Assembly (NCBI RefSeq): GCF_018449675.1
Contig: NZ_JAAVUZ010000001.1
Coordinates: 496,001-560,000 of the forward strand
Direction: 5' to 3'
Source: Glaciihabitans sp. dw_435
GTDB taxonomy: Bacteria; Actinomycetota; Actinomycetes; Actinomycetales; Microbacteriaceae
Length of the DNA stretch: 64,000 nucleotides
Shown here in pieces: positions 1 to 64,000 of the stretch. The notes beneath the pieces were generated by a model. It searched no databases and was not told the origin of the DNA. It saw nothing but the letters and a program-made list of their open reading frames with translations. The stretch's first letter is position 1, and the number at the start of each line of letters is the position of its first letter. The translations under genes were made by a program, and so were the position numbers.

Positions 1-5
1 CTGCT

Positions 6-872
6 GTGACCCTGCAGGAAGCTCGCTCATTGGCCACGGGCGTCACGGCGCCTCCGACCCGGGACCGGCGCAGGCGCGTGGGACTCGGTTCCTGGCTACT
101 GCCCACCTATACGGTGCTCGCCCTGGTGTTCCTGCTCATCCCCATCGTCTACACGCTGGTGTTCTCGTTCAACGACTCGATCAAGTCGAACATCTCGTGG
201 CGTGGTTTCACCCTCGACAAGTGGTTGCACGTGTGCAACAAGCAGGAGATCTGCCAGGCATTCGGCAACAGCATCATCATCGGCGTGGTGGCGACCGTCA
301 TCGCGACGATTCTCGGCACCATGATCGCGATTGCCCTGGTGCGGTACCGCTTCCGCTTCCGGTCGGCGATCAGCCTGTTGCTGTTCCTCCCCATGGCCAC
401 ACCCGAGGTTGTACTGGGTGCGGGCCTTGCCGCCGAGTTCCTCAGCGCTGGCGTTCAGAAGGGCATGACGACGATCATCATCGCCCACACCATGTTCTGC
501 ATCAGCTTTGTGGTGGTGACGGTCAAGGCCCGCGTGGCGAGCCTGGACCCCGCGCTGGAGGAAGCGGGTCGCGACCTCTACGGTTCGCCCGCGCAGGTGT
601 TCTGGCGTGTCACGTTCCCGCTGTTGCTACCCGGCATTGTTGCGGCCGCCCTGCTGTCATTCGCCCTGAGCTTCGACGACTTCATCATCACGAACTTCAA
701 CTCGGGCGCTGACACCACATTCCCCAAGTACATCTACACGGCCGCCGCCCGTGGCATCCCGGCGGAGGCGAACGTGATCGCGTCTGCCGTGTTCCTGCTG
801 GCACTGGTCATCGTGATTGCCACCCAGGTGTCCGCCGCGGCACGCCGCAAACGCCTGGCCAACACGCGCTAA
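6..872 (+). CDS. ABC transporter permease, spermidine/putrescine (PotC/YdcV) type
   Basis: A 288-residue inner-membrane permease of the binding-protein-dependent family, probably the second permease of a polyamine-type importer. After a short Arg-rich cytoplasmic N-terminus there are about six hydrophobic segments (first at about 30-52, last at about 255-277). The EAA loop that contacts the ATPase is visible around residues 187-215 (EEAGRDLYGS, then LPG). The GTG start at 6 overlaps a TGA at 7-9 that would end an upstream reading frame (ctg ctg tga), a typical GTGA coupling; the missing gene is probably the partner permease. Substrate is inferred from family resemblance and from gabT nearby, since GABA is a product of putrescine breakdown. 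Confidence 0.85.
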   Translation: MTLQEARSLATGVTAPPTRDRRRRVGLGSWLLPTYTVLALVFLLIPIVYTLVFSFNDSIKSNISWRGFTLDKWLHVCNKQEICQAFGNSIIIGVVATVIATILGTMIAIALVRYRFRFRSAISLLLFLPMATPEVVLGAGLAAEFLSAGVQKGMTTIIIAHTMFCISFVVVTVKARVASLDPALEEAGRDLYGSPAQVFWRVTFPLLLPGIVAAALLSFALSFDDFIITNFNSGADTTFPKYIYTAAARGIPAEANVIASAVFLLALVIVIATQVSAAARRKRLANTR

Positions 873-968
873 CGAGTGCTGGCGCCCGCATCGCGAGCGC
901 GGTGTGACACCAGGCGCCGATCGTGCCTGTACCTCGAGCGTCCCGTGGATCAGAGGCGCCGTACGGGG

Positions 969-1952
969 CTACACCTCGAACGTCGTGTGGATGTCTCCGA
1001 CGAGCTCGGCCCCGCCGGTGACCTTCTCCAGCGTTGCCGCGAGCACGGCGTCCGCGCCGGACTGATCCACTGCGCCCACGGATACGAGAAGAGTGAGCGC
1101 GACAAGAGTCGCCGCGCGCAGGCTGCCATCGAGGATCTTGACGGCGACGGCCGTGCCATCCGCCGTCCCCATGATCATCACGCCCTCGGCGCCGAGCTTC
1201 GCGACGATGCCCAGGTTCTCGATGACGACCGTGTTTGCGCGCCCCGGTCCGTCGATGGCCCAGGGGTTCTCAAGAATGGCGGCAGTGAGGCGCGCACCAT
1301 CGGTATCGCCGCCACCGGTGACCTTGCCAACCGCGCGGGCGAGGCCGGTGAGCGAGACCGCGTGCACCGGAGCCCCGCACCCGTCAACACCACTGTGCTC
1401 GATGCTCTCGCCGGTGAATTCTTCGACCACCGAGCGGACGAGCGACTGCAGGGGGTGCCCGGGCTCGAGGTAGCCCTCGACAGGCCACTCGTTGCGCACA
1501 CAGGCAAGCAGGAATGCGGCGTGCTTTCCCGAGCAGTTCATGTAGATGGGAGATGAGGCTCCACCGGCTGCGTACACCGCCGCGCGTGACGCCGGGTCAC
1601 CGGGCCAGTCGGCGGGACACCCGAGTGCATCCTCGCCAATGCCGGCGCTCGCCAGAATCGCTCTCACCACGCGCACGTGCTCGGGAGTTCCTGCGTGGCT
1701 TGCGGTCGACAGCACGAGCTGCTCGTCCTCGAGGGTCGCCCCCGCGCGCTGCACGGCAATCGCCTGCAGCGGCTTCAGCGTGGAGCGGGGATAGATCAGT
1801 GCTGAGGTATCACCGAGCGACCGGAGCACCTCGCCCGTGGCATCCACCACAATCGCGGCTCCCAGATGCCGGGACTCGATCCAGCCACTGCGCTCGAGAA
1901 CGGCGAGCTCGACCGATCCGTCAGCTGTCAGCGGACGCGGCGCGACGATCAC
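969..1952 (-). CDS. L-asparaginase II family protein
   Basis: A 327-residue protein of the asparaginase II family (PF06089 type), expected to hydrolyse asparagine to aspartate and ammonia in the cytosol. The family hallmark NCSGKHA is present near residue 138, and the Thr/Ser-rich N-terminal part (RSTLKPLQ) matches the family. Length is normal. The GTG start overlaps the gabT stop codon by 4 bp (GTGA), so it is translated with gabT. It converges with the ABC permease across about 96 bp with no convincing terminator. This family is distantly related to classical asparaginases, so the activity is inferred from homology. Confidence 0.85.
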   Translation of the reverse strand: MIVAPRPLTADGSVELAVLERSGWIESRHLGAAIVVDATGEVLRSLGDTSALIYPRSTLKPLQAIAVQRAGATLEDEQLVLSTASHAGTPEHVRVVRAILASAGIGEDALGCPADWPGDPASRAAVYAAGGASSPIYMNCSGKHAAFLLACVRNEWPVEGYLEPGHPLQSLVRSVVEEFTGESIEHSGVDGCGAPVHAVSLTGLARAVGKVTGGGDTDGARLTAAILENPWAIDGPGRANTVVIENLGIVAKLGAEGVMIMGTADGTAVAVKILDGSLRAATLVALTLLVSVGAVDQSGADAVLAATLEKVTGGAELVGDIHTTFEV

Positions 1953-3295
1953 AGCGCGGCGAACCCGTCGGCGATCACGCCGAGCGCGTCTACGAGCAGC
2001 TCGTCGCTGATGGCGAGGCTCGGCAGGAAGCGCAGGACATTTCCATACGTGCCGGCCGTCAGCAGGATGACACCGTTCTGTGCGGCGTACGCGGCGATGG
2101 ATGTCACGGCGGCACTGTTCGGTTCGTGCGTGCCCTCCTGCACCAGCTCGATCGCGATCATCGCGCCGATTCCACGAACATCGCCGATGACCGGGTGCTT
2201 CTCCTGCAGCGCCAGCAGCCCTGGCTTCAGCACACCCTCGATCCGACCGGCCTCGGCCAGCAGGTTGTGGCTTTCGATCTGCTCAAAGACGGCGACGGCG
2301 GCGGCCGCCGCGACAGGGTTCCCGCCGAAGGTACCGCCGAGCCCGCCCGGCTGTGAGGCATCCATGATCTCGGCGCGACCCGTGACACCGGCGAGGGGGA
2401 GTCCGCCGGCGATGCCCTTCGCGCTCAGCACGAGATCGGGGACGAGCCCGAAGTGCTCACTGGCAAAGTATTTGCCCGTGCGCGCCATGCCGCTCTGAAT
2501 CTCGTCCGCGATGAAGACGATGCCGTTGTCGGTGCACCACTGCTGAAGGGCGGGAAGGTACCCATCGGCCGGCACCTGGAATCCACCCTCGCCCTGAATC
2601 GGCTCGACAACCAGACACGCGAGTTCGGAGGCGCCGACGGTCTTCTCGAGGTAACCGATGGTGCGCGCAGCAGCCTGAGGTCCGGTGAGGCCGTCGTGGA
2701 ACGGGTATGAGTTCGGTGCGCGATACACGTCGCCAGCGAAAGGGCCGTAGCCCGTCGAATAGGGCGCTGCCTTGAAGTTCATTGCCATCGTCAGGTTGGT
2801 ACGCCCGTGATACGCGTGCTCGAGCACGGCAATGCCGCCCCGCCCGGTGTACTTGCGCGCAATCTTGACGCCGTTCTCCACGGCCTCTGCACCCGAATTG
2901 ACGAGAACGGACTTCTTGGCGTGGTCTCCGGGAGTGTGCTCCGCGAGAAGTTCCGCCACGCGCACGTAGGACTCGTAGGGAGTGATGGTGAAGAGCGTGT
3001 GGGTGAAGTCAGCGAGCTGTGCCGTCGCGGCCGCCACCACGGCGTCGTTGGTGTGACCGATCGTCGTTACCCCAATGCCGGCGCCCAGGTCGATGAACTG
3101 GTTGCCATCGACATCCACGACGATCGCTCCGTGTGCGTGGTCGATGTAGACAGGCAGGGTGGATGACACACCATCGGACACAACCGCCCGTCGTCGCTCA
3201 TGCAACTGCTGCGACTTTGGACCGGGAATCGCGGTGACGATGCGGCGTTCCTGGACAATAACGGGGGCGCTGGGGGTCTCAAGCGTGTCAGTCAT
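1949..3295 (-). CDS. gabT: 4-aminobutyrate--2-oxoglutarate aminotransferase
   Basis: A 448-residue class III PLP-dependent aminotransferase, expected to convert GABA plus 2-oxoglutarate to succinate semialdehyde plus glutamate. The PLP lysine lies in LSAKGIAGGLPLAG (about residue 293). The cofactor-binding NSGAEAVENGVKIAR stretch and the downstream GGTFGGNPVAAAA stretch are canonical for GabT. It is first in a two-gene operon with the asparaginase. With the polyamine-type permease opposite, the region looks like a nitrogen-scavenging locus feeding putrescine or GABA carbon into the TCA cycle; that link is inference. A weak TAAAGT lies 9 bases upstream of the ATG. Confidence 0.92.
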   Translation of the reverse strand: MTDTLETPSAPVIVQERRIVTAIPGPKSQQLHERRRAVVSDGVSSTLPVYIDHAHGAIVVDVDGNQFIDLGAGIGVTTIGHTNDAVVAAATAQLADFTHTLFTITPYESYVRVAELLAEHTPGDHAKKSVLVNSGAEAVENGVKIARKYTGRGGIAVLEHAYHGRTNLTMAMNFKAAPYSTGYGPFAGDVYRAPNSYPFHDGLTGPQAAARTIGYLEKTVGASELACLVVEPIQGEGGFQVPADGYLPALQQWCTDNGIVFIADEIQSGMARTGKYFASEHFGLVPDLVLSAKGIAGGLPLAGVTGRAEIMDASQPGGLGGTFGGNPVAAAAAVAVFEQIESHNLLAEAGRIEGVLKPGLLALQEKHPVIGDVRGIGAMIAIELVQEGTHEPNSAAVTSIAAYAAQNGVILLTAGTYGNVLRFLPSLAISDELLVDALGVIADGFAAL

Positions 3296-3359
3296 GGTGG
3301 ACTAACTTTAGTGGCCAGGCACGCACAGCAGCAGAGAACACGGCCAGAGGAGACGCTTC

Positions 3360-3827
3360 ATGAACATCGACCATTCGTACGCGGTGACCGTGACCTGGGA
3401 GGGTAACCGGGGAACTGGCACGAGCGACTACAAGTCGTATGGCCGGTCCAATTCGATCGTCGCTGAGGGCAAGCACCCCATCGCCGGATCGGCCGACCGT
3501 CCGTTCCGGGGCGACGCTGACCGGTGGAATCCGGAAGAGTTGCTGCTTGCCTCGCTCAGTGAGTGCCACATGCTGAGCTACCTCCACGTCGCCGCGAGTC
3601 ACGGCATCGTTGTGACGGACTATACGGATGCCGCGGTCGGCAGCATGCGGCAGACCAGCAACGGCGGGGGACACTTCACCTCTGTCACCCTGCGCCCTGT
3701 CGTCACGATCGAATCGGGCGATTCCGCCCTGGCGCTTGCGCTGCACGACGAGGCCGAGGAGAAGTGTTTCATTGCCGCGTCGATGAACTTTCCGGTTCGG
3801 CACGAGCCGACAACACTGACGCGGTAA
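3360..3827 (+). CDS. OsmC/Ohr-family peroxidase
   Basis: A 155-residue OsmC-fold protein. The two redox cysteines of the family are present: C69 in SLSECHML and C136 in AEEKCFIAASMN. These proteins reduce organic hydroperoxides using thiols in the cytosol. The N-terminal part (VTVTWEGNRGTGT, then RPFRGDADRWNPEELLLASLSEC) is the YhfA/OsmC subgroup rather than classical Ohr. The ATG is preceded by GGAG with good spacing. It is divergent from gabT and followed by a weak hairpin (3847-3864). Confidence 0.9.
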   Translation: MNIDHSYAVTVTWEGNRGTGTSDYKSYGRSNSIVAEGKHPIAGSADRPFRGDADRWNPEELLLASLSECHMLSYLHVAASHGIVVTDYTDAAVGSMRQTSNGGGHFTSVTLRPVVTIESGDSALALALHDEAEEKCFIAASMNFPVRHEPTTLTR

Positions 3828-3957
3828 CCGGGCACTCCGCACCGGGTGGGGTAACGAAACCCCAAGAATTCACTGGGCGAGTCCCGGAGTGGCTTAAACA
3901 CTCAGGGTGATGTTGCAGACTGGAAGCTGATTTTTTTCGCTAACAGGAAGGCGCATT

Positions 3958-4929
3958 GTGCGCAAAGCCGCTGCACTCGTTCTCGCCGTCGGATTGATGG
4001 CCTCACTGGCCGCCTGCACCTCCTCAACCTCCGACAGCAGCTCAACCACCGCGGCATCGGCGTGCACGCCGGCGGCGTCGGGCAAGGTATCTGACGCCGT
4101 TGCCGTGACCGGTGCCGTAGGCAAGGCGCCGACCGTCAAGCTCACGACTCCCGTTACCGCGACCGCCACCCAGCGCACCGTTGTCACCAAGGGCGATGGC
4201 AAGGCCGTCGTCACCGGCGACCGCGTCAAGGTCGAATTCACGATGTACAACGGCACCACCGGTGCCGAGATCACGAACACGGGCTACGCCACCACGCCGG
4301 TGACGTTCGAGCTCGACGAGGCCAAGTTCATCCCCGGAATCGTCAAGACGCTCAACTGCTCGACCATTGGTTCTCGCGTTGTTGGTGTAATTCCTCCGGT
4401 TGACGCGTTTGGAACGACCGGGTCCGAGACCAACAACATCGCCGCGACCGACAGTATCGTTTTCGTTGCCGACGTCATCTCCAAGGCCGACACCCTCCTG
4501 ACCAAGGCGACGGGCGACGCGCAGAAGCCGGTTGCAGGTCTCCCGACCGTCAAGCTTTCCGACGCTGGCGTACCGACGGTGACCATCCCGAGCGGTAACC
4601 CGTCGACCAAGCTGGAGAAAGAGGTCCTCATCAAGGGCAAGGGAGCCACGGTTCCCGAAAACTCCAACGTCGTTGTGAACTACCAGGGCACCGTGTGGTC
4701 CACCAAGACGATCTTCGATGACAGCTGGGCGCGCGGCGCAAGCGCCACGTTCAACACCGGCGCCGTCGTTGCCGGCTTCAAGCAGGCGCTCGAAGGACAG
4801 ACCGTTGGATCCCAGATCCTCGTGACCATTCCCCCGTCGCTCGGATACGGCACCGAGGGCAACACGACGGCAGGCATTAAGGGCACAGACACCCTCGTGT
4901 TCGTCATCGACATTCTGGGACTGAGCTAG
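3958..4929 (+). CDS. FKBP-type peptidyl-prolyl isomerase lipoprotein with two FKBP-like domains
   Basis: A 323-residue exported lipoprotein. An N-terminal signal peptide ends in the lipobox LAAC (Cys about residue 20), followed by a Ser/Thr-rich linker. A first, degenerate FKBP-like domain spans about 80-180 (VKVEFTMYNG... PPVDAFG). The second, at about 225-323, is a canonical FKBP_C domain (VVVNYQG, GFKQALEGQTVGS, PPSLGYG, LVFVIDIL). It likely acts outside the membrane as a foldase or chaperone. The GTG start has an AGGAAGG ribosome site. Transcription ends at the strong terminator just downstream. Confidence 0.9.
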   Translation: MRKAAALVLAVGLMASLAACTSSTSDSSSTTAASACTPAASGKVSDAVAVTGAVGKAPTVKLTTPVTATATQRTVVTKGDGKAVVTGDRVKVEFTMYNGTTGAEITNTGYATTPVTFELDEAKFIPGIVKTLNCSTIGSRVVGVIPPVDAFGTTGSETNNIAATDSIVFVADVISKADTLLTKATGDAQKPVAGLPTVKLSDAGVPTVTIPSGNPSTKLEKEVLIKGKGATVPENSNVVVNYQGTVWSTKTIFDDSWARGASATFNTGAVVAGFKQALEGQTVGSQILVTIPPSLGYGTEGNTTAGIKGTDTLVFVIDILGLS

Positions 4930-4948
4930 TCCCCAGCACGATTCATCG

Positions 4949-4991
4949 GGCCCGCTGGTCCACTTCGATCGAAGTGAACCAGCGGGCCTTT
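4949..4991. terminator. Strong terminator hairpin between convergent genes
   Basis: Bases 4949-4988 form an almost perfect hairpin: an 18-base arm starting GGCCCGCTGGT pairs with its reverse complement with one mismatch and a GATC tip. TTT follows on the + strand. It lies between the FKBP gene (+) and the HNH gene (-), which converge here. The T-run favours stopping the FKBP transcript, but the stem could stop both. Confidence 0.9.
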
Positions 4992-5008
4992 GGTGTCGCG
5001 GCGCCCAA

Positions 5009-6487
5009 TTAGCGCGCGTCCCGGATCTCCTCAATCAGACCGTTCTTGCTCACCAGCAACCGGGGTGTTCGGGATGGATCCACGGACGCCGGCGGGATCA
5101 GCCAGTAGTCTCCGTTCTCCAGGTGGATGTCCCACCCGTTGTTGTGGATGAGCATGTGGTGGTGTCGACAGAGGAGGATGCCATTCGCGATGTCGGTGGG
5201 GCCGTTATCGCGCTGATACCAGCGAACGTGATGGGCTTCACACCAGCCCGGGGGTCGCTCGCAACCCACGAAGGCACAACCGCCCCAGCGCACCGCGAGC
5301 GCGATCCGTTGTCGTCTGCTGAAGAGGCGCTGTTCGCGACCAAGTTGCAGAATCTGCGCCTGCTCATCGACGACGACCTGCATGGTGCCGGCGTCGCAGA
5401 TGAATAGCTCAACGGACCCAGCAGACACGGGCTGGTGGCTGTCTTCGAGGAGCCCCGGTTCGGCGCGGTTGCCGGCGACAGTAGCGGTGGTGATCACCCG
5501 GACCGCGGGACGCTGTCCGGGAAGCCGGGAGTGGTCGGCGTTCGCGGCGAGGTGAAGAGCGGCAATGAGGGTATCCACATTGATCTGCTCGTTTGTGCGG
5601 GGATCATCGATCACCTTCCGGGCCCATGCGCGTTCGTCGTCCCGCACAAACCGAGGCCCACCGCGGCGGGGGCTGGTTCCCTGATCGAGCATTTGCAACA
5701 ACAGATCACCGTCCGGGGGAGACAGCCGGAAGGAACCCTGCACCATGCCATCGGCCCGGCGGTACGCCTTGAGATACCGATTGTCGTGCTGAGTCTTCTC
5801 GCGATGCTCGACGGCATCCGAGTCGATGCGGTCGCGGAAGTCACGGGCGGCCCTGTAGAGCTCGTCGGTGGTGGGACGGACTCCGGCGGTCCCGCCGCCA
5901 GCCCCAGAGGCCACCAAAAGTTCGCAGCCGGTGCGCAATTGGTCGGTTGATACCCCCGCGCCGGGATTTCCGAGCCCCCGTCGGATGCTGTCCACCGCGT
6001 CGGGACGCAGCTGATTGTTCTCGATTGCGCGCACCAGCGGTGTCTGCCAGACGTCTCCGTACACGGTGGCGGCTGCTTCGGGATCCGTCTCGGCAAGGCG
6101 TTCGGCGGCGAGGACATTGTCGACCATGGTGCCCACCTGAACGAGCGTGGCCGCCACGACACGCGTGCTGCCCGTGACGGATTGGATGAATCCTTCCGCC
6201 GTTCGACGCCCCTCCCGCTGTGCCAGACCGGAACCGCCCAGTTCGAGGCGGGAGAAGAACGCAACCCGCGACGCAATCGCAATCGCGTAGCGATCGAGGC
6301 TGCGCTGCACTGCCGTCACGAGCTCCAACGCGTCACGGAGTCGATCCTGCCCGAGTGACGCAATATCGGCCGCGGTGTTGCCAAGGGAAGCCACGGCCGT
6401 AGCCCCGGTCAGGAGCTCGGAGGCAAGAGACGTCGCTGCTGCCGACCCGTCGGCGACCGACGGGGTGGAATCGAGCGAGTCATCCAT
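5009..6487 (-). CDS. DUF222 and HNH-endonuclease domain protein (13E12 repeat family)
   Basis: A 492-residue protein with an N-terminal alpha-helical DUF222 region (about 30-350) and a C-terminal HNH nuclease fold (about 405-470). The HNH signature is intact: CEAHHVRWYQRDNGPTD, then NGILLCRHHHMLIHNNGW, with Cys pairs that could hold zinc. This family is abundant, often multicopy, in actinobacteria and its role is not settled; mobile or defence functions have been suggested. No terminal repeats or target duplication are visible around it, so mobility is not shown. It converges on the terminator at 4949-4991. Confidence 0.85.
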   Translation of the reverse strand: MDDSLDSTPSVADGSAAATSLASELLTGATAVASLGNTAADIASLGQDRLRDALELVTAVQRSLDRYAIAIASRVAFFSRLELGGSGLAQREGRRTAEGFIQSVTGSTRVVAATLVQVGTMVDNVLAAERLAETDPEAAATVYGDVWQTPLVRAIENNQLRPDAVDSIRRGLGNPGAGVSTDQLRTGCELLVASGAGGGTAGVRPTTDELYRAARDFRDRIDSDAVEHREKTQHDNRYLKAYRRADGMVQGSFRLSPPDGDLLLQMLDQGTSPRRGGPRFVRDDERAWARKVIDDPRTNEQINVDTLIAALHLAANADHSRLPGQRPAVRVITTATVAGNRAEPGLLEDSHQPVSAGSVELFICDAGTMQVVVDEQAQILQLGREQRLFSRRQRIALAVRWGGCAFVGCERPPGWCEAHHVRWYQRDNGPTDIANGILLCRHHHMLIHNNGWDIHLENGDYWLIPPASVDPSRTPRLLVSKNGLIEEIRDAR

Positions 6488-6605
6488 GACCTCATCGTTT
6501 CAGGGGTGTTCGCCGCGGTGGCCCGCGCTGTGGCGATCGGTGGATAACCGGCCGACGCCGCGAACTGTGGATAAGTGCCACATGCCCGACCCGCGGCGAA
6601 CCGGG

Positions 6606-6611
6606 TAGGTT
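6606..6611 (+). promoter_or_regulatory. Putative -10 of leaderless dxr transcript
   Basis: TAGGTT ends 7 bases before the GTG at 6619, with no Shine-Dalgarno sequence. This suggests transcription begins at the start codon and selects 6619 over the in-frame TTG at 6610. Confidence 0.55.
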
Positions 6612-6618
6612 GGCAGGC

Positions 6619-7698
6619 GTGCGCAAGGTCATCATTCTCGGTTCCACAGGGTCCATCGGCGTCCAGGCGCTCGACGTCATCGCCGCCAATCCCCACCTCT
6701 TCGAGGTCGTCGGCCTGTCCGCCGGCACCAACCGCGAGCTGATCGACCAGCAGGCTGCCGCGTTTGGCGTCGAGCACGTCGCGATGGGTGCGGACGAGTC
6801 ATCCGCCCTCGTCAGGTCCGTCAGCGCCGACGTGGTGCTTAACGGCATCACCGGCTCGGTCGGGCTCGGACCCACTCTGGCGACGCTGGAATCCGGGATG
6901 ACCCTTGCCCTTGCCAACAAGGAAAGCCTGATCGTCGGCGGGGAGCTCGTGACAAACGCGGCTGCCCCCGGCCAGATTGTTCCCGTCGACTCCGAGCACT
7001 CCGCGATTGCGCAGGCGCTGCGCTCCGGAACCGCGGACGAGGTGCGTCGCCTCGTGCTGACGGCCTCGGGCGGCCCCTTCCGTGGACGAACCCGTGAGTC
7101 TCTCGCGAACGTCACGCCCCGCGAGGCACTCGCGCATCCCACATGGGACATGGGATTGGTCGTGACGACCAACTCATCAACCCTCGTCAACAAGGGACTC
7201 GAGATCATCGAGGCCCACCTGTTGTTCGATGTGCCGTACGAGAAAATCGACGTCACGGTTCATCCGCAGTCCATCGTCCATTCCATGGTCGAGTTCGTTG
7301 ACGGCTCCACCATCGCGCAGGCGTCACCGCCGGACATGCGCCTGCCGATCTCGCTGGGGCTGGACTGGCCGCACCGCATTCCCGGTGTTGGCGCGCCGCT
7401 CGACTGGACGACCGCGAGCACGTGGACCTTCGAGCCGCTCGACACGGTGGCATTTCCCGCCGTGGACCTCGCCAAGCGCGTCGGCATTGCCGGCAAGACG
7501 TTTCCCGCGGTGTTCAACGCCGCCAACGAGCAGGCGGTTCTCGCCTTCCACGCCGGGCGCATCGGATACCTCGACATTCTCGACATCGTCGAGCGCGTGG
7601 TTGAGGCACACGAGGCGGGGGAGATGTCGCTCGAGGCCGTTCTCGCGGCAGAGCTGACGGCACGCGCCGCGGCCGACGCGCTCATCGCGTCCCGTTAG
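6619..7698 (+). CDS. dxr: 1-deoxy-D-xylulose 5-phosphate reductoisomerase
   Basis: A 359-residue enzyme of the MEP isoprenoid pathway that converts DXP to 2-C-methyl-D-erythritol 4-phosphate with NADPH. The dinucleotide-binding GSTGSIG is at residues 8-14. The metal/substrate region [14 protein letters not shown] and the later [10 protein letters not shown] and LPISLGL motifs are intact. GTG 6619 is preferred because of the spaced TAGGTT just upstream; a TTG nine bases earlier is also possible. It heads the conserved actinobacterial set dxr-rip1-ispG, so two MEP enzymes flank an intramembrane protease. Confidence 0.96.
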
Positions 7699-7768
7699 TC
7701 CGTATTCGGAGGGCCGCTCCATACGGTTCACCCAGCCACCGCACAGAGGGCTCGGATGATCCCGGCTG

Positions 7769-7774
7769 TACTCT
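7769..7774 (+). promoter_or_regulatory. Putative -10 of leaderless site-2 protease transcript
   Basis: TACTCT lies exactly 6 bases before GTG 7781 and there is no ribosome-binding site, consistent with a leaderless mRNA beginning at 7781 rather than at GTG 7775. Confidence 0.5.
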
Positions 7775-7780
7775 GTGCTC

Positions 7781-9217
7781 GTGGAAACTGTGCTGCTTTA
7801 CATTCTCGGGATCCTCGTGGTTGTCGTCGGCCTCGCGGTCTCGATCGGTCTGCACGAGATCGGTCACCTCATCCCGGCCAAACTCTTTGGCGTCCGCGTC
7901 GGGCAGTACATGATTGGTTTCGGGCCCACCCTGTTCTCCCGCAAGTTCGGTGAGACCGAGTACGGCTTCAAGGCCATCCCCATGGGCGGCTACATCTCGA
8001 TGTCCGGCATGTACCCGCCCGCCAAGAAGGGCGGCAAGGCGCGTACCGCGAGCACCGGCTTCTTTCAGACTCTCGTTCAGGACGATGCGAAGCTCGCGGA
8101 GGACTACAAGTCCACAGTTGCCACACTCACCACCCCTGACCTCACCGATGAACCGCGCTCCGGCTCCGTGCTGTCGACCATGGTGTCGGACGCCCGCGAC
8201 GCCAGCGCTGCCACGGTCGTCGAGGGTGAAGAGCACCGCACCTTCTACAACCTTCCGATCTGGAAGCGCGTGATCATCATGCTCGGCGGCCCGACCATGA
8301 ACCTCCTCATCGGGCTCGTTCTCTACGCGGTGCTGCTCTGCGGTTTCGGTACCGCCCAGCTGAGCACGACGGTCGGATCCGTGTCGGCCTGCGTGATCGC
8401 CTCCACGAGCTCACAGACGGAGTGCGCAGCGGATGACCCGGCCGCCCCAGGCGCGGCGGCAGGCCTCAAGCCGGGCGACAAGCTCTTCAGCATGAACGGC
8501 ACCGCCATCACCACGTGGGCGCAGGCCACCTCGATCATCCGAGACTCCGCCGGAGAACCCCTCACCATCGTCGTCGAGCGCGACGGGGCGGATGTCACGC
8601 TCACCGCCACCCCGCTGCTGACAGACCGCGTCAGCTACGACAGCAACAACAAGGTCATCGAGGACTCGAGCGGCAAGGCCATCACCAGCAAGGTCGGATT
8701 CCTCGGCATTGGGCCGGCATCCGAGATCGTCCAGCAGCCCGTCAGCGCAGTGCTTCCCGCGGTGGGCAACAACATTGGCAGTGTTGTGCACCTCATCGTG
8801 AACCTGCCGAGCCGTCTCGTTGATATTGTCAACGCCGCCTTCGGGCCGGGTGAGCGGGACCCCAACGGCCCGATCAGCGTCGTGGGCGTTGGCCGCATCG
8901 CGGGAGAGATCACGAGCCTCAACACGATCCCGGTCGTCGAGCGGATTTCCGCCCTCATCGGACTCATCGCATCGCTCAACATCGCCCTCTTCGTGTTCAA
9001 CCTCGTGCCGCTCATGCCGCTCGACGGCGGCCACGTCGCGGGAGCCCTGTGGGAGGGCATCCGCCGATTCTTCGCCAAGATCTTCAAGCGCCGCGACCCG
9101 GGGCCCGTCGACACGGCCAAGATGGTGCCCATCACCTTCGTCGTGGTCATTCTGCTCGGCAGCATGAGCCTGCTACTGGTTTATGCAGACATCGTGAAAC
9201 CGGTCAGCATCTTCTAG
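7781..9217 (+). CDS. rseP: Site-2 protease, RIP family zinc metalloprotease (Rip1/RseP type)
   Basis: A 478-residue intramembrane protease of the M50 family. The zinc motif HEIGH sits in the first membrane helix (about residues 25-29), and the second metal-binding motif LDGGH is near residue 408. One PDZ domain lies between them (about 210-280, AAGLKPGDKLFSMNG). Family members cut anti-sigma factors within the membrane and control envelope stress sigma factors. A long loop after the first helix (about 80-155) is Lys/Thr-rich and predicted polar. Position between dxr and ispG matches Rip1 in other actinobacteria. Confidence 0.94.
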   Translation: METVLLYILGILVVVVGLAVSIGLHEIGHLIPAKLFGVRVGQYMIGFGPTLFSRKFGETEYGFKAIPMGGYISMSGMYPPAKKGGKARTASTGFFQTLVQDDAKLAEDYKSTVATLTTPDLTDEPRSGSVLSTMVSDARDASAATVVEGEEHRTFYNLPIWKRVIIMLGGPTMNLLIGLVLYAVLLCGFGTAQLSTTVGSVSACVIASTSSQTECAADDPAAPGAAAGLKPGDKLFSMNGTAITTWAQATSIIRDSAGEPLTIVVERDGADVTLTATPLLTDRVSYDSNNKVIEDSSGKAITSKVGFLGIGPASEIVQQPVSAVLPAVGNNIGSVVHLIVNLPSRLVDIVNAAFGPGERDPNGPISVVGVGRIAGEITSLNTIPVVERISALIGLIASLNIALFVFNLVPLMPLDGGHVAGALWEGIRRFFAKIFKRRDPGPVDTAKMVPITFVVVILLGSMSLLLVYADIVKPVSIF

Positions 9218-9250
9218 CGCCGCATCCAGCGACCACGGAGACACGAGAAG

Positions 9251-9256
9251 TAGAAT
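9251..9256 (+). promoter_or_regulatory. Putative -10 of leaderless ispG transcript
   Basis: TAGAAT is 6 bases before GTG 9263, with no Shine-Dalgarno sequence. Suggests ispG has its own leaderless promoter in the 45-bp gap after the protease gene. Confidence 0.55.
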
Positions 9257-9262
9257 CTGTTT

Positions 9263-10411
9263 GTGCCTGCAATCAATCTTGGAATGCCGAAAGTCCCCGA
9301 AATCCTTGCGCCGCGTCGCAAATCCCGTCAGATCAAGGTGGGAAAGGTGCTCGTCGGTGGCGATGCGCGCATCAGCGTGCAGTCCATGTGCACGACACCC
9401 ACGACCAACATCAACGCGACTCTCCAGCAGATCGCCGAGCTGACGGCCTCCGGCTGCGACATCGTTCGCGTCGCCGTGCCCAGCCGTGACGACGCCGAAG
9501 CGCTTCCGATCATCGCGAAGAAGAGCCAGATCCCCGTCATCGCGGATATCCACTTCCAGCCGAACTACGTGTACGCCGCGATCGATGCCGGCTGTGCCGC
9601 CGTTCGCGTCAATCCCGGAAACATCCGCAAGTTTGACGACCAGGTCGGAAAGATTGCCGCAGCAGCCAAGGCCGCAGGCGTATCGATCCGCATCGGTGTC
9701 AACGCCGGTTCGCTCGAGCCCTCGATCTTGCAGAAGTACGGCAAGGCCACCCCGGAGGCCCTCGTCGAGAGCGCCGTCTGGGAGGCGAGCCTCTTCGAGG
9801 AGCACGACTTCCACGACTTCAAGATCTCTGTCAAGCACAACGACCCGATCGTCATGGTGAAGGCCTACCGCCTGCTCGCCGAGCGCGGCGACTGGCCCCT
9901 GCACCTCGGTGTGACCGAGGCCGGACCCAGCTTCCAGGGCACCATCAAGAGCGCGACCGCCTTCGGCATCCTGCTCTCGGAGGGCATCGGAGACACCATT
10001 CGTGTGTCACTGTCCGCGCCGCCCGCCGAGGAGATCAAGGTTGGACTGCAGATCCTGCAGTCGCTCAACCTGCGCGAGCGCAAGCTCGAGATCGTCTCCT
10101 GCCCGAGCTGTGGACGCGCCCAGGTGGACGTCTACAAGCTCGCCAACGACGTCACCGACGGACTCGAGGGAATGACAGTTCCCCTCCGCGTTGCGGTCAT
10201 GGGCTGCGTCGTCAACGGGCCCGGCGAGGCACGTGACGCCGACCTGGGTGTCGCAAGCGGTAACGGCAAGGGCCAGATCTTCGTTCGCGGAGAGGTCATC
10301 AAGACCGTCCCCGAGTCCGAGATCGTTGCAACCCTCATCGAAGAGGCCAACCGCATGGCCGCCGAAATGCCGGCTGGCGAACTCGGTTCTCCCGTCGTCG
10401 TCACCGCGTAA
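9263..10411 (+). CDS. ispG: 4-hydroxy-3-methylbut-2-en-1-yl diphosphate synthase
   Basis: A 382-residue iron-sulfur enzyme of the MEP pathway that makes HMBPP from MEcPP. The N-terminal TIM-barrel part contains [17 protein letters not shown] and the DIHFQPNY stretch. The C-terminal cluster domain has the three cysteines in [10 protein letters not shown] (about 280-290) and [10 protein letters not shown] (about 317). Length matches the bacterial short form. It likely uses its own leaderless promoter as well as read-through from dxr. Confidence 0.96.
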
Positions 10412-10444
10412 CAGCGGCGTTCGGAGCGTCCGGCGGTGCGCCGG

Positions 10445-10450
10445 TAACAT
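10445..10450 (+). promoter_or_regulatory. Putative -10 of leaderless proS transcript
   Basis: TAACAT ends 7 bases before GTG 10458, again without a ribosome-binding site. It supports this start over upstream in-frame starts that lie inside ispG. Confidence 0.55.
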
Positions 10451-10457
10451 TGGACCC

Positions 10458-12245
10458 GTGCCAACACGCCTCTCACACCTCTTTGTCCGTACCCTCCGCG
10501 AAGACCCCGTCGATGCGGAGGTAGCGAGCCACCGCCTGCTGGTTCGCGCCGGCTACATCCGCCGTCAGGCGCCGGGTGTCTTCGCGTGGCTGCCGCTTGG
10601 CCTCCGGGTGAAGCGCAAGATCGAGGCCATCATCCGCGAGGAGATGGACGCTGCCGGTGCGCAGGAAGTTCACTTCCCCGGGCTGCTGCCCCGTGAGCCC
10701 TATGAGCAGACCGGTCGCTGGGAGAAATACGGCGACGGCATCTTCCGGCTGCAGGATCGCAAGGGCGCCGATTACCTTCTGGCCCCCACGCACGAAGAGG
10801 TCTTCACCCTGATGGTGAAGGACCTGTACTCCTCGTACAAGGACCTGCCCCTATCGATCTACCAGATCCAGGACAAGTACCGCGATGAGGCCCGTTCCCG
10901 CGGTGGTCTGCTGCGCGGCCGCGAATTCACCATGAAGGACGCGTACTCCTTCGACTACACCGATGCCGGGCTCGACGTCAGCTACCAGGCGCAGCGCGAC
11001 GCGTACGAGCGGATCTTCACCCGCCTCGGCCTCGACTACGTCATCGTTGCCGCCGACAGCGGCCTTATGGGTGGCGCCCGCAGTGAGGAATTCCTGCACC
11101 CGACCCTGGTTGGAGAGGACACCTTCGTTCGTTCCGCCGGCGGGTACGCCGCAAACGTCGAGGCGTTCGTGACACGTGCCCCCGAAGCACGCTCCATCGA
11201 GGGCCTCACTCCCGCTGAGGTGCTCGACACCCCCGACACGCCGACCATCGCGACCCTCGTCGCGGTCGCGAACGAGAAGCACCCGCGACCCGACGGGCGC
11301 GCGTGGACCGCCGCGGATACCCTCAAGAACATCGTGCTGACGGTGAAGAACGTCGATGGGAACCGTGAGCTGGTGGTCATCGGCCTTCCCGGAGACCGCG
11401 ACGTCGACATGAAGCGCGCCGAGGTAGTTTTCCAGCCGGCCGAGGTCGAAGCTGCAACCCCGGAAGACTTCGCCGCACACGCGAAGCTTGAGGGACGCGC
11501 GGCGCTGGTCAAGGGATACATCGGTCCATGGGGAGTGGATGGCCCGGTCCTCGGTGAAACCTCGAGCACTGGCATCCGCTACCTGCTGGATCCCCGCGTG
11601 GTCGACGGATCCGGCTGGATCACGGGCGCCAACGTGCACGGTCAGCATGTCTTCGGTCTCGTTGCGGGACGCGACTTCACCGCCGATGGGATTGCCGACG
11701 TCGCCGAGGTTCTCGAGGGCGACCCCGCTCCCGATGGATCCGGCCCTGTCGAGCTCGCGCGCGGTATGGAAATCGGCCACGTGTTCCAGCTTGGACGTTT
11801 CTTCGCGGATGCCCTCGGGCTCAAGGTTCTCGATGAAAACGGCAAGCTCGTGACCGTCACCATGGGCTCGTACGGCATTGGTGTCACGCGCGTCCTCGCC
11901 GTGATCGCCGAGAGCAACAACGACGGTAAGGGCCTGATCTGGCCCAAGAACGTTGCGCCGTTTGACGTGCACATCGTCGCCGCGGGCAAGGACGCAGTCG
12001 TGTACGAGGTCGCCGAGGCGCTCTCCGCGACGCTCGAGGACAGTGGCCTTGACGTGCTCTTTGACGACCGACCCAAGGTGTCCCCGGGGGTGAAGTTCGG
12101 CGACGCTGAGCTCCTCGGCGTTCCGGTCATCGTCATCGTGGGTCGCAGCGCAGCAGACGGCACCGTAGAGCTGTGGGACCGACGCACGGGGGAGCGCACC
12201 CCGCTTCCCGTCGCGGAGGTCGCCGCGGCCATCGCAGCGCTCTAA
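10458..12245 (+). CDS. proS: Proline--tRNA ligase
   Basis: A 595-residue class II aminoacyl-tRNA synthetase that charges tRNA-Pro. The start [17 protein letters not shown] matches bacterial-type ProRS. Class II motif 2 is visible around [17 protein letters not shown] (about 140-160). The bacterial INS editing domain lies at about 225-410 and the anticodon-binding domain at the C-terminus ([11 protein letters not shown] onward). Upstream in-frame codons extend into ispG but lack protein similarity. The gap after it contains a small GC hairpin (12249-12263). Confidence 0.96.
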
Positions 12246-12377
12246 GAACGACCGTCGCGGTCGGGCTCGTGCCCGGCCGCGTCATGTGCGACCGACAAGG
12301 TTCGGGTACCGTAGACGAAGGACATCTGTTGGCACGAGCCAGCGGAGTCACAAGAATTTGAATAGTGGAGGCCCTCA
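12246..12377. other. Intergenic region proS-nusA, rimP not present
   Basis: In many actinobacteria rimP lies here. This 132-bp gap holds no such gene. It contains a small inverted repeat (CGACC/GGTCG, 12249-12263) that could end proS transcription, and a TACCGT (12307-12312) that may be the -10 of a nusA promoter with a leader of about 60 bases. Confidence 0.6.
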
Positions 12378-13379
12378 GTGGACATCGACCTGAGCGTGCT
12401 GCGTCTCTTGGAGCGCGAGCGAGAGATTCCTTTCGAGGAACTCGTTTTGATCATCGAACAGGCCATTCACACTGCCTACCTCAAGCACGCGGGTGAAGAC
12501 GACCTGGCTCCCGGGGATGCCCCGTTGACGAAGTCGCGCGTTGAGCTTGACCGCAAGTCGGGTCACGTCACCGTCTTTGTTGAGGAGCGTGATGAGGACG
12601 GCAACGTCATCGGTGAAGCGGAAGACAGCCCGAGCGACTTCGGTCGTATCGCGGCCTTCGCGGCGAAGCAGGTCATCAACCAGCGACTGCGCGACATCGC
12701 CGACGAGCACGTTCTCGGCGAGTTCCGCGGACGCGAGGGTGACATTGTTGCCGGCATCATCCAGCAGGGCCCCAACCCCCGGATGATCCATGTCGACCTT
12801 GGCTCGATCGAGGCGATTCTTCCTCCCGAGGAGCAGGTCCCGAGCGAGGACTACACCCACGGCAAGCGCATCCGCGTGTACGTCACCGCGGTGACCAAGG
12901 GACTCAAGGGACCGCAGATCACCGTCAGCCGCACGCACCCGTCCCTCGTGCGCAAGCTGTTCGCACTCGAGGTTCCGGAAATCGCCAGCGGAATCGTGGA
13001 GATCACCTCTCTCGCCCGTGAAGCCGGTCACCGCACCAAGATCGCTGTTCGTGCCACGCAGCCTGGGGTCAACGCCAAGGGCGCATGCATTGGCGAACTC
13101 GGCCAGCGTGTCCGTGCGGTGACGGCAGAGCTCAACAACGAGAAGATCGACATCGTCGACTACTCGGAGGACCTCTCGACGTTCGTAGCGAACGCGCTCT
13201 CGCCCGCCAAGGTGACCAGTGCGTTCGTCATTGACGAGTCACTCAAGGCAGTCCGCGCACTCGTGCCGGACTACCAGCTTTCCCTCGCCATCGGCAAGGA
13301 AGGCCAGAACGCGCGGCTCGCGGCGAAGCTCACGGGCGCTCGGATTGACATCCAGCCCGACTCGATCCTCGAGAGCTGA
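12378..13379 (+). CDS. nusA: Transcription termination/antitermination protein NusA
   Basis: A 333-residue NusA with the actinobacterial domain set: N-terminal RNA-polymerase-binding domain (1-110), S1 domain (about 110-190), and two KH domains (about 205-333). The KH GxxG-type signature is at AIGKEGQNARLAAKL near residue 302. It lacks the C-terminal acidic repeats of E. coli NusA, which is usual here. The GTG start has a GGAGG site. It binds nascent RNA and RNA polymerase to modulate pausing, and here is co-directional with ylxR, infB and rbfA. Confidence 0.96.
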   Translation: MDIDLSVLRLLEREREIPFEELVLIIEQAIHTAYLKHAGEDDLAPGDAPLTKSRVELDRKSGHVTVFVEERDEDGNVIGEAEDSPSDFGRIAAFAAKQVINQRLRDIADEHVLGEFRGREGDIVAGIIQQGPNPRMIHVDLGSIEAILPPEEQVPSEDYTHGKRIRVYVTAVTKGLKGPQITVSRTHPSLVRKLFALEVPEIASGIVEITSLAREAGHRTKIAVRATQPGVNAKGACIGELGQRVRAVTAELNNEKIDIVDYSEDLSTFVANALSPAKVTSAFVIDESLKAVRALVPDYQLSLAIGKEGQNARLAAKLTGARIDIQPDSILES

Positions 13380-13405
13380 ACCACGGAAGTTGCGCAGGGG
13401 GTATC

Positions 13406-13678
13406 ATGGAACCCGTAAGAACCTGCTTGGGCTGCCGTTCGCGCGCCGATAAATCCACTTTGCTGAGGGTCGTCGCACACGAAGGCGAAGTGATACCGGA
13501 TTCGTCCGCGACACTTCCTGGCCGAGGCGCGTGGGTCCATCCCACGCCCGAGTGCGTCGAGAAAGCCGTCGCTCGCAAGGCCTTTGGCCGTGCGCTGCGC
13601 GTCACAACGGCGCTTTCCACCGAGCAGGTCCGCGCAACAGTCGGAATCTCGTCCGAGGTTCCCCAAAGAACAGGCTGA
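13406..13678 (+). CDS. ylxR: YlxR-family nucleic-acid-binding protein (DUF448)
   Basis: A 90-residue YlxR-fold protein. It begins with the hallmark RTCLGCR and contains GRGAWVHP (about residues 42-49), the basic surface expected to bind RNA. It follows nusA by 26 bp, the conserved position. In Bacillus, YlxR (RnpM) affects RNase P; in actinobacteria its role is less clear. Confidence 0.92.
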   Translation: MEPVRTCLGCRSRADKSTLLRVVAHEGEVIPDSSATLPGRGAWVHPTPECVEKAVARKAFGRALRVTTALSTEQVRATVGISSEVPQRTG

Positions 13679-13772
13679 TTGACCTATGGACAACTAATGA
13701 GCGGCTCGAAATGAGACCCGTCCGTAATTAGGTGTCTGCCCCTGTCCGGGTGCAGACCCAGACAGGAGAAAA
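13679..13772 (+). promoter_or_regulatory. infB leader with chained mini-ORFs and competing stems
   Basis: Three very short reading frames are chained by start/stop overlaps: 13686-13697 (MDN), 13697-13714 (MSGSK) and 13711-13731 (MRPVRN). Directly after them GTCTGC (13734-13739) can pair with GCAGAC (13752-13757), while CCTGTC (13741-13746) can pair with GACAGG (13761-13766). The second stem covers part of the infB ribosome site AGGAG (13764-13768). The two stems cross, so they exclude each other or form a pseudoknot. A regulatory role is inference. Confidence 0.4.
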
Positions 13773-16547
13773 GTGGCTGCCAAACCACGCGTACACGAAG
13801 TCGCCGCCGAACTCGGCGTCGATAGCAAGGTTGCCCTCGCGAAGCTCAAGGAAATGGGCGAATTCGTCAAGGGACCTTCCTCCAGCATCGAACCACCGGT
13901 CGCGCGCAAGCTGAAAGCTGCGCTCGAAGCCGATGGAATCAAGGCGCCTGCCGCCGTTCCGGCCGCGCCGGTTCGCGCCCAGGCTCCCCGCCCCGGTGGA
14001 CCGCGCCCCGCGCCGGCTCCCGCCCCCGCCCCTGCCCCTGCTGCTCCGGTAGCCGAGGTTCCGGTCGAGGTCGTCCCGCCCACCCCGGCACCCCTCACGG
14101 TTGCGGAACGCCAGGCTCAGGCCGAGGCCGCCGCAGCTAACCCCGCACCGAAGGCCCCCGAAGCAGCAACCGGTTCGTCCGATGTTGCAGCTCCGCGTCC
14201 GTCGGGCATTCCGCGTCCGGGAGCTCCTCGTCCGGGTAACAACCCGTTCGCGAGCAACCAGGGCATGCAGCGTCCGGGAGCGGCGCGTCCGGGTAACAAC
14301 CCGTTCGCGAGCAACCAGGGCATGCAGCGTCCCGGCGCTCCCGCAACCGGCGGCGCCATCCCGCGTCCCGGTGCTCCCCGTCCCTCCGCTCCCCGTCCCG
14401 GTGGTCCCGGCCAGGGTGCCCGTCCGGGCGGCTTCGGCCAGCGTCCCGGCGGTCCCGGCGGAGCCCCGTTCCAGCAGCGTCCCGGCGGAGCCGGCCGACC
14501 TGCAGGCGGCGGTTTCCAGCGTCCCGGCGGCACCCCCGGTGCAGCACCCGCGTTCGGCGCTCCGCGTCCGGCCGGTGGCGGCGCAGGCGGCCGTGGCCGT
14601 GGTCCCGGCGGTGGTACCGCTGGTGCCTTCGGTCGTGGTGGCGGCAAGAGCAAGGCCCGCAAGTCAAAGCGTACGAAGAGGGCAGAATTCGAGCTCAGGG
14701 AAGCTCCGTCGCTTGGCGGCGTGAGCGTTCCCCGTGGCGACGGTTCGACCATCGTCCGCATGCGTCGTGGAGCTTCCATCACGGACTTCGCTGACAAGAT
14801 CGACACGAGCCCCGGCAACCTGGTCACCGTCCTGTTCCACCTGGGACAGATGGCGACCGCGACGGAGTCTCTCGACGAGGCCACTTTCGAGATCCTCGGC
14901 GACGAGCTGGGCTTTAAGATTCAGATGGTGTCGCCCGAGGACGAGGACCGCGAGCTGCTCAGCGGCTTCGGCATGGACCTTGACCAGGAGCTTGAGGACG
15001 AAGAAGAGAGCGATCTCGAGATTCGTCCCCCGGTTGTCACGGTCATGGGTCACGTTGACCACGGTAAGACCAAGCTGCTCGACTCGATCCGTCACGCCAA
15101 CGTTGTTGCCGGCGAAGCGGGTGGAATCACCCAGCACATCGGTGCTTACCAGGTCTGGACCGAGCACGAGGGCATCGAACGTGCCATCACCTTCATTGAC
15201 ACCCCGGGTCACGAGGCGTTCACCGCCATGCGTGCACGTGGTGCACAGGTCACTGACCTCGCAATCCTCGTGGTCGCGGCCGATGACGGAATCATGCCGC
15301 AGACGGTTGAGGCGCTCAACCACGCCCAGGCCGCTGGCATCCCGATCGTCGTTGCGGTGAACAAGGTGGACAAGGTCGGCGCTAACCCGGCCAAGGTTCG
15401 CCAGCAGCTCACCGAATTCGGCCTCGTCGCGGAAGAGTACGGCGGAGACACGATGTTCGTTGACGTTTCGGCGCTCAACAACCTCGGCATCGACAAGCTG
15501 CTCGACGCTGTGCTCCTTACTGCTGACGCGGGTCTCGACCTTCGCGCCAACCCGAACAAGGACGCACGTGGAGTCGCCATTGAAGCTCGCCTCGACAAGG
15601 GACGCGGTGCTGTTGCTACCGTGCTCATCCAGTCGGGAACGCTTCGCGTCGGTGACTCGATCGTCGCCGGTACCGCGTACGGCAAGGTTCGCGCCATGTT
15701 CGATGAGGACGGCGTTGCAGTGGCCGAGGCCGCTCCGGCTCGTCCGGTGCAGGTGCAGGGTCTGTCGACGGTGCCTCGCGCCGGTGACACCTTCCTTGTT
15801 ATTGAGGATGACCGCACCGCTCGTCAGATCGCTGAGAAGCGCGAAGCCGTTGAGCGTAACGCTCAGCTGGCCCGTGCCCGCAAGCGCATCAGCCTCGAGG
15901 ACTTCACCCGTGCACTCGAAGAGGGCAAGGTCGACTCGCTCAACCTCATCATCAAGGGTGACGTTTCCGGTGCTGTTGAAGCGCTCGAGGAATCGCTGCT
16001 CAAGATCGATGTGGACGACTCGGTCGCCCTGCGCATCATCCACCGCGGTGTTGGTGCTGTCACCGAGAGCGACGTCAACCTCGCAACGGTCGACAACGCG
16101 ATCATCATCGGATTCAACGTTCGTCCCGACACGAAGGCGCGCGAGCGTGCTGCACGTGAAGGCGTCGACGTTCGCTTCTACTCGGTCATCTACGCCGCAC
16201 TCGAGGACATTGAGAACTCCCTCAAGGGAATGCTCAAGCCCGAGTACGAGGAGGTGCAGTCCGGTGTCGCAGAAATCCGCGAGGTCTTCCGTTCCTCCAA
16301 GTTCGGAAACGTCGCCGGTGTCATCGTTCGCTCGGGTACCATCACCCGCAACGCCAAGGCGCGGGTCATCCGCGACGGCGTCGTGGTGGGGGACAACCTG
16401 GCCATCGAGTCGCTGCGTCGCTTCAAGGATGACGTCACCGAGGTTCGTACGGACTTCGAGGCTGGTATCGGCCTCGGCAAGTTCAACGACATCCAGATCG
16501 GTGACGAGATCGAGACGATCGAAATGAAGGAAAAGCCGCGCGTCTAA
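13773..16547 (+). CDS. infB: Translation initiation factor IF-2
   Basis: A 924-residue IF-2 that positions initiator tRNA on the ribosome. The N-terminal domain opens with [17 protein letters not shown] and is followed by a long low-complexity Pro/Gly/Arg-rich region (about 65-300). The GTPase has GHVDHGKT (426-433), [16 protein letters not shown] and NKVDK. Domains II-IV follow to the C-terminus. The Pro/Gly region carries a perfect 19-codon tandem repeat. The GTG start has AGGAG four bases upstream inside a potentially structured leader. Confidence 0.97.
14229..14332 (+). repeat. Direct repeat in the IF-2 low-complexity region
   Basis: A 47-bp sequence at 14229-14275 recurs exactly at 14286-14332, a period of 57 bp or 19 codons. 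It encodes two copies of [17 protein letters not shown]. The identity at DNA level points to a recent in-frame duplication by slippage or unequal recombination, in a part of IF-2 known to vary in length. Confidence 0.9.
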
Positions 16548-16560
16548 CCGCGTGGTCGTC

Positions 16561-16650
16561 GGGGTCCCGTTCTCCTCAGGGAGAGCGGGACCCCCGACCC
16601 CGGGTCTCCGCAGGGAAACCCGGGACCCCTCCCGCGGCTTAGCGCGGGAG
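16561..16650 (+). terminator. Cluster of strong hairpins between infB and rbfA
   Basis: Three stems lie in tandem: 16561-16594 (15 bp, loop TCAG), 16599-16624 (7 bp, CCCGGGT/ACCCGGG) and 16629-16650 (8 bp, CTCCCGCG/CGCGGGAG). None has a T-tract. The arm CGGGACCCC occurs twice (16586-16594 and 16621-16629), so the first arm at 16561-16569 can choose between two partners. Possible roles are T-less termination, attenuation, or RNA processing between infB and rbfA. Confidence 0.75.
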
Positions 16651-16730
16651 ACGTGAAACAGAAGACCATCACAGGTCACTGCCCCGCGAGCGCACTGCGT
16701 TTCGGGGCCCACACACGCAAGGAGTAGTCC

Positions 16731-17291
16731 ATGGCTGATCCGGCTCGCGCCGCCAAGATGGCGGATCGCATCAAGGTCATCATCGCCAAGCGTCTGGAGA
16801 AGGGGATCAAGGATCCCCGGCTCGGGTTCGTCACCATCACCGACGTTCGCGTCACCGGTGACCTGCAGCACGCCTCCGTCTTCTTCACCGTGTACGGCAC
16901 CGACGAAGAGCGGGCCGATTCGGCCGCGGCTCTCCGGTCGGCCACGGGAATGCTGCGCAGCGAGGTGGGCAAGAACATCACCGCCCGCCTCACCCCGTCG
17001 CTCGAATTCATTCCCGATGGAATCCCGGAAAACGCGGCTCTCATCGACTCCCTTCTCGTCGAGGCGCGCAACCGCGACACCGAGGTCTCCGGCCTCGCCG
17101 CGAACGCCCAGTACGCCGGGGACGAAGACCCCTACGTCAAGCCGCGCGACATCGCTGCGGAAGAAGAGGCCGCAGGCTTCGATGATGACGACGATGACGA
17201 TGATGAGACCGACTTCGAGGACGACGGCGACGAAGGAGACGAGTTCACCTTCGAGTCCAACCCCGAGGCCGAGAACCCCGAAAAGGCTTAA
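16731..17291 (+). CDS. rbfA: 30S ribosome-binding factor RbfA
   Basis: A 186-residue RbfA, a KH-fold protein needed for late 30S maturation and 16S 5' end processing. The family core spans residues 1-120 (ARAAKMADRIKVIIAKRLE at the N-terminus, DPRLGFVTITDVRVTGDL). The last 60 residues form a very acidic Asp/Glu tail including a run of eight Asp from about residue 147, longer than in most RbfA proteins. The ATG has AAGGAG. It lies beyond the hairpin cluster after infB. Confidence 0.94.
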   Translation: MADPARAAKMADRIKVIIAKRLEKGIKDPRLGFVTITDVRVTGDLQHASVFFTVYGTDEERADSAAALRSATGMLRSEVGKNITARLTPSLEFIPDGIPENAALIDSLLVEARNRDTEVSGLAANAQYAGDEDPYVKPRDIAAEEEAAGFDDDDDDDDETDFEDDGDEGDEFTFESNPEAENPEKA

Positions 17292-17329
17292 CGCTTAGAC
17301 GTCTCTGGAACACTGGCGGTCCGGCCGCA

Positions 17330-18202
17330 TCACTGGCCGGGCAGCTCGAAGGTTCTGTCTGACGTTTCCACGACGAGCCCGTCCGCGACCAGCCCGGTCA
17401 GCGAGCGGGCTCGTTGCGCGTCATCCGCCCATACCGACTCGATCTCGAGCATCGTGACGGGGATGTCGCTGCCGCGCAGCTCCGCCATGATCAGCCCACG
17501 CACCTGCCGGTCGGAGCCCTCGAACTTTTTCTGTTGCGGCGCGCGCTTTCCCTCGAATTCCGGATACCCCTCGGCCCGCCAGCGGCACATGTCCGCGATG
17601 GGGCACACGTCGCACCGGGGAGCCCGTGCCGTGCAGACGATTGCTCCGAGTTCCATGATTCCGGCGTTCGCCAGCGCGGCGGCGGGGACGTCCTCGGGCA
17701 GCTGTTCTTCCATCGACGCAAGATCGCGTTTGGTCGACGGAACACCTGCCTCGCCGAGGCCGTTCACTGCCCGGGCCAGCACCCGCCGTACGTTGATGTC
17801 GACAACGGGGTGGCGGTGCCCATACGCGAAGACCGCAACGGCGCGGGCGGTGTAGTCGCCAATACCCGGCAGGGCCAACAGGTCGTCGACGCTCTCCGGC
17901 ACGACGCCCCCGTGGCGCTCTGTAATGGCCACTGCGGCCGCGTGGAGGTTGAGCGCCCTCCGCGGGTAGCCGAGTCGGTCCCAGGCCCGCACGGCGTCAC
18001 CGGGAGACGCGGCGGCGAGATCTGCCGGGGTCGGCCACCGTTGAAGCCACTCGTCGAGGCGCGGAATGACCCGCGCAACCGGGGTCTGTTGCAACATGAA
18101 CTCGCTCACCAGGGTGCCCCAGGCGGTGAAACCGGGCCTGCGCCACGGCAGATCCCGCCCCGTTGCCGCAAACCAGTCGATGACGGCCGGCGCGATTCTC
18201 AT
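17330..18202 (-). CDS. mutY: A/G-specific adenine DNA glycosylase
   Basis: A 290-residue HhH-GPD glycosylase that removes adenine opposite 8-oxoguanine. The catalytic Glu lies in EFMLQQTP (about residue 34), the helix-hairpin-helix is LPGIGDYTARAVA (about 108-120), and the catalytic Asp is in VVDINVRRVLAR (about 134). Four cysteines for the 4Fe-4S cluster are in CTARAPRCDVCPIADMC (about 190-206). The C-terminal NUDIX-like lesion-sensing domain is short, as in other actinobacterial MutY. Starts with a leaderless-type ATG. Confidence 0.93.
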   Translation of the reverse strand: MRIAPAVIDWFAATGRDLPWRRPGFTAWGTLVSEFMLQQTPVARVIPRLDEWLQRWPTPADLAAASPGDAVRAWDRLGYPRRALNLHAAAVAITERHGGVVPESVDDLLALPGIGDYTARAVAVFAYGHRHPVVDINVRRVLARAVNGLGEAGVPSTKRDLASMEEQLPEDVPAAALANAGIMELGAIVCTARAPRCDVCPIADMCRWRAEGYPEFEGKRAPQQKKFEGSDRQVRGLIMAELRGSDIPVTMLEIESVWADDAQRARSLTGLVADGLVVETSDRTFELPGQ

Positions 18203-18208
18203 GACACA

Positions 18209-18218
18209 AGATTAGGCT
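18209..18218. promoter_or_regulatory. Overlapping divergent -10 elements of mutY and the kinase gene
   Basis: The bases AGATTAGGCT contain TAATCT on the - strand (18214-18209), 6 bases before the mutY ATG, and TAGGCT on the + strand (18213-18218), 7 bases before ATG 18226. The two hexamers share the self-complementary TA at 18213-18214. Both genes appear leaderless, and the whole intergenic region is only 23 bp. Confidence 0.6.
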
Positions 18219-18225
18219 GGTGGGT

Positions 18226-18894
18226 ATGACGAAATGGGCACCGGCTCGGGACGACACGATCGGCGCACTCGCCGACGAGATTCTTCACAACTATGCGCAC
18301 GGCCGGGTGGTGATCGCCATTGACGGCCCCGACGGCGCGGGCAAATCGCGTTTCGCCGACGACCTCGCCCGCGTGATGGGTGAGCGCGGGGCCGCCGCAT
18401 TCCGCGCCTCCATCGACGACTTCCATCACCCGTACGCGGAGGCGACCCGGGCCGGCGAGTTCGATCCGGCGGGCTGGTACGAGAACGCGTATGACTACGA
18501 CCTGCTCAAGACCGCTCTGATCAGTCCCTTCCGCAGCGGTGGGAGCTTCGTCACCGCAGCGTTCGATTCCGCCGAAGACATCCCGCGCACGCTCGCGGCC
18601 CTCACGGCGCCGGACGACGCGATCCTGATCGTCGACGGGGTCTTCCTCAATCGCGAGGAGCTGCGTGGCCTGTGGAACTACTCCGTCTACCTCGATGTGG
18701 ACGCGGATGTCGCGCTTGCCCGCTATTCCGAGCGTGACGGCACCTCACCCGACGCCGACGCTCCGCTCAACCAGCGCTACCTCGGTGCGCAGGCGCTCTA
18801 CGTGGCCGAAGCGCGCCCCCGCACCACGGCGACTGCCATCATCAACAACGCGGATTACGAGCACCCGCGTCGCAACTTCGCCGACAGCTGCTGA
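18226..18894 (+). CDS. Uridine-kinase-like P-loop phosphotransferase
   Basis: A 222-residue P-loop kinase. Walker A is GPDGAGKS (about residues 34-41), followed by a SIDDFHHPY motif that resembles the substrate loop of uridine kinase and phosphoribulokinase relatives. LIVDGVFLNREEL matches the Walker-B-like region. The substrate is not determined by sequence; nucleosides are the best guess. ATG 18226 is favoured over GTG 18220 by the TAGGCT exactly 7 bases upstream. Confidence 0.8.
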   Translation: MTKWAPARDDTIGALADEILHNYAHGRVVIAIDGPDGAGKSRFADDLARVMGERGAAAFRASIDDFHHPYAEATRAGEFDPAGWYENAYDYDLLKTALISPFRSGGSFVTAAFDSAEDIPRTLAALTAPDDAILIVDGVFLNREELRGLWNYSVYLDVDADVALARYSERDGTSPDADAPLNQRYLGAQALYVAEARPRTTATAIINNADYEHPRRNFADSC

Positions 18895-18900
18895 GCAGCT

Positions 18901-19890
18901 CTACGGGCGGAAGCGTCGAACTACCTCGTCCGGCGTGATGAATTGCCCGGTGCGCTCGACCTCGTGGACGAGGTCAACGAGCGCGGCGTTGACGGTCGCC
19001 TTCTCGCCGATCTGCCCGGCAGCACGCACGACGGCCCCGTTGAGGTAGTCGATCTCCGTGAGCTGGCCCCGGCGGATGCTCTGCAGCGTTGAGCCCGGGT
19101 TGGGGATGTCACCCATGCGTGCACTCAGCCGTTTGGGCAACTCCTGCGCGATCAGCGTCGGCGCCGCGGCGAACACCCGCAGGATCGTGTGACTGAGACC
19201 CTGCAGCTCCTCGAAGTGCACATCCGAGGCCAGAGCGATGCGCACGGTCTCACGCATGCTCCCCGTCATCAGGTGGCGCAGCCCGTCGTGGGCGATGACC
19301 TCCTGGGCGCTCAGGCCGGTGATGGCCGGAAGGGCGTTGATCTGGTTGACCACGAGTTTCGTCCACTGGGCACCGCGGAAGTTCTCGACAGCGCTGACGT
19401 CCATCACCGCTCCGAGCAGGCGGGTGGCGACACCGAGCGCGTGGTCACCGAGTCCGCCGCCGAGGAACGTGCGGCCAGGGCCGGTGACGGAAACCTCCCC
19501 GGGTGACAGGTACGAGGCGGCGAACAGCGCGAGACCGCCGAGAATATCCGCGGCGGGGGCTTCGTGCCGCGCAGTGTCGATCGCGTCGAGACCGTTCTGC
19601 ACGATCACCAGCGGGATCGCCCCGAGCTGGTTCGCATTCGAGCGCAGCGCCCCCGGGGCATCCTGAGCCTTCGTTGTCACGATGACAAGCTCGGGTCGTT
19701 CACTCAGCGTCTCGTTGGCCGCGACGCGCGCCGTGTACTCTCCCCAGATGCCCGACAGGTGTAGGCCGGTCGACCGGATCGCCGCAAGATGATCCCCCCG
19801 CGCGGTGACCTCGACGTTGTGGCCGGCCCGGGCAAGCAGCGCGGCCATCGTTCCGCCCACGGCACCCGCACCGATCACTCCCACCCGCAT
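18901..19890 (-). CDS. panE: 2-dehydropantoate 2-reductase (ketopantoate reductase)
   Basis: A 329-residue NAD(P)-dependent reductase of the PanE/ApbA family, expected to make pantoate for coenzyme A. The Rossmann motif GVIGAGAVGG is at residues 4-13. The second domain contains the catalytic Lys region WTKLVVNQINALPAITG (about 175-190). It is tail-to-tail with the kinase gene (6 bp apart) and divergent from truB. Several PanE-family members act on other 2-oxo acids, so the exact substrate is inferred. Confidence 0.87.
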   Translation of the reverse strand: MRVGVIGAGAVGGTMAALLARAGHNVEVTARGDHLAAIRSTGLHLSGIWGEYTARVAANETLSERPELVIVTTKAQDAPGALRSNANQLGAIPLVIVQNGLDAIDTARHEAPAADILGGLALFAASYLSPGEVSVTGPGRTFLGGGLGDHALGVATRLLGAVMDVSAVENFRGAQWTKLVVNQINALPAITGLSAQEVIAHDGLRHLMTGSMRETVRIALASDVHFEELQGLSHTILRVFAAAPTLIAQELPKRLSARMGDIPNPGSTLQSIRRGQLTEIDYLNGAVVRAAGQIGEKATVNAALVDLVHEVERTGQFITPDEVVRRFRP

Positions 19891-19897
19891 ACGCCAA

Positions 19898-19926
19898 ATC
19901 CTATGCGGACGGATGACTGGTAGCGT
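19898..19926. promoter_or_regulatory. Face-to-face -10 elements of panE and truB
   Basis: TAGGAT on the - strand (19903-19898) is 7 bases before the panE ATG. TAGCGT on the + strand (19921-19926) is 7 bases before the truB GTG. The hexamers are exactly 17 bp apart, so each occupies the position expected for the other promoter's -35 element. The intergenic region is 43 bp and neither gene has a Shine-Dalgarno sequence. Confidence 0.6.
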
Positions 19927-19933
19927 GCCTGAC

Positions 19934-20866
19934 GTGACTAGTGGAAGTACGGTCTCCGCAAGCCGCAGCGGGATCCTGTTTGTTGATAAGCCCATGGGCC
20001 TGACCAGCCACGGCGTTGTGTCCCGCGTGCGCAAGCTCGCCGACACCCGCAAGGTCGGGCACGCCGGCACCCTCGACCCGATGGCGACCGGCTTGCTGAC
20101 GCTCGGCATCAACAGTTCGACGCGTCTGCTGACCTTCCTGGTCGGTCTCGACAAGGAATACCTGGCAACGATTCGCCTCGGTTCCATGACGGACACGGAT
20201 GACGCGGAGGGCGAGTCCGTCTCGCTCGCCGATCCAGCAGTCCTCCTCGGCATCACCGATGAGGCAATCCGTGCCGGCGTCCTCCCGCTCACGGGCGAGA
20301 TCTCCCAGGTACCGAGCACCGTGAGCGCCATCCGCGTCGATGGCCGCCACGCCTATTCCCTCGCCCGTGCGGGGGAGACGGTCGTGCTCAAGCCCCGCGA
20401 GGTCACGGTGTCCGCCTTCGAGGTGCTCGCCATCCGCCACACGGACGAGTCGCCCACACCGTTCATTGACGTGGACGTCCGCGTCGAGTGCTCCAGCGGA
20501 ACCTACATTCGCGCCCTTGCCCGCGATCTCGGTGCGTCCCTCGGTGCCGGTGGTCATCTCACGGCGCTTCGCCGGTCCCGGGTCGGACCATTTTCCCTGA
20601 CGGATGCCACGCCGCTCGAGAACCTCGACCCCGATCGTGATCTCATTCCCGCCGGCGCTGTCGCGGCGCGGCTGTTCCCCGTTCTCGAGCTCGATGCCGA
20701 CAGCGCCACCGACCTCTCCCATGGCAAGCGCCTGAGCGGCCTGGACCTGTCGGGCGGCCCCATCGCCGCCATCGCTCCGGGAGGACAGCTCGTCGGGCTC
20801 GTCGAGGTCACGGACGGGATCGCCAAGCCGATCATCAACTTTCCCCCGGGCGAGGTGAACGCGTGA
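19934..20866 (+). CDS. truB: tRNA pseudouridine(55) synthase
   Basis: A 310-residue TruB that converts U55 to pseudouridine in the tRNA T-arm. The N-terminal GILFVDKPMGLTSH and the catalytic Asp in GHAGTLDPMATGLL (about residue 45) are canonical. The RNA-binding region VECSSGTYIRALARDLG is intact, and a C-terminal PUA-like part runs to the end. GTG 19934 begins a leaderless-type transcript; earlier in-frame codons lie in the intergenic region and in panE. It heads the truB-membrane-membrane-ribF cluster. Confidence 0.95.
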   Translation: MTSGSTVSASRSGILFVDKPMGLTSHGVVSRVRKLADTRKVGHAGTLDPMATGLLTLGINSSTRLLTFLVGLDKEYLATIRLGSMTDTDDAEGESVSLADPAVLLGITDEAIRAGVLPLTGEISQVPSTVSAIRVDGRHAYSLARAGETVVLKPREVTVSAFEVLAIRHTDESPTPFIDVDVRVECSSGTYIRALARDLGASLGAGGHLTALRRSRVGPFSLTDATPLENLDPDRDLIPAGAVAARLFPVLELDADSATDLSHGKRLSGLDLSGGPIAAIAPGGQLVGLVEVTDGIAKPIINFPPGEVNA

Positions 20867-21231
20867 TCGAGTGGTTCACCACCGTGCAGATCGTCGTTGC
20901 GATCGTCGCCGGGCTGCTCTGCCTCGTGCTGGGCCTCGCCGGACGCACTCCCGCCGACCTGACGATGGGATCCCTCGTTCTCGTCGAGGTTCTGCTGGTG
21001 GTTCAGCTCGTGATCGCCATCATCGCGCCGTTCGCGGGTAACCCGCCGACCGGTGATCTGGTGGAGTACTACATCTACCTGATCTCGGCGCTGCTGATCC
21101 CTCCGGCGGCCATCGTCTGGGGTCTTGTCGACCGCAGTCGCTGGAGCACCGTCGTTCTGGGAGTCGCCGCGTTGGCGATCGCGGTCATGGTCTATCGCAT
21201 GCAGGAAATCTGGCTCCACCAAGTGGCCTAA
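20863..21231 (+). CDS. Small membrane protein, unknown function
   Basis: A 122-residue protein with four predicted membrane segments (about 7-26, 33-55, 66-88, 93-110) and little else. The start overlaps the truB stop by 4 bp, so it is translationally coupled to truB. Similar small membrane proteins are common between truB and ribF in related actinobacteria. No function can be assigned from sequence. Confidence 0.75.
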   Translation: MIEWFTTVQIVVAIVAGLLCLVLGLAGRTPADLTMGSLVLVEVLLVVQLVIAIIAPFAGNPPTGDLVEYYIYLISALLIPPAAIVWGLVDRSRWSTVVLGVAALAIAVMVYRMQEIWLHQVA

Positions 21232-21242
21232 TCTTGGAGGTG

Positions 21243-21728
21243 ATGTCATCTCCAACTCCGGCCACCCCGACGCCCGCCCCGCGCGAGTCGGCAGCAGGCC
21301 CATCAGCAGGCACCCCGTCGCGACGCTCGCTCGGAGTCGGGCGCGTCCTCATCGCGGTGTATGCCGTGCTGGCTCTCGGTGCCACCGCCCGGTCGGTGTA
21401 CCAGATCATCACCGAGTTCGATAAGGCGCCGCTGGCGTTCTCGCTCTCGGCCGTCTCCGGAGTCGTCTACATCCTCGCGACGGTCGCCCTCCTGCGCAGC
21501 GGTCGCACCTGGTACCGCATCGCCTGGATCACGATCTCGTTCGAGCTGCTCGGCGTCCTCGTGGTCGGCACCCTCAGCGTTGTGTCACCCGACCTGTTCC
21601 GGGCCGCGAGCGTTTGGTCGCTCTACGGCAGCGGATATGGCTACATTCCCCTTGTGCTGCCCATCCTGGGCATGATCTGGCTGTACCGCCGTCGCTCCAG
21701 CCCCGACCTCCAACCGGCGAAGGTGTAG
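21243..21728 (+). CDS. Small membrane protein, unknown function
   Basis: A 161-residue protein with a Pro/Ala/Ser-rich cytoplasmic tail (1-30) and four predicted membrane segments (about 33-53, 65-86, 95-113, 128-146). The start is uncertain: GGAGG (21236-21240) is only 2 bases before ATG 21243, too close for a normal ribosome site, and TAATCT (21229-21234) lies 8 bases upstream, so a nearly leaderless transcript is possible. It sits 2 bp before ribF. Confidence 0.7.
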   Translation: MSSPTPATPTPAPRESAAGPSAGTPSRRSLGVGRVLIAVYAVLALGATARSVYQIITEFDKAPLAFSLSAVSGVVYILATVALLRSGRTWYRIAWITISFELLGVLVVGTLSVVSPDLFRAASVWSLYGSGYGYIPLVLPILGMIWLYRRRSSPDLQPAKV

Positions 21729-21730
21729 CA

Positions 21731-22672
21731 ATGCAGGTCTATAAGGCGCTCGACCAGGTTCCCGCCGATTTCGGTCCGACGGCCGTCACCATTGGCAAGT
21801 TCGACGGAGTCCACACCGGCCACCGTCGTGTCATCGGCGAGCTGCGCGAACTCGCGGGAGTGCACGGCCTCACCAGCGCCGTCGTCACCTTCGACCGCAA
21901 TCCGCTAAGCATCATCAAGCCCGAGGTCAGCCCCGAACCACTGGTCAGCGTCAAGCAGAAGCTCGAACTGATCGAACAGCTGGGCGTCGACACGGCGCTC
22001 GTGCTCGAGTTCGACGAGAAGTTCAGCGAGATCTCCCCGGAACAGTTCGTCCGCACGATCCTCGTCGATGCCCTGCATGCCTCGGTCGTCCTCGTCGGAT
22101 CCGATTTCCGCTTCGGCGCCAAGGGCAACGGCGACGTCGACGTCTTGCGCGAGCTCGGTACGCGATACGGGTTCACCGTGCATATCGTCGCGGACGTGAT
22201 TGCCGAGGGCCGTCGCGCGTCATCCACCTGGATTCGTGAACTTCTCGCCGTCGGCAAGGTCAGCGAGGCGGCCGAGCTGCTCGGCTACCTGCCCACCGTG
22301 CGTGCGGTCGTCGTGCACGGCGCCCAGCGCGGCCGTGAGCTCGGATTCCCGACCGCCAACCTCGCGCAGGATGTCGAGGGATTCGTGCCGGAGGACGGCG
22401 TGTACGCCGCCTGGGCGACCATCGGCGAGGACCGCTTCGCCGCGGCGGTGTCCGTCGGCAAGAATCCGACGTTCGAGGGCGTGCTCCAGACCCAGGTCGA
22501 GGCGCATCTTCTCGACCAGGACCTCGACCTCTACGGGCGAGTCATCGAAGTTGCTTTCGTCGAATGGGTGCGGGGAATGGTCAAGTTCGAGGGAATCGAG
22601 CCGCTCATCGTGCAGATGAACGACGACCTCACGCGCGTGCGCACGGTACTCGGCGGACCGCCGCGCCTGTAA
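21731..22672 (+). CDS. ribF: Bifunctional riboflavin kinase/FAD synthetase
   Basis: A 313-residue RibF that makes FMN and FAD. The FAD synthetase domain (1-175) has GKFDGVHTGHR (about 21-31) with the nucleotidyltransferase HxGH-type motif, and GSDFRFG near 117. The riboflavin kinase domain (185-313) contains GRELGFPTANL (about 200-210). The start is the ATG 2 bp after the membrane protein stop; longer in-frame extensions would overlap that gene. RibF is a normal neighbour of truB in actinobacteria. Confidence 0.95.
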   Translation: MQVYKALDQVPADFGPTAVTIGKFDGVHTGHRRVIGELRELAGVHGLTSAVVTFDRNPLSIIKPEVSPEPLVSVKQKLELIEQLGVDTALVLEFDEKFSEISPEQFVRTILVDALHASVVLVGSDFRFGAKGNGDVDVLRELGTRYGFTVHIVADVIAEGRRASSTWIRELLAVGKVSEAAELLGYLPTVRAVVVHGAQRGRELGFPTANLAQDVEGFVPEDGVYAAWATIGEDRFAAAVSVGKNPTFEGVLQTQVEAHLLDQDLDLYGRVIEVAFVEWVRGMVKFEGIEPLIVQMNDDLTRVRTVLGGPPRL

Positions 22673-22686
22673 GGGGAGCCCGCGAC

Positions 22687-23352
22687 TCAGTCGCCAAGAT
22701 TCTCCGGCATGCCTGCGCGTGACCAGAGGAAGAGGATGATCCCGGCCGCGGCAGCCTGCCAGCTCTGGCCGGCACCCACCGACCATTCGCCATCGACTGC
22801 CTCCAGCTTTCTCCTCCGCAGCACCGCCCGCACCTCGGTGGGGGCGCTCAGGCTCCGGGCAAGCGCCACGGCGCCGGCGGCGATCGGATCCACGACGACG
22901 CCGAGGCCAACCGTGTGCGCGATGTCATAGCCGTCGACGACGCCCACCGACAGGTCCTCGACGCGGGTGCGATGGGCAGACATGTCGATGGTGGCCGACA
23001 GCGCGCGCAGCGCGGCGGCGAGCTCTGGGCGGGAACCCATGCCCGCCCTCATGCTTGCCTCGCGGGTCACTGCCGCCACCGACGTTCGTGTCGACAGGGC
23101 AGCGCGCACCAGTGGCCTCCTGCGCTCCGCGGCGGACGTCGTCAGGCGCCAGAGTGTGTGGCCGATGGCATCGCGAACGCGGTACCCGTCACGGCCCGTG
23201 GGGGACTCCAGCGCCGCGTCATCCATTCGGTCCACGAGCGCGGCGATCGACATCAGCGTGTCCGCGAGCGGCTGCGACCAGTCACTCGTGACGTGCGACT
23301 CATCGCCGGGCTTTCGCTGGCTGAGTGGCAGGTACTTGCCTAGATCGGTCAT
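22687..23352 (-). CDS. DinB/maleylpyruvate-isomerase-like protein
   Basis: A 221-residue protein resembling the mycothiol-dependent maleylpyruvate isomerase (MDMPI) N-terminal four-helix fold: SQPLADTLMSIAALVDRMDDAAL, then VRDAIGHTLWRL with a possible metal-binding His. The family assignment is from pattern only, and the usual set of three His ligands is not clear. The ATG at 23352 has TAGAGT exactly 6 bases upstream and no ribosome site. Convergent with ribF. Confidence 0.6.
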   Translation of the reverse strand: MTDLGKYLPLSQRKPGDESHVTSDWSQPLADTLMSIAALVDRMDDAALESPTGRDGYRVRDAIGHTLWRLTTSAAERRRPLVRAALSTRTSVAAVTREASMRAGMGSRPELAAALRALSATIDMSAHRTRVEDLSVGVVDGYDIAHTVGLGVVVDPIAAGAVALARSLSAPTEVRAVLRRRKLEAVDGEWSVGAGQSWQAAAAGIILFLWSRAGMPENLGD

Positions 23353-23358
23353 GTGCCA

Positions 23359-23414
23359 ACTCTAGGCTCGTGGGGCTTCCGCCGAGGAGGGGTGCCCGTC
23401 CAGCACTCTAGAAT
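23359..23414. promoter_or_regulatory. Divergent leaderless-type promoters of the MDMPI-like and MFS genes
   Basis: TAGAGT on the - strand (23364-23359) is 6 bases before ATG 23352. TAGAAT on the + strand (23409-23414) is 6 bases before GTG 23421. A further TAGGCT on the + strand (23363-23368) shares its TA with the - strand hexamer, the same arrangement as at mutY. Confidence 0.5.
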
Positions 23415-23420
23415 TACACG

Positions 23421-24659
23421 GTGTCAGAATCCCGCCCTCTTCCCCTGTGGGCGGGGCGTTCGCTCGCTCTCGCCGGCATCCTCCTGATCGCCCTGAACCT
23501 GCGTACCGCCGTCGCCGCGATCTCACCCATCACCGGGGACATCTCGGTCGACATTCCGCTCTCGAGCGTCGCCATCGGCGGCCTCGGTGCACTGCCGCCC
23601 ATCGCCTTCGCCCTGTCCGGAATCTTCGCCCCGATGGTTGCCCGCCGTCTCGGGCTCGACGCGAGCCTCGCCCTCGCCAGCGCCGCCATGGTCGTCGGTG
23701 CGCTCGTGCGCGCGTTCTCGCCCAACTACTTCGTGCTCCTCGTCGGAAGCATCATCGTCCTCGGCGGCATGGGCTTCGGAAACATCTTGCTTCCGCCCGC
23801 GGTCAAGCGGTACTTCCCTGATCGCATCGGCCTCATCACCACCGCATACGTCACGCTGCTGTCCATCAGCACCGCCGTGCCGTCGCTGCTGGCTGCCCCC
23901 GTCGCCGACAGCGCTGGCTGGCGCGTCTCCCTCGGAATGTGGTCGATCCTCGCGCTCACCGCGCTCTACCCCTGGGCGGCGCTCTGGATGCGGCAGCGCA
24001 CCGCGCGCACCAATGCGGTGGACCCAGCGGTGGAAGTGGATGTCCCCGAGCCGACGCTCCTGCGGGAACTGGTGCGCTCCCGCGTCGCCTGGGCACTTGC
24101 CCTCGCGTTCGCGACTTCGACGATCAACGCCTACGCGACCTTCGCCTGGCTGCCGACGATCCTTGTGGACATCGCGGGCGTCGACAAGATTCAGGCGGGC
24201 AACCTGCTCGCGGTGTACGCCATCGTCGGGCTCCCGACAGCACTCATCGTTCCCGTGCTCGCTGCCAGGCTGAAGAACGTTGGCGTGCTGATCTTCGTCG
24301 GCATCGCCTGCTTCATCGCCGCGTATCTCGGGTTCCTGTTCGCGCCGACGTTCTCACCGCTGCTCTGGGTGATCCTCGCCGGCTTCGGTCCGATGATCTT
24401 CCCGGTGTGCCTCGTGCTCATCAACCTGCGTACGCGCAGCCACCACACCTCGATCGCGCTCAGCGGATTCGCTCAGACCTTCGGCTACGGGCTCGCCTCG
24501 TTCGGCCCGCTGATCATCGGTCTGCTGCACACCAACACGGGAGGGTGGACGACACCGCTCACCGTCCTGCTCGTCATGTCGGTGCTGGGCATCGTCGGGG
24601 GAGTCATGCTCGGCCGGCACCGCTTCGTCGAAGACGACATCGCCGAGCTGCGCGCCTGA
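23421..24659 (+). CDS. MFS transporter, CynX/NimT family
   Basis: A 412-residue major facilitator with about 12 hydrophobic segments. The N-terminal LRTAVAAISPITGDIS stretch is typical of the CynX/NimT (cyanate/nitroimidazole) group, members of which move small organic anions or export drugs. The substrate cannot be told from sequence. GTG 23421 has TAGAAT 6 bases upstream, suggesting a leaderless transcript. No adjacent enzyme hints at a substrate. Confidence 0.85.
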   Translation: MSESRPLPLWAGRSLALAGILLIALNLRTAVAAISPITGDISVDIPLSSVAIGGLGALPPIAFALSGIFAPMVARRLGLDASLALASAAMVVGALVRAFSPNYFVLLVGSIIVLGGMGFGNILLPPAVKRYFPDRIGLITTAYVTLLSISTAVPSLLAAPVADSAGWRVSLGMWSILALTALYPWAALWMRQRTARTNAVDPAVEVDVPEPTLLRELVRSRVAWALALAFATSTINAYATFAWLPTILVDIAGVDKIQAGNLLAVYAIVGLPTALIVPVLAARLKNVGVLIFVGIACFIAAYLGFLFAPTFSPLLWVILAGFGPMIFPVCLVLINLRTRSHHTSIALSGFAQTFGYGLASFGPLIIGLLHTNTGGWTTPLTVLLVMSVLGIVGGVMLGRHRFVEDDIAELRA

Positions 24660-24745
24660 CGACGAGCCGCGCGCCTGACGCCGAGCTACGTGCGTGACCT
24701 CCGCCGCGGACTGACTGAGCCGCGCGGCGTCGCCCCTCCCCGGAG

Positions 24746-26794
24746 CTACTTCGCCAGGACGCGCTCCATGCCCTTCCACACGTACGGACCGAGTGTGGTG
24801 CTGTACGTCGCGGTGATGTGGGTCGGGTCGTAGTACACGGCAACGTTCCCGATAACGAGCGGACACTTGTCGTCGGCGCAGTAGAAGCTCGACAGGTCGA
24901 TCAGGTTCACGCCCTTGGAGGTCTTTGCGGCCTCCGTGGCGGCGTCGTTGTCCCTCCACGCGTAGTCGGGGGTGACGGTGCAGGCCTGGGCCGCCGACGC
25001 CGACCCGGAGGCGGCGAGGCAGTCGATATCGCTGTTCTCGAAGGACGGGTTGTCGGAGATGACCATGATCTTGGTTCCGGTGGCGAGCACGGGTGCCCAC
25101 GCCTTCTTGTATCCGGCGACGCGGGAATCCGGCGTGCCCGCCGGAACCTCCTTGTAGCCGGAGGCCTGCGCGAGACGGGTATCCGCGAGGACTATGCCGT
25201 CGTAATGGGCGTTCTCCAGCGTCTTCTGCACGTCGCGGCGCGGGTCGCACACCGGGTCCGTCCCCATGTTTCCCCACACGCATGCCTTGCCGATGTAGGT
25301 GTCCAGGCTCCAGCCCTTTTTCTCGAGCTGCGACAGCATCGCGGGCATCATCATCGACGCGTGGGAGTCACCGACGAGGGCGATGCGCACGGCATCCGGA
25401 GCGCTCGACCCGTAGTGGCACACGCGGTACGCACGACCGGTACCCGCGGCGCAGTCGAAGCCGGGGCCGGTGTCCGCCTTGAGGCCCGCGGGATCGGGCG
25501 CGAAGATGTCACCGAGCGACGAGTTGTCGCAGCTGCGGGTGGGATCCATCGCGGCGGCACCGAGGCACACCACCGGGTTCTTTTCTGCGCTCGACGCGAG
25601 GTTTGCCGCCGCTTCCGCCCTCTGGTTCACGATGGTGAGTCCGGTGACCCCGACGGCGAGAACGAGACACATGGCCGCAAGTCCCGCCACGAACGTGAGC
25701 CCGCTGCTCTTGCGCCGCGCAAGGAAACTGCTGGTGCTGCGCGCCGGGTCTTCGACGTACTTCTTGGTCAGCCAGGCAAGCACGAACGACAGGGCAAGCA
25801 TGCCGATCTTTTCCGGCACATTGGAGGAACCGCCGAAGAAGAACGCGCCACCGACGATGATCGGCCAGTGCCACAGGTAGAGCGAGTAGGAGATGTCTCC
25901 GACGAAGCCGACGGGTCGCAGCGCGAACAGGGCGCTCGGAGCCCAGCGGGCGGTGGATGACCCGGCCCAGAGCACCGCGAGTGCGCCAAACACCGGCAGC
26001 AGTGCCGCGGTCCCGGGGAACGGCGTCGCGGCCGTGTAGGTGAGCACGGTGATCGCGATCGCGGCAAGTCCCAGCCAGGACACCGCGGCGCGCACGTGCT
26101 GGTTGCCCGTCGCCTTCGCCGACCCGATGAGGGCGAGCAGTCCGCCAACGCCGAACTCCCACGCGCGCACCGGGGTGATGAAGTACGCCTGCGACGGGTT
26201 GGTGTGCGTGAGGTACAGCGACAGCACGAAGCTGGCGACGGTGACGACGGCGAGCGTGACGGTGACCGCCCGCTCTGGACTGGCGGACCTGCGCACCTTG
26301 ATCGCCACAAACACCGCGGCGAGGATCAGCAGCGGCCAGACGAGGTAGAACTGCTCTTCGGCCGAGAGCGACCAGAAGTGCTGCGCGACAGTCGCGATGT
26401 TGTTCGCGGCCAGATAGTCGACGGAGTTGGCGGCAAGCGTCCAGTTCTCGAAGTAGAACGCCGAGGAGATGATCTCCCAGAAGAACGACTGCCAGTTGGC
26501 CGACGGAACGACAGCGAAGGTGATGAGAGCGGATGCCACGAGCACGAGCAACGACGCGGGCAGGAGCCTGCGCACCCGGCGGGCCCAGAACCGGGGGAGA
26601 GAGATCGTGCCGGTGCGCAGCACCTCGCGCATCAGGTGCGCCGTGATGAGATAGCCGGAGATGACGAAGAACACGTCGACGCCGACGTACCCACCCGGGA
26701 GATGCTGGGGCCAGAAGTGGTACAGAACTACCGACAGCACCGCGACGGCGCGCAGCGCCTGGATGTCTGTTCGTACAGCGCGTGGTTCAGCCAA
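24746..26794 (-). CDS. OafA/YrhL-type acyltransferase with C-terminal SGNH domain
   Basis: A 682-residue membrane protein. The N-terminal acyltransferase-3 domain (about 1-345, ten or so membrane helices) starts with DIQALRAVAVLSVVLYHF and GVDVFFVISGYLI. An extracytoplasmic SGNH domain (about 420-682) has GDSHASMM as the Ser block and DPTHITATY as the Asp-His block. Such fusions O-acetylate surface glycans. It starts at a TTG preceded by GGAG inside the end of the upstream SGNH lipoprotein gene (8-bp overlap), so the pair is coupled. Confidence 0.9.
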   Translation of the reverse strand: MAEPRAVRTDIQALRAVAVLSVVLYHFWPQHLPGGYVGVDVFFVISGYLITAHLMREVLRTGTISLPRFWARRVRRLLPASLLVLVASALITFAVVPSANWQSFFWEIISSAFYFENWTLAANSVDYLAANNIATVAQHFWSLSAEEQFYLVWPLLILAAVFVAIKVRRSASPERAVTVTLAVVTVASFVLSLYLTHTNPSQAYFITPVRAWEFGVGGLLALIGSAKATGNQHVRAAVSWLGLAAIAITVLTYTAATPFPGTAALLPVFGALAVLWAGSSTARWAPSALFALRPVGFVGDISYSLYLWHWPIIVGGAFFFGGSSNVPEKIGMLALSFVLAWLTKKYVEDPARSTSSFLARRKSSGLTFVAGLAAMCLVLAVGVTGLTIVNQRAEAAANLASSAEKNPVVCLGAAAMDPTRSCDNSSLGDIFAPDPAGLKADTGPGFDCAAGTGRAYRVCHYGSSAPDAVRIALVGDSHASMMMPAMLSQLEKKGWSLDTYIGKACVWGNMGTDPVCDPRRDVQKTLENAHYDGIVLADTRLAQASGYKEVPAGTPDSRVAGYKKAWAPVLATGTKIMVISDNPSFENSDIDCLAASGSASAAQACTVTPDYAWRDNDAATEAAKTSKGVNLIDLSSFYCADDKCPLVIGNVAVYYDPTHITATYSTTLGPYVWKGMERVLAK

Positions 26795-27470
26795 CCCATG
26801 ACTCCATCAAAGTATTGAGGTCTTCGCGAATCGCGAGACCGAGTAGACGATAACCGTCATCAACTGGATGAGCGCCGTCAATCGACCGGCCAGCTTCCCA
26901 GAAATCGCCGTCCCGTTGCTCCACCCACGGATCAATGAAGTCCCATCCGCGGGATGCGGCAAGCTCCGACAGCTGCAGGTTGTAGGTGCGAGCTTCGGTG
27001 GCGTGCTGATCAAACGGAGGGATGGCACTGACCACCGTGTGCCGGGCATCCGTCGTCTCCACAATACGGGAGAGATCGCCCGCCGCCTGATCCCACGGCA
27101 CGCCGTGACTCACGTTGTTGGTGCCCGCGAGGATCACGACGATGTCGGTGTCGTCGATACGGGTGACCCCCTCGGCCATCGCCGTCGTGGTCGCTCCTGC
27201 CACCGCCCAGCCGCCGGCGTACACCAGGTTGTCATCGGTTGCCCAGAGGGCCCAGGTGCTCGCGTCCAGTCCGTTGGCGATCGAACGCGTCTTCCCCGCC
27301 GAGAGGGAGTCACCCACGATGGCAAGGCGCAGCGGTGAGGTGTGTGTGCCTGTTGGGGATGGCGCCGGCGTGGTGCATCCACTCAATCCCAGCGCAATCG
27401 CTGACGCGAGGACCAGGGCGACCGCGGTCGCCATCACCGTGCTGCCGGTTCGGCGGGAGGGGCGTGGCAT
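26787..27470 (-). CDS. SGNH/GDSL hydrolase lipoprotein
   Basis: A 227-residue predicted lipoprotein: an Arg-rich start, a hydrophobic stretch, then the lipobox LSGC (Cys about 32). The SGNH blocks are GDSLSAG (about 53), GTNNVSHG (about 117) and DGAHPVDDGYRLLG near the C-terminus. It probably removes acyl groups from an extracellular substrate. Overlap with the acyltransferase gene suggests the two add and remove, or jointly remodel, acetyl groups on the cell surface; that pairing is inference. Confidence 0.82.
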   Translation of the reverse strand: MPRPSRRTGSTVMATAVALVLASAIALGLSGCTTPAPSPTGTHTSPLRLAIVGDSLSAGKTRSIANGLDASTWALWATDDNLVYAGGWAVAGATTTAMAEGVTRIDDTDIVVILAGTNNVSHGVPWDQAAGDLSRIVETTDARHTVVSAIPPFDQHATEARTYNLQLSELAASRGWDFIDPWVEQRDGDFWEAGRSIDGAHPVDDGYRLLGLAIREDLNTLMESWVG

Positions 27471-27502
27471 CGGCGCTCCGATCGAGTCGGGTGAACGGTT
27501 GG

Positions 27503-28435
27503 TTAGGGAACGAGCTCCGCGCGGTGAATGAGGGCCGCCGCACCGATGAGCGGGCCGTCGCTGGACAGCCCGGAGGGAACGACCTTTACCTTTGTAACAA
27601 ATCCGAAGTTGACGCGCGTGGCGATTGCCGTACGGATGTGGTCAAACAGGTCGGGCGTGACGTGCGAGAAGCCTCCGCCGATGGCGACGATCTCGAGGTC
27701 AACAAGGGACGTCGCCGACGCGATGGCCCTGCCGATGGCGCGACCGGAACGCTCGACGGCGGCGGCGGCGATGGTGTCACCGGCCGCGTAGCTGGCGGCG
27801 AGGTCTTCGCCGGTCGATCCGACCCAGCCCTGCGCGCGCGCCCAGGAAACGGTCTTGGGACCGGAGGCGATCGCTTCGACGCAGCCGCGTCCACCGCAGG
27901 GGCACGGGTCGTCGAAGCCGGCGACCTCGATGTGGCCGATGTGGCCGGCGTTGCCGGTGGGACCGGCGACGGTGAGGCCGCCGAGGATGATTCCGCCGCC
28001 GATACCTGTGGAGACGATCATGCCCATGACGTTGTTGTAGCCGCGGGCAGCGCCCACCCAGTGCTCGGCGAGGGCGATGCACAGGCCGTCCATGCGGAGG
28101 GTCACGGGCACGGCGGGAACGTGCGCGGCAACGAGGTCGCGCAGGGGGAACCCGCGCCACACCGGAAGATTCAGGGGAGAGACGAGGGCATTGGCGACAT
28201 CAATGGGGCCGGCGGAGCCGATGCCAACGCCCACGAGCTCCGCGTCAGAGGGGAGGCTCGCCAGTGAATCGGCGACCACCGAGAGGACGGCCGCCGCGAG
28301 GTCGTCGGACGTGGATGCAGGTCCGGTCGGGTGCCGGAACCGGGTTCCGGCAACGACGTTTCCGTCGCTGTCTACGAGTGCTGCTTCGGCTTTAGTGCCG
28401 CCAAGGTCAACTGCTAGCGCCACTGCCAAAGTCAT
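27503..28435 (-). CDS. ROK-family sugar kinase (glucokinase-like)
   Basis: A 310-residue ROK kinase. The phosphate-binding VDLGGTKAEAALVD is at about residues 8-21, STGIGGGIILGG at about 133, and the zinc-binding ROK signature CPCGGRGCVEAIASG at about 178-192. No N-terminal helix-turn-helix is present, so it is an enzyme rather than a NagC-type repressor. Glucose or N-acetyl sugars are likely substrates. ATG 28435 has TACGAT exactly 6 bases upstream. Confidence 0.88.
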   Translation of the reverse strand: MTLAVALAVDLGGTKAEAALVDSDGNVVAGTRFRHPTGPASTSDDLAAAVLSVVADSLASLPSDAELVGVGIGSAGPIDVANALVSPLNLPVWRGFPLRDLVAAHVPAVPVTLRMDGLCIALAEHWVGAARGYNNVMGMIVSTGIGGGIILGGLTVAGPTGNAGHIGHIEVAGFDDPCPCGGRGCVEAIASGPKTVSWARAQGWVGSTGEDLAASYAAGDTIAAAAVERSGRAIGRAIASATSLVDLEIVAIGGGFSHVTPDLFDHIRTAIATRVNFGFVTKVKVVPSGLSSDGPLIGAAALIHRAELVP

Positions 28436-28441
28436 GCCCCA

Positions 28442-28447
28442 ATCGTA
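28442..28447 (-). promoter_or_regulatory. Putative -10 of leaderless ROK-kinase transcript
   Basis: TACGAT on the - strand lies 6 bases before ATG 28435; no ribosome site is present. Confidence 0.5.
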
Positions 28448-28484
28448 CTGGCGCGCGGAGGGGCCCAATGTCCGCCCGGGCGGC

Positions 28485-28515
28485 TGGACAGTTTCCCAGC
28501 TAGCGTTCCTAGGCT
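28485..28515 (+). promoter_or_regulatory. Putative leaderless promoter of the NAD(P)-binding protein gene
   Basis: TGGACA (28485-28490, five of six matches to TTGACA) and TAGGCT (28510-28515) are 19 bp apart. TAGGCT ends 6 bases before ATG 28522. Confidence 0.5.
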
Positions 28516-28521
28516 CACAGG

Positions 28522-30006
28522 ATGCGAATTCTTGTCACCGGTGCCACGGGATACATTGGCGGGCGGCTCGTGCCGCGTCTGTTGGAAGCCGGGCACAGCG
28601 TGCGCGTGCTCGTGCGCAACCCGGACCGCCTTGCCGAGGTTCCCTGGAGCCCCGACGTCGACATCGTTAAGGGCGATCTGACCGACCGCGCGAGCATCGC
28701 CGCCGCCGCCGAGGGCATGGACGTCATCTATTACCTCGTGCACGCGATGGCGAGCGGCCGCGACTTCGAGAAGGTGGAGCTGCGGTCCGCCAAGTACACG
28801 GCTGCCGCTGCCGCCGCGGCAGGCGTAAAGCGCATCGTGTACCTCGGGGGTCTGCACCCGCGCGAGGGTGCCCTCAGCCCGCACCTCCGCAGTCGTGCGG
28901 CCGTCGGGCGCATCCTGCTGGGTTCTGGAGTGCCGACGGTGGCGTTCCAGGCCGGCACGGTGATCGGCTCCGGCTCGGCGTCCTTCGAGATGATCCGCCA
29001 CCTGTCCGAGGTGCTGCCGTACATGCCGGCGCCCAAGTGGGTACGTAACTTCATCCAGCCGATCGCCGTGCGCGACGTGCTCTACTACCTCGTCCAGGCA
29101 GCGGAGCTGCCCGGGGACGTCAACCGCACGTTCGACATCGGAGGCCCCGACGTGCTGCGGTACGGCCAGATGATGAACGGCTATGCCGTCGAGGCGGGCC
29201 TGCGACAGCGCCCCATCGCCTCGCTTCCCGTGCTCACGCCGTGGCTCGCCTCCCAGTGGGTCAACCTCGTCACCCCGATCCCGCGCGCGCTCGCCGTGCC
29301 GATCATCGCCTCGCTGCAATACGACTGCGTCGTGAACGAGCACGACATCCAGCGGTACATCCCCGATCCCGACGGCGGCCTCACCGGCTACCGCACGTCC
29401 GTTCGGCTTGCCCTCGGCAAGATGCGCGCCGGTGAGGTGGAAACGAGCTGGCAGAACTCGTCGATCGCCGGAGCACCCAGCGACCTGCTGCCGAGCGACC
29501 CCGACTGGTCGGGCCACACCGTCTACACCGACCTGCGCACCCAGCACTCCGACGCTCCAGCTCCGCAGCTGTGGAGTGTCATCGAGGGCATCGGTGGCGA
29601 CAACGGCTGGTACTCGTTCCCGCTTGCCTGGGCCGCCCGCGGCTGGATGGACAAACTCGTCGGCGGAGTGGGTCTTCGCCGCGGCCGCCGCGACGCAAAG
29701 CGCCTGAAGGTCGGCGATGCCCTCGACTTCTGGAGGGTTGAGCAGATCGACCGCGGACGATTCCTGCGCCTGCGCGCGGAAATGAAGGTTCCGGGCGGTG
29801 CGTGGCTGGAAATGACCGCGGAGGATGACCCGAACGGCGGATCCACCTACCGCCAGAGGGCGGTGTTCTTCCCCGCCGGTCTCGCCGGACGGCTGTACTG
29901 GTACTCGATCCTGCCCTTCCACGGCGTGATCTTCTCCGGCATGGCCAACCGCATCACCCAGACCGCAGTTGCCGCTACGGCGGACACGCCGGTGTCGGCT
30001 GCCTAG
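28522..30006 (+). CDS. NAD(P)-binding SDR/NmrA-type protein with C-terminal DUF2867 domain
   Basis: A 494-residue two-domain protein. The N-terminal atypical SDR domain (1-290) has GATGYIGGRLVPRLLEAG (residues 7-24). The C-terminal half (about 320-490) resembles DUF2867, a SRPBCC-like fold that may bind a hydrophobic ligand (WYSFPLAWAARGWMDKLVGG; VFFPAGLAGRLYWYSILPFH). It is related to complex-I-associated NDUFA9-like SDRs and to hypothetical actinobacterial oxidoreductases. The reaction is unknown. Leaderless-type start. Confidence 0.8.
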   Translation: MRILVTGATGYIGGRLVPRLLEAGHSVRVLVRNPDRLAEVPWSPDVDIVKGDLTDRASIAAAAEGMDVIYYLVHAMASGRDFEKVELRSAKYTAAAAAAAGVKRIVYLGGLHPREGALSPHLRSRAAVGRILLGSGVPTVAFQAGTVIGSGSASFEMIRHLSEVLPYMPAPKWVRNFIQPIAVRDVLYYLVQAAELPGDVNRTFDIGGPDVLRYGQMMNGYAVEAGLRQRPIASLPVLTPWLASQWVNLVTPIPRALAVPIIASLQYDCVVNEHDIQRYIPDPDGGLTGYRTSVRLALGKMRAGEVETSWQNSSIAGAPSDLLPSDPDWSGHTVYTDLRTQHSDAPAPQLWSVIEGIGGDNGWYSFPLAWAARGWMDKLVGGVGLRRGRRDAKRLKVGDALDFWRVEQIDRGRFLRLRAEMKVPGGAWLEMTAEDDPNGGSTYRQRAVFFPAGLAGRLYWYSILPFHGVIFSGMANRITQTAVAATADTPVSAA

Positions 30007-30119
30007 CAGCTATTGCGCTGCCCAACGTGGCAATGGACTGGCAATGTTCGCGTCATAGTGAGCTTTATTGGCGCGAACGGCTCCGCTGCCGCATGATGGA
30101 TATGAGTGAGGTGGTTCAT

Positions 30120-30707
30120 ATGACTGACAGTCTCAACCCGGTCCCGAGCGAAAAGATCGTCTTCGTCGGAGACAGCATCACCCATTCCGGCCGCTGGCAG
30201 GAATGGTTCCCGGACGCCGAAGTCCACGTCGAGGCAACCCCCGGCGACACAACCGACCGTCTCGCGGAGCGCTTGCCCGCCATCGTCGACCTGCAGCCGA
30301 ACATCATCGTTCTGCTCATCGGGGCGAACGATTTTGGTGCGAACCGCTCGGTCGAGAACGTCGTGCGCAGCATCGAGTACTTCCTCGCGAACGTGCGCAA
30401 CGAGGTGCCTGGTTCCCGGACGCTCGTGCAGTCGATCCTCCCGCGGGGTCGCGAGTACTCAAACGACATCCAGGACGCCAATCGTCACCTTCGGCAGTAC
30501 GCGACGACGCTGCACGCGCAGTATCTCGACCTGTGGCCCCTCTTTGCGATGGACGACGGCGAGCTCAGTCCCGAGTACACCGACGACCGCCTGCACCTGA
30601 ACGATGCAGGGTACGAGGCATGGCTCGAACTTCTCCGTCCGGCGTTCGCCCGGTTGAAGGACGCGCGGCCCATGACCCAGCCGATCGGAATCATCCCCGG
30701 CTACTAG
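30120..30707 (+). CDS. Cytosolic SGNH/GDSL hydrolase
   Basis: A 195-residue SGNH hydrolase without signal peptide. Blocks: VGDSITHSG (about 16), PGDTTDRL, IGANDFGANRS (about 66) and DDRLHLNDAGYEAWLE (about 161). Enzymes of this type include sialate O-acetylesterase-like and thioesterase-like proteins. ATG 30120 is chosen because GAGG lies about 9 bases upstream; longer in-frame starts at 30027 and 30102 lack a site. Convergent with the ABC importer operon. Confidence 0.82.
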   Translation: MTDSLNPVPSEKIVFVGDSITHSGRWQEWFPDAEVHVEATPGDTTDRLAERLPAIVDLQPNIIVLLIGANDFGANRSVENVVRSIEYFLANVRNEVPGSRTLVQSILPRGREYSNDIQDANRHLRQYATTLHAQYLDLWPLFAMDDGELSPEYTDDRLHLNDAGYEAWLELLRPAFARLKDARPMTQPIGIIPGY

Positions 30708-30740
30708 TCGGTCGGACGCCGCTGGGGCCAGTGGGCCGCG

Positions 30741-31498
<758 letters not shown>

Positions 31499-31502
<4 letters not shown>

Positions 31503-32317
31503 GAGATCCTCCCGAGGGCGTCATCGAAGGCGCGGGCACCGGCGACAAGCGACCTGGTGTACTCGTGTTCGGGGGAGCGCAGCAGCTCAGCGATCGGTCC
31601 GCGCTCCACGGCGACGCCGTCCTTCAGCACCACCACATGGTCGACAACGCGCGACACGACGGCGAGGTCGTGGCTGATGAAGAGCAGCGCCATCTGGCGT
31701 TCCGCCACGACTCGGGCGAGCAGGTCGAGGATCTCGCCCTGCACCGTGACATCCAGCGCCGTCGTCGGTTCGTCCGCGATGAGCAGCAGCGGGTTGGTCG
31801 CGAGCGCCATTGCGAGGGCTACGCGCTGGCGTTGTCCGCCGGAGACCTCGTGCGGGTAGGAGTTCGCGATCCGGTCGGGGTCCGGCAGGGCGACGTCGGT
31901 GAGGGATGAGTGGATGACCCGCAGCAGCGTGTCCCGGGACATCCGCTCGCCATCCCGCTGCGCACGGCGCCGCAGTGGCTCGGCCAGCTGCCGGCCGAGC
32001 TTCATGAGGGGATCCAGAGCGGTGAGAGGCTCCTGGAAGACTGTGGAGCTCGCGCGGCCGCGCAGCGATCGCAGGTCGCGTTCGCGGGCCCCGATCACCT
32101 GCATTCCGTCGAGCTTGAGCGACCCCTCGGCACGGAGGCCGGTGGGCAGCAGTCCGGCGATGGCCAGCGCGGTGAGGGACTTGCCGCTGCCGGATTCGCC
32201 GATCAGGCCAAGACGCTCGCCGCGACCAATCGCGAGCGACAGGTCGTCGACGAGGGTCCGGCCGCCGCCGCGGATGGTGAGGCCGTTGACGCCGAGGAGG
32301 GGGCTGTTGTCGGTCAT
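31499..32317 (-). CDS. ABC transporter ATP-binding protein, oligopeptide/nickel type (DppD-like)
   Basis: A 272-residue ATPase, first of the paired ATPases of the importer. Walker A is GESGSGKSLTA (about 39-49), signature SGGQRQRVALAMA (about 159) and Walker B LLIADEPTTALD (about 179-190). It is overlapped by 4 bp at both ends by its neighbours, so ATPase stoichiometry is probably set by translational coupling. Confidence 0.9.
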
Positions 32318-33207
32318 CGGGGTCCCTCGGTCGTGGGTGCGGGCACCGCTCGCGCAGACACCCGGCGCAGCGGGTCACCGATGTCGCGCAGCCCATCGGC
32401 GATGAGGTTGAGGCCGAGCACGAGGATCACGATCGCGATACCGGGGGCTATCGCGCCGATGGGTGCCGTCAGCACGGTTCCCTCCGCCTCTTTCAGCATG
32501 CGACCCCACGAGGAGTTGGGCGGCGGAGCGCCGAGGCCGAGGTAGGACAGCGAGGCCTCCGCGATGACCGAGAGACCGAACTGCAGTGCCAGGTTGACGA
32601 GAATCGTCGGCCACACGTTGGGCAGTAGGTGCTGCCAGATGATGCCCCACATTCCGGTGCCCGAGGTGCGCGACGCGGTGATGTAGTCGAGAGCGAGGAT
32701 GCGCTTGGCGAGGATGCGGGTGAGGCGGGCGATGATGGCCGACATTGCCAGCCCGATGGCGAGCACCGCCGACCACAGCGATGCGCCTTGCGCGGCAACG
32801 ATCAGCATCGCGAGCAGGAGGGTCGGAAACGCGATCAGGATGTCGAGGAACGCCGAGACCCCGTCGTCGAGGACCCGACCGGCGAACGCGGCAACCAGCC
32901 CCAGGGTGATGCCGATCACGGCGCCGATGGCGACGGACCCGATGCCGACAGCCAGGGCGATGCGCGCGCCGATCATGAGTTGGGTCGCGAGGTCGCGACC
33001 CAGACGGTCGGTCCCGGCCCAGTGAGCGAGCGACGGAGGCTCAAGGCGGGAGCCGGCGGTGTCCGCCGGGTCGTAGGGCAGCCAAAACAGCGAGACGATC
33101 GCGGTGGCGAGCACGAGTCCGAACAGCACGAGCCCGACGACGAGCGTCCACGACCGGCGCCGGCGGGTGGCCGTGGTGATCGCCTCGAGGGCGACGACGG
33201 CGGTCAC
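32314..33207 (-). CDS. ABC transporter permease, oligopeptide/nickel type (DppC-like)
   Basis: A 297-residue permease with the DppC layout: N-terminal cytoplasmic segment, first helix at about 20-42, a periplasmic loop with the GTDRLGRDLATQLMIGAR motif (about 67-84), then five helices. The EAA loop is around ITASRTSGTGMWGIIWQHLL. The GTG start at 33207 overlaps the stop of the DppB-like gene by 4 bp; longer in-frame extensions would run through that gene. Confidence 0.9.
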   Translation of the reverse strand: MTAVVALEAITTATRRRRSWTLVVGLVLFGLVLATAIVSLFWLPYDPADTAGSRLEPPSLAHWAGTDRLGRDLATQLMIGARIALAVGIGSVAIGAVIGITLGLVAAFAGRVLDDGVSAFLDILIAFPTLLLAMLIVAAQGASLWSAVLAIGLAMSAIIARLTRILAKRILALDYITASRTSGTGMWGIIWQHLLPNVWPTILVNLALQFGLSVIAEASLSYLGLGAPPPNSSWGRMLKEAEGTVLTAPIGAIAPGIAIVILVLGLNLIADGLRDIGDPLRRVSARAVPAPTTEGPR

Positions 33208-34169
33208 GGCCGGTTCCCCGATACCGTGTCGCGCAGGCGCGGGTCCACCAGGCGTTGTGCGATATCCGCGCCGAATCCGACCAGCAGCACGAACAGGGTG
33301 GAGACGAACAGTACCCCCTGCACCGCCGGGTAGTCGTGCTGGGAAATTCCGAGAACCAGCATCGAGCCGAGGCCCGGGAGGGTGAAGACGCTCTCGACGA
33401 CGACGGCGCCGAGGAACGTGGTCGCCAGCTCGATGCCGAGAATGGCGATGACCGGGACTGCGCCGTTGCGGAGACCGTGGCGCACGAGGGTGCCGGAGAA
33501 GGACCCGCCGAGGGACCGGAAGGTGCGCAGGTAGTCGCTGCCGAGCACATCGAGCGTTGCCGAGCGCACGTAGCGCAACAGAGAGGCGGACATCACGATG
33601 GCGATGGTCAGCACCGGCAGCGTCAGCGAACGAAGGGCCGCGGCGGGGTCCTTCCAATCATCCCGGGGAAACCCGCCAGACGGAAGAAGATGAGCAGACA
33701 GCGCCAGCCAGGAGATCAGCAGGATCCCCACCCAGAAGACGGGGATGGCGATGCCGAGTTGCGATGCCGCCGAAATGGTGGCGCCGTACCAGCGGGAGGA
33801 CTTCGTCGCCGCGATGATGCCGAGGGGAACGGCGATGATGACCGCAAGAACGAAGGACAGGAGTGTGAGCGGAAGGGTCACCACCAGACGGGCGGTGATC
33901 TCAGGTCCGATGGGAAGGTTGCTGATGAATGAGCGCCCGAAGTCGAAGGTGACCAGCTGGCGCAGGAAGATACCGAACTGCTGCCAGATGCTCTGGTCGC
34001 TGCCGACCTGAGCGCGTGCGGCGGAGATCTGCGCGTCGGTCGCACCGACTCCCAGCAGCGCGTTTGCCGGGTCGCCCGGCAGCAGCCGCAGCAGCGCGAA
34101 AATCACGATCGACGCCAGCACAAGGGACACCACGAGCACCACGAGCCGGCGCAGGATGTAAATCGTCAT
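33204..34169 (-). CDS. ABC transporter permease, oligopeptide/nickel type (DppB-like)
   Basis: A 321-residue permease starting MTIYILRRLVVLVVSL, the usual DppB N-terminus, with LLRLLPGDPANALLG at about residues 28-42. Six membrane helices and the EAA loop (around YLRTFRSLGGSFSG) are visible. ATG 34169 is chosen because upstream in-frame codons enter the intergenic hairpin and the binding-protein gene. First of four tightly overlapped genes. Confidence 0.9.
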   Translation of the reverse strand: MTIYILRRLVVLVVSLVLASIVIFALLRLLPGDPANALLGVGATDAQISAARAQVGSDQSIWQQFGIFLRQLVTFDFGRSFISNLPIGPEITARLVVTLPLTLLSFVLAVIIAVPLGIIAATKSSRWYGATISAASQLGIAIPVFWVGILLISWLALSAHLLPSGGFPRDDWKDPAAALRSLTLPVLTIAIVMSASLLRYVRSATLDVLGSDYLRTFRSLGGSFSGTLVRHGLRNGAVPVIAILGIELATTFLGAVVVESVFTLPGLGSMLVLGISQHDYPAVQGVLFVSTLFVLLVGFGADIAQRLVDPRLRDTVSGNRP

Positions 34170-34185
34170 GGTGATCTCAACGCTA

Positions 34186-34213
34186 GCGCCCCGGCCGTTG
34201 CCGACCGGGGCGC
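34186..34213 (-). terminator. GC hairpin between the binding-protein and permease genes
   Basis: GCGCCCCGG (34186-34194) pairs perfectly with CCGGGGCGC (34205-34213) around a 10-base loop. No T-run follows in the transcribed (-) direction. Its place between the binding-protein gene and dppB is where importer operons often carry a partial terminator or an RNA-stabilising stem. Confidence 0.7.
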
Positions 34214-34237
34214 CTGAAGCGTGGTGCTTTCGTGTGC

Positions 34238-35743
34238 TTACGCGGACTTCGTGATGTTGAAGGCGAAGAACTGCGAGTTGATGCCGTTCAGCGGGTATCC
34301 GGTGACGTTTGATGCCGCCACCACGATCTGCGGGTAGAGGTAGAGCCATCCGCTCGCCGCATCGTTGGCGATGATCTCGTTAGCTTCCTTGAGCTTCGCC
34401 GTCTGCTCATCGGTGGTGTCGCTCGTCTCGGACTGGTCGATCAGCGTGGTCACCTTGGGGTTGTTGTAGCCCCAGTAGAAGTCCGGGTTGCCGTAGAAGA
34501 CGATGTCGCGGTGGTTGACGTGCTCCTGCAGCGTGGCCTGGAAGTCCAGCTTCTGGTACACCTTCGTGTACCACTCGTCCGCCGTGATGGTGTTGATCGT
34601 CACGGTGATGCCGACCTTGGCGAGCTCGCTCTTGAGGAACTCGGCAACGATCGGGTGCGGGTCGTAGTCGGGGGTGTCGAGCGTGAACTCGAATCCCTTC
34701 GGGTAACCGGCGTCCGCGAGCAGCGCCGTGGCCTTGGCCGGGTCGTAGGCGTTGACCGAGTTGAGGTCTTCGTACCACGGGTCAGTCGGGGGAACGAAGG
34801 AGCCGATGAGGGTTCCGTAGTCGCCCCACACCGAGGTCAGCAGCTTCTTCTTGTCGATGGCTGCGGAAATCGCCTGGCGCACCTTGACGTTGTTGAACGG
34901 CGCCACGCGGTCGTTGTACGCGAGCACCTCCTTGGTGGTCGAGTCGCCGTCGTTCACCTTGTAGTCCGCGTTGTTCTCGAACTGCGGGATGGCGTCGGGG
35001 CTCTGCACGCTCGTGACGATGTCCACGGCGTTGGTCAGCAGCGCGTTGTTCAGCGCCGTCGCGTCCGTGAAGTAGGTGAAGACAACTTCCTTGTTCTTGG
35101 CAGCGGTGCCCCAGTAGTCGGCGTCGCGCTCGAGCGAGAGCGATGATCCGCGCTTCCAGGTGCCGAGCTTGTAGGGTCCCGTGCCGTCCTCGGCCGTGGT
35201 GGGGTCCTTCAACGCGTCATTCATGATCCACACGTAGCTGAGGTTGTAGGGGAGGGAGATCGACTTCGAGGTCAGCGTGATGACGACGGTCGAGTCATCC
35301 GGTGTCGCAATCGTCTTCACGTTGTCGAACGTGCTCTTGCGCGAGCTCTTGGAGGTCTCCGCGCGCACGCGGTCGATGCTGTACTTCACATCGGTCGCGG
35401 TGAGTGGGTCGCCGGAGTGGAACTTCACGTCCTTCTGCAGCGTGAACGTGTAGGTCAGTCCGTCGTCGCTCTTGGTGAAGTCGGACGCGAGGCCGTTGAC
35501 GACCTCACCCTTGTCCGTGAGGGTGAACAGTCCCTCGTACACGTTGCCGTTGAGGGCTTCGCTGACGCCCTGGCCGCCGCCGGCGGTGTTGTCGAGGTTC
35601 TGCGGTTCGTAGGATGACCCGATCGTGATGGTTGCGTCGGAATCGGCGCCCCCTCCACTGGAGTCGGGGGCCGTCGTCGAGCATCCGGCAAGCACGATTG
35701 CGGTCGCGATGCCAATGCCGGACAGCAGATAACGCTGTTTCAC
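34238..35743 (-). CDS. ABC transporter substrate-binding lipoprotein, family 5 (oligopeptide/dipeptide)
   Basis: A 501-residue extracytoplasmic solute-binding protein of the SBP_bac_5 type. A lipoprotein signal peptide ends at LAGC (Cys about 20), then a Ser/Gly/Asp-rich linker. Typical blocks are TITIGSSYEPQNLDN at the start of the mature protein, GLTYTFTLQKDVKFHSGDPL (about 93-112), and KVRQAISAAIDKKKLL (about 287). Ligand not determinable. The GTG start has AAGGAG. Confidence 0.92.
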   Translation of the reverse strand: MKQRYLLSGIGIATAIVLAGCSTTAPDSSGGGADSDATITIGSSYEPQNLDNTAGGGQGVSEALNGNVYEGLFTLTDKGEVVNGLASDFTKSDDGLTYTFTLQKDVKFHSGDPLTATDVKYSIDRVRAETSKSSRKSTFDNVKTIATPDDSTVVITLTSKSISLPYNLSYVWIMNDALKDPTTAEDGTGPYKLGTWKRGSSLSLERDADYWGTAAKNKEVVFTYFTDATALNNALLTNAVDIVTSVQSPDAIPQFENNADYKVNDGDSTTKEVLAYNDRVAPFNNVKVRQAISAAIDKKKLLTSVWGDYGTLIGSFVPPTDPWYEDLNSVNAYDPAKATALLADAGYPKGFEFTLDTPDYDPHPIVAEFLKSELAKVGITVTINTITADEWYTKVYQKLDFQATLQEHVNHRDIVFYGNPDFYWGYNNPKVTTLIDQSETSDTTDEQTAKLKEANEIIANDAASGWLYLYPQIVVAASNVTGYPLNGINSQFFAFNITKSA

Positions 35744-35806
35744 TGTGGTTCTCCTTGGGATGTGGTGCGGGACAAGCTGATGCGGGAAGGCTGTGGTGGC
35801 AGTGGG

Positions 35807-36520
35807 TTAGTGGACCGAGTAGCCGCCGGTGAAGACCGGGTTCTTCTCTCCCGCGGTGACCGGAACAGTGAAGCGGTTCTGGCGCGGCGGCAGAGGGCAG
35901 TTGTACTGGATGGAGAATCCGCACGGCGGCACGAACGACTGGTTGAAGTCGAGGATCACGCGGGACGGGTCATCCGTGTGCTGGACAAAGAGGAAACGGC
36001 CGGAACCGTAGGTGCTGACGCCGTTCGTCGGGTCGCCGAAGACGAGGAGCAGGGTTCCGTCGTCATCGAACGCGCTCAGCGTGTAGTCGACGCCATCGCG
36101 GGTGAACGTGATGTCGCCGGGGACAACGAGGTCGCGGGTGGCACCGACGTTGTCGCGCAGGTGCTCGAACGGAATGGTGCGTCCGTCTTCCGCGGGAGTG
36201 AAGGTCGCTTCGATGACCCACTCGGGCGCGTAGGGGAACACGTCGATGTGATCGAACGAGCGGATGGCCTCGGACGCTGCATCCCAGAGGCGGATTCCGT
36301 TCTCGCGGGAGCCGTTGTCGATGTTCTTGCGAGTGAGGGCGGTTACCGTCACGGTGGAGGGCTGGCCGGCGAGAGCCTGCTCCGTCGACACGATGGAACC
36401 GTCGGTGAGCCACCGGGTCTCGATCAGCGCGAGGTCGCCCTGCGGCTTCGTCACGCGGGTGGCGCGGGCCTCGCGCCACTGGGTCCAGGAGGTGGGGATG
36501 GTGGGAGAGGCATCGGGCAT
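35807..36520 (-). CDS. DUF1684 family protein
   Basis: A 237-residue protein. The C-terminal region carries the DUF1684 hallmark: a segment ending FSIQYNCPLPPRQNRFTVPV, then AGEK (about 210-232). The N-terminus has WREARATRVTKPQGDLALI. The fold is uncharacterised. It lies 63 bp upstream of the importer binding-protein gene in the same direction, so it may be transcribed with it; the shared function is not known. No signal peptide is visible. Confidence 0.82.
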   Translation of the reverse strand: MPDASPTIPTSWTQWREARATRVTKPQGDLALIETRWLTDGSIVSTEQALAGQPSTVTVTALTRKNIDNGSRENGIRLWDAASEAIRSFDHIDVFPYAPEWVIEATFTPAEDGRTIPFEHLRDNVGATRDLVVPGDITFTRDGVDYTLSAFDDDGTLLLVFGDPTNGVSTYGSGRFLFVQHTDDPSRVILDFNQSFVPPCGFSIQYNCPLPPRQNRFTVPVTAGEKNPVFTGGYSVH

Positions 36521-36873
36521 GGGACAGCGACCATTCGTTGGGTGTTCAGCAGTTCAGTATTTTTCACGTCCGCCGCAATAGCGAATGTGATTACCAAATG
36601 TTGCGCGCGGGGCACAAACATCGGGTGGGTGACTCCTCGCCGAGGCAGCCATGCGGATAACGCCGGGCCAGGGGCGAGGGCGCGTGCGACGGTGCGCGAG
36701 CCTACGCGGGTGTAACAAACCGCGGGTAGAACTCTATTCCGCCCCGGCGCGCGTCTAATTCCGGTCGGGGTATCACCACAGCTGCGCCGACGCCAGCCCG
36801 ACGACAAGAATTCGCCGACGCATACGCTGGAAAGTGCCGGGGCGAGGTAGCCGTCGGCGTGAGAAGGAGTGAC
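36521..36873. other. Intergenic region with divergent promoters
   Basis: A 353-bp gap between the DUF1684 gene (-) and the FAD/Rieske gene (+). I find no open reading frame with protein-like composition. TACGCT (36823-36828) could be the -10 for the + gene, giving a leader of about 40 bases that ends with AAGGAG. The left end is relatively AT-rich (around 36555-36600) and probably holds the - strand promoter. No convincing operator repeat is seen. Confidence 0.5.
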
Positions 36874-38346
36874 ATGACATCCCTGTGGTTGAGCCAGGCC
36901 CGTGACATCCTCACTGACGAATTCGTGGCCGGCGCACACTTCGACGAGGTCATCGTCGGCGCGGGAATTACCGGACTCGTCTCCGCCGTGCTGTTCGCCC
37001 GGGCCGGACGCCGGGTGGCTGTGCTCGAATCGCGAACGGTCGGCGCGGGCACCACTGGAAACACCACCGCAAAGATTTCGCAGTTGCAGGGCACCCAGTT
37101 CTCGAAGGTGCACAGCCACGGGTACCAGGCAATGCTGCAGGCATACGCCGACGGCAATCGCGACGCGTTCGACTGGCTGATGGACTACACCTCGACGCAC
37201 GGCATCGAGGTCGAGCGGCGTGACGCCGTGACGTACGCGGGGACAGCGGATGGCGCGGCGCGCGTCGACCGCGAGTTCGAGCTTGCCCGTTCCGTCGGGC
37301 TCGACGTGGCGCGTGTCGCCTATGCGGGGCTGCCCTTCACCACCTTCGGAGCCGTCGTGCTGCCCAACCAGGCGCAGTTCGACCCGCTGGATCTGCTCGC
37401 GGCGCTCGCCGCGGAGCTGCGGTCCCTCGGCGGGGTGATCTTCGAGGGCACGCGAGTGACGGGCGTGCGGGCCTCGCAGCCGGCGCGAGTGCAGACCTAC
37501 TCGGGAGAGCTGACCGCCGATCACGTCATCCTCGCCACGGGCACCCCGATTCTCGACAGGGGCCTCTACTTCGCCAAGGTGTCCGCGGAGCGCAGTTACG
37601 CGCAGTCGTTCGAGCTGCCCGGCGACGCGCTGCCGGACGGCATGTACCTGGGCGTGGAGACGCCGACCCGGAGCATCCGCACCTCGAAGGGATTGTTGCT
37701 GACCGGCGGCAACGGGCATCCGGTGGGGCGCGAGGCCTCCCCGCAGGCGCGCGCGGACGACCTGACGGCGTGGACGAAGCGCTTCTGGCCGGGCGCGGAG
37801 TTGACCCACGCGTGGTCAGCCCAGGACTACAGCACCGCCCACCGTGTGCCGTTCGTCGGCTGGCTGCCGCGGGGCCGGCAGCGCATCTTCCTCGCGACCG
37901 GATACGACAAGTGGGGGATGACCGGCGGCGTTGCCGCGGCGCTGACCCTCGTCGCCGACATCCTCGGCTCCGGCAGCACGCAATGGCAGACGGTGCTGCA
38001 CCACCGGGTGACGATGCCGCGCGCCATCGGACGGGGGATCGGCGAGAACGCCGCGGTCGCCTGGTGGTACGCAAAGGGGTACACGAAGGCGCTGTCCCGC
38101 CCGCTTCCCGCCGAGGCGCCCGCGGAAGGCGTCGGCGTCGTCGGTCGCCAGGGGCTGAAACCCACTGTCGAATCGACGGTCAACGGCACCACCTGCGCGC
38201 TGTCGGCGGTCTGCAGCCACCTCGGCGCTGTCGTCACCTGGAACGATGCGGAGAAGAGCTGGGACTGCCCCGCGCACGGATCGCGCTTCGCCGCCGACGG
38301 CACCCGGCTGGAAGGGCCGGCAACGCGTGATCTGCGTCCCCGCTAA
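36874..38346 (+). CDS. FAD-dependent oxidoreductase fused to a Rieske iron-sulfur domain
   Basis: A 490-residue fusion. The DAO-type FAD domain (about 25-370) has the dinucleotide motif EVIVGAGITGLVSAVLFARAG (starting about residue 23). A C-terminal Rieske domain (about 405-490) has both ligand pairs, C-S-H in CSHLGAVV and C-P-A-H in WDCPAHGSRF. Similar proteins were first noted as putative glycine/D-amino-acid oxidases; electrons may pass from substrate via FAD to the cluster. The ATG is chosen for its AAGGAG; a GTG 15 bases upstream is in frame. Confidence 0.88.
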   Translation: MTSLWLSQARDILTDEFVAGAHFDEVIVGAGITGLVSAVLFARAGRRVAVLESRTVGAGTTGNTTAKISQLQGTQFSKVHSHGYQAMLQAYADGNRDAFDWLMDYTSTHGIEVERRDAVTYAGTADGAARVDREFELARSVGLDVARVAYAGLPFTTFGAVVLPNQAQFDPLDLLAALAAELRSLGGVIFEGTRVTGVRASQPARVQTYSGELTADHVILATGTPILDRGLYFAKVSAERSYAQSFELPGDALPDGMYLGVETPTRSIRTSKGLLLTGGNGHPVGREASPQARADDLTAWTKRFWPGAELTHAWSAQDYSTAHRVPFVGWLPRGRQRIFLATGYDKWGMTGGVAAALTLVADILGSGSTQWQTVLHHRVTMPRAIGRGIGENAAVAWWYAKGYTKALSRPLPAEAPAEGVGVVGRQGLKPTVESTVNGTTCALSAVCSHLGAVVTWNDAEKSWDCPAHGSRFAADGTRLEGPATRDLRPR

Positions 38347-38367
38347 TGCGCGATATCCTTGTGCCCG

Positions 38368-38724
38368 ATGACTTCGTACCCGACGCCGGCGTTCCGCCGC
38401 ACCGCCCTCGCTCCCGGAATTCTTGCCGCGATCGTTCTCATGGCGGGCTTCGCCCTCCTCGGCGGGTCGGGATTCATCTGGATCCAGTTCGCCACGAGCA
38501 TCCTGGCGATCATCGTCGCCGTCTACGCGTGGCAGGCAAAGCAGTGGTGGTGGTTCATCGGCCTGGTCCCCATTGCCGTGCTGTGGAATCCCATCGTCGT
38601 CATCGACATCCACAACGATGGCCTCTGGCTTGGCCTGCAGTACGTAGCGGCCCTGGTGTTCATCGCCTGCGGCATCTTCATCAAGGTGCCCAACCCCGAT
38701 GACCGCAACGCGCGCAAGCGCTGA
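38368..38724 (+). CDS. Small membrane protein (DUF6804-like), unknown function
   Basis: A 118-residue protein with about four hydrophobic segments (18-38, 40-57, 60-80, 88-105) and a polar Lys/Arg tail. WQAKQWWWFIGLVPIAVLWNP is typical of a small Trp-rich actinobacterial membrane family. TATCCT lies 8 bases before the ATG, so the transcript may be nearly leaderless. Starts 21 bp after the Rieske fusion. Confidence 0.65.
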   Translation: MTSYPTPAFRRTALAPGILAAIVLMAGFALLGGSGFIWIQFATSILAIIVAVYAWQAKQWWWFIGLVPIAVLWNPIVVIDIHNDGLWLGLQYVAALVFIACGIFIKVPNPDDRNARKR

Positions 38725-38843
38725 GCACGGCGCCCGACTTCGTTTGGGCTTATAATGAGTCAAGCGCAACACGAACCCACCATCCGCATCGCGATTGGGT
38801 CTGGGATTTCGAGAAAGCGCCTTCTGTCGGTATCTAATGACGG

Positions 38844-38859
38844 CAGATTCTAGAATCTG
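38844..38859. repeat. Perfect 16-bp palindrome upstream of the SNF2 helicase gene
   Basis: CAGATTCTAGAATCTG is a perfect inverted repeat, AT-rich at its centre, 70 bp before the helicase start codon. It is compact enough to be a repressor operator. A TATAAT (38751-38756) lies about 90 bp further upstream as a possible -10. Function is inferred from position only. Confidence 0.6.
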
Positions 38860-38928
38860 GGACATTCGCCGAAATTAGCCGGTGGAGATCTCCCCTACCC
38901 GTGCCGAATGTGTGGCACAAGGAGGAAC

Positions 38929-41076
38929 ATGGCCCAATCAGGCCAGCGCCAGAGAAGCCAGAGGCCCGCAGCGTCTCGGCAGTCTGCACAGCGACGACGT
39001 CCCCGCGGAACCGACGATGCCGGGGTGATCCCCGTTCTCGCCCGCGCCGCCCGTGAGGTCGAGGCCGCGGTTCAGAAGGGCCCCCTGAAGTCGGCGAACC
39101 GCGCCCGTTTCCAGGTCGCCGCCCTGCTTCTGCGTGAAGAGCGCGCCCGGGTCAAGGTCGATCCGGAACTCACCGAGTCAGAACGCTCCAACGAGCAGAA
39201 GCGTCTCGACGGCCTCGCGGGTATTCTCGCCAAGACCGCCGCCCGCGACACCAGCCTCATCTCACTCCTCGGCGACGACGCCCCGATTACCGCAGCGGCC
39301 AAGACCCTGCGTCGTGACCTGCTGCTGGCGGCCGGCGTCGAGCTCAGCCCCGATGAGCTGATCATCACCACCGAGCCCAAGCCCGTCGATGCGCAGGTGC
39401 TCAAGCAGGTCGTCCCGCAGTCGGTGCGCCAGCTGCAGATGTCCAACCCGTTCCTCGCCCCCGACTTCAGCGCGATGCAGGCAAAGCCCGCCCGGGTCAA
39501 CCGTCTCGCGAACTGGGAGCTCATCGAGCCGCTGTTCCGTGCCTTCGAGTACGGCGCCGGCGGCGGAACCGCCAGCATGGAGCTTCCCGAGGCGACCACG
39601 CTGCGCACTCCCGGCAAGCTCGAGCTCATGCGTCACCAGGCCCGCTTCGTCGAAGAGGTCAAGCAGGGTCACCGCACGTTCCTGCTCGCGGACGAACCGG
39701 GCCTCGGCAAGACGGCACAGGCCCTGCTCGCGGCATCCGTCTCCAACTCCTACCCGCTCCTGGTGGTCGTGCCCAACGTGGTCAAGACCAACTGGGCGCG
39801 CGAGGTCGAACTCTGGACTCCCCAGCGCACGGCAACCGTCGTGCACGGTGACGGCAACGACGTGGACGCGTTCAGCGACGTCGTCATCGTCAACTACGAG
39901 GTGCTCGACCGACACGTCGGCTGGCTCAGCCGGTTCGGTTTCAAGGGCATGGTCGTCGACGAGGCCCACTTCATCAAGAACCTCACCTCGCAGCGGTCCA
40001 AACACGTGCTCGCGCTCAGCCGCAGCATTCGCGCCACCAGTCCGCGCGCGCTCTTCATGGCACTGACGGGTACACCCCTGATCAACCAGATCGACGACTT
40101 CCGCGCCATCTGGCAGTTCCTTGGCTGGATCGACGACAAGAAGCCGATGCCAGAACTCATGGACGCCCTCGAGGACACGGGGCTCACCCCCGCCGACTTC
40201 GGCTTCTTCGCCGAGGCACGGCACGCGGTCATCGACATGGGAATCGTGCGTCGCAAGAAGGTGGATGTCGCGGCCGACATCCCCGCTCGTCGCATCGCCG
40301 ACATCCCGGTCGAGCTTGACGACGATCTCGGACGCTCGATCCGCGAGGCAGAGGCAGCCCTCACCGCCCGCCTGCTCGATCGCTACCGCCGCCGGCTCGC
40401 ACTCCGGAAGGCTGACGCCGGGGAGTTCGACCCGGAGATCGACGGAGACCGCCTCATTCGCGCCGTCGCCCGCGAGGAACTGGAAGACTCCAAGTCCTCG
40501 AAGACCGCTGAAAACGTCTTCACGATGGTCCGCCGCATCGGGCAGGCCAAGGCGACCCTCGCCGCGGACTACACCGCGCAGCTCGCTCGCAACGTCGGCA
40601 AGGTGGTGTTCTTCGCCAAGCACATAGACGTGATGGATGCCGCCGAGGCGCACTTTGCCAAGGTCGGCCTCAAGTCCGTATCGATCCGTGGTGAGCAGTC
40701 CGCCAAGGCGCGCCAGAGCGCCATCGACGCGTTCACCACCGATCCCGAGGTGTCGGTGGTCGTGGCATCCCTCACCGCTGCTGGTGTCGGCCTCAACTTG
40801 CAGGCCGCGTCCAACGTCGTCCTCGCCGAGCTCAGCTGGACCAGTGCCGAGCAGACACAGGCCATCGACCGCGTGCACCGCATCGGTCAGGAACTACCCG
40901 TCACCGCGTGGCGAATCATTGCCGCGCAGACCATCGACGCCCGCATCGCCGAACTCATTGACAGCAAGGCGGGGCTTGCGGCCCGCGCACTCGACGGGTC
41001 TGATGAAGAAGTGACAGCCGAATCCAGCGTGCAGCTCGAAGCCCTCGTGAGCCTCCTCACCGAGGCCCTCGCGTGA
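38929..41076 (+). CDS. SNF2-family DEAD/DEAH ATPase (helicase-like)
   Basis: A 715-residue protein. A basic Gln/Arg-rich tail (1-30) and a helical domain of about 200 residues precede a SNF2 ATPase: Walker A ADEPGLGKTAQ (about 253-263), Walker B VVDEAHF (about 342-348), LTGTPLINQ (motif III), and a C-terminal helicase lobe with QAIDRVHRIGQ (about 644-654). SNF2 proteins move along double-stranded DNA. No nuclease or methylase domain is fused. AAGGAGG precedes the ATG closely. Its stop overlaps the Stealth gene start. Confidence 0.88.
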   Translation: MAQSGQRQRSQRPAASRQSAQRRRPRGTDDAGVIPVLARAAREVEAAVQKGPLKSANRARFQVAALLLREERARVKVDPELTESERSNEQKRLDGLAGILAKTAARDTSLISLLGDDAPITAAAKTLRRDLLLAAGVELSPDELIITTEPKPVDAQVLKQVVPQSVRQLQMSNPFLAPDFSAMQAKPARVNRLANWELIEPLFRAFEYGAGGGTASMELPEATTLRTPGKLELMRHQARFVEEVKQGHRTFLLADEPGLGKTAQALLAASVSNSYPLLVVVPNVVKTNWAREVELWTPQRTATVVHGDGNDVDAFSDVVIVNYEVLDRHVGWLSRFGFKGMVVDEAHFIKNLTSQRSKHVLALSRSIRATSPRALFMALTGTPLINQIDDFRAIWQFLGWIDDKKPMPELMDALEDTGLTPADFGFFAEARHAVIDMGIVRRKKVDVAADIPARRIADIPVELDDDLGRSIREAEAALTARLLDRYRRRLALRKADAGEFDPEIDGDRLIRAVAREELEDSKSSKTAENVFTMVRRIGQAKATLAADYTAQLARNVGKVVFFAKHIDVMDAAEAHFAKVGLKSVSIRGEQSAKARQSAIDAFTTDPEVSVVVASLTAAGVGLNLQAASNVVLAELSWTSAEQTQAIDRVHRIGQELPVTAWRIIAAQTIDARIAELIDSKAGLAARALDGSDEEVTAESSVQLEALVSLLTEALA

Positions 41077-42656
41077 GCCCCGACCTCGTGCTGGTCGAGC
41101 CGACGCCGGATCCCCGCTCACTTGGCCGCAACGACGTCATCGTCCGCAAGGGACAGTTCACCCTCGTCAACAGCAAGCTGACGCCGCAGCAGTCCCTCAT
41201 CGAAGACCTGCTCGCGATTCGCGACGTTCTCGACGCCGCCGAAATCGAGTACCTCCTGGTGCGCGATGACGATGATCACCCGATTCTCGCCGTCGATCGC
41301 AAGCGCCGTTCGCAGCTCGAACGCGCCCTTGCCGCGGCGTTTGCCACCGAACCGTTCTATTCGAAGGCGGGGGATGCCCCTGCGCTGTTCGTTGCGGATG
41401 GACGCCTGTCCCGCTCGGGCAAGAGCCGTGTAGTGCGGCTGTTCCGTCCCCGCATCGAACCGGTCGGCCGCCTGCGGTACGGAGCCTCCAATGGCGTCCG
41501 GCTGGAGTTCTGGGACTTCGGCGTCGAGACGATCGTTGCCCCCTCCGAAAACGCGCTCATGCGCACGAGCCTCCCGCGCTCCGAGGCCATCGACGCAACA
41601 GTGTCGCTCTACGGTCGCGAATGGCGCACCCTCGACGGCATGTTCGCGACACACGCGACGGACATCACCTTCGACATCGACATGGTCTTCTCCTGGGTCG
41701 ACGGCACCGCCATCGAGTTCCAGCGTGCGCGCGCCCTGCGCATGCAGGCATACGTTGTGGGGGAGGGGGATGACTCGGAGGCCCGTTACCGCCAGATCGA
41801 CGAACTCAAGTACGCCCTCCGCAGCGTGTACATGTTCGCCCCCTGGGTTCGCCGCATCTTCATCGTGACCGACTCACCCAGGCCCGTCTGGCTGGATGAC
41901 CACCCGTCGGTGACGATCGTCCGCAGCGAGGAGTTCTTCCAGGACGTGTCGGTGCTGCCGACCCACAGCTCGCACGCCGTGGAGAGCCAGCTGCACCACA
42001 TTCCGGGTCTCAGCGAGCACTTCCTGTACTCCAATGACGACATGTTCTTCGGCCGTCCAGTCACCCCGGACATGTTCTTCTCCCCCGGGGGAATCACCAA
42101 GTTCATTGAGGCGACCACGCGCATCGGACTCGGAGAAAACAACCCGGCCCGCAGCGGCTTCGAAAACGCGGCGCGGGTCAACCGCCGGTTGCTGCAGGAG
42201 CGTTTCGGTCGCGTCACCACCCGTCACCTCGAGCATGCGGCGACGCCGCTGCGCAAGAGCGTGCTCGACGAAATGGAGCGCGAGTTCGCCGAGGACTTCC
42301 GCCGCACCGCGGCTAGCCCGTTCAGGTCGAGCACCGACATCTCGGTGACGAATTCGTTCTATCACTACTACGCGCTGATGACCGGTCGCGCCGTCGTGCA
42401 GACCGAGGCACGGGTTCTCTACATCGAAACCACGCTGAAGGTGGCCCTGAAAGAGATGGATTCGCTGCTCAAGCAGCGGTCCTACGACTTCTTCTGCCTC
42501 AACGACGGAAGCGCGCCCGAGATCTCGGTCGAGAAACGCACAACCGCGGTTGTGTCGTTCCTCGACCGGTACTTCGGAATTTCCGCTCCGTGGGAAACTA
42601 CGCCAGCACTCGAATGGGAAGAGTCATCGGAGGCTCCTGCGGAACCGGTGGGTTAA
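41073..42656 (+). CDS. Stealth-family sugar-phosphate transferase
   Basis: A 527-residue protein with the conserved Stealth regions: CR1 IDMVFSWVDG (about 202-211), CR2 with SQLHHIPGLSEHFLYSNDDM (about 305-325), CR3 around 345-385 and CR4 around NSFYHYYALMTGRAV. The N-terminal 200 residues are unlike these regions and may be an accessory fold. Family members transfer hexose-1-phosphate to glycans, making phosphate-linked capsule or wall polymers. The start overlaps the SNF2 gene by 4 bp, an odd pairing. Confidence 0.87.
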   Translation: MSPDLVLVEPTPDPRSLGRNDVIVRKGQFTLVNSKLTPQQSLIEDLLAIRDVLDAAEIEYLLVRDDDDHPILAVDRKRRSQLERALAAAFATEPFYSKAGDAPALFVADGRLSRSGKSRVVRLFRPRIEPVGRLRYGASNGVRLEFWDFGVETIVAPSENALMRTSLPRSEAIDATVSLYGREWRTLDGMFATHATDITFDIDMVFSWVDGTAIEFQRARALRMQAYVVGEGDDSEARYRQIDELKYALRSVYMFAPWVRRIFIVTDSPRPVWLDDHPSVTIVRSEEFFQDVSVLPTHSSHAVESQLHHIPGLSEHFLYSNDDMFFGRPVTPDMFFSPGGITKFIEATTRIGLGENNPARSGFENAARVNRRLLQERFGRVTTRHLEHAATPLRKSVLDEMEREFAEDFRRTAASPFRSSTDISVTNSFYHYYALMTGRAVVQTEARVLYIETTLKVALKEMDSLLKQRSYDFFCLNDGSAPEISVEKRTTAVVSFLDRYFGISAPWETTPALEWEESSEAPAEPVG

Positions 42657-43587
42657 CCGCATCGGCGATGCGGACGCCCGACGCCGAGAGGCGTCTGACC
42701 GTCTCGGCCGCGTCGACGTAGGCGAGAGCCGAATACTCCCCGATCGGAACGACGGAGTGCAGCACGGTGTTCTCGTAGACGTGAACGAGGTTGAAGGCGC
42801 GCGCGCCGTCACGGCCGCGGGTTCCTCCGACCGGCACGTTGAGATCCTGGGTGTAGCAGGTGGCCGATGCCACCGACACCGGGATGCCGGCGAAGGTGCT
42901 GGTGGATGAATAGTGCAGGTGCCCAGCGATGATGCTGCGCACGTCGCTACCCTCGAGGACCTCTGCCAGCCCCGCCTGGTCGCGCAGCTCGACAAGAACT
43001 GCGAGGTCGAGCACGCTGGGCACCGGCGGGTGGTGCATGGCCAGAATGGTGCCGTGCGGTGCCGGCACCGACAACTCCTCCGCCAACCAGTCCAGCTGCG
43101 CGCTGCTGATCTCGCCGTAGTGTGCTCCGGGAACCGTGGAGTCAAGGGTGATGACGCGCAGGCCGTTCACGTCATAGACGCGGTCAACCGGGCGGGAGTT
43201 GGGGACTTCACCAAAGAGTTCTTCGCGGAAGTTCTCGCGCTTGTCGTGGTTGCCCATGACCCAGATGATCTGGGATCCCAGCTTGGCGGCGACAGGTTCG
43301 ACGATCGCGCGGAGACGCTGGTAGGCCTCGGTCTCGCCATGATCTGCGAGATCCCCGGTGATGATGATCGCCTCGGGGCGTCCATCCGATTGCGCGAGCT
43401 CTTCGAAGAGTTCACGCAGGTGTGCTTCGCTGTCGACGGTGTCGTACAGGCGCTTATTACCCGCCAAAAGGTGGGTGTCGCTGAGGTGAAGGAGGAAGTG
43501 GTCCGCCCGCGGATACTCAGCCGTTCTAATGCTCACGAGCCGTCCATTCGGGTCGAGGTTGCGATCACGGCGATCGCGATCACCCAT
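42598..43587 (-). CDS. Metallophosphoesterase, CpdA-type 3',5'-cyclic nucleotide phosphodiesterase
   Basis: A 329-residue calcineurin-fold phosphoesterase. Metal-binding motifs are in order: HLSDTHLL (about 34), ITGDLADHGETEAY (about 75), MGNHDKRENF (about 112), then AMHHPPVP (about 190) and IAGHLHYSSTS (about 229). Two metals are expected. Substrates may be cyclic AMP or other phosphodiesters. Its 3' end overlaps the Stealth gene tail-to-tail by 59 bp. No clear ribosome site precedes the ATG. Confidence 0.87.
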   Translation of the reverse strand: MGDRDRRDRNLDPNGRLVSIRTAEYPRADHFLLHLSDTHLLAGNKRLYDTVDSEAHLRELFEELAQSDGRPEAIIITGDLADHGETEAYQRLRAIVEPVAAKLGSQIIWVMGNHDKRENFREELFGEVPNSRPVDRVYDVNGLRVITLDSTVPGAHYGEISSAQLDWLAEELSVPAPHGTILAMHHPPVPSVLDLAVLVELRDQAGLAEVLEGSDVRSIIAGHLHYSSTSTFAGIPVSVASATCYTQDLNVPVGGTRGRDGARAFNLVHVYENTVLHSVVPIGEYSALAYVDAAETVRRLSASGVRIADAVNPPVPQEPPMTLPIRVLA

Positions 43588-43684
43588 GCTACACAGGTAA
43601 GTCGAGCATGGGAGGGTTAACAGGAGGTTGCCGCCACGCGGCGTAACGTGGTTTCCGTTGGTAAACAATTGGAGGACAACCCCG

Positions 43685-44605
43685 GTGTCTCGGTTTGTGC
43701 GCTTCGAACAGTTCGGCGGTCCCGAGGTCCTTTCGGTGGTGAATGTCGAGCCTCCACGTCCCGGTCCCGGCCAGGTTCGGGTGCAGGTTCGCGTCGCGGG
43801 ACTCAATCCCGTTGACCACAAGATCTTCGCCGGGGGACCGACCGCCGAGAAGCACGGGGCACGTCTACCCTCCGGAGTTGGCAACGATTTCTCCGGCATC
43901 GTCGACCAGGTGGGCGAGGGAGTGACGTCGCTGCGGCCCGGAGATGCGGTGTTCGGAGGCGCCCGGCACCGCGCCCAGGCCGACTTTGTCGTGGTGGACG
44001 CCGATCGCGTGCTCCGGAAGCCCGAGCGGCTCACAATCGAACAGGCGGGGGCTCTGGACATCTCGGGACGTGCGGCCTGGGCGACGGTGCAGGCAGTGCG
44101 GGTCGCGGCGGATGACACGGTGCTGGTCAGTGCCGCTGCGGGAGGTGTTGGCCTGCTCGCCTGCCAGCTGGCGCTGGCGACGGGAGCGACGGTGATCGGT
44201 ACGGCAAGCCTCCGTAACCATGACTTCCTGCGATCGATCGGCGTCGTCCCTGTGGAGTACGGCGAGGGACTGGCCGAACGAGTGCGGGACGCATCACGGG
44301 GCCGCGTCACCGCGGTTCTCGACTACAACGGTGCGGAGACCATCGACGCCGGACTCGCCCTCGGCGTACACGGTTCCCGCATCAATACGATCGTCGCCCG
44401 CGGCCATGCGTCAGAGCATGGCATCGGGGGAGTGGGAGGGCAGGCGGCGTCCCTCGACAACCTGCTCGAACTGGCCGAACTGATCGCCGGCGGCAGCATC
44501 GTTCTCCCCATCGACTCCGTGTTCCCGATTCAGCGGGTTGCCGAGGCCTATACGCGCCTCTCCCTGGGGCACACGCGGGGAAAGTCGATTCTCGTTACCG
44601 AGTAG
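43685..44605 (+). CDS. NADPH:quinone oxidoreductase, zinc-independent MDR family
   Basis: A 306-residue medium-chain reductase. The GroES-like domain contains VAGLNPVDHKIF and GNDFSGIVDQVGEGVTSLRPGD, and the Rossmann domain has VSAAAGGVGLLACQLAL (about 149-165). The catalytic-zinc ligands are absent, as in quinone reductases. GTG 43685 has GGAGG nine bases upstream and matches the usual N-terminus (RFVRFEQFGGPEVL). Compare the shortened relative at 60897-61589. Confidence 0.88.
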   Translation: MSRFVRFEQFGGPEVLSVVNVEPPRPGPGQVRVQVRVAGLNPVDHKIFAGGPTAEKHGARLPSGVGNDFSGIVDQVGEGVTSLRPGDAVFGGARHRAQADFVVVDADRVLRKPERLTIEQAGALDISGRAAWATVQAVRVAADDTVLVSAAAGGVGLLACQLALATGATVIGTASLRNHDFLRSIGVVPVEYGEGLAERVRDASRGRVTAVLDYNGAETIDAGLALGVHGSRINTIVARGHASEHGIGGVGGQAASLDNLLELAELIAGGSIVLPIDSVFPIQRVAEAYTRLSLGHTRGKSILVTE

Positions 44606-44625
44606 CGTCTCCGGGTGAATCGGCG

Positions 44626-45018
44626 TCAGCGCACCTGCGCGGCGCAGACAATGCAGAGGTGAGCCTGCGGGCGTGCCTCGAGGCGACCGGAGGCAATCTC
44701 CTTGCCGCAGCGACCGCAGAGTCCATAGGTTCCGTCCTCGAGACGCACGAGCGCGGCGTCGATTTCGGACAGGTGCTGCGCGGACTGCTTCAGCATTGCT
44801 GAGGACTGGGACCGCTCGAACGCCAGCGTCGGACCCTCGGGGTCGTGCTCATCGTCGGTAGGGGAATCGCGTCGAGCACTGAGGAATGCGCCCATCTCTT
44901 CATTGAGACGGTCGATCAACAATCGGGTTTGTTCCCGATCCCCCACGAGTCGGACCCGCAGAGACGTACGCTGCCGTGACGTAAGTGCGGTGGTTTGGCG
45001 TTCGGCGATCCCAGTCAT
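44626..45018 (-). CDS. TraR/DksA-family zinc-finger protein
   Basis: A 130-residue protein with an N-terminal helical hairpin (about 20-85) and a C4 zinc finger of the form C-x2-C-x17-C-x2-C at about 101-124 (CGRCGKE, then LCIVC). DksA/TraR proteins enter the RNA polymerase secondary channel. The acidic DxxDxA tip of E. coli DksA is only loosely matched by SEIDAALVRLEDG, so the exact effect is uncertain. Confidence 0.85.
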   Translation of the reverse strand: MTGIAERQTTALTSRQRTSLRVRLVGDREQTRLLIDRLNEEMGAFLSARRDSPTDDEHDPEGPTLAFERSQSSAMLKQSAQHLSEIDAALVRLEDGTYGLCGRCGKEIASGRLEARPQAHLCIVCAAQVR

Positions 45019-45079
45019 TAGGCAAGTACAGACCCCCCAAAGAGGGGAAGAAAGGACTAGCCAGATCGGGCGCTATGCG

Positions 45080-46423
45080 CTACCGGGCGCCAGCCCGTCG
45101 CGCCGACAGCCGACGGATCGCCGTGGCTGGAATTTCAAGCCAGCCGGGACGGTTGCGGGATTCGTAGACGGCTTCGTACAGGGCTTTGTCGATCTCGAAC
45201 GCGTCCAGTAGTGCGCGGTGTTCCCGGACATCGAATCCCGACCGCTCGATGTAGCCATCGACGAACGCGTGGCGGGCCGCCGATGCCCAGGCCGCCGCGG
45301 TGTCGTCCCCGTTGCGCAGGGCAACGGAACCGGCGGCGTAGTCGAAGGAGCGGAGCATCCCGGCAACGTCGCGGAGCGTGACATCGAGCTCCGAGCGCTC
45401 GGCCATGGGCCGGAGCGGTTCACCCTCGAAGTCCAGCAGCACCCAGCCGCGGTCGGGCACCGCCAGAACCTGGCCGAGGTGATAATCGCCATGGATCCGC
45501 TGGAGGTTGGGCCAGGGAGCATCGCTTGCCGCTGCGTAGATTGCCTCAATGGCTTCGCGGCAGGTTTCCAGCGACGGCACTTCGAGCATCGCGAGCGTCA
45601 GGCGCGCCCGCATGCTCGCCAGGACTGCATCGATGTCGTCGCGCGACGCGACCCGGGTCGGCATCTGCGTGGCGAGGATGGCGTGCACATCGGCGGTTGC
45701 GACTCCGAGGGCGTGCGCACGCTCGCTGAAGTCCTCGCCCGATTCCGCGGCGCTCAGCGCGACGCGCCACGCGTCCTCGACTCCGGGAAGGAACTCCTGG
45801 GCGAACGCGAGGTGTCCGACGGCGACGCCATCGTCACGGCCAGAGTCCGACCAGGTGCCAGACACGTAGCCGATGGAGGCGGGAACGAGGTCGCTGCCCG
45901 CAGCGGCGATGACCGACTGCAGCGTGACATCCGGATTTTCCCCGTGGTGCAGCGCGCGAAATACCTTGATGATGATCGACGGGCCGTCGGTGACGGTGCA
46001 GATGATCGACGTGTTGGACTGCTCGCCGCTGAGAACCTTCGAGCTGATGACCTCGATGTCCTGCGTTCCCGGCTGGCGGTGACCTGATGCCCCATCGACC
46101 GACTCGTTGCCGAGGATCAGCTTCAGCAGCGCACTTGGGTAGGCCGAGTCGTGGGTTCCATCGTAAATGGACCAATCATCCACGACGCCGATCGGCTCGA
46201 CTCCCAGCAGGGGGGTCAGTCGCTCCGTGAGCGGAACCTGATACAGCACGGTGGCCGAGGGACCACGATCGAGGAAGTAGTGAGTGGTGACGCGGACCGT
46301 GTCATCCGCTACCTGCCAGCCTCCGATGCGCTCGAGCCGGGGCTCAGAGCCCTTGTTGGCGTACCAGCGCTGCGACGCCAGCCATCCAGGGAATGTGGGT
46401 GGGATAACTGCATCGAAGCTCAC
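45080..46423 (-). CDS. mak: Maltokinase-like phosphotransferase
   Basis: A 447-residue aminoglycoside-phosphotransferase-fold kinase with a maltokinase N-terminal cap (FPGWLASQRWYANKG, about 11-25). The catalytic loop is RIHGDYHLGQVLA (about 310-322) and the metal-binding motif VLLDFEGEPLRP (about 328). Maltokinase makes maltose-1-phosphate for the GlgE alpha-glucan pathway. Here treS, glgE and glgB are not adjacent, unlike in many actinobacteria. GTG start with TAAATT 6 bases upstream, likely leaderless. Confidence 0.82.
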   Translation of the reverse strand: MSFDAVIPPTFPGWLASQRWYANKGSEPRLERIGGWQVADDTVRVTTHYFLDRGPSATVLYQVPLTERLTPLLGVEPIGVVDDWSIYDGTHDSAYPSALLKLILGNESVDGASGHRQPGTQDIEVISSKVLSGEQSNTSIICTVTDGPSIIIKVFRALHHGENPDVTLQSVIAAAGSDLVPASIGYVSGTWSDSGRDDGVAVGHLAFAQEFLPGVEDAWRVALSAAESGEDFSERAHALGVATADVHAILATQMPTRVASRDDIDAVLASMRARLTLAMLEVPSLETCREAIEAIYAAASDAPWPNLQRIHGDYHLGQVLAVPDRGWVLLDFEGEPLRPMAERSELDVTLRDVAGMLRSFDYAAGSVALRNGDDTAAAWASAARHAFVDGYIERSGFDVREHRALLDAFEIDKALYEAVYESRNRPGWLEIPATAIRRLSARRAGAR

Positions 46424-46429
46424 GGTTTG

Positions 46430-46435
46430 AATTTA
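46430..46435 (-). promoter_or_regulatory. Putative -10 of leaderless maltokinase transcript
   Basis: TAAATT on the - strand is 6 bases before GTG 46423, with no ribosome site. Confidence 0.5.
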
Positions 46436-46496
46436 CGCTGGATCGCTGAGGATTCACCAAGGGTTGACACACTCACGGCGTGTCCACACCTTTGGC

Positions 46497-47081
46497 TCAC
46501 GAGTCCTTTTCGTGGTCGGCGATCACCGTGAGCAACTGTGCCTTTGTCATGCGGGAGTAGCCGGTGAGCCCCGCCGACTTTGCATACGCGCGCAGCTCCG
46601 CGACGGTGTTGGCCGCCGTGGGGGCGCCCGGTGCTTCGGTCGAAGCAGAGGCCGCAGCGGCCGGCGTTGGGGTGGGCGCGGGCGGCATCGGTGCCTCGCC
46701 TGTGGCGCCGGCGGCAGTGGCGTCGGCTGTGGGCGCCGCAGGGGCGTTTGCCTCGACAGGAATCGCCTCGGGGACCTGAACATCGGAGGCGGTCGTCTCC
46801 GTGGCCGGAATATCCGCGGCCGAGGCATCCTCGACCGCGTCATTCGTCGCAGTGGCAACCGGCGCGGCGGGACGCGTGGCCGTGGATCTCGGCGCACGGG
46901 GAGCGCGTGCTTTCGGAGGCGCCGTGCCGGCGGTTGTGGGGATCGTCGGCGGTGTGGTGGTGGCAGCACCGACCGTGGTGCTTGCTTCCGGGGCATCCAC
47001 TATCAATTCCACTGACCGGGGTGGGAGCGGCTGGAGTGCCTCCCGGGTTTTCTTGGTGCGGCGGAACAGGTTGAAGAACAC
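46497..47081 (-). CDS. Protein with C-terminal Rho-N/SAP-like domain and Ala/Pro-rich linker
   Basis: A 194-residue protein. It begins with a short basic segment (MFFNLFRRTKKTRE), continues with a low-complexity Ala/Pro/Thr linker of about 120 residues, and ends in a helix-extended-loop-helix of about 36 residues (TVAELRAYAKSAGLTGYSRM, then TKAQLLTVIADH) like the Rho N-terminal or SAP nucleic-acid-binding motif. It may tether or modulate a nucleic acid. AAGGGG precedes the GTG. Function unknown. Confidence 0.72.
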   Translation of the reverse strand: MFFNLFRRTKKTREALQPLPPRSVELIVDAPEASTTVGAATTTPPTIPTTAGTAPPKARAPRAPRSTATRPAAPVATATNDAVEDASAADIPATETTASDVQVPEAIPVEANAPAAPTADATAAGATGEAPMPPAPTPTPAAAASASTEAPGAPTAANTVAELRAYAKSAGLTGYSRMTKAQLLTVIADHEKDS

Positions 47082-47114
47082 TCGGGACCCCTTGGCGTTA
47101 ACGATGCGGTCCGT

Positions 47115-47639
47115 TCATTCTGCCGCAGTGCGGGAAGCACGTTCTGCAGCGACAAACTCCGAGTACGCGTCGTCGCTGAACAGCACGAACCGCACGAGAC
47201 CGACCCCGCCGGTTTCGCGCACGGTCTGCAGCGCGATCCGTGCAGCATCGGCCATGGGCCATCCGTACACGCCGGCAGAAATGGCGGGGAACGCAATGGT
47301 GTCCGCGCCGATCCGGGCGGCAACCCGGAGCGACTCCCGGTACGCACTGGCGAGCAACTCGCTGCGGTCCTCGCGTGGCGAATAAACGGGACCGACGGTG
47401 TGGATGACCCGACCTGCGCGCAGTCGGCCCGCGGTCGTATCAACGGCCTGCCCTGTGGGTAGTCCCTCCGGGTAGGTCTCCTCACGCAGACGGCGACACT
47501 CGGCCAGGATGTCGGGGCCGCCGACCCGGTGAATCGCACCATCGACGCCGCCGCCACCCAGCAGCGTGCTGTTGGCCGCATTCACCACGGCGTCCACGGC
47601 CTGCTCAGTGATATCGCCGCGCACAATTTGAATTTGCAT
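47115..47639 (-). CDS. Macrodomain protein, O-acetyl-ADP-ribose deacetylase type
   Basis: A 174-residue MacroD-type macrodomain. Ligand-binding motifs are intact: VNAANSTLLGGGGVDGAIH (about 22-40) and FPAISAGVYGWPM (about 122-134). Such enzymes remove ADP-ribose or acetyl-ADP-ribose esters. ATG 47639 matches the family N-terminus (MQIQIVRGDITEQ). No ADP-ribosyltransferase or sirtuin gene is adjacent. Confidence 0.9.
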   Translation of the reverse strand: MQIQIVRGDITEQAVDAVVNAANSTLLGGGGVDGAIHRVGGPDILAECRRLREETYPEGLPTGQAVDTTAGRLRAGRVIHTVGPVYSPREDRSELLASAYRESLRVAARIGADTIAFPAISAGVYGWPMADAARIALQTVRETGGVGLVRFVLFSDDAYSEFVAAERASRTAAE

Positions 47640-47698
47640 GCTTCCAGAACTAGCACGCACCGCCGACGATGAACACGGGATACCGGTTCGTCTGCTCG

Positions 47699-48016
47699 TC
47701 AGCCGGCCTCCGCCCGAAACCGTCCGAGCAACCGCCACACGGCGCGGGTAAGCGGAGGATGATCCAGGGCTATCTGTCGGAGTACCCGGTATTCACGTGT
47801 GGGGGTCGGCAGCTGTCCGTCGTTGGCGGTGATGGCATCCGCTCGCAGGAGATACACGACGAGTTCGTCCACCGTGGGCAGTTCGTCCATGAACTCCCAG
47901 GGATCCTGACCGTCCAAACATCTCTCGAAAATGACGGTGTCCAGTTCGGTGCGTGCCTCGTGCCGAAGCGCTTCGAGACTCACCCGACCGCGAGGACCGG
48001 GGGCGTTCGGGTGCAT
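47699..48016 (-). CDS. Conserved hypothetical protein, about 105 residues
   Basis: A 105-residue basic/acidic mixed protein. DPWEFMDELPTVDELVVYLL (about 38-57) and PTREYRVLRQIALDHPP look like a small conserved helical family in actinobacteria, but I cannot name it. ATG 48016 has TAGGCT exactly 6 bases upstream and no ribosome site, consistent with a leaderless transcript. Divergent from the 138-residue gene. Confidence 0.6.
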   Translation of the reverse strand: MHPNAPGPRGRVSLEALRHEARTELDTVIFERCLDGQDPWEFMDELPTVDELVVYLLRADAITANDGQLPTPTREYRVLRQIALDHPPLTRAVWRLLGRFRAEAG

Positions 48017-48022
48017 GATTCA

Positions 48023-48028
48023 AGCCTA
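48023..48028 (-). promoter_or_regulatory. Putative -10 of the 105-residue protein gene
   Basis: TAGGCT on the - strand, 6 bases before ATG 48016. TTACGT (48051-48046), 17 bp upstream, is a possible -35. Confidence 0.5.
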
Positions 48029-48169
48029 AACGCCCTGCGCCGGTCACGTAAAACGCGCCTCAACGACGGTGGAACACACCCAGTTCTCCACAGGGAGCGA
48101 GGGCGCCCAGTTATCCCCATTTCGTTCACCCCTCCGTCTGGCCACGGCGCTGCGGAGCACGATCGACGC

Positions 48170-48586
48170 ATGAACGAACTTCCCCGACCCGATGAACTGG
48201 CGCCGCTCCTGACCGACGCGGACGTCGAGACGCGAGTGTCGACGCTGATCGGGCGCGCCACCGTGCGGCAGCTGTGGCTGCTGTTTCTCGATGACGATGG
48301 AGTGCAGCTGCCGCTCCTGCTTCCCATCGAGGGGTTGCCGCCGTCGCCACGTCACACCGATCTGGAATCGATGATGACGTCGATTTCCCACCTCATGTCC
48401 TCCATCGGCGCCGACAGTGCGGTGCTGGTGTGGGAGCGCTACGGGGCAGCGACGCTTACCGCCAACGATGTCTCCTGGTTACAGGCGCTGGTGGGCGCGT
48501 GCGCGGTCGAGAACCTCGCGATCCGCGCCGTGCTGCTGTCGTACCGCAACGGCGTCCGATGGGTCGCGCCAGATGACTACATCTGA
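48170..48586 (+). CDS. Conserved hypothetical protein, about 138 residues
   Basis: A 138-residue protein: helical N-terminus (PRPDELAPLLTDADVETRVS), a hydrophobic strand pair around WLLFLDDDGVQLPLLLPI (about 36-53), then a helical C-terminal half ending WVAPDDYI. I recognise it as a recurring actinobacterial hypothetical but no function. Longer in-frame extensions overlap the 105-residue gene. No ribosome site; CACGAT lies 6 bases upstream as a weak -10. Confidence 0.6.
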   Translation: MNELPRPDELAPLLTDADVETRVSTLIGRATVRQLWLLFLDDDGVQLPLLLPIEGLPPSPRHTDLESMMTSISHLMSSIGADSAVLVWERYGAATLTANDVSWLQALVGACAVENLAIRAVLLSYRNGVRWVAPDDYI

Positions 48587-48607
48587 TGCGCGGCACCCGG
48601 AGGGCCG

Positions 48608-48790
48608 TCACATCTCGCCGAGGTCGACACCTCCGGCTTCATGGGCAAGGTCGAGATCGCCGCCGTCGGGTTTTGAGCCCTCTTCGGTGATTGGGGTGTC
48701 GGGCGCCAAATCGACGGTCTCCTCCGGAGACGGCATTCCCGTGACCTGCGCGTCGCTTCCCACGCGCCGTCCTAACATCGCATCGTTCAT
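48608..48790 (-). CDS. Small acidic hypothetical protein, 60 residues
   Basis: A 60-residue acidic protein (MNDAMLGRRVGSDAQVT..., then Asp/Glu/Gly-rich). An AAGGAG lies 7 bases before the ATG, which supports translation despite its size. No domain is recognised; it is probably disordered. Confidence 0.5.
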   Translation of the reverse strand: MNDAMLGRRVGSDAQVTGMPSPEETVDLAPDTPITEEGSKPDGGDLDLAHEAGGVDLGEM

Positions 48791-48918
48791 TGCGTGCTCC
48801 TTGGGTCGGACAGCGCGCGAGCGGTGCGCCGATGCAAGCCACCCTAGGCACCAGTGGGCGTGCGTATCAGGGCTTGACCGCTGAGATAATCTCGTGCGCG
48901 CTATCCGCCGGGCGGAAC

Positions 48919-49095
48919 CTAGACGCCATCCGTGTCATCGTCGGCGTCCAGATCGGCGTCCGCCGGAACGCTGCCGTCGGTGTAGGTGTCGCTGGCGGAT
49001 GACGTCGTGGACGAACTTGACGTGGTCGATGTCGTCTCGGTCGTTGTGCCGTCGTCGTCCGTTGTGGTCGTCTTCTTGGTGGTGGACTCGGTCAT
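48919..49095 (-). CDS. Small Thr/Ser/Asp-rich protein, 58 residues
   Basis: A 58-residue protein of very low complexity: a Lys/Thr patch (MTESTTKKTTTT), then Thr/Ser-rich repeats, then an Asp-rich end. GGAG precedes the ATG by about 9 bases. It starts 1 bp after the stop of the Asp-rich gene upstream, so the two are translationally coupled. Composition suggests a disordered polypeptide. Confidence 0.5.
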   Translation of the reverse strand: MTESTTKKTTTTDDDGTTTETTSTTSSSSTTSSASDTYTDGSVPADADLDADDDTDGV

Positions 49096-49096
49096 C

Positions 49097-49579
49097 TCAT
49101 CGCTCCAGTTCGTCGTTATCGGGATCGACATCGATGTCGGTATAGCTACCGGCATCGGGATCCGTGACAACTCTATGCGTGCCGAGTTCGTAAGGCTCTG
49201 AGAGCTCGTCGAGTTCGCGATCGTCGAAGTCGTCATCGATCTCGTCGTCGTCCTCGTCGAGCACAAGATCGTCCTCGTCGAGATCGTCATCGTCATCGTC
49301 GAGGTCACGATCATCGTCCTCGTCCAGCGCTCCGTCGAGGTCGCCCTCGTTGAGTTCGGCATCGCCCCGATCGGGGCGATCGAGGACCGGGTCGTCCAGT
49401 TCGTCGTCGATGTCCGATTCGTCCAGATCGACATCTGTCAGCGCATCAGGGCCGAGGTCGTCCTCGATCTCCACGACGCCGCTCGTCGGCTCGCTGAACC
49501 CCACGGCAAAGGGATTGGGCGCGACGGCCTCGTCATCGGAGACGCTGTTCTGGAGAGAATCGTTTCGTGGATCGCTCAT
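49097..49579 (-). CDS. Aspartate-rich acidic protein, about 160 residues
   Basis: A 160-residue, extremely acidic protein. After a mixed N-terminus (MSDPRNDSLQNSVSDDEAV) most residues are Asp, Glu, Leu and Val in repeating D/E-L-D patterns, with a run of five Asp near the middle. It resembles acidic low-complexity proteins that bind cations or basic proteins. The ATG has a leaderless-type promoter (TTCACG, 17 bp, TAGCGT, 6 bases). A coding origin is supported by that promoter and by the coupled downstream gene, but a skewed shadow of nothing else is on the other strand. Confidence 0.55.
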   Translation of the reverse strand: MSDPRNDSLQNSVSDDEAVAPNPFAVGFSEPTSGVVEIEDDLGPDALTDVDLDESDIDDELDDPVLDRPDRGDAELNEGDLDGALDEDDDRDLDDDDDDLDEDDLVLDEDDDEIDDDFDDRELDELSEPYELGTHRVVTDPDAGSYTDIDVDPDNDELER

Positions 49580-49585
49580 GGCTGA

Positions 49586-49614
49586 ACGCTACGCCCGGCA
49601 ATTCGGACCGTGAA
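49586..49614 (-). promoter_or_regulatory. Leaderless promoter of the Asp-rich protein gene
   Basis: TTCACG (49614-49609) and TAGCGT (49591-49586) are 17 bp apart on the - strand, and TAGCGT is 6 bases before ATG 49579. This is the best -35/-10 pair among the leaderless starts in the window. Confidence 0.6.
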
Positions 49615-49695
49615 CCCCTTGCCGCCGTCCGGCGGTGTGCCTTAGTGGAAGGGGCCGGTCTACAGTGGTGAAGGACAGTCAAAGGAGATTAGTCA

Positions 49696-51339
49696 ATGGC
49701 TCACATGCCTCATTCAGCGCCACAAGCGCAGTCCATCCGGCCGCACAACGGCAGCGTTCCCCGGGGGCTCCCGTTCGATGAACAGTCGATTGACGGGGAC
49801 GAGAATTACCTCCCCACCAATGGTCCATCCATCGGCGATGATGAGCTTCCATCGGACCCCGGCCTGACGCGTACCGAGACGGACTCTCTCGGTTCGCGCG
49901 AGATTCCTGCCGACGTCTACTGGGGAATCCACACGGTGCGCGCGCTCGAGAACTTTCCGATCACACGACGTGCCATCTTCAACTACCCCGACCTGATCAC
50001 GGCCCTCGCCCGTGTCAAACAGGCCGCCGCGCGAGCCAACCGGGAACTCGGCACCCTGGACGCCGCGAAGGCAGACGTGATCGATACCGTCTGTCAGGAA
50101 ATCGTGGACGGTCGTCTGCACGACCAGTTCGTGGTGGGGGTGATTCAGGGCGGCGCCGGTACCTCCACAAACATGAACACCAACGAGGTGATCGCCAACC
50201 GTGCCCTCGAACTCATGGGGATACCGCGCGGGGACTACTCCCACATGCATCCGATCGACGATGTGAACCGCAGCCAGAGCACCAATGACGTGTATCCCAC
50301 TGCCATCAAATTGGCCATGGTCTTCTCGCTCCTGCGGCTGCTCGACGAGCACACCCTGCTCAGCGATTCGTTTGCCCGCAAGGGGCGAGAGTTCGGTGGC
50401 ATCCTCAAGGTCGGACGCACCCAGCTTCAGGACGCCGTGCCTATGACGCTTGGCCAGGAGTTTTCCGGCTTCGCGACAACACTGCGCGAAGACGTCGATC
50501 GCCTCCGGGAAGTTGTTCCGTGGCTCAACGAGATCAACCTGGGCGCCACGGCCATCGGCACCGGTATCACCGCGGACCCGCGATACGCCGAGGCTGTGCG
50601 ACACCATCTCGTCGAGTTGACCGGAATCGAGATGGAAACGGCGCCCGACCTGATCGAGGCCACCAGCGATGCCGGAATCTTCATGACGCTCAGCGGGACG
50701 CTCAAGCGCGCGGCGGTGAAGCTGTCGAAGATCTGCAACGACCTGCGTCTGATCTCCAGTGGTCCGCAGGCGGGCTTCGGAGAGATCAATCTGCCCCCGC
50801 GTCAGGCGGGATCCAGCATCATGCCCGGCAAGGTCAATCCGGTGATACCGGAGGTCGTCAACCAGGTCGCGTTTTCCGTGATCGGCGCCGATGCCACGGT
50901 AACGGCCGCCGCCGAGGCCGGGCAGCTGCAGCTGAATGCGTTCGAACCGGTGATCGCACACAGCATCCTCCAGTCGCTCGCCTGGATGACAAACGCGTGC
51001 CGCACGCTGCGGGTCAACTGCATCGAGGGGATCACCGCGAACACCGAGCGTCTGGCCGAGCAGGTCGGGTCGAGTGTGGGGGTGGTGACGGCGTTGACGC
51101 CCTACATCGGCTACGCGGCATCCGCCACTCTCGCCCACACGGCGCTGACGACCAACGCGTCGATCGCGGAACTGGTGGTGTCGTCCGGTCTGATGACGCG
51201 GGTCGAGGTCGACCGCGTGCTGTCCCCGGAGCGTCTGAGCGGTATGGCAGCCGTGACCGATGCGATCACCATCATCCGTCAGGTGGAGGAACGCGCGCGC
51301 GATGCCGTGGACGGTGACGGACCTACCGACCGCAGCTGA
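49696..51339 (+). CDS. aspA: Aspartate ammonia-lyase
   Basis: A 547-residue aspartase that deaminates aspartate to fumarate. The fumarase/aspartase superfamily signature GSSIMPGKVNPVIPE is at about 374-388. TETDSLGSREIPADVYWGIH matches aspartase rather than fumarase. Unusually, about 60 extra residues of disordered composition precede this conserved start; the ATG at 49696 has a good AAAGGAG site, so the extension is likely real. It could work with the asparaginase earlier in the window, but they are far apart. Confidence 0.92.
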   Translation: MAHMPHSAPQAQSIRPHNGSVPRGLPFDEQSIDGDENYLPTNGPSIGDDELPSDPGLTRTETDSLGSREIPADVYWGIHTVRALENFPITRRAIFNYPDLITALARVKQAAARANRELGTLDAAKADVIDTVCQEIVDGRLHDQFVVGVIQGGAGTSTNMNTNEVIANRALELMGIPRGDYSHMHPIDDVNRSQSTNDVYPTAIKLAMVFSLLRLLDEHTLLSDSFARKGREFGGILKVGRTQLQDAVPMTLGQEFSGFATTLREDVDRLREVVPWLNEINLGATAIGTGITADPRYAEAVRHHLVELTGIEMETAPDLIEATSDAGIFMTLSGTLKRAAVKLSKICNDLRLISSGPQAGFGEINLPPRQAGSSIMPGKVNPVIPEVVNQVAFSVIGADATVTAAAEAGQLQLNAFEPVIAHSILQSLAWMTNACRTLRVNCIEGITANTERLAEQVGSSVGVVTALTPYIGYAASATLAHTALTTNASIAELVVSSGLMTRVEVDRVLSPERLSGMAAVTDAITIIRQVEERARDAVDGDGPTDRS

Positions 51340-51366
51340 CTACGGACCCTCGGCCGGGAGGGGCGC

Positions 51367-51924
51367 TTAGGCGATCCCTGGGCGGGTGGCGTCGTCATCG
51401 GCACCGGACAGGTCGTCGTCCTCGTCGTCATCATCGATGACCTCGAGGGCGTTGTCCCGTGCTTCGCTCGCCTTGAGAACGACGCGGTCACGCACGTCTT
51501 CGCCGCGCTCCCGGAGGTCGCTCGCCGTGGATGTGACGCGATCCTTGACGTCCCCGGCGGTGCCGCTGACCTTGCCGGCGACATCCTTCGCCGTGGTTGC
51601 CGTGCGGTCGGCGACGTCCTTCGCAGCGGACGATGTCTTGTCCGCGACATCCTTGGCGACGTGGCTCACGTTGCCGGCGACGTCCTTTGCCACGTGGGCG
51701 ACATTGCTGGCGACGTCCTGGGCCGTGGCTTCGGCGCGGGCGCGGAGTACGGGACCCTGGCGCCGGGCGAACGCCGTGAGGTTGTCACGCGCCTTCTGCA
51801 TGCCGGGGCTCTCCCACAGCCGGTCTGCGGTGGCAACGATCTGCTCGTACCGTTTGCGACCGGCGCGGGCGCCAAGGACGTAACCGACAGCAAGACCGAC
51901 GTACAGCGGGATTCGAGAGCTCAT
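51367..51924 (-). CDS. LEA-like/YtxH-like repetitive protein
   Basis: A 185-residue protein. A Gly-rich hydrophobic N-terminal segment (LYVGLAVGYVLGARAG) can anchor it to the membrane, as in YtxH-type proteins. Residues about 70-150 form repeats of roughly 11 residues with the theme AKDVAxKTxxx or DVADR, the amphipathic pattern of group-3 LEA proteins. The C-terminus is acidic. It may protect membranes during desiccation or freezing; this is inference. Leaderless-type start. Confidence 0.7.
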   Translation of the reverse strand: MSSRIPLYVGLAVGYVLGARAGRKRYEQIVATADRLWESPGMQKARDNLTAFARRQGPVLRARAEATAQDVASNVAHVAKDVAGNVSHVAKDVADKTSSAAKDVADRTATTAKDVAGKVSGTAGDVKDRVTSTASDLRERGEDVRDRVVLKASEARDNALEVIDDDDEDDDLSGADDDATRPGIA

Positions 51925-51930
51925 GGTGCC

Positions 51931-51936
51931 AGCCTA
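51931..51936 (-). promoter_or_regulatory. Putative -10 of the LEA-like gene
   Basis: TAGGCT on the - strand is 6 bases before ATG 51924 and no ribosome site is visible. Confidence 0.5.
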
Positions 51937-51986
51937 AGCGCCGGGCGACGTGGTGCGCAGGGACTTGGGCAGGTGGTACACGCGTG

Positions 51987-52760
51987 CTAGAGAATCCGTG
52001 AGCGGGGGACCCGCGGTGTCCCGGGGGTGTGGGTGGAATCCTTGATCCGGTGACGCCAGCGCAGGATGGGCAGTTGCGCGGGCCAGTGCAACGACAGGGT
52101 ATGGATGGCACGGGACATCCGCCGTCCGAATGATCCAGCATCGACAAATGGGCGTCCGGAAATGCCCACGACGAGCGATCGGTCGAAAATGACGTCGGAC
52201 GACGGATCGAGCCGAAAGCTCAGGTCGATGTCATCGTGAATCTCGGTGTCGTCCCGGGGCACGGAGTCGCTGACCGCACGCCAGACCGTCGCGCGAACCG
52301 CATAGTTGGAACCGAACAGGGCGGTGTGAGCCAGGGCGGAGTGCATCCAGAAGAAGTAGGCCTTCATGTAGAAGATCTGGGCGAGCAGCGCGCGCGCCCC
52401 GGAGAGGTCGTAAAACCTGCCCGGTCCGGTGATCGCGACCGCTCCGGGACGTTCGGTGAGGGCGTCTTCGACGTGCTCGAGCCAGTCGGCAGGGAGCCGG
52501 CTGTCGGCATCGCAGCGCGCGATGATGTCCCCGTATGCCTGGTCGAATCCCGCGGCAGAGGCTGCGGTAATGCCGGGGCGTCGCTCCGTCCAGACGCAGG
52601 CTCCCCACTTGGTGGCGACTGCCACACTGGCATCGGTGCTGCCGTTGTCGACCACGATGATCTCGTCGGCTGGGCGGGTCTGCCGCGCCAGGGAGGCCAG
52701 GCAGCGCTCCAGCATGTCGGCGTCGTTGAGGGTCGGAATGATTACCGAGATGCGGGTCAT
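51987..52760 (-). CDS. Glycosyltransferase family 2
   Basis: A 257-residue GT-A transferase. The start MTRISVIIPTLNDADMLERC and IIVVDNGSTDASV (about 34-46) are the nucleotide-sugar-binding parts. The DxD-type metal motif is in IIARCDADSRLP (about 82-93). A hydrophobic stretch (IFYMKAYFFW) may contact the membrane. Its ATG overlaps the ligD stop by 4 bp; upstream codons in frame would lie in ligD. Substrate unknown. Confidence 0.85.
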   Translation of the reverse strand: MTRISVIIPTLNDADMLERCLASLARQTRPADEIIVVDNGSTDASVAVATKWGACVWTERRPGITAASAAGFDQAYGDIIARCDADSRLPADWLEHVEDALTERPGAVAITGPGRFYDLSGARALLAQIFYMKAYFFWMHSALAHTALFGSNYAVRATVWRAVSDSVPRDDTEIHDDIDLSFRLDPSSDVIFDRSLVVGISGRPFVDAGSFGRRMSRAIHTLSLHWPAQLPILRWRHRIKDSTHTPGTPRVPRSRIL

Positions 52761-55255
52761 GACTCTTCCCGCACGACGTCGTCCGGAGCCTTGTCGGGGC
52801 GCCAACCCCGCCAGCTCGGTTGGCGGAGCCGGTCGGTAGCCGTCCACTCGGCGAACTCGACCTCGCCAACGAGGGACGGTCGGATCCACCGGGCGTCGCT
52901 GGCGTCGGCCGCGGGCACATCCACCATGGGGCTTGTCTTGCGCTCCAGCGAAGCGAATTTGCGCTGCAGGTCGTCGAGCTCGCGGTCGCTGAAGCCCGTG
53001 CCGACGCGGCCGACATAGCGGAGACCATCGGTATCGGGGATCCCCAACAGCAGGGAACCGACACCGCCCGCACGGCGTCCCTTTCCGGGACGCCACCCGG
53101 CCACCACGACTTCCTGTGTGCGGTGGTGCTTGACCTTGAGCCATGCAGCCGAGCGTTTTCCCGGCAGGTAGTGGCTGTCGCGCCGTTTCGCCATCACGCC
53201 CTCGAGGCCCAGCTGCTTGCTGCTGGCAATCGCAGCGTCGAGGTCACCGTCGAAGGCGGGCGGCACCTGGATCGCGCCTCGCGACGTAACAATGCGATTG
53301 AGGACGTCCCTGCGCGTGTCGTAGTCCTGCGACGTCAGGCTTTTCGCTCCGCCCGATGTACCGGTCGCGGTCGCCGCGAGCACGTCGAAAACGAAATAGT
53401 GCACGGGAGTTTCCTCCTCCGCACGCTCAACATCCGCCTTTTTCGTCAGCTTCATTCGGGTCTGCAGCCGGCCAAAGTCGGGCCGTCCCCGTCGGTCGAG
53501 GGCAACGATTTCTCCGTCAAGAACTGCGTCACCGTCCACCGTCTCGGCGAGCGCGGCGAGCTCGGGATAGCTCGCGGTCATGTCAATGCCGTTGCGGCTC
53601 ACCAGCTGCACGTGGCCGTTTTCGACGGTCGCGATGGCGCGGATGCCATCCCACTTCATCTCGAACGACCAGCCCTCATCGGGATCGTGGTCATCCTCGC
53701 CGCGGGCGGTGACATCGTCGGCGGTGCCAAGCGTGGCCAGCATGGGGGAGAGCTGCTTGGCGCGGCGGGGTGCGGAGCCGACCGTCTTCCGGCGTGAGAC
53801 CGGCGCAGCAGATTCGGCGGCCGGGGCATCCGCCTCCTTCTCCGATGGAGTCCCCGGTGTTTGCTCCTTCATGAGGTGGATCAGCCAGTTGTTGTTGTCA
53901 CGCCCGGTGTGGATCAGCGCGTAGCGGTGGGAGCCCTGTTTTTCGCCGTGAAGGGTGGCGATGACTTCCTTGCCGTCGCGCCACTTCTCGAGCTCGTAGG
54001 TGCCGGCGTCCCAGATCGTGACCTCACCCGCGCCATATTCTCCAGCGGGAATGGAACCCTCGAAGGAGCCGTACTCGAGGGGGTGGTCCTCGGTCTGAAC
54101 GGCCAGGTGATTCGTTGCGACATCGGTCGGGACGCCCTTGGGCAGCGCCCAGCTCACCAGCACTCCCTCGTGTTCGAGGCGGAAGTCCCAGTGGAGTCGG
54201 CGGGCATGGTGTTCCTGGATGACGAACGTCTGGCCGTCGGAGTGCGGGGCAGCCTCGGCTGGGACGGGCTCGGGTGTCTTGGAGCCGTCCCGCATGCTGC
54301 GGTACTTCTCCAGCCGGTCGAATCCCGCCATACGCTCGGCGGTCGGTTCGAGCGTGGCGAGGGAGGCGGCCTGGAGGTCGGCGAGCGGATCGCCCCGGCG
54401 TTCTACCCGACGGAGCACTTCGGTGTAGTCCAGCTGCGCGAGGGAGGGCGAGGCCAGCTCCCGCCACGTGCGGGGAGCGGCAACCGTGGGGTGCGCGCGA
54501 CCGCGAAGTGAGTAGGGCGCGATGGTTGTCTTGTTCTCGTTGTTTTGGCTCCAGTCGACGAGCACACGTCCGGACCGCAGGTCCTTCTTCATGTCGCTGA
54601 CGACGAGGTCGGGGTGGTCTGCTTCCAGCGCGCGCGCAAGCTCGTGGGCGACGAGCGAGACCTGCTCGCTCGTCTGCTTGCCATCGAGAGCGACGTAGAG
54701 GTGGATGCCCTTGCTGCCGCTGGTGACAGGCAGAGGATCGAGGTCCATGTCCTGCAGGATGGCGCGGGCGTATCGCGCTACCTCGGCGCACTCGGCAAGG
54801 CCGGTCCCCGGGCCCGGGTCGAGGTCGAGCACGAGCCGGTCCGGGTTCTTTTGCACGCCGGTGCGACCGAACTGCCATTGCGGAACGTGGAGTTCGAGGG
54901 CCGCGATCTGGGCCAGCCAGGTGAGGGTGGCGAGGTTATTGACGAGCGGGTACTCGTTGACGTGGTCCTTGTGCTGAATGGATCGGCGCTGAACCCAGTC
55001 GGGGGTGGAGTCATCCAGATTCTTTTGAAAGAACATCTGGCCCGGGGCATCCACTGTTCCCACACCATGGACCCACCGCTTGCGCGTCGCCGGCCGGTTG
55101 CGCACGTGGGGAATCATGACATCGGCGACCACCGAGTAGTACGCGAGCACATCACCCTTGGTGGTGCCGGTCTCGGGGTACAACACCTTGTCGAGGTTTG
55201 TCAGCTTGATCCGGTGACCACCGACCGACACGACCTGGTCCTGTGAAGTTGCCAT
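52757..55255 (-). CDS. ligD: Multidomain ATP-dependent DNA ligase D (LigD)
   Basis: An 832-residue end-joining ligase with the mycobacterial domain order. Polymerase/primase domain at about 1-300 (LDLDPGPGTG near 140), 3'-phosphoesterase domain at about 335-455 (HHARRLHWDFRLEHEG), ligase domain at about 500-832 with the adenylated Lys in EMKWDGIRA (about residue 534). It repairs double-strand breaks with Ku. The ATG at 55255 matches the family start; Ku is divergent 90 bp away. The downstream GT2 gene is coupled. Confidence 0.96.
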   Translation of the reverse strand: MATSQDQVVSVGGHRIKLTNLDKVLYPETGTTKGDVLAYYSVVADVMIPHVRNRPATRKRWVHGVGTVDAPGQMFFQKNLDDSTPDWVQRRSIQHKDHVNEYPLVNNLATLTWLAQIAALELHVPQWQFGRTGVQKNPDRLVLDLDPGPGTGLAECAEVARYARAILQDMDLDPLPVTSGSKGIHLYVALDGKQTSEQVSLVAHELARALEADHPDLVVSDMKKDLRSGRVLVDWSQNNENKTTIAPYSLRGRAHPTVAAPRTWRELASPSLAQLDYTEVLRRVERRGDPLADLQAASLATLEPTAERMAGFDRLEKYRSMRDGSKTPEPVPAEAAPHSDGQTFVIQEHHARRLHWDFRLEHEGVLVSWALPKGVPTDVATNHLAVQTEDHPLEYGSFEGSIPAGEYGAGEVTIWDAGTYELEKWRDGKEVIATLHGEKQGSHRYALIHTGRDNNNWLIHLMKEQTPGTPSEKEADAPAAESAAPVSRRKTVGSAPRRAKQLSPMLATLGTADDVTARGEDDHDPDEGWSFEMKWDGIRAIATVENGHVQLVSRNGIDMTASYPELAALAETVDGDAVLDGEIVALDRRGRPDFGRLQTRMKLTKKADVERAEEETPVHYFVFDVLAATATGTSGGAKSLTSQDYDTRRDVLNRIVTSRGAIQVPPAFDGDLDAAIASSKQLGLEGVMAKRRDSHYLPGKRSAAWLKVKHHRTQEVVVAGWRPGKGRRAGGVGSLLLGIPDTDGLRYVGRVGTGFSDRELDDLQRKFASLERKTSPMVDVPAADASDARWIRPSLVGEVEFAEWTATDRLRQPSWRGWRPDKAPDDVVREES

Positions 55256-55345
55256 GCCCCCATTGTCGTTCGGGGAGAAAACTCGCAGCATACCCTTGCC
55301 AGACGCGCTCTTCCGTGCAGTGATCGGGCCGACGAAGATGGACGC

Positions 55346-56293
55346 ATGCGATCTATTTGGAAGGGCGCGATCACCTTTGGTCTCGTCAATGTGCCCGTTA
55401 AGGTCTACAGCGCGACCGAGGATCACGACGTCAGCCTCCATCAGGTGCACGACAAGGACGGTGGCAGGATCCGCTATCAGCGTCGGTGTGAAATCTGTGG
55501 ACAGATCGTCGACTACGAGCACATCGACAAGGCGTTCGACGACGGCGACCGTACGGTGATCCTGACCCAGGAGGACCTGAGCTCGCTGCCCGAGGAGAAG
55601 AGTCGCGAGATCGACGTTGTCGAGTTCGTTCCCAGCGACCAGCTCGACCCGATCATGTTCGACCGCAGCTACTTTCTCGAGCCTGATTCGTCGTCATCCA
55701 AGGCCTACGTGTTGCTGAAGCGCACTCTGGAGGAGACCGACCGGACGGCGATCGTGCATTTTGCCCTCCGGCAGAAGACACGGCTCGGCGCGCTGCGTGT
55801 TCACGGCGAGGTGCTGATGCTGCAGTCGCTGCTGTGGGACGACGAGGTGCGGGAAGCGAAGTTCCCGGCGCTCGACGAAAAGGTGCGCATCTCGGCGCAG
55901 GAACTAAAGATGAGCGAGTCGCTCGTGAAGTCGTTCGAATCGGACTTCTCCCCGGAGAAGTTCAGCGACGACTACCAGGACCAGTTGCGCGAACTCATCG
56001 AGGCGAAGCTCGCCAAGGGCGATGCCGTCAGCACCGACGAGACATTCGGTGAGGAGTCCGATGAGGATTCCGGTGGCGAGGTTCTCGATCTCATGGAGGC
56101 CCTGCGGCGGAGCATCGACAAAAACCGCGGGGCGAAGAAGCCGGCCGCAAAATCGACGGCTAAGAAGCCGGCCGCGAAGTCGGCGGGAAAGGCCTCTGCC
56201 AAGGCGCCGGCCACGTCGGCGAGAAAATCATCTGCGTCCGATGACGACTCCGGCACGAAGGCCGCTCCAGCCAAGAAGGCGAGCGCGCGCTGA
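55346..56293 (+). CDS. ku: Non-homologous end joining protein Ku
   Basis: A 315-residue bacterial Ku. The core (about 1-255) begins MRSIWKGAITFGLVNVPVKV and contains the ring-forming regions (DPIMFDRSYFLEP, LGALRVHGEVLMLQSLLW). The C-terminal 60 residues are a Lys/Ala-rich low-complexity tail (KKPAAKS repeats), similar to the histone-H1-like tails of other actinobacterial Ku proteins that help bind DNA. Divergent from ligD. Confidence 0.95.
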   Translation: MRSIWKGAITFGLVNVPVKVYSATEDHDVSLHQVHDKDGGRIRYQRRCEICGQIVDYEHIDKAFDDGDRTVILTQEDLSSLPEEKSREIDVVEFVPSDQLDPIMFDRSYFLEPDSSSSKAYVLLKRTLEETDRTAIVHFALRQKTRLGALRVHGEVLMLQSLLWDDEVREAKFPALDEKVRISAQELKMSESLVKSFESDFSPEKFSDDYQDQLRELIEAKLAKGDAVSTDETFGEESDEDSGGEVLDLMEALRRSIDKNRGAKKPAAKSTAKKPAAKSAGKASAKAPATSARKSSASDDDSGTKAAPAKKASAR

Positions 56294-56342
56294 CGCCATG
56301 TCGACGCCTGTGTGTTCCGCAGGGATGACCCGAGCGCTGTGC

Positions 56343-57404
56343 CTACCCGTTGCGTTCGGCGTCGCGCGTCGCTTCGGCGCGAGCCTGATCCGCATGTTCG
56401 CGGAGTTGACGCCCGCGCGTCTGGTCCCGGGTTTGCTGCCGCGCGAGCGCCAGGTTGCGCGTCGTGTCGCGGATCGGCAACTGAATGGTCTCTTCCGCGA
56501 TGATCCCCGCCTCGAGCTGCCGGGCACGCACGATCTCGGCGTCGACCTCTGACCCAAATACGAGAACGAAGTTCGTGAGGTAGAGCCGCAGCAACAACAC
56601 GACGGCTCCTCCGAGCCATCCGTAAATTTCGTTGTACCTGCCGACGTTGAGAACGTAGATCGCGAAACCCGTCGTCGCGATGGCCCACACGATGATGGCG
56701 AACAGGGCACCCCACGACACCCAGCGAAAACGCGTGTGCCGCACATTGGGGGAGAAGTAGTACAGGGCGGCGACGGCGAACACGGCGAGGACGAGCAGCG
56801 CGGGCCACTTGAGGATGTTCCAGGCGGAAACGACTCCGTGACTCCATCCGAGAGTCTCCGCCACGGCATCGGCCACGGTGGGGGTACCGAGAAGGATTCC
56901 GAAGACGAGCAGGAAATCGACCATGATCGCGGCGGCGAGGATCGTCATAAGGCCGCGGAACTTCCAGATGCGGCGGCCCTCGAGAATCTCGTAGGCGTTG
57001 TTGGTGGCGCGTCCGAACGCGGTGACGTAGCTGGAGGTGGTCCACAGCGTGAGGAGCAGTCCGATCGTCAGGGCGATGCCCGGGTTCGGAATGCTGAGGA
57101 GCTGTTCGATCGGGTCGCGGAGGGCGTTGCCGATGTTGTTGGGCGCGACCTCGTCGACGATGGAGATGATCGCGCTTTCGGCGTCTTCCTTGTTGTCGAG
57201 CAGGGCGAACAGCGAGACGACGGTGAGTGACCCGGGGAACAGCGCGAGCGCCGAGAAGTACGAGAGAGCGGCGGCGGAGTCGATTCCGCGGTGGCGGAGG
57301 AATCCGTGCCACGAGCGGACGGCGGCGTAGCGCCAGGCTTCCGGGCTGATGTTGCGGGCAGTCGGGATCGGCGTGCCGTCGAGATTCGCGGAGATGGGAT
57401 CTAC
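56343..57404 (-). CDS. YihY/BrkB-family membrane protein, start unresolved
   Basis: The reading frame encodes a YihY/BrkB protein. Its N-terminal part (NISPEAWRYAAVRSWHGFLR, ALSYFSALALFPG, about 20-70 of the frame) is followed by several membrane helices and a polar Arg/Glu-rich tail. The frame is open from at least 57404 down to the stop at 56343, but the first ATG, GTG or TTG in it is at 56948, in the middle of the protein. A near-upstream ATG at 57438 is in another frame, one base out. Either a non-standard start is used, or an indel lies near the 5' end. The coordinates given start where the frame clears the preceding gene. Confidence 0.7.
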   Translation of the reverse strand, partial: VDPISANLDGTPIPTARNISPEAWRYAAVRSWHGFLRHRGIDSAAALSYFSALALFPGSLTVVSLFALLDNKEDAESAIISIVDEVAPNNIGNALRDPIEQLLSIPNPGIALTIGLLLTLWTTSSYVTAFGRATNNAYEILEGRRIWKFRGLMTILAAAIMVDFLLVFGILLGTPTVADAVAETLGWSHGVVSAWNILKWPALLVLAVFAVAALYYFSPNVRHTRFRWVSWGALFAIIVWAIATTGFAIYVLNVGRYNEIYGWLGGAVVLLLRLYLTNFVLVFGSEVDAEIVRARQLEAGIIAEETIQLPIRDTTRNLALARQQTRDQTRGRQLREHADQARAEATRDAERNG

Positions 57405-57925
57405 CGTCCGTTCGTGGTGGTGGTGCGTCCCGCTCCATAGGGCAGCACTACCCAGAGTAGAGCGGCCACGACGAGAGCCGTGCCTCCAGCCACGATCCCG
57501 GCCGTGCGACCGACGACAACGTCGAAGATCAGAAGGGATGTCCCGGACAACAGCAGCCCGATTCCGGCGAGCGTCGCCCGCAGGAGTGCGTCGGTAACCC
57601 CAACGATCTGGGCCTTCGCGCGCCTGCGAAACAGCACCCGGTGAAGGCTGACGGGGGCAAGCCCGAGGCCGGTGGAGAGTGCAGCCAGCACCACAAGGAC
57701 GAGGTAGACATCGAGCTGGAAGGAGTCCAGCTCCGTGAAGCGCTGTTGAAAGGGGAGCGTGAGCAGGAATCCCGTGAGGATTTGCGTGCCCGTCTGAGCT
57801 ACCCGCAGCTCCTGCAGCATCTCGTTCCAGTTGCGATCCAGGCGTTCGGTCTCCGATTCGTCGCGTCCGTCGCCGGGGAGGGCGTCTGCGTCGGGATCAG
57901 ACGCCGGGGCTGGTTGTCGAGTCAT
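57401..57925 (-). CDS. DUF6328-type membrane protein
   Basis: A 174-residue membrane protein. An acidic N-terminus (SDPDADALPGDGRDESETERLD) is followed by four hydrophobic segments, with the family-like NEMLQELRVAQTGTQILTGF at about 38-57. ATG 57925 is chosen because TACCAT is exactly 6 bases upstream; an ATG at 57928 is adjacent and longer starts run into alkA. Its start overlaps the alkA end by 29 bp. Function unknown. Confidence 0.75.
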   Translation of the reverse strand: MTRQPAPASDPDADALPGDGRDESETERLDRNWNEMLQELRVAQTGTQILTGFLLTLPFQQRFTELDSFQLDVYLVLVVLAALSTGLGLAPVSLHRVLFRRRAKAQIVGVTDALLRATLAGIGLLLSGTSLLIFDVVVGRTAGIVAGGTALVVAALLWVVLPYGAGRTTTTNGR

Positions 57926-59405
57926 CATCCGATGGTATCCACGACCGTGCCCGCCACAAATGCAGGCCCGCATAGCTGCGCCAGGGTGCCCATCGTGCGC
58001 CGTAGGCCGCAAGAGATCGTGTTGTCGACGGCAGCCCGCGACGGCCCGCACTCTGCAGGATGACGAGGTCCGATGTCAGGAGTGTGTCGGGGTTGCCCAG
58101 TACCCGCATCGCGAGATACCCCGCGGTCCAGGGCCCGACACCGGGCAGTGCCGTCAGCCGGGCGGCGAATTCATCGACCGGCGTCGCCACGTGCAGATCC
58201 AGGTCTCCGGAGGCAAGGGCCGAGGCCACTCCGAGGATCGAGGCGACACGCGTCGCCGGTCCCCGCAGGAACTCGCTCCCGTGTTCGGAGATCTGCGCGG
58301 CGGTGGGAAACAGCCCATCGGTACCCAGCTCCGCCGTGAGCCGTCCGAGCACTGTCCGGGCCGCCGCGACCGAGATCTGTTGTCCGATGAGAGTGCGGAA
58401 CAGTGCCTCCTCCGAATCGAGGACGCCCGGGAGCCGAATGCCGGGGACAGCGCGCACCAAGGGAGCGATGGCGAGGTCGGAGGAGAGCGCGCCGTCGATG
58501 GCGACGGAGTCCGCGTCGAGATCGAACAGTCGGCGCACGCGCGCGACTAGGGTCGCCACGTCGCTGATGGAATCCAGCCGCGCGGTGCACGCGACTCCGG
58601 TTGTGCCATCCAGCCGGATACTGACGTGTGCAATGCCGTGGGGCATCCGCACGGACCGCTCGAAAGCGCCGTCGACCGCCGACTCAAGACCGGGCACGGC
58701 ATGGTCGGCGAAGAACTGCATGAGGCCCGGTCCGTCGAACGGGGCGCGGGCGGGAAGGCGAAGTGTCAGGCTCGTTGGACGCGTCGACGCGTCGCCGTGG
58801 GGGTGTGGGGAGCTGGTAGTGACCCGGGCGGGCGCGTGCCCGCGTGCCCGCAGCTGGGTTGGTGTCATTTCGTAGACGGCGGCGATCGTGTCGTTGAACT
58901 GCCGGATGCTCGAGAAACCCGCGGCGAACGCGACATCCGCGATCCCCAGCGTCGTGCTCACCAACAGGGTTCGCGCCGACTGTGCCCGGTGGGCGCGCGC
59001 GAGCGACAACGGACCCGCTCCGAGCTCGGCGACGAGAACGCGGGTGAGGTGCCGCGGGGTGTAGCCGAGGCGGGCGGCCAGACCCGGGACGCCATCGCGT
59101 TCGACGACACCGTCGATGATCAGCCGCATCGCGCGGGATGCGAGGTCATCACGAATGTTCCAGTCGGGCGACCCCGGTACCGCGTCGGGCTGGCACCGTT
59201 TGCAGGCGCGAAGCCCGGCCTCGTGTGCTGCCGCGGCGGTGCGATAGAAGCTAACGTTGCGGGCGTGAGGGGTCATCGCGGGGCAACTCGGGCGGCAGTA
59301 AATGCCGGTGGAGTGGACACCCGTGATGAATTGCCCGTCGAAGCGTGAATCACGCGAGGACATCGCGCGATATCGCTCGGCGAAAAGGGCGTCGGGTGCG
59401 GGCAT
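57897..59405 (-). CDS. alkA: Ada-AlkA fusion: methyl-sensing regulator and 3-methyladenine DNA glycosylase
   Basis: A 502-residue fusion. The N-terminal Ada zinc domain (about 1-80) has the four cysteines in YCRPSCPA and CKRCQPD, a methyl-phosphotriester acceptor. An AraC-type helix-turn-helix (about 90-185) follows, then an AlkA glycosylase (about 215-490) with helix-hairpin-helix LPGVGPWTAGYLAMR and the catalytic Asp in LLTSDLVI. It lacks the Ada O6-methylguanine transferase domain. It should sense alkylation and repair it in one protein. Confidence 0.92.
   Translation of the reverse strand: MPAPDALFAERYRAMSSRDSRFDGQFITGVHSTGIYCRPSCPAMTPHARNVSFYRTAAAAHEAGLRACKRCQPDAVPGSPDWNIRDDLASRAMRLIIDGVVERDGVPGLAARLGYTPRHLTRVLVAELGAGPLSLARAHRAQSARTLLVSTTLGIADVAFAAGFSSIRQFNDTIAAVYEMTPTQLRARGHAPARVTTSSPHPHGDASTRPTSLTLRLPARAPFDGPGLMQFFADHAVPGLESAVDGAFERSVRMPHGIAHVSIRLDGTTGVACTARLDSISDVATLVARVRRLFDLDADSVAIDGALSSDLAIAPLVRAVPGIRLPGVLDSEEALFRTLIGQQISVAAARTVLGRLTAELGTDGLFPTAAQISEHGSEFLRGPATRVASILGVASALASGDLDLHVATPVDEFAARLTALPGVGPWTAGYLAMRVLGNPDTLLTSDLVILQSAGRRGLPSTTRSLAAYGARWAPWRSYAGLHLWRARSWIPSDDDSTTSPGV
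57932..57937 (-). promoter_or_regulatory. Putative -10 inside alkA for the DUF6328 gene
   Basis: TACCAT on the - strand is 6 bases before ATG 57925 and lies within the alkA coding region, so this gene may be transcribed on its own as well as with alkA. Confidence 0.45.
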
Positions 59406-59479
59406 GGGTTAAGAGTCGCACGCACCTCCGATACCGGCTAGCGGATTTCGGACATGGGATTTGCTCGCGCGCACCGTCC

Positions 59480-59485
59480 TACACT
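59480..59485 (+). promoter_or_regulatory. Putative -10 of the FAD-oxidase gene
   Basis: TACACT ends 7 bases before GTG 59493; no ribosome site. Confidence 0.5.
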
Positions 59486-59492
59486 GGCAAGC

Positions 59493-60845
59493 GTGACCGA
59501 TGTTGTAGCACTCCTCCGCGCCGCGCTCGGCGATGCCGTATCCACCATTCCCGCGGAGCTGGATGCCGCCCGCGCGGACCGCTCCGGCCAGCGCTCGTCT
59601 GCCGCGCCGGTGGTGATCGTGACCGCCCGCAACACCGAGGACGTGCAAGCGACAACGCGGATCGCCAGTGAGCACCGCATTCCCGTGGTTACCCGCGGTG
59701 CCGGCACCGGGCTGGCAGGCGGCGCCATCGCCGGCGGCGGAGAAATCGTGTTGTCCACGCTGGCCATGAACGCGATCCTCGAGATCAACCTCGACGACGA
59801 ACTCGCGGTGGTGCAACCCGGAATCATCAACGACGACCTTAACCGGGCGCTCGCCGAGAAGGGCCTGTGGTTCGCGCCCGATCCCGCGAGCAAGGCGATT
59901 TCGACCGTGGGCGGCAACATCGCCACGAATGCCGGCGGTCTGCTGTGCGCCAAGTACGGGGTGACGCGTGAAGCCGTGCTCGGTCTCAAGATCGTGCTCG
60001 CCGACGGTCGTCTGCTCAGCCTCGGCCACCGCACCGTCAAGGGAGTCACCGGCCTCGACCTCACCGCGCTCGTCATCGGGTCCGAGGGAACCCTCGGCGT
60101 TATCGTCGAGGCGACGCTGAAACTGCGCTCCATTCCCCTCGGACCCGTCGCCACCATCGGCGCCTATTTCACCTCCGTCGAGCAGGCGGCGCGTGCATCC
60201 TCGGTGATCACCGCGTCCCGCCTCAAGCCCGCCGCGATGGAACTGCTGGACGCCACCGCGCTCGAGGGCATCGGCGAATACCTGGGGCTTGAGCTCGGCG
60301 GTCGTGGCTCATACCTCCTCGTACAGATGGACGGGCCATCCGCCGGCATCGAAGCCGACGCGGCCGTCGCGATCATCCGCTCCCTTGGCGGCGACGCCGA
60401 GCTGTCGACGGATCCCGAGGAGGGCGAGCGGCTCTTCGCTATCCGCCGCTCGTTCCACCCGGCGATGGCAGCCAGGGGAACGGTGCTCATCGAGGACGTC
60501 GCGGTGCCACGCAGTCAGCTGCCGGCGATGTTCGAGGCAATCGCCGACATCGAGGTGCGGTTCGGGATCCAGATTCCCACCGTCGCCCACGCCGGTGACG
60601 GCAATCTGCACCCCAACTTTGTGTTCGAAGGGGCGGATGTCCCGGACAACGTGTGGGCGGCAGCGGACGAGCTTTTCCTCGCCTGCCTGCGACTCGGCGG
60701 CACCCTGACCGGAGAACACGGCGTCGGCATCCTCAAGAAACGGTGGCTCGGCGACGAGCTCGGAACGGACCAGCTTGAGCTGCAAAAGCAGATCAAACTG
60801 GTGTTTGACCCCCAGGGAATCCTCAACCCGGGCAAGGTGTTCTGA
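59493..60845 (+). CDS. FAD-linked oxidase, GlcD/D-lactate dehydrogenase type
   Basis: A 450-residue oxidoreductase. The FAD_binding_4 domain (about 35-210) has the PVVTRGAGTGLAGGAIAGGG phosphate-binding loop (from about 70) and GGNIATNAGGLLCAKYG (about 143). The C-terminal FAD-oxidase domain (about 215-450) ends with GEHGVGILKKRWL and the LVFDPQGILNPGKVF motif. Substrates are likely D-lactate or glycolate. Leaderless-type start. Confidence 0.9.
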   Translation: MTDVVALLRAALGDAVSTIPAELDAARADRSGQRSSAAPVVIVTARNTEDVQATTRIASEHRIPVVTRGAGTGLAGGAIAGGGEIVLSTLAMNAILEINLDDELAVVQPGIINDDLNRALAEKGLWFAPDPASKAISTVGGNIATNAGGLLCAKYGVTREAVLGLKIVLADGRLLSLGHRTVKGVTGLDLTALVIGSEGTLGVIVEATLKLRSIPLGPVATIGAYFTSVEQAARASSVITASRLKPAAMELLDATALEGIGEYLGLELGGRGSYLLVQMDGPSAGIEADAAVAIIRSLGGDAELSTDPEEGERLFAIRRSFHPAMAARGTVLIEDVAVPRSQLPAMFEAIADIEVRFGIQIPTVAHAGDGNLHPNFVFEGADVPDNVWAAADELFLACLRLGGTLTGEHGVGILKKRWLGDELGTDQLELQKQIKLVFDPQGILNPGKVF

Positions 60846-60896
60846 CCCACGCCGATTGTGGGAATACGACTGGGGTATTCGCTGTTTTCTGTTGTG

Positions 60897-61589
60897 ATGG
60901 TACAGAGAACGCAAGCAACCAGACCCAGTCGTCGCAGAACAGGACCACGCCCCGGAACGGGAGAGGTGCGCCTGAGAATGGGCGCGCTCGGAATGAGCCC
61001 GCTCGGTATTCAGGCACTCGGAACCGTTGACGCCGTCGGCCCCGAAGCCGTCGGATTCGCCCCCGGTGACCGGGTTGCCATGCGCGAGCCGAGTGACCGC
61101 CCCGGCTTCCAGCGCATCGTCAGTGAGCGGGACCTCATTGGTCTCCCCAAGGACGTGTCGTTCGACGACGCGGCGGCAGTACTCGCAACGGGCCTTGTCG
61201 CCCGCGTCATCGTCAAGCAGATCCGTCCGGTGGGACGGGGTGACCGGGTAATCATCCGGCACGACGATTTCGGAATCGACACGTTCGTGGAAGCGTGGGC
61301 CCGTCACCTCGGTGCCACCGTTGTCGACGAAACGGACGGGATCGGTGGCGAGATTGTCATCGGCGCGGGGGAGTACCTCGCGGGCCGGCGGTGGCGGTAT
61401 GGCTACGGCCTCGCTCAGCTGGCCGCGGCAGACGTCTTCCAGGCGCTGCGTGACGGTGCCTTCGATAACGTTCCGGTGCCGCGTCATCCGATCTCCGACG
61501 CTGTACGAGTGCACTCGGATATCGAGTCCAAGCGCAACCCCGGACCGGTCGTTCTTCTGCCCGGGTTCGGAGTCGGGCTCGCTGCCTAG
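60897..61589 (+). CDS. Miniature MDR/quinone-oxidoreductase-like protein
   Basis: A 230-residue protein clearly derived from the MDR family: GTGEVRLRMGALGMSPLG, then VDAVGPEAVGFAPGDRVAM, then SFDDAAAVLATGLVARVIV. About 25-30 residues between the first two blocks are missing, and the Rossmann glycine motif is replaced by VIIRHDDFGIDTF. It keeps the end-of-protein pattern. It is probably a non-catalytic or diverged relative. Start uncertain: GTG at 60858 is also in frame and no ribosome site exists for either. Confidence 0.55.
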   Translation: MVQRTQATRPSRRRTGPRPGTGEVRLRMGALGMSPLGIQALGTVDAVGPEAVGFAPGDRVAMREPSDRPGFQRIVSERDLIGLPKDVSFDDAAAVLATGLVARVIVKQIRPVGRGDRVIIRHDDFGIDTFVEAWARHLGATVVDETDGIGGEIVIGAGEYLAGRRWRYGYGLAQLAAADVFQALRDGAFDNVPVPRHPISDAVRVHSDIESKRNPGPVVLLPGFGVGLAA

Positions 61590-61646
61590 TCACCCCCCCC
61601 CCGCCCGCCCAGCCCCGCGCCACCGGGGCGGGTTCGGCGGAGCCGC

Positions 61647-61652
61647 TAGTCT
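61647..61652 (+). promoter_or_regulatory. Putative -10 of the PrsW-type protease gene
   Basis: TAGTCT ends 7 bases before ATG 61660, with no ribosome site; supports that start over in-frame starts inside the preceding gene. Confidence 0.5.
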
Positions 61653-61659
61653 CGGTGCC

Positions 61660-62832
61660 ATGATCCCGAGTGAGAACCCGACGCAAGCGCCCGCCGAGAT
61701 TCGCGCCGAGAGCATTGCGGCGCCGCTACCGATCCCCGCCGCCGTTCCCCGGCGCCGGTCGCTCGTCATCCTTGGCATCATCGGGATAGTCGCGGCCGCG
61801 CTCGTAGTGCTGATGGTCGTCACCTACGTGGTGGCAGGCCTGGGAGTGCTCGCCTTCACGATCGCGGGAGTGCTCGCACTCGTGCCGTTAGTCATCGTCT
61901 TCCTTGGTGTTCGCTGGATCGACCGCTGGGAGCCGGAGCCTCGCGCAGCCCTCGTCTTCGCCTTCCTCTGGGGTGCGGGAGTCGCTGTCGCGGTCGCCCT
62001 CCTCGTCGGAGCGGAGATCGACAGCGTTCTCGCGAGCATCGGCGGTTCCGCCGGTGAATTCTTCGGCGCGGTAATCGAAGCCCCCATCGTGGAGGAGTCC
62101 GCGAAGGGCTTCGGCATCCTGATGCTCTTCTGGTTTGCCCGCAAACACTTCGACGGCCCCGTCGACGGGCTCGTCTACGCGGCCACCATCGCGGGTGGCT
62201 TCGCCTTCACCGAAAACATCCTGTACTTCGGTCAGGCACTGACAGAGTCCGGCAGCCTGCGCGGCCTCGGCGAGCTCTTCTTTATTCGTGGCCTGCTCTC
62301 GCCTTTCGCCCACGTAATGTTCACCGCGTGCACGGGACTACTCCTCGGCCTCGCCGCCCGCCGCACGGGAGCACTCGGCGGCATCGGGTTCTTCCTCATC
62401 GGGCTGATTCCGGCCATCTTCCTGCACGCCCTGTGGAACGGCTCGCTCTATTTCGTGAACAACTTCTACGGGTACTACGCGATCGTCCAGTTCCCCCTGT
62501 TCGCCCTGGCCGTGGGTCTCGTCGTGTTCCTGCGGCGCCGCGAGGCGGCCACCACGCGTGCCCGGCTGGGAGAGTATGCGGCGGCCGGCTGGTTCAACCC
62601 CGCCGAGGTCGATGTTCTCGCCACCGGGCCAGGTCGGCGGGCGGCGCTCACCTGGGCGCGGCAACACGGCGTTGGCGCGGCAATGCAGCAATACATTCGG
62701 GATGCCACGCGGCTGGCGTTTGCCCGCGAGCGCATGCTCTCCGGGCGTGATCGCATCGGCGTACAGGCAGACGAGCGCGAGCTGTTGGACTCGGTGCTGC
62801 GCTCGCGTCTCGCGTTGCAGGGGCGTCGCTGA
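61660..62832 (+). CDS. PrsW-family intramembrane protease
   Basis: A 390-residue membrane protein. Two hydrophobic helices (about 40-85) are followed by the PrsW fold: EAPIVEESAKG with the Glu-Glu pair, FAFTENILYF, SPFAHVMFTA and IFLHALWNGS, the His/Glu set proposed as the active site. A soluble tail follows from about 300. PrsW proteins cleave anti-sigma factors or sense lipids. No anti-sigma gene is adjacent. Leaderless-type start. Confidence 0.9.
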   Translation: MIPSENPTQAPAEIRAESIAAPLPIPAAVPRRRSLVILGIIGIVAAALVVLMVVTYVVAGLGVLAFTIAGVLALVPLVIVFLGVRWIDRWEPEPRAALVFAFLWGAGVAVAVALLVGAEIDSVLASIGGSAGEFFGAVIEAPIVEESAKGFGILMLFWFARKHFDGPVDGLVYAATIAGGFAFTENILYFGQALTESGSLRGLGELFFIRGLLSPFAHVMFTACTGLLLGLAARRTGALGGIGFFLIGLIPAIFLHALWNGSLYFVNNFYGYYAIVQFPLFALAVGLVVFLRRREAATTRARLGEYAAAGWFNPAEVDVLATGPGRRAALTWARQHGVGAAMQQYIRDATRLAFARERMLSGRDRIGVQADERELLDSVLRSRLALQGRR

Positions 62833-62911
62833 GTCCCTCCCTGCGATGTCGCCGGCCAGCAGCCACGACCGCGGACAGATACACTTGATCGCTGGATTCA
62901 AGGGGGTCTGA

Positions 62912-64000
62912 GTGACGATTTCACCCGAACTCGCGCGCGAGCGCGACTATGTGTCAACGCTGTACGCACGCCTGGATGCGCTGCGCGTCGAGACGCAGGA
63001 ACAACTCGACGCCGTTCGTGCGAGCAACGTCGGCGGTACCCATCAGAACCGCTCCGAGCGTGACTCGTTCGCCCGTATCTACACGGACCGCATGGCACAG
63101 CTCAATGAGGTGGACGAGCGTCTGGCCTTTGGCCGCCTCGAGCTCCAGGGCGGGCAGACCCGATACATCGGCCGCATCGGACTTCGCGATCTTGACCAGC
63201 AGCCCATCCTTCTCGACTGGCGAGTGCCGCAGGCGAGCGCGTTTTATCAGGCAACGGCCGCCACGCCACTCGGTGCCCGCGCACGACGGCACCTGACAAG
63301 CAAGGGGCGCGAGGTCACCCGCATCGAAGACGAGATCTTCGACACCGAACTGCTCGAGGGGGACACCTCGGAGCTGCAGGGCGAGGGAGCCCTGCTTGCG
63401 GCGCTCCGTGCGGAACGTACGGGCCGGATGAGCGATATCGTCGCCACAATCCAGGCGGAGCAGGACCGGATCATCCGCTCTGACCTCGCTGGTGTCCTCG
63501 TCGTTCAGGGCGGTCCCGGAACGGGGAAGACCGCCGTTGCCCTCCATCGTGCTGCGTTCCTCCTGTACTCGCACCGCGAGCGCCTGCGCTCGACCGGTGT
63601 GCTGATCGTTGGGCCATCCCCGTCGTTCCTCCAGTACATCGAGGCGGTGCTGCCGTCCCTCGGTGAGACCGGTGTTGTGCTTGCCAGTGTTGGCCAGTTG
63701 TACCCGGGAGTCGACACCACCATCGAGGATCTGCCCGACGTCGCGGCGCTCAAGGGCTCCGCGCGTATGGCCGACATCATCGCCAAGGGCGTCAAGTCCC
63801 GCCAGCAGGTGCCCTCCGGGGTGCAGGTGCTCGAGGTCAACGGAGAAAAGCTCCGCCTCGAACCCCGCGTGGTTGCCACGGCCATGGCCGCGGCCCAGCA
63901 CACGCGCAAGCCACACAATGTTGCGCGCCAGCAGTTCCAGAAATCCGTTCTGACGTCGCTGACGAAGCAGCTCGCCGAGCAGCTCAAGTCGCACGGCAAC
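62912..64000 (+). CDS. helD: HelD, RNA-polymerase-associated UvrD-like helicase (partial)
   Basis: The first 363 codons of a HelD protein, truncated by the window end. Residues about 1-70 form the N-terminal coiled-coil arm that enters RNA polymerase; Walker A GGPGTGKT is at 200-207, within LVVQGGPGTGKTAVALHRAA. Actinobacterial HelD releases stalled polymerase from DNA. A GTG start with AAGGGGG lies upstream. The remaining 3' part lies beyond base 64000. Confidence 0.9.
   Translation, partial: MTISPELARERDYVSTLYARLDALRVETQEQLDAVRASNVGGTHQNRSERDSFARIYTDRMAQLNEVDERLAFGRLELQGGQTRYIGRIGLRDLDQQPILLDWRVPQASAFYQATAATPLGARARRHLTSKGREVTRIEDEIFDTELLEGDTSELQGEGALLAALRAERTGRMSDIVATIQAEQDRIIRSDLAGVLVVQGGPGTGKTAVALHRAAFLLYSHRERLRSTGVLIVGPSPSFLQYIEAVLPSLGETGVVLASVGQLYPGVDTTIEDLPDVAALKGSARMADIIAKGVKSRQQVPSGVQVLEVNGEKLRLEPRVVATAMAAAQHTRKPHNVARQQFQKSVLTSLTKQLAEQLKSHGN

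Follow-up and report, generated by a model that had tools for sequence, protein, structure and literature searches.

The 23 bp between the start codons of mutY and a divergently oriented kinase gene very probably form a genuine pseudo-symmetric bidirectional core promoter of the 23-bp type, with each of its -10 elements driving a predicted leaderless mRNA, as judged from the DNA itself and its comparison with relatives. The mutY/kinase promoter is real and conserved, and it belongs to a recognised promoter type that recurs in related bacteria. In the mechanism we propose, two opposite -10 elements, predicted to be read by the housekeeping sigma factor, overlap in a self-complementary TA dinucleotide, and each would give rise to a leaderless mRNA starting at, or no more than 1-2 nt from, its start codon, mutY to the left and the kinase to the right, with the promoter, both 5' ends and both start codons all lying within less than 30 bp. 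RNA polymerase would occupy the site in one orientation at a time, melting the same TA either way; at low ordinary activity both genes would be expressed, and interference would become appreciable only if one direction were strongly activated. The two directions may differ greatly in strength. Because TA is self-complementary, such a configuration should arise easily, as a single A four bases upstream supplies a TANNNT motif with a divergent partner.

Anatomy of the gap and of the genes that bound it

In the window (the whole stretch of 64,000 nucleotides that was analysed), positions 18200-18228 spell CAT GACACA AGATTAGGCT GGTGGGT ATG, and the intergenic region between the two start codons (18203-18225, 23 bp) comprises the whole predicted bidirectional promoter region. 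The mutY -10, TAATCT, runs on the reverse strand from 18214 to 18209 and ends 6 nt before the mutY ATG; the kinase -10, TAGGCT, occupies 18213-18218 on the forward strand and ends 7 nt before the kinase ATG; the 10-bp core AGATTAGGCT (18209-18218) spans both. The T and A of 18213-18214, a self-complementary dinucleotide, serve as positions 1 and 2 in both elements, making the overlap reciprocal, and TAATCT and TAGGCT overlap nowhere else. From the -10 spacing and the statistics of leaderless genes given below, we place the predicted transcription starts at the A of each ATG, 18202 on the reverse strand for mutY and 18226 on the forward strand for the kinase, so that the starts predicted from the -10 positions lie 24 bp apart. 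A generic sigma-70 scan of the locus returned no -10/-35 pair and no terminator, a result that says little about promoters lacking a -35 element, as those of actinobacteria often do. The preliminary description had reported a 23-bp gap with -10 elements overlapping in the TA at 18213-18214, and its coordinates and anatomy are borne out; its further proposals, that the divergent overlap works through the self-complementarity of TA, that both genes are leaderless and that transcription diverges by symmetry, find support in the sequence and in the comparisons of spacing and orthologues that follow, and we regard them as probable.

The leftward gene (17330-18202, reverse strand, 290 aa, start ATG 18202-18200) is assigned as mutY, encoding a predicted A/G-specific adenine glycosylase, as its product scores above the cut-off for the Pfam families HhH-GPD, HHH and EndIII_4Fe-2S. 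MutY is also the best-scoring NCBIfam equivalog for this product (TIGR01084, E 3e-59), though its 200.8 bits fall below the curated equivalog cut-off of 286.5; the match covers residues 5-225 only, which indicates that the C-terminal part is divergent. In the mutY frame, no further in-frame start codon lies upstream of the ATG at 18202. The rightward gene (18226-18894, forward strand, 222 aa, start ATG 18226-18228) encodes a predicted P-loop kinase of the phosphoribulokinase/uridine kinase family, with a match to Pfam PF00485 above the cut-off (E 3.5e-8). No NCBIfam equivalog attains its cut-off for this protein, uridine kinase (udk, TIGR00235) reaching 28.2 bits of the 220.3 needed, and the assignment holds solely at the level of the PRK superfamily; the earlier label of a nucleotide-type kinase is fair at that level only. 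The ATG at 18226 is the start of a conserved N-terminus, M-x-(K/R)-W-(A/T)-P, which in many relatives takes the form M-x-(K/R)-W-A-P. We rejected an alternative kinase start at the GTG of 18220, as the conserved N-terminus begins at the ATG and this GTG lies 1 nt past the -10. At its other end the kinase gene converges with a ketopantoate reductase-like gene (panE/apbA, reverse strand), their stop codons standing about 6 bp apart (window 18889-18906).

The spacing of the two -10 elements matches a leaderless signal that is widespread in the host genome. In 706 kb of that genome (contigs C1 and C2), with genes called by a simple home-made codon-usage script whose calls are approximate, we counted TANNNT at every distance upstream of start codons and found it 6 nt away at 31 of 212 divergent starts and 7 nt away at 14 of the 212, against about one at most other distances; this enrichment indicates that the host uses leaderless promoters with exactly the mutY/kinase geometry. 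Both spacings at the locus, 6 nt for mutY and 7 nt for the kinase, thus fall on enriched distances. In the same sample TAGGCT, the kinase -10, is the most frequent leaderless -10, and its 7-nt spacer is slightly less favoured than 6 nt. Thirteen of 106 divergent pairs appear leaderless on both sides by the script, which finds TA sharing among these thirteen only at mutY/kinase; searching the sample directly with the pattern brings up one more shared-TA case, the pair with an mshA-like glycosyltransferase at C1:417524.

Several neighbouring observations concern other divergent pairs. The mshA-like pair (G000:C1:417524-417552; L180, L139), in which the glycosyltransferase faces a small membrane protein across a shared TA, recurs in L190. 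Elsewhere in the host genome (G000:C47:51112-51140; L178, L201), a proC-like gene and a cation-efflux transporter share a TA within a palindromic ATCCTAGGAT core, and several other genera have both the pair and the core (L181, L182, L185, L186). Within the window, three further divergent pairs (19890-19993, 23352-23420 and 28423-28521) carry leaderless-type TANNNT motifs on both sides with the -10 elements separate.

Recurrence at orthologous loci and across the Microbacteriaceae

Among kinase homologues gathered from Microbacteriaceae, we obtained 70 distinct loci at which mutY divergently adjoins the kinase gene, and in nearly all of them each of the two genes has an in-frame start preceded by TANNNT at 6-7 nt (8 nt in one case). 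With d measured from the first T of one -10 to that of the other, 14 of the 70 loci have the shared TA (d = -1), three (L003, L004 and L044) have the tighter, 18-bp-type overlap TACTCTA (d = -6) with predicted starts 18-19 bp apart, and 49 have separate elements (d >= 7); four gave no mutY-side -10 call. Below d = 7 these loci use just d = -6 and d = -1: base conflict rules out d = 0, -2 and -5, while d = -3, -4 and 1-6 are allowed yet unoccupied among the 70. On a gene tree of mutY and the kinase, several branches of which are weak, the three promoter states require 10 changes, which implies that the shared-TA state was repeatedly gained or lost. Closer to the host, congener G052 retains the core AGATTAGGCT with 10 of 10 bases identical against 1 of 13 flanking bases (Fisher p about 1e-5), and the 23-bp gap length recurs in this congener and in other relatives; in a third congener the mutY and kinase -10 elements stand 107 bp apart.

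The same architecture recurs at other gene pairs. We searched 100 Microbacteriaceae genomes with reversed patterns as controls, taking sums from the tables and counting palindromic matches once, and found 116 matches to CAT-N6-ANNNTANNNT-N7-ATG against 19 for its reversed control (a 6-fold excess), 71 against 5 for the version with 6-nt spacers on both sides (14-fold) and 34 against 14 for the 18-bp-type pattern. Of 30 first-pattern matches not selected by content, 22 are flanked by a divergent pair of ORFs, each 80 codons or longer. Gene names, read from the translations by inspection, place the recurrent shared TA between proC and a cation-efflux transporter and between the mshA-like glycosyltransferase and a membrane protein (both pairs also in the host genome), as well as at thiL/lipoprotein, nnrD/HAD hydrolase or flavin oxidoreductase, dapB/acetyltransferase, rsmD/MoxR ATPase and birA/glycosyltransferase. 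The preliminary description had presented the locus as an unusual, extreme example; with 14 of 70 orthologous loci alike and a family-wide excess at other gene pairs, that characterisation does not hold, and uniqueness of the architecture is ruled out.

The scope of this excess is the family. With GTG starts allowed, the host genome alone gave 5 matches to the 6/7 pattern against 5 controls, no excess, and 3 against 0 for the 6/6 pattern, so the enrichment of the 6/7 pattern rests on the family-wide searches. A search across the phylum returned 126 matches against 79 controls, a weak excess much of which comes from genomes where the controls also match, and we claim the shared-TA pattern within Microbacteriaceae, not beyond the family. 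Side-by-side -10 elements that share no base were almost never matched in the family-wide search, with one match each at d = +1 and d = +4 against ten at d = +10. Sharing a TA is in part preferred because it fixes two fewer bases, one more A being sufficient once a TANNNT exists; this base economy does not account for the scarcity at d = +1 and +4 relative to +10. We tentatively suggest, as a possibility we hold to be appreciably less probable than its negation, that tightly spaced divergent leaderless genes in Microbacteriaceae recurrently collapse onto a shared-TA or 18-bp-type core, a stable state in which intermediate spacings are avoided and the expression or noise of pairs such as mutY/kinase, proC/CDF transporter, thiL/lipoprotein and nnrD/HAD hydrolase would be coupled.

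Competing readings of the shared TA

TANNNT is a short motif, and the reversed controls do yield some matches, which leaves room for the view that the motifs fell into a short gap by chance and have no promoter function; we consider this scarcely credible, as it is contradicted by the genome-wide spacing enrichment at 6 and 7 nt, by recurrence at orthologous loci, by the footprint of the core in the congener and by the surplus over reversed controls across the family (116 against 19 and 71 against 5). A subtler reading holds that a single -10 is used, the other being a by-product of TA symmetry whose gene is read from a promoter inside the coding region of its neighbour. Given one TANNNT, a second does need only one extra base, and bidirectional promoters may be strongly asymmetric; however, both -10 elements have the spacing of leaderless promoters, both are found again at orthologous loci whose well-separated elements must each serve their own gene, and the congener has kept the whole 10-bp core against randomised flanks. 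We therefore judge the use of a single -10 to be unlikely and favour a bidirectional promoter with two working elements.

The preliminary description had proposed that the shared TA may make expression of mutY and the kinase mutually exclusive; that such exclusion is a selected function seems to us very unlikely. Exclusion of two polymerases from a single site follows from the anatomy of mutY/kinase, but the -10 elements are separate at 49 of the 70 orthologous loci, and exclusion by a shared TA is thus not conserved for this gene pair. RNA polymerase has a footprint of roughly 75 bp, from which we infer that many of the orthologous loci with separate -10 elements are still too close for two polymerases; since separate but nearby elements would also clash, the shared TA is neither required for exclusion nor explained by it. 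We know of no functional antagonism between the MutY and kinase proteins. Work on E. coli shows that a bidirectional promoter strongly activated one way can be repressed the other way, but in five such promoters basal activity lay below the level for competition (PMC12825309). Mutually exclusive expression of mutY and the kinase is accordingly offered here as a conjecture to which we assign little weight.

With separate, shared-TA and 18-bp-type promoters at one gene pair in related genera, the mutY/kinase loci constitute a comparative case of the gain and loss of a bidirectional promoter, and the gene pairs listed across the family supply natural replicates for asking if promoter sharing couples expression or does no more than save space. 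If transcripts confirm the predicted starts, two leaderless mRNAs arising from a 10-bp core would approach the minimum size of a divergent control region.

Comparison with known promoter classes

Bidirectional promoters that arise from -10 symmetry are established, and are defined by divergent transcription starts 7-25 bp apart, of which a spacing of 18 bp is commonest, 10 and 23 bp are also preferred and small variations around the preferred values are allowed (PMC10268837; PMC12825309; pseudo-symmetric promoters of Warman et al., 2021, Nat Microbiol, as presented in these two papers). As in that class, the opposite -10 elements at mutY/kinase overlap by TA symmetry and would admit one polymerase at a time, and the predicted separation of 24 bp falls within the defining range, near its upper end and next to 23. 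The 6-nt and 7-nt spacers place the predicted starts one base off the preferred 23 bp, and at other loci 22-bp gaps with 6-nt spacers on both sides would predict 23 bp exactly. Unlike the class as described, in which 18 bp is the commonest spacing, the mutY/kinase RNAs are predicted to be leaderless, with start codons bounding the promoter and its predicted transcription starts.

Actinobacteria use a TANNNT element with no -35 motif, and leaderless genes make up roughly a fifth to a quarter of their total (Cortes et al., 2013, PMC3898074; Zheng et al., 2011, PMC3160421). The mutY/kinase elements resemble these promoters in lying some 12 bp ahead of the start codon, in the absence of a -35 motif and in a predicted transcription start at the start codon; the difference is the overlap of two such elements, one on each strand. 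In Mycobacterium tuberculosis, prpD and Rv1129c are adjoining divergent genes whose leaderless starts were both mapped experimentally, in a report that describes divergent promoters lying close together as a common feature (PMC3898074). That pair shares with mutY/kinase its divergent neighbours, both leaderless (by prediction in our case), whereas the figure legend that presents it is silent on any overlap of the -10 elements. The divergent core promoters of the EcoRV restriction-modification system likewise overlap and exclude polymerase from binding both at once (PMC5333194); unlike them, the mutY/kinase promoter has no known regulator, and the EcoRV promoters are controlled by a C protein and are not leaderless. 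The mutY/kinase locus joins two known things, the bidirectional promoter built on -10 symmetry and the leaderless TANNNT promoter of actinobacteria.
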